From contig JANWWI010000025.1 of the NCBI GenBank assembly GCA_025056355.1, forward strand, positions 1 to 37,674: a stretch of 37,674 nucleotides of DNA, in the 5' to 3' direction. The stretch is from Casimicrobiaceae bacterium (GTDB lineage Bacteria; Pseudomonadota; Gammaproteobacteria; Burkholderiales; Casimicrobiaceae). The notes below the pieces were generated by a model. That model saw only the letters and a program-made list of their open reading frames with translations. It had not been told where the DNA came from and made no database searches. Shown here piece by piece: positions 1 to 37,674 of the stretch. A program made the position numbers and the translations under genes. How positions within the stretch are numbered: position 1 is the stretch's first letter; each line of letters begins with the position of its first letter.

Positions 1-16
1 TCTTCATGTCCGTCAT
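1..16 (-). CDS. 5' end of a divergent gene (partial, unidentified)
   Basis: On the minus strand an AGGAG Shine-Dalgarno-like motif (about 18-22) stands just before an ATG at 16-14, which opens a frame running off the window edge (M-T-D-M-K). Only five codons are visible, so the product cannot be named. Its orientation, divergent from the TetR gene at 212, would fit a target of that regulator, but this is inference from position only. Confidence 0.3.
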
Positions 17-211
17 TCTCCTGGGTTGACGAACTTCTCTTGTTTACCGTGGTACGGCCGGTGGGGGGCAGGTCAGCCGCCTAGAAGCAACCACGGCAAG
101 GGCTGCTGAAAAACGAGCCGCTGCGTCTTGCCCTGAGGCGCGCGAGCGCGTTGGCCGGCGAAAGGCCTGTGGGGGTTTGCGCCGCAAACGGCAAAACCAC
201 AGAATAAGTCG

Positions 212-853
212 ATGGCACGCAAACCGCCACGCCGAACCAAAGAGCGCATCCTCGAGGTCTCGCTCGCGCTGTTCAACGCGCTCGGCGAGCCCAACGTTAC
301 GACCAACGCCATCGCCGACGAGATGAACATCTCGCCGGGCAATCTCTACTACCACTATCGCAGCAAGGACGAGATCGTCACGAAAATCTTCCTCGGCTTC
401 GAGCGCGAAATGGATGAGCTCTTCGCGATGCAGAAAGACCGCCGCGCCGATGTCGAAGATGCGTGGTTCTGGCTGCATCTGGTCTTCGAAAAGATTTGGA
501 AGTACCGCTTCATCTACCGGGACTTGAACGATCTGCTGGCCAAGAACCGCGTCATCGAAATGCACTTCAAAAGTATCTTGCAGAACGCGCAGAAAAGCGC
601 CGAGGCGCTGATGCACGACCTTCAAGAGCGCGGGGAACTCTCTGCAACCCAAGGCGAAATTCAGGCCGTGGCCACCAACCTCGTTCTGACGGCCACTTAC
701 TGGTACAGCTACAGCTACGTCATGAATCCGCGTGCGCTCGACGAGGCCACCGCGATCGGGCGCGGCGTCTTCCAGGTCATGTCGATGATCTCGCCCTATC
801 TCACGGGCAATGCCCGCCTACTCTTCGAAAAGCTAGCGCGCGAATATCTCTGA
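212..853 (+). CDS. TetR/AcrR family transcriptional regulator
   Basis: A 213-residue protein of normal TetR length. The N-terminal 60 residues form the TetR DNA-binding domain: RILEVSLALFNALGEPNVTT, then a helix-turn-helix ending in the typical SPGNLYYHYRSKDEIV. The C-terminal ligand-binding part resembles the TetR_C group whose members share the GEPNVTT and GNLYYH motifs; no ligand can be inferred. It probably represses a neighbouring gene, and the divergent start at position 16 is the natural candidate. The 211 bases upstream show no clear operator palindrome. The gene ends in TGA and converges on ubiJ. Confidence 0.9.
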   Translation: MARKPPRRTKERILEVSLALFNALGEPNVTTNAIADEMNISPGNLYYHYRSKDEIVTKIFLGFEREMDELFAMQKDRRADVEDAWFWLHLVFEKIWKYRFIYRDLNDLLAKNRVIEMHFKSILQNAQKSAEALMHDLQERGELSATQGEIQAVATNLVLTATYWYSYSYVMNPRALDEATAIGRGVFQVMSMISPYLTGNARLLFEKLAREYL

Positions 854-1015
854 CCTCTCGCCGCATCACGGATCCTGGGAAACCAAGAGCTCTCGAGCCT
901 CTCCTGGCCGAGGCGGCAAGACAGGTGCTCAAGAACGCGATCGGGCGCCGAAGCAATGCGCCGAAGCAAAGCCTGCCTCGCCCGGTCGGCGCCCTTACCC
1001 TGCCGGAGAGCACAC

Positions 1016-1606
1016 TCAGGCCAGACGAGCCACGCGCGCCCGAAGCCGATCGACCTCGAGCCGCAGGCGCTGAACCTCGGCCGCAAACTGCGCTACCTCC
1101 TCCCGCGTGGGGACGAGTCGCGCTTCCTCTTTGAGATACTGCTCAGCCGCCGAGCGCAAGCTCTCTTGCGCACTCTCGGCAAACCCCTTCAAGGCGCGCA
1201 AAAACCGCACCACTTCGTTGGCGAGGATCGGGCCAAGGTAGCGCTCCAGCTCGGCCTCAGCCGCAAGCGGCAGGCTTCGTAGCGCACTCGATAAGTCGCG
1301 CAGCAGGGCCGCTTGACCCGTGATTCGCGCCGCGCGCAGCAGCGCATCCTCGCCCTGTGCCCAATGCGGCAGTGCCGATAGGGGCAACTCCACGCTCACG
1401 CTCGGCTCGGAGGCGCTGCCCGATTCAGCGGAGGCGGAGTCGGCCGCGACGAACGTCCCGGCCTCAGTCACCCGGAGTTTGACCTCAAAGGGCGGCGTAC
1501 GAAAGCGCAGTGTCTCGCCGGCATGCGGTTTGAGCAAAGCGCGCGCGCCTTCGTCGTGCGCAAGCAAGCGTGATAGCGCCTGAGCGATCAGGTTGGAGGC
1601 CAGCAT
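1016..1606 (-). CDS. ubiJ: Ubiquinone biosynthesis accessory factor UbiJ (SCP2 domain)
   Basis: A 196-residue protein with the UbiJ architecture: an N-terminal SCP2-like lipid-binding domain (about residues 5-115) and a C-terminal coiled coil with heptads (REEVAQFAAEVQRLRLEVDRL). UbiJ is a non-catalytic factor that binds ubiquinone intermediates and supports the Ubi hydroxylase/methylase complex. The neighbourhood supports the call: ubiE lies two genes upstream on the same strand with a Tim44-like gene between. In many betaproteobacteria ubiB follows this gene, but here the next gene is a convergent TetR regulator. The frame ends in TGA. Confidence 0.85.
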   Translation of the reverse strand: MLASNLIAQALSRLLAHDEGARALLKPHAGETLRFRTPPFEVKLRVTEAGTFVAADSASAESGSASEPSVSVELPLSALPHWAQGEDALLRAARITGQAALLRDLSSALRSLPLAAEAELERYLGPILANEVVRFLRALKGFAESAQESLRSAAEQYLKEEARLVPTREEVAQFAAEVQRLRLEVDRLRARVARLA

Positions 1607-1701
1607 CGCCGCATGATCCCAAACCGCCCCGGGCGTACCACGGAAGCCAAGATCAGAGAGGCCGCTCGAGGGTGAACTTCATCGCGCGCCGACCTCTGCG
1701 C

Positions 1702-2577
1702 TCAGGCCTGCTCGATGCCAGCCAGCAACCAACCGCGGCTACCATCGACGGGCTTGTTCAGATTCCAGATCTCGTGGAAGGGCGAACCCATCACCACGCC
1801 CTCTTCTCGTACCGTGCCCGAGAAAGCAACCCGTGCCCAGTACATCCCACGATCGGTTTCGATCGAAAGCAGCTCGACCTCGAGCCGGTCGAATTCGGTC
1901 GGCTCCCGGTTCCCGTTGACCACGTCCCGCGCGATCTCGTTGTAGAGCTCGTCGGTCACAAGCTCGCGCACCGCATCGAGGTCGCCTCGGTCGTTGGCCG
2001 CTTGAAGCGCGAGGAACTGCCGCCTCGCCTCTGCCTCGAACCCGGCTTTGTCAAAGCCTGCCGGAACGGCCACACCTTCCCCAGCCGACTCGGAAGGTCC
2101 GAGCGGCGAAAAGCGTAGTCCGGGCTGGCGTTCGAAAGCCGAGGGCGCCCCACCGCCGCTCGGCTGCGCCCCGCCTGCGACAGCGGCCGCCTGTGGCCGA
2201 AGCACGCGCCAGGCAAGAAACCCAAACGCCGCGAACGTTGCCAGCGCCGCAAGCAACACGATCAGAAACCCTGTGGCACCGAGCTGGGCAAACAAGAAAC
2301 CAAGACCGAGCCCTGCAGCAATCGCCGCGAGCGGCCCCGCCCAGCGCGCCATGCCCGAGGGCGCTGCCGCCTGAGCCGCTGCATTCGCCGCACCCGTCGC
2401 GTTGGGCGCAGCTTGCTCGCGGGTAGGAGTCGCCTTTGCCGGCGGTGCCGGACGCGTCACTGCGGGCGCTTCACGCTGGACACCGACCGATTTGCCGCCG
2501 CCTAGACGCCTTGCCTCCACCGCTGCCGAAACAACGAGCGTCAACGCGACGACGAACAATGAGAGCATCTTCCACAT
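1702..2577 (-). CDS. Tim44-like domain protein (membrane-anchored)
   Basis: A 291-residue protein. It starts with a signal or anchor segment (MWKMLSLFVVALTLVVSAA), followed by a low-complexity Ala/Pro/Thr linker (about 20-75). Two hydrophobic stretches follow (about 80-125: PLAAIAAGLGLGFLFAQLG and FLIVLLAALATFAAFGFLAW). The C-terminal Tim44-like domain spans about 165-290 (FEAEARRQFLALQAANDRGD... and EIWNLNKPVDGSRGWLLAGI). Tim44-like bacterial proteins are often found between ubiE and ubiJ in betaproteobacteria; their role is not established. The domain is of the NTF2-like fold, so lipid or protein binding at the membrane is plausible. The gap to ubiE is 172 bases. Confidence 0.82.
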   Translation of the reverse strand: MWKMLSLFVVALTLVVSAAVEARRLGGGKSVGVQREAPAVTRPAPPAKATPTREQAAPNATGAANAAAQAAAPSGMARWAGPLAAIAAGLGLGFLFAQLGATGFLIVLLAALATFAAFGFLAWRVLRPQAAAVAGGAQPSGGGAPSAFERQPGLRFSPLGPSESAGEGVAVPAGFDKAGFEAEARRQFLALQAANDRGDLDAVRELVTDELYNEIARDVVNGNREPTEFDRLEVELLSIETDRGMYWARVAFSGTVREEGVVMGSPFHEIWNLNKPVDGSRGWLLAGIEQA

Positions 2578-2749
2578 GGCTCAACCTCGATGTAACACGA
2601 CTAAGGGCGGTCCAAACGATCAGGAAGGGTAAAGACCCCACCGCAAACGCTTCGACCGCGATGATAGGCCAAAGTGCCCGCGAAAAGCGCCGCGCCGACC
2701 ACCCGGCCGCGCAAGCAAGCCAAGCCGACGCACGGTTGCCCACATCGGC

Positions 2750-3493
2750 TCAGTCAAGTCGAACGCCGAGATGCACGGCGACGATGCCGCCAGAGAGGTT
2801 CCAATACTGCACGCGACGGAAGCCCGCCGCCTCGAACATTGCCTTGAGCGTTTCCTGATCGGGATGGCGCCGGATACTCTCGGCCAAATATTGATAGCTT
2901 TGCCAGTCGCCAGCGATCCATTCCCCGAGCCGCGGCAGCACGTTGAAGCAATACCAGTCATAGGGAAGCCTGAGCAGCGCAAGCGGGCGAGAAAACTCGA
3001 GCACGAGCGCACGGCCGCCGCATTTGAGCACGCGATACATCTCGCTCAGGACGGCGGCCTTGTCGGTCACGTTGCGCAACCCAAAGGCCATGGAGACGGC
3101 ATCGAAGCTGCCCTCGGCAAATGGCAAGCGTTCGGCATCGCACTGAACGCACGGCACGAGCAGACCGGCATCGAGCAGCCTCCGGCGGCCTTCGGCCAGC
3201 ATCGCAGCGTTGATGTCCGTGTGCAGCACGACCCCGTTGGGGGCAATCGCCGGCGCGATCAGACGAATGAGGTCCCCGGTGCCGCTGGCAAGATCCAGCA
3301 CGCGTTCGCCCGGCCGAAGAAGCAGCCGTTCAACGGCAAAGCGCTTCCAAAGTCGGTGCAAGCCCCCCGACATCACGTCGTTCATGAGGTCGTAGCGGCT
3401 CGCCACGGAGTCGAACACGCCGCGCACGAGTCGGGCCTTCTGTTCGCGCGGAACGCGGCGAAACCCGAAATCGGTCGATTCCTCGCCACTCAT
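2750..3493 (-). CDS. ubiE: Ubiquinone/menaquinone biosynthesis C-methyltransferase UbiE
   Basis: A 247-residue class I SAM-dependent methyltransferase of normal UbiE length. It C-methylates 2-polyprenyl-6-methoxy-1,4-benzoquinol in ubiquinone synthesis, and demethylmenaquinol where menaquinone is made. Visible motifs: [26 protein letters not shown] near the N-terminus, SAM motif [13 protein letters not shown] (about 66-77), [20 protein letters not shown] (about 120-140), and the C-terminal GGIVAVHLG. The ATG overlaps the stop of the upstream DUF971 gene as ATGA, indicating translational coupling. With ubiJ and the Tim44-like gene it forms a quinone-synthesis group. Confidence 0.95.
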
Positions 3494-3870
3494 CCCGTCG
3501 CGCCGTCCCGCGATGCTCCCGCCGCCTCGAGCCGGCGCAAGTACTCGGCCCAGCGCTGCGTCTGCTCAATGGCCAGGAGGTAGAGATAGTCCCAGGAATA
3601 AATGCCCGTTTGATGGCCGTCGGAGAAGCGCGGCCGGATCGCATAGAGCCCGACGGGTTCAAGTTCGAGGATGTCGACATCACGCTTGCCGACTTGCAGC
3701 ACCTCCTGGCCGGGACCGTGCCCGCGAACCTCGGCCGATGGGCTCATGACGCGCAGATACTCGAAGGGCAGTTCGTAAGAGGCCTGCGCGTATTGGAGCA
3801 CGAGGACGCGCCGCTTGCGATCGAGGGTAATCCCACGGGGGATCGGAGTGGTGCGCTCAAGGCCAGGCAT
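3490..3870 (-). CDS. DUF971 / gamma-butyrobetaine hydroxylase-like N-terminal domain protein
   Basis: A 126-residue protein made of the small DUF971 domain, which is also found at the N-terminus of gamma-butyrobetaine hydroxylases. The diagnostic stretches are ALYAIRP-like [20 protein letters not shown] and [19 protein letters not shown]. No catalytic oxygenase domain follows, so the protein is not a hydroxylase; some members act in Fe-S cluster pathways, but no function can be assigned here. It overlaps ubiE by four bases, a pairing common in betaproteobacteria. Confidence 0.85.
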
Positions 3871-3913
3871 GGCAGCGAAAATTCCAAGTCAATGCTTCTC
3901 ACAGCATGGTCGC

Positions 3914-5092
3914 TCAGAGCGCAGCAGCCAAGCGCGCCACACCCTGTTCGATTTGTTCGAGGTTCGAGGTTGCATAGCTCAGCCGGAAGCTGGCGCGGTC
4001 GGGTTGCTCGGCGAAAAACGGCGTCCCTGGCACGAAGGCCACGCCGCGATCGAGCGCGCGGCGCGCAAACTCTGCGCTATCGGCCCCCGGTGCGGTCAAC
4101 CGCGCCCACACGAACATGCCCCCGCGCGGCCGCACAAAACTCAACGCCGCGCCGAGCCGCCGCTCAAGCGCCGCACACATCGTGCGCGCGCGTTCGCCAT
4201 AGGCCGCGCGCACCCGCGCGACCGCCTGCGCCATGCGGCCCGAAGCGAGATAGTGCTGCGCGGTGAGCTGAGCGAAGGTGCTCGTGTGCGCATCACTGAA
4301 TTGTTTGCACATGACGGCCTTGGTGAGCAATTCGGGCGCTGCGACCAACCATCCCAAACGCAGTCCGGGCGAGAGGACCTTGGACAGACTCCCGCAATGA
4401 GCAAGCCATTCCCGCGCGGCGGGCATTCCGGCCGTCAGGGCCAACAGCGACGGCGGCGGGGGATGATCGAACCAGAGCTCGCCGTAGGGATCGTCCTCCA
4501 CCACAAGCACCCGATACTCAACCGCGAGCTCGAGCACGCGCCGTCGACGCTCGGGCGAGAGCGTCGCGCCGCTCGGATTGCCAAAGGTCGGGATCAGGTA
4601 GATGAGCTTGGGTCGATGCTCGAGGATCAGTCGTTCGAGCGATTCGACGAGGACGCCCTCGCCGTCGATCGGTGCGCCGATCAAGCGTGCACCGTAGAGC
4701 CGGAAGCACTGGATCGCCGCAAGAAACGTCGGCGCCTCCACGATCACTCGATCGCCCGGCGAAATCAACGTCTTGCCGAGCAGGTCGAGGGCCTGCTGAC
4801 TGCCCGTCGTCACGATCAGCTGTTCGGCCGATACCGGTGCGCCTTTGGCCTGAAGCAGCTCGGCAATCGAGGCGCGAAGCGGGCCGTAGCCCTCGGTGGC
4901 GCCGTATTGCAGCGCCCCAGCCGGATCGGCCACAAGCGCCGCTTGCGCGGCCTCGCGCACCCCCTCAACGTCAAACAGCGCGGCATCGGGAAAGCCCCCG
5001 GCAAAACTCACGATGCCCGGGCGCCCGAGCAGCTTGAAAAGCTCCCGGATGGCGGAGGTTTCAACGTTGGCAAGACGGTCGGCAAATTGCAT
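3914..5092 (-). CDS. PLP-dependent aminotransferase, fold type I (2-aminoadipate transaminase/MocR catalytic-domain type)
   Basis: A 392-residue class I/II aminotransferase without the GntR-type HTH that MocR regulators carry, so it is a stand-alone enzyme. PLP-site residues are present: Asn in FGNPSG (about 172), Asp and Tyr in EDDPYGEL (about 201-203), the Schiff-base Lys in GSLSKVLSPGLRLGW (about 238), and a C-terminal substrate-carboxylate Arg in FRLSYA. The N-terminal SFAGGFPDAALF is typical of the LysN/KAT II/ARO8-like group, which acts on 2-aminoadipate, aromatic or branched-chain amino acids. The exact substrate cannot be read from sequence. A 43-base gap separates it from the DUF971 gene downstream, so co-transcription is likely. 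Confidence 0.88.
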   Translation of the reverse strand: MQFADRLANVETSAIRELFKLLGRPGIVSFAGGFPDAALFDVEGVREAAQAALVADPAGALQYGATEGYGPLRASIAELLQAKGAPVSAEQLIVTTGSQQALDLLGKTLISPGDRVIVEAPTFLAAIQCFRLYGARLIGAPIDGEGVLVESLERLILEHRPKLIYLIPTFGNPSGATLSPERRRRVLELAVEYRVLVVEDDPYGELWFDHPPPPSLLALTAGMPAAREWLAHCGSLSKVLSPGLRLGWLVAAPELLTKAVMCKQFSDAHTSTFAQLTAQHYLASGRMAQAVARVRAAYGERARTMCAALERRLGAALSFVRPRGGMFVWARLTAPGADSAEFARRALDRGVAFVPGTPFFAEQPDRASFRLSYATSNLEQIEQGVARLAAAL

Positions 5093-5194
5093 GCACGGCG
5101 GGCGTCGAAAACGGTCAAGCCCCGAGTCTAGCCGCCCGCCGAGCTCGCGCGCAAAACCCTGCCCCGCGTCAGAACGCCCCGGGGCACGCTACAG

Positions 5195-5208
5195 CCGCGC
5201 TTGCGCGG
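5195..5208 (-). terminator. GC hairpin directly after hsp20 (possible terminator)
   Basis: CCGCGC-TT-GCGCGG is a perfect 6-bp stem with a 2-base loop, three bases beyond the hsp20 stop codon. No T-tract follows on the minus strand, so it may be an inefficient intrinsic terminator or a 3' stabilising hairpin. Confidence 0.3.
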
Positions 5209-5210
5209 AC

Positions 5211-5648
5211 TTACTCGATCGTCAGCCGCTTGACGTTGGTCGCCACCCTCTTGGGCAGCGTCACCGACAGAACGCCGTTTTCGTACTTCGCTTTCGCGCT
5301 CGCTTCGTCGATCTCCATCGGCAGCTGGAAGCTGCGGCTGACGGCACCGTAGTAACGCTCACTCTTGAGCACCTTATCGCCCTCGCGTTGCTCATTGTGC
5401 TGTTTGACCTCAGCGCGAATCGTCACCACCGCGCCGTCGATGTCGATCGAGATGTCTTCCTTCTTGACGCCGGGGATTTCAGCATGGACGGTGTACTCGC
5501 GGTCGTTCTCCTTGATCTCGACCGGAATCCGCGCCGGAAGCGTTTCCCCATGCAGCGGCTTGACGAAAAAGCCGGGCGCGAAGTCGCGAAAGAACTCATC
5601 AATCAGAGACGCGGCGGGATTGCGGGGAAGCAGTGCGGTCATGTTCAT
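5211..5648 (-). CDS. Small heat-shock protein, Hsp20/alpha-crystallin family
   Basis: A 145-residue protein with a short N-terminal arm (LIDEFFRDFAPGF) and a complete alpha-crystallin domain (about 40-140): VEIKENDREYTVHAEIPGVKKEDI, YYGAVSRSFQLP, and the conserved ENGVLSVTLPK. It is an ATP-independent holdase that binds unfolding proteins. The frame is open further upstream, but the start at 5648 is preferred because the strong AGGAAAGGAGAGG ribosome site ends right there; a second ATG at 5642 has better spacing. The leader contains a 6-bp hairpin (5673-5688) and the palindrome CCCGAATTCGGG (5686-5697). A CTTGAA hexamer (5784-5779) could be a weak sigma-32 -35 element, but I see no good matching -10. 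Confidence 0.9.
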   Translation of the reverse strand: MNMTALLPRNPAASLIDEFFRDFAPGFFVKPLHGETLPARIPVEIKENDREYTVHAEIPGVKKEDISIDIDGAVVTIRAEVKQHNEQREGDKVLKSERYYGAVSRSFQLPMEIDEASAKAKYENGVLSVTLPKRVATNVKRLTIE

Positions 5649-5888
5649 CCTCTCCTTTCCTAGATTTTGGGCGGGTTCTCGCGAACCCGAATTCGGGCCG
5701 CTGCGTGCGGGGCACCGTGTACCGGGCACCGCACGCGGCCGATCCCTTACCGCCCAAGGTACGGTTGAGGCCGCGCAGTTCAAGGGCTTGAAATTCCGCC
5801 GCGCCGACCCAGCGTCGCAGCCGCGCCGGCGCCCGATTGCGATGCAAAGTTCCGCCGCCGGAGCGCAGCCATGTCGCCCGCACCGCGA

Positions 5889-6713
5889 TTACTCAACCAC
5901 GATTCCGGAAAAGGCGGGATTGGCCTTCGGTTTGGGCAGACGCATCGCTTCGAGCGTCGAAACGAGCAGTTCGGCCACCATCACATTGCGGTGCAACTTG
6001 TCATTGGCCGGAATCACATACCACGGTGCAAGGCTCGTCGAGGTTGCCGAAAGCGCCCGCTCGTAGGCTCTCATGTAGTGCTTCCAGCGCTTTCGCACCT
6101 CGAGATCCCCGAGGTTGAACTTCCAATGCTTCTCCGGATCATCAAGGCGCGCCTGCAAGCGTTTTCGCTGTTCCTCTCGGCTAATGTGCAGCATGCACTT
6201 GAGCAGCGTCGTGCCGGTGGACACCAGCAGGCGCTCGAAATTCACGATGTGCTGGTAGCGCCGTTCGAGCTCTGCCTCATCGATCCAGCCGTTGACGAGC
6301 GGCACGAGTACGTCTTCATAGTGGCTACGGTTCCAAATCATGATTTCCCCCGCACGCGGCACAACGGCGTGGCAGCGCCAAAGAAAGTCTCTCGCCCGCT
6401 CCTCCTCGGTCGGGGCCTTGAAGGCCGTCACGCGCACCCCCAGAGGCGAAGTCTTCGAAAACACCCAACGGATCGTGCCGTCCTTGCCGCTCGTATCCAT
6501 CCCCTGAAGCACGAGCAGAAGCTTTTTTGTTCCGTTCGCGTGTAGTCGATCCTGAAGCTTGTCGAGCTCTCCGGCCAAGGCGTCGAGATGCGCCTTGAGC
6601 GCTCCCTCGTCGCCGCGCGCAAAGGGCGTCGCCTCCGGGTCAATCGCCGCGAGGCGGAATTTGCCGCGAACCCGGTACTTTTCGAACACGCCAAGGTTCG
6701 ACTTTTTCGCCAT
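5889..6713 (-). CDS. Polyphosphate kinase 2 family (polyphosphate:nucleotide phosphotransferase)
   Basis: A 274-residue PPK2-type kinase of normal length. The Walker A motif GMDTSGKDG is at about 71-79, the Walker B/catalytic segment IWNRSHYEDVLVP at about 126-138, and the lid Arg/Lys region (REEQRKRLQARLDDPEKHWKF) at about 179-199. These enzymes move phosphate between polyphosphate and nucleoside mono- or diphosphates. The GTIRWVFSKTSPLGVRVTAFKAPTEEE segment is typical of the group annotated as polyphosphate:AMP/ADP phosphotransferases. Substrate preference cannot be settled from sequence. The gene stands alone between hsp20 and a 427-base non-coding stretch. The frame ends in TAA. Confidence 0.9.
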   Translation of the reverse strand: MAKKSNLGVFEKYRVRGKFRLAAIDPEATPFARGDEGALKAHLDALAGELDKLQDRLHANGTKKLLLVLQGMDTSGKDGTIRWVFSKTSPLGVRVTAFKAPTEEERARDFLWRCHAVVPRAGEIMIWNRSHYEDVLVPLVNGWIDEAELERRYQHIVNFERLLVSTGTTLLKCMLHISREEQRKRLQARLDDPEKHWKFNLGDLEVRKRWKHYMRAYERALSATSTSLAPWYVIPANDKLHRNVMVAELLVSTLEAMRLPKPKANPAFSGIVVE

Positions 6714-7140
6714 GCCCTGCTCCTCAATCGGGAACTGTGCCGTCTTCGTTTTTACCGAAGTTGCGCACCTTCGGTGCGGGCACGAAAACGCCGAACGGAG
6801 ATCGCGCCGACGCGAGGGGGGTCCCGTCCGAGCGAAGCGGCACGGGCTGTGCCGATCACGTCGCTGCCCGCTTCAAGCGAGATCGGTTCTCCGGATACGG
6901 ATCGTTCCGGTCTCGGTGCCCCGCATGCCAAGCAAGCACAGGGCGGAAACGACGGCCTCCCCCGGTCGCCGCACGTGCTGACGCCTCCGCGATGGCGTCG
7001 GCTTGCGTCGCAGGCCGAGGTCAAGCCGGGCAAGCGTCCCGCTTGAAAGCGGAGAGCCGTGGTATCACGCAGGGCATCGTTGCTGACCACCCCAGAGAAG
7101 CGCTTCGTCTGCCTGCTTCGACCGCATCGGGCGGCACCAC
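6714..7140. other. Intergenic stretch (427 bp) with two small hairpins
   Basis: No convincing gene was found; the open frames here lack ribosome sites and family features. CTTCG...CGAAG (6744-6760) has a loop containing a T-run, and CGCACC-TTC-GGTGCG (6764-6778) is a perfect 6-bp stem. They lie between the 3' end of the IMPase-family gene and the start of the PPK2 gene and may help end the upstream transcript. The rest shows nothing I can assign. Confidence 0.5.
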
Positions 7141-7992
7141 TCACGCAGGCGCCCCACAGGACGCCCGTGCTCCGCCATGCACGTCGTTGCAGGACCCGCG
7201 TGCGGCGCTGACCGCATGCAGAATCGTTTGCAGATCCGCCGGCCAACAGACGATCAGCCCGTCGCGCAGCTTCAGATCGGGCTGGTTGAAACGAAGGGGG
7301 CGGCCGCGCAGGTCGGTTACGCAAAGTCCTCGAGATTCAGCCAGCTTCGCGGGGGCGGCGACGTCCCATGCGTTGAGATCTCCCTCGTGGATGTAGGCCA
7401 AGGCATAGTACTCAACGACGCTAACAACTTTGTAGCCAACGGAACCGAATGTTTGCACGTCGGCTCTTAGGGCTTTTGCAACCTGAAACGCACTCGTTGC
7501 GGGACGACTCCGGCTCGTGAGCACAAGCCGCTTTTCCCAGGGTCGTCCCCAGTTCAAATGTTGAACTCCTCCTAGCGCGTGCATAGGAGCCCAATGCTTA
7601 TTTTCGGGATGCCCTTTGAGCTCTGGCGAAGATATCTCCGGGCAATAGACCGCCGCGGCAACAACGCTGTCTCCGTCCATCAAGGCCACATGAACTGCGT
7701 ACTCATTGAGCCCCTGGGCGTATTCGTTGGTTCCATCAAGCGGATCGACCAACCAGAAACGACCCGTGGGCCAAGTGCTCGGCTGTGGCTGGGTGTGTTC
7801 TGAGACATACGGGTACTCGCAAAGCTTTTGCCTCAACAAGGCATCGGCAGCAAGATCAGCCCGTCGACCTAGCTCCCCCGGGAGAATCCCCATGTTGGAG
7901 GGTTGGTTACGAAACTCTTTGAGCATCTGGCCAGCTTCTTTAGCGACCATGAGCGCCTGAAGGGCCAGGTCTGACGGCGTGACGTCAGTCAT
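7141..7992 (-). CDS. Inositol monophosphatase/CysQ-family phosphatase
   Basis: A 283-residue member of the Mg-dependent IMPase/FBPase/CysQ superfamily. The metal-site motif [12 protein letters not shown] (about 83-94) is intact, with the upstream Glu in YVSEH (about 65) and the C-terminal motif [16 protein letters not shown], which differs slightly from the common WDxAAGxLIxxEAGG. The DPLDGTxEY form resembles 3'(2'),5'-bisphosphate nucleotidases (CysQ) more than myo-inositol phosphatases, but the substrate is not certain. The ATG overlaps the lexA stop as ATGA, so it is translationally coupled to lexA and should be LexA-controlled. Base composition is lower in G+C than around it in places (7561-7620 is 31/60), hinting at a different origin. 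Confidence 0.82.
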
Positions 7993-8597
7993 ATCGATAC
8001 TCCAGTTCGAATCACCCCCACCGCAAGCCCCTCGATCGCAAAGTCGCTCGCTTTCGAATCGACCACGATCGGCTTGAGCGCATCGTTCTCCGGGTGCAGT
8101 TCGATCGCGCTGCCGCGTCGACGCAGGCGCTTGACGGTGACTTCGCCCTCGATCCGCGCAACCACGATCTGGCCGCTGCGAGCATCGGAGGTCTTGTGCA
8201 CCGCAAGCAAGTCGCCATCGAAGATGCCGACCTTGATCATCGAGTCGCCCTTGACCTCAAGCAGGAAATCCGCGCGCGGCGAAAAAAGCGACGGATCGAT
8301 CTTGTGCCGCGCGCGAACGTTTTCCTCGGCGAGAATCGGCGTGCCGGCAGCCACCCGTCCGATCAGCGGCAAGCCCGGCAAGCCGGCCTGCTTCAACTGA
8401 ATGCCGCGCGAAGCCCCCGGCAAGAGCTCAATCACGCCTTTGCGCTCGAGAGCGCGCAGATGCTCCTCCGCCGCGTTGGCCGAACGGAAGCCGAGCCGCT
8501 CGGCAATCTCGGCACGCGTGGGTGGAAAGCCTCGCTCATCCACGAACTCTTGAATGAGGGCAAGGATTTCGGCTTGGCGGGGGGTAAGGGGTCGCAT
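7989..8597 (-). CDS. lexA: SOS repressor LexA
   Basis: A 202-residue protein, the same length as E. coli LexA. The N-terminal winged helix ([33 protein letters not shown]) is followed by the S24 peptidase domain. The self-cleavage site A84-G85 (RVAAGTP), the nucleophile S119 (KGDSM) and the general base K156 (EVTVKRL) are all present at E. coli numbering. It represses SOS genes until RecA filaments trigger self-cleavage. The frame is open upstream to 8762, but the ATG at 8597 gives the canonical MxxLTxRQ start. No Shine-Dalgarno sequence is visible before it. An SOS box at 8617-8632 indicates autoregulation. Confidence 0.97.
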
Positions 8598-8605
8598 GGA
8601 AGCTG

Positions 8606-8633
8606 TTGACAAATGACTGTATAGCCGTACACT
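8606..8633 (+). promoter_or_regulatory. Candidate sigma-70 promoter for DUF2188-recA-recX
   Basis: A perfect -35 TTGACA (8606-8611), a 16-base spacer and a -10 TACACT (8628-8633) face the DUF2188 gene, whose start is at 8670. The SOS box fills the spacer and most of the -10, the expected position for LexA repression. I see no comparable promoter or SOS box between here and recA. Confidence 0.6.
8617..8632. promoter_or_regulatory. LexA-binding SOS box
   Basis: CTGTATAGCCGTACAC fits the CTGT-N8-ACAG pattern in seven of the eight outer bases. It touches the -10 of the lexA promoter and occupies the spacer and -10 of the divergent promoter, so one LexA dimer pair could block both. It is the only good SOS-box match I found between lexA and recA. 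Confidence 0.75.
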
Positions 8634-8659
8634 GTACGCTCGTTCAGTTCTCGTGTCAA
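8631..8659 (-). promoter_or_regulatory. Candidate sigma-70 promoter of lexA
   Basis: On the minus strand, TTGACA (8659-8654), 17 bases and TACAGT (8636-8631) make a near-consensus promoter. The predicted start near 8624 gives a leader of about 26 bases before the lexA ATG at 8597. The SOS box overlaps the last bases of the -10 and the start site. Confidence 0.6.
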
Positions 8660-8669
8660 GGAGTCTGCT

Positions 8670-8909
8670 GTGCCCCGCCCTACCTCGCGCATCGTTCAAC
8701 GCCGTGCCGACGGGTTGTGGGAAAACTTTCTCTTCGGCAACACGCGAGCAACCTCTGTCCATTCAACGCAGAGTGAAGCACGCGAGGCCGCATTCCATGA
8801 CCTAAGCAAGCACGGAGGCGGTGAGCTCCTCGTCCGAGGCCGCAACGGACAAATCAGAGCAAAAGACACTGTTCCACCGGCGCAAGACCCCCGTCGCTCA
8901 CGCGGCTAA
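8670..8909 (+). CDS. Small DUF2188-type protein in the SOS region
   Basis: A 79-residue protein of the DUF2188 type: an aromatic-containing start ([20 protein letters not shown]), an Ala-rich helix ([17 protein letters not shown]), and the signature [16 protein letters not shown]. Function is unknown for the family; it is a small beta-alpha-beta-like fold. The start is GTG at 8670, six bases after AAGGAG (8658-8663). It lies directly downstream of the SOS-boxed promoter and 36 bases before recA, so it is probably the first gene of a recA operon. The domain call is from memory of the motif and is moderately sure. Confidence 0.75.
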
Positions 8910-8945
8910 GACCGATTTCGATTCCTACAATCAAGGAGCCTCAAG

Positions 8946-9992
<1,047 letters not shown>

Positions 9993-10009
9993 AGCAATGG
10001 AGGGCCGCG

Positions 10010-10720
10010 ATGAAGCGCTCGCACCGGCTTCAGATCGCCAATCCAAGACAGGCGAGTTTGCCGCTGTTTGCGCCGAACGATGCAAACATCTCGGGACCGT
10101 CTGGGCGTACCATCGAAGCCAAGCGTTGCAGCGAGGCAAACGCATCCATGGCCCGTAGCAGCAGTCCACGAGCACCGCGACCGGCGCGGGAGATCCGCTT
10201 GCGCGAACGTGCGTTGTCACTTCTTGCCCGCCGGGAATACTCGCGCGAGGAACTCTATGCCAAGCTCGCACAGGCCCGCGCCCGGGGCGCAAAAAGTGGC
10301 GAGAGCTTCGAGTCCAGGCGCAGCGAGCGCGATGCCGACATCGCCCACGTTGTGGAAGAACTCGCGCGGCAAGGCTGGCAATCCGATGAGCGCTACGCCG
10401 AAGCGATCGTGCGACGCCTCGCCGCGCAAGCCAGTCGACGCTACATCGAGCACAAACTGGCCGAGGCGGGCATTTCAAAGACGCTCGCGCAGGCGGCCCT
10501 CGCCCAACTAGACACCGATGAACGTGAAGTCGCGCGGGCACTTTGGCAACGCCGGTTCGGAAGCCCGCCTCGCGATGAACGCGAACGACAGCGTCAAATC
10601 CGCTTCTTGCTCGCACGCGGCTTCCATCTCGCCGATGCCTTCCGAATCGTCCCCAAACCCGCAGGCTCGGCCGCCGAAGCGCACGCGGAGGAGACCTATC
10701 TGCCACAGCCCCCCGAGTAG
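10010..10720 (+). CDS. recX: Regulatory protein RecX
   Basis: A 236-residue RecX, longer than the usual ~150 because of an N-terminal extension of about 60 residues rich in Arg/Ser/Pro. The RecX helical repeats start at LRERALSLLARREYSREEL and include RDADIAHVVEELARQGWQSDERYAEAIVRR, RRYIEHKLAEAGIS and the RFLLARGFHLADAFRIV end. RecX caps or inhibits RecA filaments. The start at 10010 follows GGAGG (9999-10003) by six bases; a TTG at 9989 overlapping recA is less likely, and 10148 is an alternative that removes the extension. It ends in TAG, 17 bases behind recA in the same operon. Confidence 0.92.
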   Translation: MKRSHRLQIANPRQASLPLFAPNDANISGPSGRTIEAKRCSEANASMARSSSPRAPRPAREIRLRERALSLLARREYSREELYAKLAQARARGAKSGESFESRRSERDADIAHVVEELARQGWQSDERYAEAIVRRLAAQASRRYIEHKLAEAGISKTLAQAALAQLDTDEREVARALWQRRFGSPPRDERERQRQIRFLLARGFHLADAFRIVPKPAGSAAEAHAEETYLPQPPE

Positions 10721-10726
10721 CGTTGG

Positions 10727-10742
10727 GCAGAGCCTGCTCTGC
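10727..10742 (+). terminator. Hairpin after recX (possible terminator)
   Basis: GCAGAGC-CT-GCTCTGC forms a perfect stem seven bases past the recX stop. No T-run follows, so it may be a weak or factor-assisted terminator. Confidence 0.3.
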
Positions 10743-10995
10743 GCGAGCGCGACCGGTCACACACCTGCGGCGCCCGACCCGGCCGCCGCAAGCGTGAGCG
10801 TTCAAGAGTCATCCAATCGAATCAGCACGGCTTGCTGGCCGAAGGCGTCATGCGTCACGACATGACCGAGAGACGATGAGACCGCCTCATAAGAAGCCTC
10901 CCGACAACCCTCACCTCGTCCGTTGAGCCGCGAGGCTTGAGCGAGCGCACGCATGCCACGCAAGGCGAAGCGCTTTTCGTTTGAACTCGCGCAGC

Positions 10996-12084
10996 TCAAG
11001 CGTCTGCCTCGGCCTCGATGCGGTTTCGGCCTTGTCGTTTCGCAAGATACATCGCAGCATCAGCCCGACCCAACGCCGCGTCGATCTCGCTTTCTCCTGG
11101 GTGCAACACGGCCGCCCCAATCGAGACGGTCACGGAAATCGATTCCCCGCCGAGATCGAAGGGCGAAGCGGTCACGACCTCCCGGATCCGCTCTGCCGTA
11201 CGCAGCGCAGCGCTCAGATCACAACGGGGCAGGCCGACCACGAACTCATCCCCACCCATTCGCGCCACGACGTCGTAAATCCGAACCACAGTGCTGATGC
11301 GTCTGACCAATTCAACGAGCAGTTGATCCCCAGCCGCATGACCAAAGGAATCGTTGACACTCTTGAAGAGATCCACGTCAATCAGGAGCACGGCCAAGCC
11401 AGGCCCTTCGTCGCGTTCCTGCCGTGCCACTTCCCGATACGCCCATTGCATGAACGCGCGGCGATTGGCGATTCCCGTCAATACATCGGACCTCGCGGCG
11501 CGTTCGAGTTCGAGCCGCGCATTGAGCGCTGCGTCGCGGTACCGGTCGAGGCGCAGCGCGACCAAGTACCCCGCAACCGTCGCCAGAAGGATTGTCAAGA
11601 CCGTATTGGGCACATACAGTGGATGCGGCGGCTGCTTCCAGACCAGCAGAAGCGTAAGCGCCGCAGTCACATAAACCAAACCGATGAACAATTTGCGATG
11701 CGCCGAAATTGGCGTCGCCGCGAAGAACACAAGCAGCGCACAGACCTCGTGGACGTAGTGGCCAAAGTAGCTCGGCGAGCGAATGGTCGCGTTGGCGATC
11801 ATGACGGCGAGACCGAGCAAGGCCCAGAGCATCGCGTAGCCGTCGAACGGGCGATCCTCCGGCAAACGCGGCAACACCGCCCAAAACCAAGCCGACACCG
11901 CAATGAAGACGAGCCGCAGGGCAATGACCCCAACCGGCGGCCGTTCGCTCTGCGTCACAAACGCATCCAGCACGAAGAACAACACTGAGGCGAACCCGAG
12001 CAGCGCTACGACAAAGCGCATCTGCGCGACGTCGGTTCTTCGGTGTTGCTGAAGCGTCTGTGCATAAAGTTCGGACAGCGGCAC
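10996..12084 (-). CDS. Membrane-bound GGDEF diguanylate cyclase
   Basis: A 362-residue protein. The N-terminal half has about six membrane helices (from about 22 to 178) with no recognised sensor domain. A short linker (RLDRYRDAALNARLELERAA) leads into a complete GGDEF domain (about 195-358) with DVLTGIANRR, the active site GGDEF at 277-281 and an intact allosteric I-site RxxD at 268-271, five residues before it. It should make cyclic di-GMP from GTP and be feedback inhibited by it. No EAL or HD-GYP partner is nearby. The gene stands alone; 60 bases separate it from tag, which is on the same strand. Confidence 0.93.
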   Translation of the reverse strand: MPLSELYAQTLQQHRRTDVAQMRFVVALLGFASVLFFVLDAFVTQSERPPVGVIALRLVFIAVSAWFWAVLPRLPEDRPFDGYAMLWALLGLAVMIANATIRSPSYFGHYVHEVCALLVFFAATPISAHRKLFIGLVYVTAALTLLLVWKQPPHPLYVPNTVLTILLATVAGYLVALRLDRYRDAALNARLELERAARSDVLTGIANRRAFMQWAYREVARQERDEGPGLAVLLIDVDLFKSVNDSFGHAAGDQLLVELVRRISTVVRIYDVVARMGGDEFVVGLPRCDLSAALRTAERIREVVTASPFDLGGESISVTVSIGAAVLHPGESEIDAALGRADAAMYLAKRQGRNRIEAEADA

Positions 12085-12144
12085 GCTCTAGCCTCCTGGC
12101 GGGAGGTTCGTCGACCATACTGTAAGGGCTAACAGCGTTTGGGC

Positions 12145-12798
12145 TCAAGTGGCAACGTTGCGCGTCGTTGCCACTGGAAAAGCCGTCGCTTGTCCGATAG
12201 CGACGAGCACGTCATGCCGCCAACAAGCGGTCAGATGATCGTTGAAAAGCCCGCACGCCTGCATTTGGGCATACACGGTGATCGAACCCACAAAGCGAAA
12301 CCCAAGCCGTTTGAGCTCGCGAGCGAGCACATCGGACTCGCGCGTCTTGACCGGAATCTCTTGCGGGCGTCGCGCCCGACGCTGTCGCGGGCGCCCATCG
12401 ACAACGGACCAGAACAGCTCCGTGAGCGCGAACTCGGGTCGAACGGCACGATCGCGAAGCCGCAAGAGGGCCCGCGCATTGTCAATTGCTGCGCGGATCT
12501 TGAGTCGGTTTCGGATGATGCCCGGATCGGCCATGAGCCGCGCAAGGTCGGACTCGCCATAGCGCGCGATGCGCTCGGGATCGAAGCCGTCGAACGCGCG
12601 TCGAAACTGCTCGCGTTTGGCAAGTACGGTTCGCCAAGACAGTCCCGCCTGCATCGATTCGAGGATGAGCATCTCGAACATGCGCGCCTCGTCGAAACAC
12701 GGCACGCCCCATTCCTCGTCGTGATAGCGTACGTAGAAATCTGGCACCCGCGTGGCCCAAGGGCAGCGCGGGGGTCGATCGCCCAGCGCCGGCTTCAT
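12145..12798 (-). CDS. tag: DNA-3-methyladenine glycosylase I
   Basis: A 217-residue Tag glycosylase that removes 3-methyladenine from alkylated DNA. Zinc-ligand candidates are Cys12 (RCPW), His26 (YHDEEWG), and the C-terminal His/Cys of CGLFNDHLTACW; the catalytic Glu is at 47 in LILESMQAGLSW. RRAFDGFDPERIARYGESD, DPGIIRNRLKIRAAIDNARA and LGFRFVGSITVYAQMQACGL are all family hallmarks. The frame is open far upstream, but that extension is an antisense reading of the MFS gene; the ATG at 12798 overlaps the MFS stop as ATGA. The C-terminus is about 20 residues longer than in E. coli. Confidence 0.95.
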   Translation of the reverse strand: MKPALGDRPPRCPWATRVPDFYVRYHDEEWGVPCFDEARMFEMLILESMQAGLSWRTVLAKREQFRRAFDGFDPERIARYGESDLARLMADPGIIRNRLKIRAAIDNARALLRLRDRAVRPEFALTELFWSVVDGRPRQRRARRPQEIPVKTRESDVLARELKRLGFRFVGSITVYAQMQACGLFNDHLTACWRHDVLVAIGQATAFPVATTRNVAT

Positions 12799-14042
12799 CG
12801 TGGCAAGTGTTTCCGCGCAAACCAACTTCCCGTCAGCAATCCGCTGCCGACCAGGAGAAACAGCGGCAACAAACCCGTCTTGGCCGACAAAATCCCGAAT
12901 ACGAGCGGCATCGTCCACTGGCTCGTTGCAATCATGGTCATCCGCAGTCCATTGACTTCGCCAATGCGGTTCGGCGGCGCAGCCCCGTGCAGCAGCGCGA
13001 GCACGATGGGCTGGGAGGATCCGAGCCCAAGCCCGATCAAAAACGATAGCGCCAGCATGGCCGTGTAAGAGCGCGCGAAAGCGAAAGCGATGAATGTCGT
13101 ACCGGCCACGATCATTGCCGCGACGATGACGCCACGTGAGCCGAGTCGGGCCGTCAGCCAAGGCATCGCGAAGCGCACGAGAAAGACCGCGAGCGCAAAC
13201 AGCGAAAACACCGAGCCGATCTGCGTCGCGGAAAGCCCGAGCGAAGAGCCGAGCACGGGCACCATGAAGCCGTAGAGGTCCCAGCCGACGGTGATGAACG
13301 CCCCGGTGATCAGGGTGTTGCGCACAACCGGTTCGGCGAGCAGCTCGCGGGCTGAACCGACGGGCTGATCGCGATCTTTGTGAGCGCTTGAGGGCAAGCG
13401 CACGAGGCGCCGCTGCGCAAACGCGCCAGCCGCCCCGAGCGCCACAGCGCCGAGCACGGCAAAGGCGATGGAAAACCCAGCGCCATCAATCAGCAGGCCC
13501 GCGATCAGCGGACCGGAGAAGTTCGACACCGAAAACCCCATCGCCATGACACTGAAGGCGCGCACACGCGTTGCGGCGATCGCCTCGGGCCGGTCCGCGA
13601 CCGCATCACTGGCAAACGCACCGACAGCGTATTGCACAGCGGCGGCCACGATCATCCAGCCCAGGCCGATCACGCACGCGCACGTGGCGAGCACGGCAAG
13701 CCGGGGCGCACCGGCGGCTACGAAGCCCGCCACCGCCATGGCGATCGTTCCCCCAAGCAGCATCTCGCGCAGCGGCCGCCGGTCCACCATACGCCCCGCC
13801 GGAATAGCCAGAAACGCCGGCACGAGGTTGAACATGGCCGTCAGCACGCCGACCCACAACGCACCGCCCCCCGCCTCAAGCGCCGCGAGCGAGGTCGCCA
13901 CGCGCGTTCCCACAAACGCAGTTTGCGTCACCACCAACAACGCGACCAACACGTAGAGCGGACGTGGCAGCGCTCGTGCGCCGGGCTTAGCGGGAGATCT
14001 CGTCGCCGGAGACGGCGGATCGGGCAAGTCAGAGCCACCCAT
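12795..14042 (-). CDS. MFS transporter (12 TM)
   Basis: A 415-residue major facilitator with a Pro/Ala-rich N-terminal tail of about 30 residues, then 12 predicted membrane helices. The loop 2-3 motif is present in loose form (AIPAGRMVDRRPLREMLLGG). The C-terminal half holds motifs such as FLVRFAMPWLTARLGSRG and LSFLIGLGLGSSQPIVLALL, as seen in efflux-type MFS carriers, but the substrate cannot be assigned. The ATG at 14042 is preferred; a TTG at 14072 could add 10 residues. Its stop overlaps the tag start, so the DNA repair gene is translationally coupled to it. Confidence 0.85.
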   Translation of the reverse strand: MGGSDLPDPPSPATRSPAKPGARALPRPLYVLVALLVVTQTAFVGTRVATSLAALEAGGGALWVGVLTAMFNLVPAFLAIPAGRMVDRRPLREMLLGGTIAMAVAGFVAAGAPRLAVLATCACVIGLGWMIVAAAVQYAVGAFASDAVADRPEAIAATRVRAFSVMAMGFSVSNFSGPLIAGLLIDGAGFSIAFAVLGAVALGAAGAFAQRRLVRLPSSAHKDRDQPVGSARELLAEPVVRNTLITGAFITVGWDLYGFMVPVLGSSLGLSATQIGSVFSLFALAVFLVRFAMPWLTARLGSRGVIVAAMIVAGTTFIAFAFARSYTAMLALSFLIGLGLGSSQPIVLALLHGAAPPNRIGEVNGLRMTMIATSQWTMPLVFGILSAKTGLLPLFLLVGSGLLTGSWFARKHLPR

Positions 14043-14138
14043 ACAAGGGTTCGATTGTGCCTCGCGCAGCAAGCGTTCCCCGCGCGCGGTTTCGGTCGCG
14101 CGCCGCAGGGCGTGGCTGCAACGCGGCTCGGTCGAGGC

Positions 14139-15128
14139 TCAGCGCACGCGAAGCACGAGCTTGCCCATGTGCTCGCCGGCTTCCATCATGCGATGGGCCT
14201 CGGCGACTTGAGCGAGCGGAAATTCAGCATAAATGCGCGGACGCAAGGCCTCAGGGTCGGCCTCGATGCGCGGCCAGACGCGCTCACGCACCGTACGAGC
14301 AATCTCGGCCTTGTCCGCGCGCGATCGCGCGCGCAGGGTCGAACCGCTCCAGAGGATGCGCTTGAGCATGAGCGGCCGCAGGTCGACCTCGGCCTTGGCG
14401 CCCTGCAAAAACGCAATCTGCACCAGGCGCCCCTCGGTCGCCAAGCTTTCGAGATTGCGCTGAACGTAGGGGGCTCCGACCATGTCGAGCACGATGTTCA
14501 CCCCCCGCCCACCGGTGCGTTCGCGCACGATCGCCGCAAAGTCGCTCGTGCGGTAATCGATTGCCTCGGTTGCGCCCAGTGCCAGGCAATAGGCCTGTTT
14601 GCGCGCCCCACCGCAGGTCACGAAAATTGGCGCCAAACCGAAGGCACGCGCGAGTTGAATAGCGCTCGAACCGATCCCGCTTGCGCCACCATGGATGAGG
14701 ATCGACTCGCCGGCGCGCGCGCTGGCTCGCATAAACACGTTCGCCCAGACGGTCATCGTGGTCTCCGGGAGACAAGCTGCCTCGCGCACGGACAGCCCCG
14801 CGGGAATGGGCAGGGCATGCTCGGCCGGAACAACACAGTACTCGGCGTAGCCACCCCCGGGGGCAAGCGCACAAAGCCAGTCGCCCACGCGCCACTCGGT
14901 GACGGCGCTGCCGGTTGCCACCACCTCGCCCGCGACCTCAAGGCCAAGCACCGGCGAGGCATCGGCCGGGGGCGGATAAAGCCCCGAGCGCTGTAGCACA
15001 TCGGGTCGATTGACGCCCGCCCAGTGCACCGCCACAAGCACATCGCGCGGGCCCGGTTCGGGCACAGGGCCCTCGGCCAAGCGCAACACCTCGGCCCCAC
15101 CGCCGGGGCCATGATCGACATAGCGCAT
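14139..15128 (-). CDS. NAD(P)H quinone oxidoreductase, PIG3/zeta-crystallin type (MDR family)
   Basis: A 329-residue medium-chain dehydrogenase/reductase without structural-zinc cysteines. Visible: the N-terminal GroES-like part (AEVLRLAEGPVPEPGPRDVL, WAGVNRPDVLQRSGLYPPP), and the nucleotide-binding stretch ILIHGGASGIGSSAIQLARA. The RSGLYPPPADASPVLGLEVAGEV block is typical of the PIG3 type of NAD(P)H quinone oxidoreductase. The start MRYVDHGPGG at 15128 matches the family's usual beginning; the frame stays open to a TTG at 15197, which would add 23 residues. It is divergent from the ABC permease gene, about 100 bases away. Confidence 0.88.
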   Translation of the reverse strand: MRYVDHGPGGGAEVLRLAEGPVPEPGPRDVLVAVHWAGVNRPDVLQRSGLYPPPADASPVLGLEVAGEVVATGSAVTEWRVGDWLCALAPGGGYAEYCVVPAEHALPIPAGLSVREAACLPETTMTVWANVFMRASARAGESILIHGGASGIGSSAIQLARAFGLAPIFVTCGGARKQAYCLALGATEAIDYRTSDFAAIVRERTGGRGVNIVLDMVGAPYVQRNLESLATEGRLVQIAFLQGAKAEVDLRPLMLKRILWSGSTLRARSRADKAEIARTVRERVWPRIEADPEALRPRIYAEFPLAQVAEAHRMMEAGEHMGKLVLRVR

Positions 15129-15229
15129 GCAGGCAGGTCGCCCTTGCGTCGTCACGGCGTGATCCGTCTCCAACAGTACTCGCATCATTATGGCCAAGGG
15201 CCGATCGCCTTCGGCTACAGTTCGTTCGT

Positions 15230-16171
15230 ATGTGGACCTACATCGGCAAACGCTTGCTCGCCACGCTGCCCGTCCTTGCGGTGGTGGCCACCGTCGTGTT
15301 TCTCCTCATTCGCCTCGTGCCCGGCGATCCCGCGGCGGTGATTGCGGGTAATATGGCGACCAACGAGGACATCGCGCGCATCCGTACCGAACTCGGGCTC
15401 GACCGCCCCGTTCTGGCACAGTTTTTCTTGTGGTTGCAAGGGCTGCTGCGCGGCGACTTGGGCGAATCGTTTTTCTTCAAGAAAAAGGTGTTCGATCTGA
15501 TCGCCGAGCGGGTCGGCCCGACGCTGTCGCTCGCAACGCTCACTATCGTCCTCACCGTACTGATCGCCGTGCCGCTTGGTACCTTGGCCGCTTGGCGGCA
15601 CGGCGGGTGGCTCGACCGCCTGCTCATGGGTTTCTCGGTGGCGGGATTTTCGATCCCGGTGTTCGTGATCGGATATCTGCTTGTCTACCTCTTTGCGATG
15701 CGGCTCGACTGGTTCCCCGTGCAGGGCTATCGACCCTTGTCAGCCGGAATCGGGCCGTGGCTTGAGCATCTTGCGCTGCCAGCGATCACGCTTTCGATCG
15801 TCTATATCGCCCTGATCGCTCGCGTGACGCGAGCCTCGGTGGCCGAGGCGCTCACCGAAGACTACGTCCGAACGGCACGCGCCAAGGGCCTGCGCGAAAC
15901 GCGTGTCCTGATTCGACATGCACTGGCCAATGCGGCGGTGCCGATCGTGACCGTGATCGGAATCGGCTTTGCGTTGCTCGTGGGCGGCGTGGTCGTGACC
16001 GAGAGCGTCTACTCGATTCCCGGCCTGGGAACGCTGACGGTGGATGCGGTCCTCGCGCGCGACTTTCCAGTGATTCAAGGCGTGATTTTGTTTTTCTCCG
16101 TGCTCTACGTCCTGATCAACCTCGTGGTCGATCTCTCCTACGTCGTGTTCGACCCGCGGATCCGTTACTGA
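15230..16171 (+). CDS. Peptide-type ABC transporter permease, DppB/OppB family
   Basis: A 313-residue inner-membrane permease with an N-terminal TM (MWTYIGKRLLATLPVLAVVATVVFLLIRLVPGDPA), the family's PGDPA motif, and five further helices. The EAA-like coupling loop reads EDYVRTARAKGLRETRVLIRHALANA (about 210-235), followed by PIVTVIGIGFALLVGGVVVTESVYSIPGLG. It forms half of the translocation channel of a di/oligopeptide- or nickel-type importer. First gene of a run with tight overlaps: its TGA overlaps the next ATG (TGATG). No periplasmic binding-protein gene is present in the window. Confidence 0.93.
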   Translation: MWTYIGKRLLATLPVLAVVATVVFLLIRLVPGDPAAVIAGNMATNEDIARIRTELGLDRPVLAQFFLWLQGLLRGDLGESFFFKKKVFDLIAERVGPTLSLATLTIVLTVLIAVPLGTLAAWRHGGWLDRLLMGFSVAGFSIPVFVIGYLLVYLFAMRLDWFPVQGYRPLSAGIGPWLEHLALPAITLSIVYIALIARVTRASVAEALTEDYVRTARAKGLRETRVLIRHALANAAVPIVTVIGIGFALLVGGVVVTESVYSIPGLGTLTVDAVLARDFPVIQGVILFFSVLYVLINLVVDLSYVVFDPRIRY

Positions 16172-17061
16172 TGAGCCCAACGCTGCGTCGTGTCCTCGGC
16201 AACGGTGCGGTGCGCTTTGGCCTGGCCGTGCTCGGAGTGCTGACCCTGGTCGCCTTGGCTGCTCCCTGGCTTGGCACGGTCGATCCTGCCTGGCTCGACG
16301 CGGTCAACATGAACCAAAAACCGCTTGCGCGCGTTGACTGGACGGGGCCCGATGGCCAAACCACCACGCGCACCTTGCTGATGGGTACCGATAGCTTCGG
16401 CCGCGACATCTACTCGCGCGTCGTGTACGGGACGCGCATTTCGCTCGTGGTGGGGCTAACCGTTGCGCTGCTTGCCCTTGCGCTTGGCACCCTGTGCGGG
16501 CTCATGGCCGGCTATTTCCGAAGCGTCGATGGCTTGCTCATGCGGGTCATGGACGGGCTCATGGCCATCCCGGGCATCCTGCTCGCGATCGCGCTCGTTG
16601 CGGCGTGGGGCGCGAGCCTCGCCACCGTGATCGTGGCCATCGCCGTGCCCGAGGTACCGCGCGTCACGCGCCTTGTCCGATCGCTCGTGCTTTCGATTCG
16701 CGAGGAGCCCTACATCGAGGCGGCCATCTCGGTTGGCACGCCGACGTGGAAAATCCTACTGCGACACGTCCTACCGAACGCGATTGCACCGATGATCGTC
16801 CAGGGCACCTACGTGTGTGCCTCGGCGATTTTGATCGAGGCGATCTTGTCCTTCCTCGGCCTCGGACTGCCGAGCGAAATCCCGACCTGGGGCAACATCA
16901 TGGCCGAGGCGCGCGTCGGCTTTTCGCTCCATCCTCACAACATGCTCTTCCCAGGTCTGGCGCTTGCGTTGACGGTGCTCGCCGTCAACCTGCTCGGCGA
17001 CGGTTTGCGCGACACGCTCGATCCGAAATTCGCTAAGCGCAGCGAAGCGAGGCCACGATGA
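16171..17061 (+). CDS. Peptide-type ABC transporter permease, DppC/OppC family
   Basis: A 296-residue permease partner. N-terminal TM (FGLAVLGVLTLVALAAPWLG), then the OppC-type motif LLMGTDSFGRDIYSRVVYGTRISL, further helices, the coupling loop EEPYIEAAISVGTPTWKILLRHVLPNA, and the C-terminal LLGDGLRDTLDPKF, which is diagnostic. It should pair with the upstream DppB-type permease and be energised by the next gene. Its stop overlaps the ATG of the ATPase gene as ATGA. Confidence 0.93.
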   Translation: MSPTLRRVLGNGAVRFGLAVLGVLTLVALAAPWLGTVDPAWLDAVNMNQKPLARVDWTGPDGQTTTRTLLMGTDSFGRDIYSRVVYGTRISLVVGLTVALLALALGTLCGLMAGYFRSVDGLLMRVMDGLMAIPGILLAIALVAAWGASLATVIVAIAVPEVPRVTRLVRSLVLSIREEPYIEAAISVGTPTWKILLRHVLPNAIAPMIVQGTYVCASAILIEAILSFLGLGLPSEIPTWGNIMAEARVGFSLHPHNMLFPGLALALTVLAVNLLGDGLRDTLDPKFAKRSEARPR

Positions 17062-18713
17062 CCACCGCCACCGTGGAACCCACGCTGCTCATCGAAGACT
17101 TAACAGTCGCGTTGCCGCCCGGGGCCGATCGCACCTTCGCCGTCGAAGGCGTGCGTTTTGACGTGCGTGCCGGCGAAATCGTGTGTCTGCTCGGCGAGTC
17201 CGGTTCGGGCAAATCAATGATTGCCTACGCGATCACGGGACTGCTGCCCGAGGGTGTCAAGGCCGTCGGCGGACGCATCCTGCTCGGCACCGAAAACCTT
17301 CTTGCACTCGATGCCGAAGCGTTGCGCGAGCGGCGCGGACGGGACATCACGATGATCTTCCAGGAACCGATGACCGCGCTCAATCCGGTCATGACCTGCG
17401 GCGCGCAAGTCGATGAATTGCTCGCAGCGCACAGCAGGCTGGATGCCACGGCCCGGAAGGCGCGCACGCTTGAGTTGTTTGAACGCGTCCGGCTGCCCGA
17501 GCCTGAGCGGATCTATGCGAGTTACCCGCACCAGCTCTCCGGTGGACAACGCCAGCGCATCATGATTGCGATGGCGCTTGCCCTCCAGCCCAAGCTCGTG
17601 ATCGCCGATGAGCCGACCACAGCGCTCGACGTCACGACGCAAGCCGAGGTACTCGCGTTGATTCGGGCCCTTCAGCGCGAGCACGGCACGGCCGTGCTCT
17701 TCATTACGCACGACATGGGGGTGGTTGCCGAGATTGCCGACCGTGTGGTCGTCCTCGAACGCGGCCGCATCGTCGAAGCGGGCGACAAGGCCCAGGTGCT
17801 CCAGCACCCGCGCGAACCCTATACGCGCATGCTGATCGCCGCGGTGCCCTCAATGGATCCTCCGGATCGGCCGGCCCGCGCGCGGGGTGAGCCCGTCTTG
17901 CGCGTAGAAAAGCTCGGCAAAGTCTACGTGAGCGGCGGTTGGCTGCGCAAAAAGCGCGTCACGGATGCCGCGCGAAACGTCACTTTCGAGCTCAGGCGCG
18001 GCGAAACGCTCGGCATCGTTGGCGAATCGGGGTCCGGCAAAAGCACGGTCGCCCGAGCGATCACGCGGCTCATCGAACCGAGCGCGGGAGCGATCTGGCT
18101 CGGCAACGAGCGCCTCGATGGGGGCGATCGCGCACAGCTCAGGCGCTTGCGCAAGCGCATCCAAATCGTCTTTCAGGACCCGTATCGATCGCTGGATCCA
18201 CGCCAGCGCGTGGGCGAGGCGATCATCGAGGGCCCGATGAACTTCGGTGTCTCGCGACGCGAAGCCTGGGCACGCGCCGAACGACTGATGGAACTTGTCC
18301 GGCTCGATCCGGCCGCGCTCATGCGCTACCCGAACCAGTTCTCGGGTGGACAACGGCAGCGCTTGTCAATCGCGCGGGCCCTGGCGCTTGAGCCCGAGGT
18401 GCTCATCTGCGATGAGGCTGTCTCGGCCCTGGATGTCTCGGTGCAGGCGCAGGTGCTTGAACTGCTCTCCGACATCCAGCGACGGCTCGACCTCGCCATC
18501 CTCTTTATCACCCACGATCTGCGCGTGGCGGCCCAGATCTGTGACCGTCTCTTGGTCATGTCGCGTGGCGACGTGGTCGAGGCCGGTCGCACGGCCGAGG
18601 TATTCCGCAACCCCAAACACCCCTACACTCGGCAACTGCTCGCAAGCGCTCCCGGGAGGGACTTTACCTTCGCTCGAGTTGAAAGGCCTGCGAGCGTGAC
18701 GGTGGGCACTTGA
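17058..18713 (+). CDS. Fused double ATPase of a peptide-type ABC importer (DppD-DppF / GsiA, YejF type)
   Basis: A 551-residue protein with two complete ABC domains. Domain 1: Walker A GESGSGKS (46-53), Q-loop [13 protein letters not shown], signature LSGGQRQRI, Walker [13 protein letters not shown]-loop THDMG. Domain 2 (from about 275): [46 protein letters not shown]. Each domain is followed by an oligopeptide-type C-terminal segment ([19 protein letters not shown] and [14 protein letters not shown]). Both sites look catalytically competent. The two permeases overlap upstream, so this makes a full importer except for a binding protein. The stop overlaps the sigma factor start (TGATG). Confidence 0.95.
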
Positions 18714-19321
18714 TGTGCCGGACTGACGCAACACCGATGAACCCGACGCCAACGCTTCTCGTTCAGCGCGCCGCACAGGGTGATGTCGAAGCCATGCGCG
18801 CGCTTTTTGCGACCCTCTACCCCGATATCAAGCGTCTGGCGCGCTCGCGCCTTGCCCAGGCCGGTGGCGTCACGGGTCTCAACGCCACCGCGCTCGTCCA
18901 TGAAGGGTTTTTGCGCATGGCTGAGCGCGAAGGGCTCGAGGGGCAAACCCGCCTCCAATTTCTCGCCTACGTCGGCAAAGTGCTGCGCTCGATCGTCATC
19001 GACTACGTCCGAAGCCGCGACGCCGAAAAGCGCGGCGGCGGGGTGACGCTGCTCACTTTGACCGCGGCCGACGGGGTGCCGGCGCCGTGGATGGATGTCG
19101 AGGATCTCGTGGCCTTCGACGAAGCGCTCGAACGCTTACGCGAGCTTGACGAGCGGCTCTATCAGGTCGTCGAATTGCACGTCTTCTCGGGGCTCACCCT
19201 GTCCGAAGTCGCCTCCGAAATCGGTGTCAACCTGCGTACCGTGAACCGCGACCTGCTCAAAGCACGCACACTGCTTGCGCGACTGCTTGGGCACGGGCAA
19301 GACCAAGCCAAGGAGCGCTAG
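18713..19321 (+). CDS. ECF sigma factor, kinase-associated (ECF43-like) group
   Basis: A 202-residue sigma-70-family regulator. Region 2 runs from VQRAAQGDVEAMRALFATLYPDIKRLA through FLAYVGKVLRSIVIDYVRSRDAEKR; region 4 from LDERLYQVVELHVFSGLTLSEVASEIGVNLRTVNRDL. In region 2.2 the usual acidic DAEDLVQE is replaced by NATALVHE with Thr at 18887-18889. This is the pattern of the ECF group that pairs with Ser/Thr kinases, in which phosphorylation restores the missing negative charge (as reported for EcfP/PknT of Vibrio). A kinase gene follows 38 bases later. The ATG at 18713 overlaps the ATPase stop; 18737 is an alternative start. Ends in TAG. Confidence 0.88.
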   Translation: MCRTDATPMNPTPTLLVQRAAQGDVEAMRALFATLYPDIKRLARSRLAQAGGVTGLNATALVHEGFLRMAEREGLEGQTRLQFLAYVGKVLRSIVIDYVRSRDAEKRGGGVTLLTLTAADGVPAPWMDVEDLVAFDEALERLRELDERLYQVVELHVFSGLTLSEVASEIGVNLRTVNRDLLKARTLLARLLGHGQDQAKER

Positions 19322-19359
19322 GGTGTCTCGCGAGGCGCACCCGCCTTCAAAGTGCCGAG

Positions 19360-20850
19360 ATGTCCGCGAACGACTGCCCTTCCCCGCTCGAACTCACACG
19401 GGAGACGTGGCAGCAGGTCTCGCGCCTGTTCGATGAAGTGATCGAACTGCCCGAAGGGGAGCGGATCCCGTTCATCCGTCGCCTCTGGGCAAACCAACCC
19501 GACGTGGCTCGCGAATTGGCGGCGATGCTGGTTGCTGCGGCGGAGATGCCGCCGTCGCGCAGCGGCGAACGACTCCCCTTCGACCGAATCCTCGCCGCCG
19601 CACTTGAGGAGGCACCCTCCGGGCGCACACGCGGCTCGCGCGTAGGCGCGTGGACCCTCGAGGAGTGCCTTGGACGCGGCGGCATGGGCGAAGTCTGGCG
19701 TGCGCACCGTACCGACGGACTCTACCGCGCTCGCGCAGCCATCAAGTTTCTTCGCACCGATGCGAGCAACCCACAAGCGCTCGCTGCTCGCTTCGCGCGC
19801 GAACGGACCGTACTCGCGCGTCTGAACCATCCGAACATCGCGCGCCTGCTCGATGCCGGTGTTCATGACGGCAACGCCTACCTGGTCCTCGAACTGGTCG
19901 AAGGCCAACCGCTCCTCGATTACCTACGCTCGGAAAATCCCCCCTTGCGGCGGCGTATCGAGGTCCTGCGCGAAATCGCGCTGGCCGTCGAACACGCTCA
20001 TCAGCAACTGGTTCTTCATCGCGACCTGAAACCTTCCAATGTGCTCGTGCAAAAGGACGGTCGGATCAAGTTGCTCGACTTCGGAGTCGCTGGATTCATT
20101 CAGAGCCCCGAGGAAGAACCGCACACGAAACTCACTGAGCTCACCGGGCGTGCGCTGACCATCGAGTACGCCTCGCCCGAACAGATCGCCGGACAGACCA
20201 CCACACCCGCAAGCGACGTCTATTCGCTCGGCGTACTGGCGTTTCAACTGGTCACCGGCAACCGGCCCTTCGCGGAACTACCCTCGCGAGCGGCGCTCGA
20301 ATATGCGCTGCTCAACCAAGATCCACCGCTTGCCTCGCAGCACATCGCAACGACGGAGGAAGCACGAAAAATCATCGACTTTGTGCCCCCGCCAGTGGAT
20401 GCGCACCGCGTGCGCGGCGATCTCGAGCGCATCATCCAGCGTGCGATGCAGCGCGAGCCGGAGCACCGCTACCCGACGGTGGCGTTGCTGCTTGCCGATC
20501 TCGATGCCTGGCTGGAACGCCGCCCAACCTCGTTCCGTCAACATGATCGACTGCATCGACTGCGGCTGTGGGTCGAACGCCATGCGGCCGTGAGCGCGAT
20601 CGCAGTCACCAGTTTGCTTCTAACCGTTGCCGTGATCGCATGGCTTGTGCTCTCCTGGCAGTCCGAGCGGCGGGCGCTCGAAGCCGAGCGCCGCGCAAGC
20701 GAAGCGCTCGCTCGCGCGCTCAACGAAATCCGGCACTCGGGCACGACCTCCGCCGAGGTGGCGCATGCACGGGCGCTTGAACGCTTGCGCGAGGCGTTGG
20801 CACACGACGAAGCAGCCCGCCGACGCGTCGAAGCGCTCACGGCACCTTGA
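19360..20850 (+). CDS. Membrane-anchored Ser/Thr protein kinase (STPK)
   Basis: A 496-residue protein. N-terminal helical domain (TWQQVSRLFDEVIELPEGERIPF, about 16-60) of the type found in kinases beside ECF factors, then a kinase domain (about 95-390): glycine loop GRGGMGEVW, ATP Lys129 (AIKF), catalytic HRDLKPSN (220-227, Asp222), DFG 240-242, activation-segment ASPEQ. One TM helix at about 409-433 and a short coiled-coil tail (434-496) follow. Family members usually carry a larger sensor or TPR part there; it is missing here. Placement behind the ECF gene suggests it phosphorylates that factor. All catalytic residues look intact. Confidence 0.92.
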   Translation: MSANDCPSPLELTRETWQQVSRLFDEVIELPEGERIPFIRRLWANQPDVARELAAMLVAAAEMPPSRSGERLPFDRILAAALEEAPSGRTRGSRVGAWTLEECLGRGGMGEVWRAHRTDGLYRARAAIKFLRTDASNPQALAARFARERTVLARLNHPNIARLLDAGVHDGNAYLVLELVEGQPLLDYLRSENPPLRRRIEVLREIALAVEHAHQQLVLHRDLKPSNVLVQKDGRIKLLDFGVAGFIQSPEEEPHTKLTELTGRALTIEYASPEQIAGQTTTPASDVYSLGVLAFQLVTGNRPFAELPSRAALEYALLNQDPPLASQHIATTEEARKIIDFVPPPVDAHRVRGDLERIIQRAMQREPEHRYPTVALLLADLDAWLERRPTSFRQHDRLHRLRLWVERHAAVSAIAVTSLLLTVAVIAWLVLSWQSERRALEAERRASEALARALNEIRHSGTTSAEVAHARALERLREALAHDEAARRRVEALTAP

Positions 20851-20975
20851 CACCCCCGTCGAGGCTTCTTTCGATACCGCTCGAGCCACCGTTTCGCCCG
20901 ACGCTTTGGCGCGGTCGTGGCTGCAGGCGGGCGAAAGATGATGCGCTCGAAGCGTTTTGAACGTCGCGGTTTAGA

Positions 20976-21019
20976 GTTTTGAGAACGGCCGAAGAGACGG
21001 TTGGCTTTGATCCAGGACA
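20976..21019 (-). repeat. ilvC 3'-end copy A (degraded)
   Basis: Read on the minus strand it encodes SWIKANRLFGRSQN, close to the ilvC C-terminus [14 protein letters not shown], but the stop is lost. It shares with copy B a further stretch beyond the ilvC homology (about 21011-21077), so A and B are related as a pair. Confidence 0.7.
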
Positions 21020-21116
21020 CGGAGCGGGAAAAGAAAGCCCACCCCGGAGGCGGCCTTCCCGCGCGATGCTCCGCGAGCCAACGAAAAGCGCAACAACCCC
21101 GCCGCCACTTCGTGGT

Positions 21117-21144
21117 CCTCCCCTTCGCGTGGACGAAGGGGAGG
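21117..21144. repeat. 11-bp perfect inverted repeat
   Basis: CCTCCCCTTCG and CGAAGGGGAGG pair perfectly around a 6-base loop (CGTGGA). No T-tract follows on either side. The form resembles dispersed palindromic elements of G+C-rich proteobacteria; it could also help end STPK transcription. Confidence 0.55.
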
Positions 21145-21155
21145 GCGCGGCAGCT

Positions 21156-21200
21156 TCAGTTGCGTGACCGGTCGACGAGGCGATTCGCCTTGATCCACGA
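21156..21200 (-). repeat. ilvC 3'-end copy B
   Basis: On the minus strand it encodes [14 protein letters not shown] followed by TGA, matching the last 13 residues of IlvC plus a stop. Upstream the reading frame loses resemblance. Only a few bases differ from the real ilvC end at 21312-21356. Confidence 0.8.
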
Positions 21201-21212
21201 CACGGAGCGCGT

Positions 21213-21241
21213 GAAAAAAGGCCGCCACTGCGGCGGCCTTT
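21213..21241 (-). terminator. Intrinsic terminator of the ilv operon
   Basis: AAAGGCCGCC-ACTGC-GGCGGCCTTT is a perfect 10-bp stem (21217-21241); on the minus strand it is followed by a run of six T. It lies about 70 bases beyond the ilvC stop, inside the repeat unit that carries copy B. Confidence 0.8.
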
Positions 21242-21311
21242 CAGCGCGACGCTCCGCGCGCATGCGGGCGCGCGGAGGATGATGCCCCGCGGTGGCCGAG
21301 GGCTCGTCGCG

Positions 21312-22349
<1,038 letters not shown>

Positions 22350-22841
22350 TCAGATTCTGAGAATGCGTTCGCCGCGGCCGATTCCCGAGGTGCCGGTCCG
22401 TACCGTCTCCAGGATCACGCCCGGCTCAAGCGCCGCCAAGAACGCATCGAGCTTGCTTCCGTCGCCGGTCAGTTCGATCGTGTAGGTCTTGTCCGTGACA
22501 TCGAGGATTCGACCCCGAAAGATATCGGCCATGCGTTTCATCTCCTCACGATCCTTGCCCGAGGCACGGACCTTGACGAGCATGAGCTCCCGCTCGATGT
22601 GGTTGCCGTCGGTGAGGTCAACGACCTTGACCACTTCGATCAGTTTGTTGAGTTGTTTTGTGATCTGCTCGATCACATCGTCGTTGCCGTGCGTGACGAT
22701 CGTCATCCGACTCATCGTCGGATCCTCGGTCGGCGACACGGTGAGCGAGTCGATGTTGTACCCGCGCGCCGAGAAAAGCCCGACGACGCGCGACAGTGCC
22801 CCCGGCTCGTTTTCAAGCAAAACAGAGAGGATGTGCCGCAT
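22350..22841 (-). CDS. ilvN: Acetolactate synthase small (regulatory) subunit
   Basis: A 163-residue IlvN/IlvH-type subunit with an N-terminal ACT domain (MRHILSVLLENEPGALSRVVGLFSARGYNIDSLTV), which binds valine for feedback inhibition, and a C-terminal domain (RVTDKTYTIELTGD-like stretch ILDVTDKTYTIELTGDGSK). It activates the catalytic subunit and makes it valine sensitive. It starts three bases after the ilvB stop, so translation is coupled. Whether to call it ilvN or ilvH is a naming matter. Confidence 0.97.
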   Translation of the reverse strand: MRHILSVLLENEPGALSRVVGLFSARGYNIDSLTVSPTEDPTMSRMTIVTHGNDDVIEQITKQLNKLIEVVKVVDLTDGNHIERELMLVKVRASGKDREEMKRMADIFRGRILDVTDKTYTIELTGDGSKLDAFLAALEPGVILETVRTGTSGIGRGERILRI

Positions 22842-22844
22842 GGC

Positions 22845-24575
22845 TCAGAGTTCCTCCGCAAGGATCATCTCGGTGAGCCCCTTGCCGCCGGGCACCATCG
22901 GATAGACGTTCTCCGTCTGATCCGTGACGAAATCGAGAAAATAGAGCCGGTCTTTGTGCTTGAGCGCTTCCCGAAGCGCGCCTTCGACATCCGCGGGTTT
23001 TTCGACGCGGATCCCATAATGGCCATAGGCTTCGGCGAGTTTCACAAAGTCCGGCAACGCATCCATGTAGCTTTCGGCGTGCCGGTTGCCGTAGAAAAAC
23101 TCCTGCCACTGCCGCACCATCCCAAGATAGCGGTTGTTGAGATTCACGATCGTCAGTGGCAAGTGATACTGCTTGCAGGTCGAGAGCTCTTGAATGCACA
23201 TCTGGATGCTCGCCTCGCCCGTGATGCAGACCACCGTGGCTTCGGGATGCGCCAGCTTGACCCCCATCGCGTAGGGTAACCCCACGCCCATCGTGCCCAA
23301 CCCGCCCGAGTTGATCCAACGCCTCGGCTTATCGAACTTGTAGTACTGGGCGGCCCACATTTGATGCTGCCCGACGTCGCTCGTGACGAAGGCATCACCG
23401 CCCGTGACCTCATAGAGTTTCTGCACGACGTACTGGGGCTTGATGACCTCGTCGGAGTTCTTGTAGCGAAGGCAGTCCTTTGCCTGCCACGCCTTGATTT
23501 GCGCCCACCACGCTTTGAGCGCATTCGCATCGGGACGTTTGTCGCTTGCTTCGATGAGCGCATTCATCTCGGTCAAGACTTCTTTGACGTAGCCGACGAT
23601 CGGCACATCAACTTTCACGCGCTTGGAAATCGACGAGGGATCGATATCGATGTGAATGATCTTGCGACCTGGCCGATAAAAGTGCTGCGGGTTGCCAATC
23701 ACGCGATCGTCAAAGCGCGCACCGATTGCCAGAAGCACGTCACACTCCTGCATCGCCATGTTGGCTTCGTAGGTGCCGTGCATGCCCGGCATACCCAGAA
23801 ACTGCGGATCCGTTCCCGGATAGCCGCCCAGTCCCATCAGGGTATTGGTGATCGGATAACCGAGCCGCCGAACGAGGCGAATCAGCTCCGTCGAAGCGTC
23901 GTTGAGAATGACCCCGCCGCCGGTGTAGACCATCGGACGCTTGGCCTCAAGCAAAAGCTGCACGGCTTTGCGGATCTGCCCGGCATGCCCTTTGCCCTGG
24001 GGCTGGTAACTGCGAAGCGAAATCTCGCGCGGATACTCAAACGGGCACTTATTGATCGTGATGTCTTTTGGAATATCGACCAGCACCGGCCCCGGCCGCC
24101 CCGTGCGCGCGATGTAGAAAGCTTTCTTGAGCGTCACGGCTAGATCGCGCACATCCTTGACCAGAAAGTTGTGCTTGACGCAGGGCCTCGTGATGCCTAC
24201 CGTGTCACATTCTTGGAACGCATCTTGCCCGATTGCGTGCGTGGGTACCTGACCCGTCAGGATCACGATCGGCACCGAGTCCATATACGCCGTCGCAATG
24301 CCGGTCACGGCGTTGGTGACCCCTGGACCGGAGGTGACGAGACATACGCCGATCTTCTGGCTTGACCGCGAGTACGCATCCGCAGCGTGGACCGCCGCCT
24401 GCTCGTGCCGCACAAGCACGTGCCGAAAAGCATTTTGCTTGAAGATTTCGTCGTAGATGTTGAGAACCGCCCCACCGGGATAGCCGAAGACGTACTCGAC
24501 GCCTTCCTCGGCAAGGCAGCGCACGATGATTTCTGCGCCGGTCAATTCGCGACCGGAGGAGGCTTTGTTGCTCAT
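22845..24575 (-). CDS. ilvB: Acetolactate synthase large (catalytic) subunit
   Basis: A 576-residue ThDP enzyme that joins two pyruvates, or pyruvate and 2-oxobutyrate. The N-terminal domain holds GYPGGAVLNIYDE and the catalytic Glu in VRHEQAAVHAADAY. The central FAD domain holds GARFDDRVIGNPQHF. The C-terminal ThDP site holds GDAFVTSDVGQHQMWAAQYY and the GEASIQMCIQELSTCKQYHLPLTIVNLNN metal motif (GEA in place of the usual GDG/GDA). The ATG at 24575 is preferred because GAGG lies six bases upstream; an ATG at 24581 is close by, and the longer frame to 24749 has no family homology. Confidence 0.97.
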   Translation of the reverse strand: MSNKASSGRELTGAEIIVRCLAEEGVEYVFGYPGGAVLNIYDEIFKQNAFRHVLVRHEQAAVHAADAYSRSSQKIGVCLVTSGPGVTNAVTGIATAYMDSVPIVILTGQVPTHAIGQDAFQECDTVGITRPCVKHNFLVKDVRDLAVTLKKAFYIARTGRPGPVLVDIPKDITINKCPFEYPREISLRSYQPQGKGHAGQIRKAVQLLLEAKRPMVYTGGGVILNDASTELIRLVRRLGYPITNTLMGLGGYPGTDPQFLGMPGMHGTYEANMAMQECDVLLAIGARFDDRVIGNPQHFYRPGRKIIHIDIDPSSISKRVKVDVPIVGYVKEVLTEMNALIEASDKRPDANALKAWWAQIKAWQAKDCLRYKNSDEVIKPQYVVQKLYEVTGGDAFVTSDVGQHQMWAAQYYKFDKPRRWINSGGLGTMGVGLPYAMGVKLAHPEATVVCITGEASIQMCIQELSTCKQYHLPLTIVNLNNRYLGMVRQWQEFFYGNRHAESYMDALPDFVKLAEAYGHYGIRVEKPADVEGALREALKHKDRLYFLDFVTDQTENVYPMVPGGKGLTEMILAEEL

Positions 24576-24819
24576 GGTCATCCTCAAGAGTTGATCTTTC
24601 GCCTCGCGCTCGGGGGGTAGTGAGCAAGAGGCCCCTGAGGGCACAACGATCGGGTAGCCGGCCGCGCGCGCGCTCTGCACGGGCTCAGGCGTCCTCTTGT
24701 GGAGAAAAGCGCCATGAAACCCGCGTGCCCTCGACTCTGCTAGACCCACAGAATCAGAGCGCCACGGTGTCCGAGCGCCTCAAGTTTAGTGGAAGTCGAC
24801 GTTGCACTAAAAACGCAGC

Positions 24820-26772
24820 ATGCCCGAGCCGTCTTCCATCCGGTCAGCCGTCACCATCTTGCGCGCAAACGGTGCTCTGACGCTCCTGCTCGCCTCGGTC
24901 CTGGCCGGACTGGCAGTGCTTACGTCGTGGGCACTCAGTACGCATGGCTTCGCCGACGACATCGGGTTGCAAACCGAACTGCCCGCGTTGGTCCGCACGC
25001 CCGCGGTGTTTGCCCACTTGGCAGAACGCTGGCTCGGCCCGCTCTGGGGGCCGGGTTCAACCATGTGGCGGCCGCTTGGGTATTCGAGCTTCATGGTCGA
25101 TGCCTTGTTGTGGGGGCGCGATGGCCGGCTGTGGCATCTCATGAACCTTGCGCTGCACGTCGCGGCCTCGGTTGCAACGGCGGCCCTTGCGCTGCGGCTC
25201 ACGGGTCAGTACGCGCTCGCGGGCATCACGGCAGCCGCGATGCTGGTCAATCCGTGGGCCGTCGAGGTGCTCTTTTGGATCGTCGGGCGCTTTGACGGTT
25301 GGGCAACGTTCTTCATGCTTGCGTCCCTGCTTGCGCTTGGCGCACGGCGCGAGCGCGTCGCTCTCGCCCTGTCGCTCAGCGCAGGGGCCGCGGCCTATCT
25401 CAGCAAGGAGAGCGCGCTGTTGCTGCCGGCACTCGTGTTTGCCGTCTTGTGGGGACTCGCACCGAAGCTCTCCCTCGGACGTGCAGCCCACATGCTGCTC
25501 GCTCACGCAATGCTAGCGGCGGCCTATCTCGTCACTCGGTGGGTGCTCGTCGGGACGGCATCGACCAGCGTGTACGGCAACGCGGCACCGCACGACTGGG
25601 CGGAATTCGTGACCGCGCTCATCGCGCATTTTCGCGCGCTCTTGTTGCTTGGCAGCCAAGCGGGCAGCCACTGGAAGCTCGCGCTCGAAGGGGCGTTTGC
25701 CGCGTCGCTCGCCGCGACCCTCGTCGTTGCCGTCCTGCGCGCACACGAAACCGGACTTGGCCGCGTGGTCGCCGCGAGCCTGCTCTGGCTCACCGCCGTC
25801 ATCGTGGCCCTGGCCTGGCACTTTCCCAAGCCTGCCGCGCATGGCGAAGGCGTCCGGCTCTACTATGTCGCTGCCCCCGCGGTCGCGCTGCTGGTGGGTT
25901 GTGCCGTGGCGCCACGCATCGTCGCGAAGCCAACGCCGAGCCACGATCGGCCAAGCTACCTCGGGGCGCTCGCACTGCTTGCACCGCTTGCGCTGCAACA
26001 GCTCGTGCAGGCCGGAGCGTGGCGAGAGGCCGGGGCTCACATCGAACGCACGCTCATCGCGCTCACGCAGATCGTGCGCACCCACGCCGCCGATCGCGGC
26101 TACGGACTCGTGTTGTTGCCAGACCGACGCGGCCCGGTGCCCCTTTTTCGTAATGCGCAAGGCGCCATCTTCGAGCGGCTGCGCGAACGCCTTCCCGAGA
26201 TCGAGCGTCCGCTCGACTTTGCTGTGGCAATGACCGATCGGCAACTGGCGGAATGGCAGCGGCTGCACGAGGAAGGCGTGATCGCGAACCTCACGCGCCG
26301 TGCCGACGCACCCGCCCGCGCTACGGCCTTTTGGTGCATCGACGCAAACACCGCCAGCGCCGTGCATCTCGGACGGTGGTCGAGCGATGAACAGTGGATC
26401 AGCCGCTGGCAAGCGAGCCGTGACCGATGCCCTGGGCTCTCGCCTGATGCCTCAGCGGGCCACCTCCTGCTGGGCGCGGTAGCGTTCGACGGCCCTGACG
26501 ATTTCCGCACGCGCGTCGGCTGCCTCAGCCCAGCCCACGACTTTGACGTACTTGCCCGGCTCCAGGTCCTTGTAATGTTCAAAGAAGTGCCGAATCCGAT
26601 CGACCTCGATCGGGGCAAGATCGCGAGGACTCTGGATGTGTCGATAGATGCTTGTCAAGGCATCCACCGGAACGGCGAGAATCTTCTCATCGCTGCCGGC
26701 CTCGTCCTGCATGCGCAACATCCCAATTGGACGGCAACGAACAACCACGCCCGGAATCAATGGCACGGGTGA
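24820..26772 (+). CDS. Polytopic membrane protein, GT-C/TMTC-like (putative glycosyltransferase)
   Basis: A 650-codon frame. Residues 1 to about 400 hold some 10 membrane helices. The segment [29 protein letters not shown] and [28 protein letters not shown] resembles TMTC/GT-C-type glycosyltransferases that use a lipid-linked sugar donor, so it may glycosylate an envelope component. The rest (about 400-545) is soluble and unrecognised. The last 100 or so codons run antisense through ppa (321-base overlap) and have no family look, so the functional end may be near 26450 and a frame or stop change is possible. Starts at ATG 24820, divergent from ilvB. Confidence 0.7.
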
Positions 26773-26997
26773 GAGCACAAGCACGTCTACCGGATCGCCG
26801 TCACCGGAGAGGGTGGCCGGGATATAGCCGTAGTTGCACGGATAGTGCATCGCGGTCGACATGAAGCGATCGACGAAGATCGCACCGGTTTGTTTGTCGA
26901 CCTCGTATTTGATCGGCTCGCCGTTCATCGGAATTTCGATGACGACGTTCACATCGTTGGGCACATCCCGCCCCGGGGTTAGCTTGCTGAAGCTCAT
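26452..26997 (-). CDS. ppa: Inorganic pyrophosphatase (family I)
   Basis: A 181-residue family I soluble pyrophosphatase that hydrolyses PPi and drives biosynthesis forward. The family signature DGDPVDVLV is present, with [16 protein letters not shown] before it, the metal-site Asp and Lys residues, and the C-terminal [19 protein letters not shown]. All features of the family are intact. It ends in TGA and lies antisense to the tail of the membrane-protein frame; ppa is clearly the real gene of the overlap. Confidence 0.98.
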
Positions 26998-27313
26998 CTT
27001 TTTTGCCTCGAAGGGTTGGAGCGCGCGATTGTAGGGGCCGGACCGCCCGTGGCGGCTCGAACGCTCGGGCTTTCAGCCATTTTGCGCTCGCTATACTTTG
27101 AGAGACCGTTTATTGGCCCAAACCCTTGATTGCCAAGCCAAACCTCGCGCATGAGGCCGTGTTTGGCATCTGGGGCCCATCGAGCCGCCGCCGGCGCTCG
27201 CACACAGCATCGGACGAAGCGGGCAAATCCATCGTCTCCCCCCAGCGTGTGCACGCTTGTGTTTTGGCCCCGGCTGGCCAGGCACCTCACGACCGACTTG
27301 TGCGGAGTCACGT
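26998..27313. other. Divergent intergenic region between ppa and pcnB (316 bp)
   Basis: No coding signal was found. A TATACT hexamer at 27092-27097 on the plus strand is the best -10 candidate for pcnB; no clear -35 lies 16-18 bases ahead. That would give a leader of about 210 bases. Nothing else recognisable is present. Confidence 0.4.
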
Positions 27314-28693
27314 TTGATTCGCGCTCTTCTCGATCGCTTCTTATCGACCCGTAGCCCTCGCCGTCGCGAAATTCCCGGCGCCTCACTCGGCTTGTCGCCC
27401 GCGCAAATCAGTGACAACGCACGGCGCGTGTGCGATCGGCTCTTCGAGGCGGGCTTTGAGGCCTATATCGTCGGTGGCGCCGTCCGCGACGCGCTGCTCG
27501 GTCGTCAACCCAAAGACTTCGACGTCGTCACCGACGCCAAACCCGAACAAATCAAGCGCCTGTTTCGACGCGCCTTCATCATCGGTCGACGCTTCCGGCT
27601 CGTGCACGTGATCATGGGTGAGGAGACGATCGAAGTGTCAACGTTCCGCGCGCACCGCGCAGAAGACATCGAAGCGGACGAAACCGGCCGGATCGTCTCG
27701 GACAATGCCTATGGCACCCAGGTTGAAGATGCCGTCCGGCGCGACTTCACCGTCAACGCGCTCTACTACGACCCAATGCAGGACGTGGTCGTCGACTACG
27801 TCGGCGCCCTGAAGGATCTTCGATCGCGCACGCTGCGCGTGATCGGAAATCCGGATCAGCGCTATCGCGAGGATCCGGTCCGCATGCTGCGCGCCGTCAG
27901 GCTGGCCGTCAAACTCGACCTTACGATTGCCTCGAGCGCAGCGCGCGCAATTCGTCGAAATGCGGTGCTCATTCGCAACGTTCCCTCGGCGCGCCTGTTT
28001 GACGAAGTACAAAAGCTCTTGCTATCAGGTTATGCGCAAAAGACGCTAGCGACGCTTCGCGAATACGGCCTCACCGAAGGGCTGCTCCCCCTGCTCGACC
28101 TCATTTACAAGCAGCCGGGCGGTCAACGCTTCATTGAAGTCGCGCTTGCCAACACCGACGAGCGGGTGCGTCAAGACAAACCCGTCTCCCCAGCGTTCTT
28201 GTTTGCGTGTTTGCTATGGCACGAAGTCCTCAAACGCTGGGAGACACTGTCCGCGAGCGGCGAACATCGCATCCCCGCGCTTCATCGTGCCATCGAAGAG
28301 GTGCTCGACGAGCAACGTGAAACGATCACCTTGCCGCAGCGCTTCGCTGGAATGACCAAAGAAATTTGGCTCATGCAACCGCGCTTTGAAGTGCGCACCA
28401 ATTCAAGCGCCCTTCGCCTGGTTGAACAGCCGCGCTTTCGTGCCGCCTACGATTTTTTACTTCTGCGCGCCGCTGCCGGGGAATGCGATCAAGAGCTCGC
28501 CGATTGGTGGAGCACCTTCATCGATTCCGATCCGACGGTTCGAGCCGAGCTCATCGAACAGCGCCGGCGCGCTCAGGCGCTGGCCGGACGCGCAGGTCAT
28601 GGCGGGCGACGACGGCGGCGCCGGAGCGGACGCGGCCGGGGGCGCAGCGAGGCTGCGGTCTCGACGGAGGCCGTCGGCTCGGTCGATTCATGA
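27314..28693 (+). CDS. pcnB: Poly(A) polymerase I
   Basis: A 459-residue class II nucleotidyltransferase that adds poly(A) tails to RNA 3' ends and promotes decay. Motifs: GGAVRD at 54-59, the catalytic DFD at about 68-70, RRFRLVHVIMG, the RRDFTVNALYYDP block (typical of PcnB and CCA enzymes), and DPVRMLRAVRLAVKLDL. PcnB-specific features are the C-terminal domain with EQPRFRAAYDFLLLRA and the basic Arg-rich tail (GGRRRRRRSGRGRGRS). The TTG at 27314 is preferred, with GGAG six bases upstream; the frame continues to 27257. Its TGA overlaps the folK ATG. Confidence 0.95.
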   Translation: MIRALLDRFLSTRSPRRREIPGASLGLSPAQISDNARRVCDRLFEAGFEAYIVGGAVRDALLGRQPKDFDVVTDAKPEQIKRLFRRAFIIGRRFRLVHVIMGEETIEVSTFRAHRAEDIEADETGRIVSDNAYGTQVEDAVRRDFTVNALYYDPMQDVVVDYVGALKDLRSRTLRVIGNPDQRYREDPVRMLRAVRLAVKLDLTIASSAARAIRRNAVLIRNVPSARLFDEVQKLLLSGYAQKTLATLREYGLTEGLLPLLDLIYKQPGGQRFIEVALANTDERVRQDKPVSPAFLFACLLWHEVLKRWETLSASGEHRIPALHRAIEEVLDEQRETITLPQRFAGMTKEIWLMQPRFEVRTNSSALRLVEQPRFRAAYDFLLLRAAAGECDQELADWWSTFIDSDPTVRAELIEQRRRAQALAGRAGHGGRRRRRRSGRGRGRSEAAVSTEAVGSVDS

Positions 28694-29196
28694 TCAACGA
28701 ATCGCGCGAAATCGAGGCTTACATCGGCCTCGGCAGCAATCTCGGCGATCGTGCTCAAGCGCTGCGTTGGGCGGCCGCTCAAATCGCCGACCTTCCCGGA
28801 CTACGAGTGTTGAGTCGAAGCCGGTTTTACGAATCGGCCGCTCAGGAAACCGACATTGCCCAGCCCCCCTTTCTGAATGCAGTGCTTCGGGTCGCCACGA
28901 CGCTCAGCCCATTCGAACTACTTGCGCAACTCCAGCAAATCGAACACGAGGGGGGACGGCGACGTCTCCCCGGCATCCGAAACGCGCCCCGCGTCCTCGA
29001 CCTCGATCTCCTGCTCTACGGCGATCTTCACCTCGAAACCGAAGCGCTCGTCCTGCCGCATCCACGGATTCTGAATCGAGCATTCGTCGTTTTGCCCTTA
29101 TGCGAACTCGGCCTCGAACAGCTCAACGGCGTTCGACTGGCGAGCCTGCGCTTTGATGAAGCAAGCATGGCGAGGCCCGTCTCAACCCTCTGGTGA
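28690..29196 (+). CDS. folK: 2-amino-4-hydroxy-6-hydroxymethyldihydropteridine pyrophosphokinase (HPPK)
   Basis: A 168-residue HPPK, which transfers pyrophosphate from ATP to 6-hydroxymethyldihydropterin in folate synthesis. Signatures: GLGSNLGDR near the N-terminus, SRSRFYESAAQET, PPFLNAVLRV, RNAPRVLDLDLLLYGD with the two metal-binding Asp of the DLD motif, and the LPHPRILNRAFVVLPL end. The ATG at 28690 overlaps the pcnB stop (ATGA), the pcnB-folK order common in betaproteobacteria. No further folate gene follows on this strand. Confidence 0.97.
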   Translation: MINESREIEAYIGLGSNLGDRAQALRWAAAQIADLPGLRVLSRSRFYESAAQETDIAQPPFLNAVLRVATTLSPFELLAQLQQIEHEGGRRRLPGIRNAPRVLDLDLLLYGDLHLETEALVLPHPRILNRAFVVLPLCELGLEQLNGVRLASLRFDEASMARPVSTLW

Positions 29197-29317
29197 CAGC
29201 TCGGTGCGCCCCGCGGCGCCGCGCCCCCTTTCAACGGCACGCTCGAGAGCGCCATGTGCGGCCCCCGTGAACAAAAAGTCCCTGCTGAGACTGTGTCGGG
29301 GCCAAATCAGCGGCACT

Positions 29318-29334
29318 TTATGCCTTCGGCATAA
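29318..29334. repeat. Small perfect hairpin between folK and fimV-like gene
   Basis: TTATGCC-TTC-GGCATAA forms a 7-bp stem with a 3-base loop. No T-run follows; it may end folK transcription weakly or be an RNA-processing site. Confidence 0.35.
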
Positions 29335-29351
29335 TCTGACGAGTATCCCGT

Positions 29352-29379
29352 TTGGCGCGGAAAGATCGGTCGCTACACT
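29352..29379 (+). promoter_or_regulatory. Candidate promoter of the FimV-like gene
   Basis: TTGGCG (29352-29357), a 16-base spacer and TACACT (29374-29379) precede the ATG at 29403 by 23 bases, a plausible sigma-70 promoter with a short leader. Confidence 0.4.
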
Positions 29380-29402
29380 TCCAGAATGATTGACCCCTCA
29401 GG

Positions 29403-31517
29403 ATGCGCGAATTGACGCGCAATTTCCCGGTGTCGAAACGTTCGTCGCGACCTTTTGTTCAGAAAGTGTTGGTCACAGTTGGTCTCGGCATGGCGTCACT
29501 TGCCTCCATGCCGGAGACGGTCGCGTTGACCCTTGGCCCCGAAACGGTGGAATCCGCTCTTGGGCAACCTTTGCGTGCGAGCTTTCGAGTTCGTGGCTTG
29601 ACCGATGCGATCACCGATGCGAGTTGCCTTCGGCTCGGCAACGCCTCGGCGAGCGACGGACTGCCACAGATTTCTCAAGCCAGCATCTCCCTTGAACGTC
29701 GCGGTGGGAGTGAAGGCACGATCGTCGTTCGTACGCTGCGGCCCATCAACGACCCAGTGGTCCGCATCACCCTCGTGTCGAACTGCGGCGCCGCCTCGCG
29801 ACGCGAATATGTTTTGCTGCTCGACCCACCGGTCACGACGGATCCTGCCTTCTCAGCTCCCGCGGTCGCGCAGGCGCCTCCGCCGTCTGAGCCGCTCGCG
29901 CCAACCGCCTCGACATTGCCTCGCGGTGAATCGGCGCTGACGGTCCAGCCAGGTCTCGCGAGAGATCTTCCGTCTCGGACGGCCGACCAAGCAATCACAG
30001 CGGCACGCCCACGTGATGCACAACGCCAAGGTCGCGCGGTGGCGCCGAGAAGCGCTGCTCGTTTGACCTCCGGGGGCGAGGCAGCTCCTCGCGGGTCGGG
30101 CACGCCCAGCCGCATCGCCGAGCAGCCAAGCGCTCCCCCGCCGCGCTCCGAACCCAGCGAGCGACTGCGAATCGACCCTCCCGCCGCCCTTGGGACGAGC
30201 ATCGATGAGTTGGCACTGGCTGCCCTTGCGGTTCCGCGACTTCGCCTCACCCCAGAACTCGCCTTCGATGCAAATACGGGCACGCCCATCCTTCTGCAGG
30301 GATCCTCAGCCATCGCGAACGATCCACTACAGAAGGCAATCGCCGAAGCACGGCGGAATCGCTTGCGCGAGGCCCCGCTTGAGCAAGATCTCGAACCCCG
30401 TCTCGAAGCCGAACTCGTTGTCGCGAAGCGACGCATTGAAGAATTGCAAGCACAGCTGGGCGTTCAGTCGGGAGCCACCAAACTCGGCTCTGGCGCACAA
30501 CCCTCTCCCATCGGCCTCGTAGCGCTTCTTCAGCCGTGGTTGCCGTGGCTTTTTGGAGCGCTCGGGCTGGGCGTGCTGATCGCCGCAGCGCTTCTGATGC
30601 GCCGGCGGCGTGCGGCAGCGGCCGCGGCATTCGAACTGGCCGCACGGGATTTACCGAACGGCCCGCCGATCCGGGCTTCGGCGACGACGCAAGCAGCCAG
30701 CCCTGCGCCGCCGCCGAGCCCGGCAGCCGCTCTCGAGCAGTTAGTCGACAACACGCCTACCGAGCTTGAGCAACCCCTCACCGCGTCGCCCTCCGCGAAC
30801 GCTGCCTCCACCTCGGAGCTGCGCCTCGTCGAAGCCGACGCGCAGCTAACGACGATCGCACCGGAGGCGGCTCCCGTCGCTTCGACCCGAGCAAGCTATC
30901 AGGCGCCGTCGAGTGACGTCGACGTTCAGGAGCTCTCCCAAGTCACCGAAGAAGCCGAAGTCTACGTAGAGCTCGGTCGGATCGACCAAGCGATTGCACT
31001 GCTCAAGTCACATGTGGATGCACACCACGGTGCTCGGCCCTCGCCCGCGCCGTGGCTGATGCTCATCGATCTGTACCGACGCACCGGTAATCGGGCCGCC
31101 TACGACGAACTCGCGCCGCGGTTCCAGCAGCGATTCAATGGTCGCCTTCCGAGTTGGGAGAACTACGGCCAGGAGCTCGCGCTCGACGACGGACTCGAAG
31201 CTTTTCCGCATCTGATCGCTCGCATTTCGCGCGACTGGGGCACCCAGCGGGCGCGCGAGCTTCTCGATGAGCTTCTCTACGACAATCGGGGTGGTTCGAG
31301 GCTTGGCTTTAGCCTTGCGGCCTACCGAGACATTTTGTTGCTCGTCCAAATCCATGACCTGATCGCGAACCAACTCGGTGGCCTGCGTCCGGCCGAAGAC
31401 CTCGCCGCGGCCAATCCAGACGACGGCACGCCCAAGTGGACGCTCGACCTTGAAACGGTCGAAAGCGGCCTTGATTCTCCCGTCAAGGACTGGCTCAACC
31501 GTCAACGTCCGCAGTAG
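29403..31517 (+). CDS. FimV-like membrane protein
   Basis: A 704-residue protein with FimV layout. An N-terminal signal/anchor segment (about 18-40) is followed by the FimV N-terminal domain (LTLGPETVESALGQPLRASFRV). A long Pro/Ser/Ala-rich periplasmic part follows, then a TM helix (PWLPWLFGALGLGVLIAAALLMRRRRA, about 370-400). The C-terminus is acidic, with a TPR-like FimV motif (EEAEVYVELGRIDQAIALLKSHV, WLMLIDLYRRTGNRAAYDELAPRF). FimV helps assemble polar machinery such as type IV pili and, in Pseudomonas, cyclic-AMP signalling. A LysM module, frequent in FimV, is not visible. Ends in TAG. Confidence 0.8.
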   Translation: MRELTRNFPVSKRSSRPFVQKVLVTVGLGMASLASMPETVALTLGPETVESALGQPLRASFRVRGLTDAITDASCLRLGNASASDGLPQISQASISLERRGGSEGTIVVRTLRPINDPVVRITLVSNCGAASRREYVLLLDPPVTTDPAFSAPAVAQAPPPSEPLAPTASTLPRGESALTVQPGLARDLPSRTADQAITAARPRDAQRQGRAVAPRSAARLTSGGEAAPRGSGTPSRIAEQPSAPPPRSEPSERLRIDPPAALGTSIDELALAALAVPRLRLTPELAFDANTGTPILLQGSSAIANDPLQKAIAEARRNRLREAPLEQDLEPRLEAELVVAKRRIEELQAQLGVQSGATKLGSGAQPSPIGLVALLQPWLPWLFGALGLGVLIAAALLMRRRRAAAAAAFELAARDLPNGPPIRASATTQAASPAPPPSPAAALEQLVDNTPTELEQPLTASPSANAASTSELRLVEADAQLTTIAPEAAPVASTRASYQAPSSDVDVQELSQVTEEAEVYVELGRIDQAIALLKSHVDAHHGARPSPAPWLMLIDLYRRTGNRAAYDELAPRFQQRFNGRLPSWENYGQELALDDGLEAFPHLIARISRDWGTQRARELLDELLYDNRGGSRLGFSLAAYRDILLLVQIHDLIANQLGGLRPAEDLAAANPDDGTPKWTLDLETVESGLDSPVKDWLNRQRPQ

Positions 31518-31691
31518 CGCCGCCCCGTTGACGCCGACGGGCGTTGCAGCGCATCCGACGAGGAAATCGAAGCGTCGAGGCGTTCAACCGAACCGTCCGT
31601 CCAAGCCGCAACGACTGATCGCCAGCACGCACAGCGGCGGCGCCTTCACGTCACGTTCAGAAGTCCGCTGAGCGAACGCAAGGGCGGCGCA

Positions 31692-32444
31692 TTACTCTAG
31701 GCGCATCACGAACGGAATTTCGACTTCCGAGGCGACGTCCGACTTTTCGGTTCGGCATGCGCTGCTGGTGAGCGGCCCCGCGAAAGTGCGCTGCACAACG
31801 TTGCGCATGCCCGGAGGGCTCACCTCCTTGACGCGGACATTCGTAAAGGTTCCGTCCGGGTTGAGCGTGACGAGCACCGTGCCCTCGATCCGGTCGACGC
31901 CCGCACGGTTCATTTCGCGAACCGGCGGAGAATCGGGTCGGCATGCCTGAGGCAGCGAACCGAGTGTGAGTCGACTCGGAGCGGCCTTGGGTGGTGGCGG
32001 CGGCGGGGGCGGTGGTGGTGGTGGCGGCGGCGCGGGAGGCGCGGGAGGCGCCGGCGGTGCGGGTGGAACAGGCGGTGTGATCTTGTACTCCGTCTTTGGC
32101 GGTTCTGGCGAGGGCGCAACCGTGATTGCCGGCGCCGGTGGCGCTTGAACGACAGGCACTTCGACCGGCGGCACGTACGGTGGCGGGGGCGCAGTCGGCG
32201 GGGGCGGCGGCAGATTCGGCTGCCTCGGCGGCGGCGGTGGTGGCGGCGGAGGCGGCGGAGGCGGTGGCGGAGGTGGTTTGACCTCCTCGAGAATTTTGGC
32301 TTCGAGCGGCTTTTTGATGACCTCGATCGCTTTCTTCCCGAGCCCGGTGATCAAGGCATACACAATCAGCGCATGCAGCCCCAAAACGACCAGCACCGCG
32401 ATCGTGCGCCGGCTGCCACCGCCCGGGTTATAGGTGTAATCCAT
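31692..32444 (-). CDS. tonB: Energy transducer TonB
   Basis: A 250-residue TonB. One N-terminal TM helix (about 14-35: TIAVLVVLGLHALIVYALITGL), a Pro-rich spacer (about 50-150) with two runs of 13 or more Pro, and a C-terminal TonB domain (about 155-250) with VREMNRAGVDRIEGTVLVTLNPDGTF and EIPFVMRLE. It carries proton-motive energy from ExbB/ExbD to outer-membrane receptors. Long CCN runs (GGC/GGT on the plus strand at about 31989-32053 and 32166-32280) could be prone to slippage. It is the last gene of the run; the start is 15 bases after exbD. Confidence 0.95.
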   Translation of the reverse strand: MDYTYNPGGGSRRTIAVLVVLGLHALIVYALITGLGKKAIEVIKKPLEAKILEEVKPPPPPPPPPPPPPPPPPRQPNLPPPPPTAPPPPYVPPVEVPVVQAPPAPAITVAPSPEPPKTEYKITPPVPPAPPAPPAPPAPPPPPPPPPPPPPPKAAPSRLTLGSLPQACRPDSPPVREMNRAGVDRIEGTVLVTLNPDGTFTNVRVKEVSPPGMRNVVQRTFAGPLTSSACRTEKSDVASEVEIPFVMRLE

Positions 32445-32459
32445 GACCGGTCGCCGTCT

Positions 32460-32885
32460 TTAGAGGAACTGCTCGTGACCCAAGATGCCCATCTTGACAA
32501 GGCCTAAGCGCTGCGAGCTCGCCATCACGAATGCGACGACCCCGTAATTGGCGTTCTTGTCCGGCCGAATGTGCACTTCGGGCTGGACCTCTTTCTTTGA
32601 TGCGGCGCTCAGACGCGCAACCAACGTGTCTCGATCGGCCAGCAACTCGCCGTTCCAATAAATACGGCTTTGCGCGTCGATGTCGATCTTGATCACTTCC
32701 GGTTCGACCGGTGGCTTGACCACGTTCGGCGGCGGCATGTTCATGTTGATCGAATGCAACTGCACGGGGATCGTGACAATCAGCATGATCAACAGCACCA
32801 ACATCACGTCGATCAGTGGAGTGGTGTTCATCTCCACCATCGGCTCTGGTTCCCGGCCAGAAGAGGAGCCTACCGACATCCCCAT
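32460..32885 (-). CDS. exbD: Biopolymer transport protein ExbD (copy 2)
   Basis: A 141-residue ExbD/TolR-type protein: N-terminal tail, one TM helix (PLIDVMLVLLIMLIVTIPVQLHS) with the essential Asp of the LIDVML motif, and a periplasmic domain (EVIKIDIDAQSRIYWNGELL, EVHIRPDKNANYG). It lacks the LxE(G)F variations that would mark TolR and is ten bases after the first exbD. It acts with ExbB as the proton-driven stator for TonB. Confidence 0.94.
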   Translation of the reverse strand: MGMSVGSSSGREPEPMVEMNTTPLIDVMLVLLIMLIVTIPVQLHSINMNMPPPNVVKPPVEPEVIKIDIDAQSRIYWNGELLADRDTLVARLSAASKKEVQPEVHIRPDKNANYGVVAFVMASSQRLGLVKMGILGHEQFL

Positions 32886-32894
32886 ATCGCCTCC

Positions 32895-33323
32895 TCACTG
32901 CCCCTTGGCTGGCGGTTCGGTCAAAAACGCGACTTTCTGGATGCCGGCTTGCCGGACCGCGAGCACCACGGGTCCGATGCCGCTCCAGGCACCATTGAGA
33001 TCCCCTCGAATGTGCACCTCGGGCGGATCCTTCATCACTGCGAACTTCTTGAGCCGTTCGGTCAGGTCACGCTGATCGCGAATCGGTGTATCCCACATGA
33101 AGATCTGACCTTGCCGTGATACCGAAATGATGATGTTTTCAGGACGGGATTCGCGCACTTGAATCTCTTCCTTCGGCAGATCGACCTTGACCGACGTCGT
33201 GACCACGGGGATGGTGATCAAAAAAATAATGAGCAGCACGAGCATCACATCCACAAGGGGCGTGGTGTTGATCGCGCTGTTCATCTCATCATCGCCGTCG
33301 GCCGGCCCGACATTCATTCCCAT
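32895..33323 (-). CDS. exbD: Biopolymer transport protein ExbD (copy 1)
   Basis: A 142-residue ExbD: TM helix TPLVDVMLVLLIIFLITIPVV with the essential Asp, then periplasmic KVDLPKEEIQVRESRPENIIISVSRQGQIF and DPPEVHIRGDLNG. The two ExbD copies share the MGMxVG start and the NTTPLxDVMLVLLI stretch, so they are tandem paralogues. Their periplasmic domains have diverged more. It follows exbB by about 80 bases. Confidence 0.94.
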   Translation of the reverse strand: MGMNVGPADGDDEMNSAINTTPLVDVMLVLLIIFLITIPVVTTSVKVDLPKEEIQVRESRPENIIISVSRQGQIFMWDTPIRDQRDLTERLKKFAVMKDPPEVHIRGDLNGAWSGIGPVVLAVRQAGIQKVAFLTEPPAKGQ

Positions 33324-33405
33324 GAGGCACCTCTTGTGAAGTCAGGAGAGCCGGGCAGCTCAGCTTGTGGCCACCTGCCCGTTCGATGGGGGCTTGGGCA
33401 CGCCG

Positions 33406-34269
33406 TCAGCGTTTTGCCGCCGACGCGATGAGCACCGAGTGCAAATCGGAGCCAAAACCGCGTACCTTCTCCATGGTGATTTTGTTCTTGCGCACGATGT
33501 AGTTGTACGCAAGCACGGCCGGCACAGCGACCGCCAAGCCGATCGCGGTCATGATAAGCGCCTCGCCCACAGGCCCCGCGACCTTGTCGATCGAGGCTTG
33601 GCCGGACACACCAATCTTGACCAGCGCGTGGTAGATGCCCCAGACCGTCCCGAACAAGCCAACGAACGGCGCGGTCGAGCCCACCGAGGCCAAAAACGCA
33701 AGTCCATTTTGGAGATTGCTCTGCACGGCGTCGACCGCACGTTGGATCGATTGAGTCACCCAGTCCGAAAAGCTGATCTGTCCGAGCAGCCCTTCATGCT
33801 TTTTTGTGGCCTCGAGTCCCGCTTCGGCGATAAAGCGGAATGGGCTGTGCTCTTTGAGCATCGACAGCCCTTGATTCAAATCGGACGCGCTCCAGAAATC
33901 GCGCTCGACTTGCTTGGCTTGCCGGGCAATCTTGTTGAGCTCGATGAGTTTGGCCACGAGGATGTACCACGTTCCAATCGACATGAATACCAAGATCAGC
34001 AAGGTGGCCTTCGCTACCCAGTCAGACTGCTCCCAGAGTGCCTTCAATCCGTACGGGTTCTCAACCGTTTCCGTCGTGGTCGCAGGTTTGACCGCCGGTT
34101 TAGGGGCTTCAGCGGTCGTCGGTGCGGCGGTGCCCGCGGGCGCGGGAGCGGCGGGAGTCGCCGTGGGGCTCGGAGCGCCCGTTGGCGCCTGAGCCAGAGC
34201 GGTCAACGGTGCGCCTGCGACACTCAAGCACATCGCGGCTGCCATAACAGGGGCAAAGATGCGGTTCAT
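33406..34269 (-). CDS. exbB: MotA/TolQ/ExbB-family proton channel protein
   Basis: A 287-residue ExbB-type protein. An N-terminal signal-like segment (MNRIFAPVMAAAMCLSVAGAPLTALAQ) is followed by a Pro/Ala/Thr-rich periplasmic stretch (about 28-75) and three TM helices. The family segment is VGSTAPFVGLFGTVWGIYHALVKIG, with AVPAVLAYNYIVRKNKI behind. With the two ExbD copies and TonB it forms the energising complex of the inner membrane. It is separated from the receptor gene by a strong terminator, so it is probably expressed from its own promoter in 34270-34425; two TTGACC hexamers lie there but no clear -10. Confidence 0.94.
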   Translation of the reverse strand: MNRIFAPVMAAAMCLSVAGAPLTALAQAPTGAPSPTATPAAPAPAGTAAPTTAEAPKPAVKPATTTETVENPYGLKALWEQSDWVAKATLLILVFMSIGTWYILVAKLIELNKIARQAKQVERDFWSASDLNQGLSMLKEHSPFRFIAEAGLEATKKHEGLLGQISFSDWVTQSIQRAVDAVQSNLQNGLAFLASVGSTAPFVGLFGTVWGIYHALVKIGVSGQASIDKVAGPVGEALIMTAIGLAVAVPAVLAYNYIVRKNKITMEKVRGFGSDLHSVLIASAAKR

Positions 34270-34425
34270 GGAGGAGTCTGCGTGGTCGAGTTGATCGATG
34301 ATACGGGGTACGTAACTTCTCTAACTTGCGTTCGTCCGGGTAGGCCTCACGCAAAAGATCTTAGTGTATCGCTGCGCGGTCAATTTCTTACAGCAGCTTG
34401 CCAACCGGCCCGTTGAATCGGTCAA

Positions 34426-34460
34426 GGCAAAAACAAAAGGCGCACCTCGGGGTGCGCCTT
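34426..34460 (-). terminator. Intrinsic terminator after the TonB-dependent receptor
   Basis: AAGGCGCACC-TCGG-GGTGCGCCTT is a perfect 10-bp stem (34437-34460); on the minus strand it is followed by the T-rich tail TTTTGTTTTTG. It lies about 40 bases past the final stop of the receptor gene. Confidence 0.85.
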
Positions 34461-34497
34461 GGTTGAGGGAAGGGCGCGAGCCGCACCTCTCGGCGCG

Positions 34498-37350
34498 CTA
34501 TCGGAATCTGTAGGTCAGGTTGATATAGCCAAACCGCCCGCGCGGATCAACATACGTCGGATCGTAGCCTGCCTAAAACGCTCCCCCGTTGCCGTTGACA
34601 TAGGGCGGATTACGGTCTAGCAAGTTCTTGACGCCGACTGTGACGGTGAGATCGCGGACGCCGGTGTACCTAATTTGTGCGTCCCAGATTTCGTAGCTAC
34701 CGCGCCGCGGGCGCACATCATCGGTGCACTCATCGACGAGGTTGCCGCAAACGTCCGTGAAGCGCGACTGCCAGTTGTACGCAAGCGTCCCCTCCCATGG
34801 ACCGCGGTTGTAGGTCAGCTCGGCGCGATAACGCAAGCGCGGTAGGAACCCGAACGTCGAGTTTGACGTCAGTCCGATGCTGCTCGAAAAGCTCCCGTCC
34901 TCGTTCTGGGTTGCCCACTGCTGGAGATACGTTCCGATGAAACGCGTCGTCCATTTGGCCCCAAGCGCGTCGAAACGACCGAGCAAGTCGAAATCGAAGC
35001 CCTTGATCTTTGTGCGTCCAAAATTCTCCAGGCGTGTGTCGATCACGAGGATGGAGCCCGGGAGTCCAGGAATGTCTGAGGTCGCCTCCCTGATGACTCG
35101 CCTGGAATACAGGGCTTCATTCGCAAGTAAGAAAGATGCGCTCGGGCTGCCAATGATGTCCTTGACGTCGATTTGGAAGTAATCGAGAGTCAGGCTGACG
35201 TCGCGGATCGGCTCAAAGATAGCCCCCAATGTGATGCTCTGCGAGCGCTCAGGCTTGAGTCGTGAGTTACCGCCGTAGAACGTGTTGAACTGTGTCGCGC
35301 AATCATTCGGGTTGTTGGCGTTTGCTCCGCGACAACGCGCAGGATCACTGAGCGGTTCAGTAACGCCCGTGTTCAGGGGGTTGTAGAGCTCGAGGAGTGA
35401 CGGTGCCCTAAATCCCGTAGCCCATGTGGCGCGGGCGCTCAGCTGAGGTGTCACTGCGTACTTCAGACCGACTTTGCCGGTGAGGCGCTGGAAGCTGCTT
35501 GCGCTGCCTGTCAACTCCGGCGAGTTTGCCAGCTGGTTCGCAATCGCCCGCGGGACGTCAAGCGCAATCAAGGTGTCCACCGCAGTTTGCACGTCGTTGG
35601 GATTATTCGAACGCGCATAGCGATCGAACCGCAAGGCCAGCGTCGCCTCCGACTTCGCAAACGGTTGTGTTGAAAGCTCAGCAAAGGCTGCTTGAACGTC
35701 GCGCTTGGCCGCAATCGGCTGAAAGTTGCCGCCGTAGCCCGAGATATCGCCACCCCGTAGCGCTTCACTCGAGGCTAGATCAAACTTTTCCTGACGGTAC
35801 TCGCCGCCGAGCGCAACCGAGACGGGTCCGGCCCCGAAGCGAGCAAATTCACGACTAGCGACCGCGTTGAGGGAGGTCAGCGACGTCTTGGCTTTGAACG
35901 CTTCTCCAACAAAGTTTGTTGCCCGCGCCTGCGCAACGATTTCAGGTGAGGTTGGGCCGAACGGGTTGACAAGCCCCGTTGCAAGCAATGGCACGATGCC
36001 GGGGCCTGTCGGGTCGCCAGGGCGGCCAGTTGCCGGATTGATGCCGTTGTTGCCGTAGATACGGAAATATCCGCCGTTGAGAAACTCCGAAACTTTGCTC
36101 GTCGAATGCAGCAGATAGGTGTTGATGTCCCACCCCGCCCAGACACCCTGCGCGCCCGCGACTAGGCGTGTGTTTTCAGCGCGGTCCGTCAAATCACGAT
36201 TGCCTGTGATGAAGGGGCGATAACGGATTCGCAAGTCCGGCGTCCGCCCGCCGGTGATCGATCGGACGAAATCCGTGGGATAAAACGGACTGGTGGGCTT
36301 GAGCGTGAAAGGAATACCGAACGCGGAATCAATCGGCGAGGGTTGAATCACCACGTTCACGCGCTTGCGCGAGAAGCTGCCTTCGAGATAGCCCTCCCAG
36401 TCGCTGCCGAGCGCAAACCGTGCGTTCGCCGAAAGCCCTGCCTGCTCCATGGTCGGAATGAGGGTGACAAACGGCGCCGTATCGAACCAGCAGATGGTTC
36501 GGCTGAATTCGGGAATAAAGAAGGTGCTGTTTTCGGGACTGCACTGGGGCACGGTCGGGTTGTAGGTGCCACCGGGGCCGCCGATGAAGTTGAAGTTGGC
36601 CGGGAAGGTACGGCTCGAGCCTGCAAAGTTCGACTCTGGGATGTTGATACCGCTTCGCGCAAACTCGCGATCCCGGCCAAAAAGCGAACCGAACTTGGAG
36701 TAGCTACCCACGACCGAGATGTTGTAACGATCTCGCGCAAGGTTGCCGAAACCGGCCGCCGCACTCACCCGAGTCACATCCCCCTTGCCATCTGCAAGCG
36801 CCGCCCCGTAACTGGCCGACACCTCAGCGCCTTGAAAATCTTTGCGCAGAATGATGTTGACCACGCCTGCGATCGCATCCGAGCCGTAAATTGCCGAAGC
36901 GCCGTCTTTGAGCACCTCAATGCGCTCGATCGCAGCCAGTGGAATGGCGTCGATATCCACCGAGACGGAATCGGTGGGAGCGCCGTAGGGCGCTAAACGG
37001 CGTCCGTTGATCAAAACAAGCGTGCGGTTCGACGAGAGTCCACGCAGCGATACCGTGGAAATCGATCCGGTCGTGGCGCCCGAAGATGATGCGACAGAAA
37101 CCGAGCCCGAGCTCGTCGTGGCCGAAATCACACGAATGAGCTCCTCGATCGAAGTGGCCCCAGAGCGCTCGATATCCTGCCGGGTCAAGACCTATACCGG
37201 CGCCGCCGTCTCGGAATCGATCCGCTTGATGTTCGTTCCCGTCACCTCGACTTTCTCAACGCGCTGCTGCGCAAAAGCGCCGCTAGCCAGAACAACCGCG
37301 CCGAGGGCAAGACCGACTGCCACTGCGACTTGCTTACGCTTGTGGATCAT
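34498..37350 (-). pseudogene. TonB-dependent receptor, interrupted by two in-frame amber codons
   Basis: A 950-codon outer-membrane receptor frame. It starts at ATG 37350 behind AGGAGG and ends at TAG 34500-34498. Signal peptide 1-28 (ending SGAFA), TonB box VEKVEVTG (31-38), plug domain (SIEELIRVIS, VDIDAIPLAAIERIEVLKDGA, IYGSDAIAGVVNIIL) and beta-barrel to a C-terminal ITLTYRF-type end (YINLTYRFR). Codons 53 (37194-37192) and 926 (34575-34573) are TAG, where relatives have Gln (PVQVLTRQDIE; FQAGYDP). Between them 872 codons are open. Without suppression, translation stops after 52 codons, and the ORF from the TTG at 37188 lacks a signal peptide. The ligand is unknown. Confidence 0.85.
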
Positions 37351-37674
37351 GCTTTCCTCCTTCAGGCTCTGTTTTCTATCGATGCTTCGGATTTTGCAGA
37401 GTTTTTCTTTTTTCGGCGCAAAGGAATTCCCCCTGCAGAGTCCCGCCGAGCCAGACGTTGCACCAGGACAACACCCCTTGCCGCGCCTCAGCCTGCGGTA
37501 TGCGCGTTCCGCTCCTGTTCGCAAGTCTCGACAAACTCTGGTTGGTTAATGGGCTCGCCGCCCCTCGCATGAGCGCCAAGCGGTTATCCTTCCCTAAGGA
37601 AGGTCTGCACAACGTCCGTGAACTGCGGGATTTGTTGATGCTCTTGGGTAGACGTAGGTTTTTGTGCGCCCGGA
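37351..37674. other. Upstream region of the receptor gene to the window edge
   Basis: Holds the receptor's ribosome site (AGGAGG, about 37355-37360) and an A/T-rich run on the minus strand (37398-37418) that may be part of its promoter. A 6-bp hairpin CCTTCC-CTAA-GGAAGG lies at about 37588-37603. An ATG at 37569 opens a 35-codon plus-strand frame that runs off the edge (begins MSAKRLSFPKEG); it has no visible ribosome site and I cannot call it a gene. Confidence 0.4.

Follow-up and report, generated by a model that had tools for sequence, protein, structure and literature searches.

Genes for TonB-dependent receptors encode a Plug domain (PF07715) and a beta-barrel domain (PF00593), and the receptor gene analyzed here encodes both of them in the usual order, each far above the Pfam cut-offs. 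Unlike TonB-dependent receptors generally, it also contains two in-frame TAG codons. Among the routes by which bacterial genes become pseudogenes, a review describes point mutation, premature stop codons, frameshift and failed horizontal transfer (PMC11078800). Bacterial pseudogenes of the premature-stop kind likewise have premature stops in a gene that is still recognizable, and the sole difference at this locus is the chance that both stops are amber. The 'pseudo-pseudogenes' of Salmonella (Feng et al., 2022, NAR) would be the appropriate model if the broken frame yields a low-level product.

The other group of described systems comprises phages in which TAG has been recoded, many of which read TAG as Gln. 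In phage phAss-1, TAG occurs within 41 ORFs (PMC10607447). Such phages and the present locus share TAG codons inside frames; here, however, a single bacterial gene is concerned, and TAG terminates it too. A literature search joining the terms TonB-dependent receptor, pseudogene, amber and readthrough found no paper.

The receptor gene and its in-frame TAG codons

The window, that is, the whole stretch of 37,674 nucleotides that was analyzed, is one entire contig (C88) of the draft genome of a Casimicrobiaceae bacterium, which consists of 170 contigs and 2.62 Mb (2,621,133 bases) and is listed as 98% complete. On the minus strand, the receptor gene runs from the ATG at 37350 to 34498, a frame of 951 codons including the final TAG (34498–34500), and 324 bases of the contig lie upstream of this ATG. 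Stops are located only at codons 53 (37192–37194), 926 (34573–34575) and 951, each of them TAG, and neither a frameshift nor a TAA or TGA codon occurs across the 951 codons. A ribosome-binding-site-like AGGAGG, read in the sequence (37356–37361, minus strand), lies 5 bases 5′ of the ATG, and the N-terminus, judged by eye, resembles a signal peptide of approximately 27 residues (37270–37350). When the full frame was scanned with both internal TAG codons written as X, Pfam matched the Plug domain to residues 46–163 (36862–37215; E 1.3e-24) and the TonB-dependent receptor barrel to residues 370–910 (34621–36243; E 1.9e-44). The preliminary description of this DNA, which had reported a plug and a barrel in a frame interrupted by nothing but TAG 53 and TAG 926, was accurate on these points. 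The cut-off was reached by none of the best 25 of the 26 NCBIfam models matched by the open 871-residue piece.

The first TAG falls early in the Plug domain and precedes most of the plug and the entire barrel, so that the conserved domains are truncated. The residues that would be lost if TAG 926 acted alone, 926–950, correspond in the alignment to the C-terminus of the homologs, which often reads ..F-K, ..F-R or ..F. Because the frame extends over about 950 codons with just two internal stops, and homology flanks each stop, the locus is, as judged from its sequence, certainly a genuine gene. Directly 3′ of it is a terminator-like hairpin of 10 pairs with a T-rich tail (34437–34460, minus strand), the stem of which is the longest among the four such hairpins that a scan found in the window, where shuffling gave an expectation of 3.6. 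A promoter scan found nothing.

Residues and mutations at the two sites

Fifty-five homologs were aligned, and the five with 840 residues or fewer were excluded from the site counts and from the test of conserved columns, leaving 50 near-full-length proteins. The closest homolog found, L114, comes from a genome of another family in the same order (G440) and is 53% identical (495 of 932 columns); a closer one may exist, because the order search that yielded this genome covered 399 genomes from a larger group, with at most two candidates scored in the genomes listed. L114 has Gln at both sites, encoded by CAA at 53 and by CAG at 926. The preliminary description had expected Gln at both sites and had suggested alignment to related receptors as a check; the expectation holds for this homolog and is weaker across the family. 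At site 53, the 50 homologs have Q in 24 cases and T in 20, followed by V (2), E (2), I (1) and S (1). At site 926, 29 have Q, four have a gap and 17 have other residues (I 5, T 4, N 3, A 2, and L, S and D 1 each). Over all 55 homologs, site 53 has Q in 25 and T in 23, and site 926 has Q in 29 and a gap in nine. Gln would therefore be the best guess at 53 and 926, yet it is required at neither, and some doubt attaches to the ancestral codon at site 53, since L114 has CAA there and Thr is nearly as frequent as Gln in the family. In a search of 17 genomes of the genus, including its own, the receptor gene matched itself alone at E ≤ 1e-80, and scanning of the contigs of named genomes gave two relatives only, one in Roseateles koreensis (32%) and one weak, so that no ortholog close enough for a dN/dS estimate emerged.

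A single in-frame TAG, at codon 507 of a frame that is otherwise open, was also observed in a related receptor, L002, from a genome of another genus (G028). No other among the 55 homologs is interrupted by a stop within the stretch that matches best; stops beyond that stretch were taken as frame ends and not counted. The alignment column of the L002 TAG is variable, with Q and K in 13 rows each, A in 7, R in 6 and others besides, and it is neither site 53 nor site 926; for these reasons this TAG is best regarded as unrelated to the two considered here, and it was rejected as support for the decoding of TAG as Gln.

In the receptor gene as it stands, 54 single transitions create stops, 18 of them by converting CAG to TAG. 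If sites 53 and 926 are restored as former CAG, 20 of 56 nonsense transitions are of this type, and the probability that two fall at CAG is approximately 0.13, a value that counts transitions only, ignores transversions and frameshifts, and assumes that both sites were CAG. It is thus not improbable that the two stops should both be of the CAG-to-TAG type. Conservation in at least 85% of 51 rows defines 113 columns, of which the receptor departs at 6 and L114 at 7 (range over the rows, 0–35), and a young dead gene would match a live one in this respect. The GC3 of the gene is 0.697, which ranks 93rd among 417 long frames (mean, 0.732). Because the conserved-column departures and GC3 are both ordinary, nothing points to prolonged neutral drift, in agreement with the earlier claim that neither frameshift nor decay is found between the two TAG codons. 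Free decay is expected to produce frameshifts too, so that two disabling hits of the same kind are mildly unusual. The absence of frameshifts would accordingly be mildly unusual for a long decay, and it fits a recent event.

Decoding of TAG in the genome

The genome contains an open frame of 366 codons for an RF1-type protein that looks intact: it has GGQ and P-x-T, which we take to be RF1 motifs, and its score against TIGR00019 is 535 bits (cut-off, 423). The search for an amber-suppressor tRNA that the preliminary description had proposed gave no anticodon CTA among the 38 tRNA loci found in the genome, 37 of which were named by ARAGORN; the remaining match is severed by a contig end, and its anticodon was read by eye as GGG (Pro). 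The sole tRNA-Gln among the 38 loci has the anticodon TTG. Because Ile-GAT and Ala-TGC are absent from the tRNA matches of the draft, the set is incomplete and a CTA tRNA gene may have been missed.

Stop codons were surveyed in 40 stretches (the window and 39 others) that together cover 801,849 of the 2,621,133 bases, or 31% of the genome. After exclusion of the 11 of 417 long frames that have no stop inside their stretch, 406 non-overlapping long frames remained, which are open frames of unchecked gene status; they end with TGA (254), TAG (82) or TAA (70), the TAG 926 of the receptor being among the 82. In a smaller sample, TAG terminates 52 of 248 long frames. In the window itself, TAG ends the genes for which this had been reported before, at 9989–10720, 18710–19321 and 29403–31517; the names recX and FimV given to two of them have Pfam support, and ECF is the name used in the preliminary description.

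In the same 801,849 bases, 59 stops are bridged in the same frame by coding-like sequence (38 TGA, 12 TAA and 9 TAG), without an excess of TAG; the TAG bridges alone were checked by Pfam, and the 50 TGA and TAA bridges were counted only. TAG 926 of the receptor is one of the nine, and TAG 53 was missed by the survey. None of the eight TAG bridges outside the receptor has the same Pfam family on both sides. Six have unlike families (MreC/MreD, enolase/DivIC, ABC ATPase/sigma-54, Band 7/DUF2065, ABC ATPase/Sbt_1 and epimerase/lysine-decarboxylase-like), whereas in the remaining two a family was matched on just one side: none/TPR, and MCP signal/none. For the second of these pairs (L079), the scan covered the last 400 of 734 codons upstream and the first 300 of 1956 codons downstream. 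Because no family occurs on both sides, these eight look like neighbouring genes. The survey recovers 1302 of 2085 mock stops (62%), an optimistic rate because the mock stops were placed within training genes; it may miss single cases, and a general recoding would hardly have been missed. A first survey of 437,674 bases, which gave 34 bridges including 5 TAG, was superseded by this larger one with looser cut-offs. All 12 of the receptor-barrel matches listed for the genome are free of internal stops, a count that is blind to frame ends, because the receptor gene is itself among the 12 and its TAG codons lie beyond the matched part.

Genome-wide reassignment of TAG, which had been considered unlikely from the outset, is rejected, because RF1 is present, TAG is an ordinary stop that ends 82 of the 406 long frames, and no further TAG-bridged gene was recognized in the 31% of the genome surveyed. 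With regard to the two readings originally offered for the receptor, a young pseudogene fits the tests, and amber suppression as Gln is not supported.

Origin of the receptor and the competing explanations

Downstream of the receptor, on the same strand, is a cluster of genes comprising an exbB-like gene of the MotA/TolQ/ExbB family (33406–34269) and two exbD-like genes (32895–33323 and 32460–32885), all assigned by Pfam, and a probable tonB (31692–32444). The last encodes 250 amino acids with a membrane-anchor-like N-terminus and is Pro-rich; it had zero Pfam matches at E 0.001 and is named from its place and appearance only. Relatives of exbB were found at E ≤ 1e-60 in 16 of the 17 genus genomes including its own (15 of the 16 others). 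A distant exbB relative in one genus genome (G006:C502:514-1278) has one in-frame TGA.

In another genome, G009, the cluster is highly similar, with identities of 91% for exbB (residues 63–287), 87% and 84% for the exbD genes and 73% for the probable tonB at the matching place, and the FimV-like gene is 75% identical over residues 494–700. The receptor adjoining exbB in G009 is just 31% identical, against 73–91% for the neighbours over their matched parts. The receptor slot beside the conserved exbB-exbD-exbD-tonB-like cluster thus looks swapped between the window (31692–37350) and G009 (L119, 1–15000). Relatives of the exbB, exbD and tonB-like genes of the window were not found in the 19 kb around L114, whose own neighbours include another receptor and a protein, different from these, that has a TonB C-terminal domain. 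In addition, the GC3 of the open part of the receptor is 0.698, compared with 0.774–0.803 in four other receptor-like frames from sampled stretches of its own genome. The swapped slot, the unlike surroundings of L114 and the lower GC3 together suggest an accessory receptor, which would differ in origin from its neighbours and would be of a kind readily lost.

Recent inactivation of such an accessory receptor in the sequenced lineage or strain is probably the explanation of the two TAG codons. It is better by far than amber suppression, and its main rival is an artefact of consensus or assembly, in which the gene is intact in the cells and one or both TAG codons reflect read errors, low coverage or mixed strains. 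An artefact would agree with the fragmentation of the draft into 170 contigs, with the contig end just 324 bases upstream of the ATG and with a receptor gene that is otherwise without decay, but it would require nonsense errors to have arisen separately at two positions of one gene that are 2.6 kb apart. Moreover, among the nine TAG bridges in 801,849 bases no other TAG-split gene was recognized (splits by TGA or TAA being counted only), so that such errors do not look general; we consider an artefact unlikely, while giving it appreciable weight. The four own-genome frames sampled are 29–45% identical to the receptor, three of them over short stretches, and no other protein match of its own genome exceeds 46% among the matches listed. 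These values argue against the idea that the broken gene is a silent donor copy, a cassette recombining with other receptor genes, because sequences so unlike would be unsuited to ordinary recombination. The G009 locus, with three receptor matches over its first 15 kb, and the end of the window just upstream of the receptor gene would be in keeping with such a cassette, the probability of which is nevertheless slight.

Reading of amber as Gln, or as another residue, at useful levels would make receptor output dependent on readthrough. The Gln residues of L114 at both sites, the intact remainder of the frame and the occurrence of one in-frame TAG in L002, too, are compatible with this proposal, whereas the presence of RF1, the termination of 82 of 406 long frames by TAG, the lack of a CTA tRNA among 38 loci and of a TAG excess among the bridges, and the position of the L002 TAG at a variable column away from sites 53 and 926 make it very improbable. 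Serial readthrough at two stops would also multiply two low yields. A related proposal, for which we see hardly any chance, is a low-output or conditional receptor that is 'nearly off', in which ordinary tRNA-Gln(UUG) would read through both ambers as a hedge against phage or siderophore-piracy pressure. If readthrough were true, the locus would be a rare instance of receptor dosing by stop codons.

The combination of release factor, tRNA set, stop usage and bridged-stop survey provides a template for testing amber recoding in a draft genome. Mainly, however, the locus is a caution: two ambers at expected Gln sites look striking, yet the outcome is near chance once a gene with approximately 20 CAG codons has been broken by transitions. 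Under recent inactivation, TAG would be an ordinary stop in the cell, read by RF1, and the premature TAG 53 would end translation soon after the signal peptide to leave a stub of 52 residues. Insertion into the outer membrane normally needs the C-terminal end of the barrel, and TAG 926 alone would strip residues 926–950, which include that end. The alleles would then be real in the cells and recent, and a functional receptor would not be made by this accessory gene.
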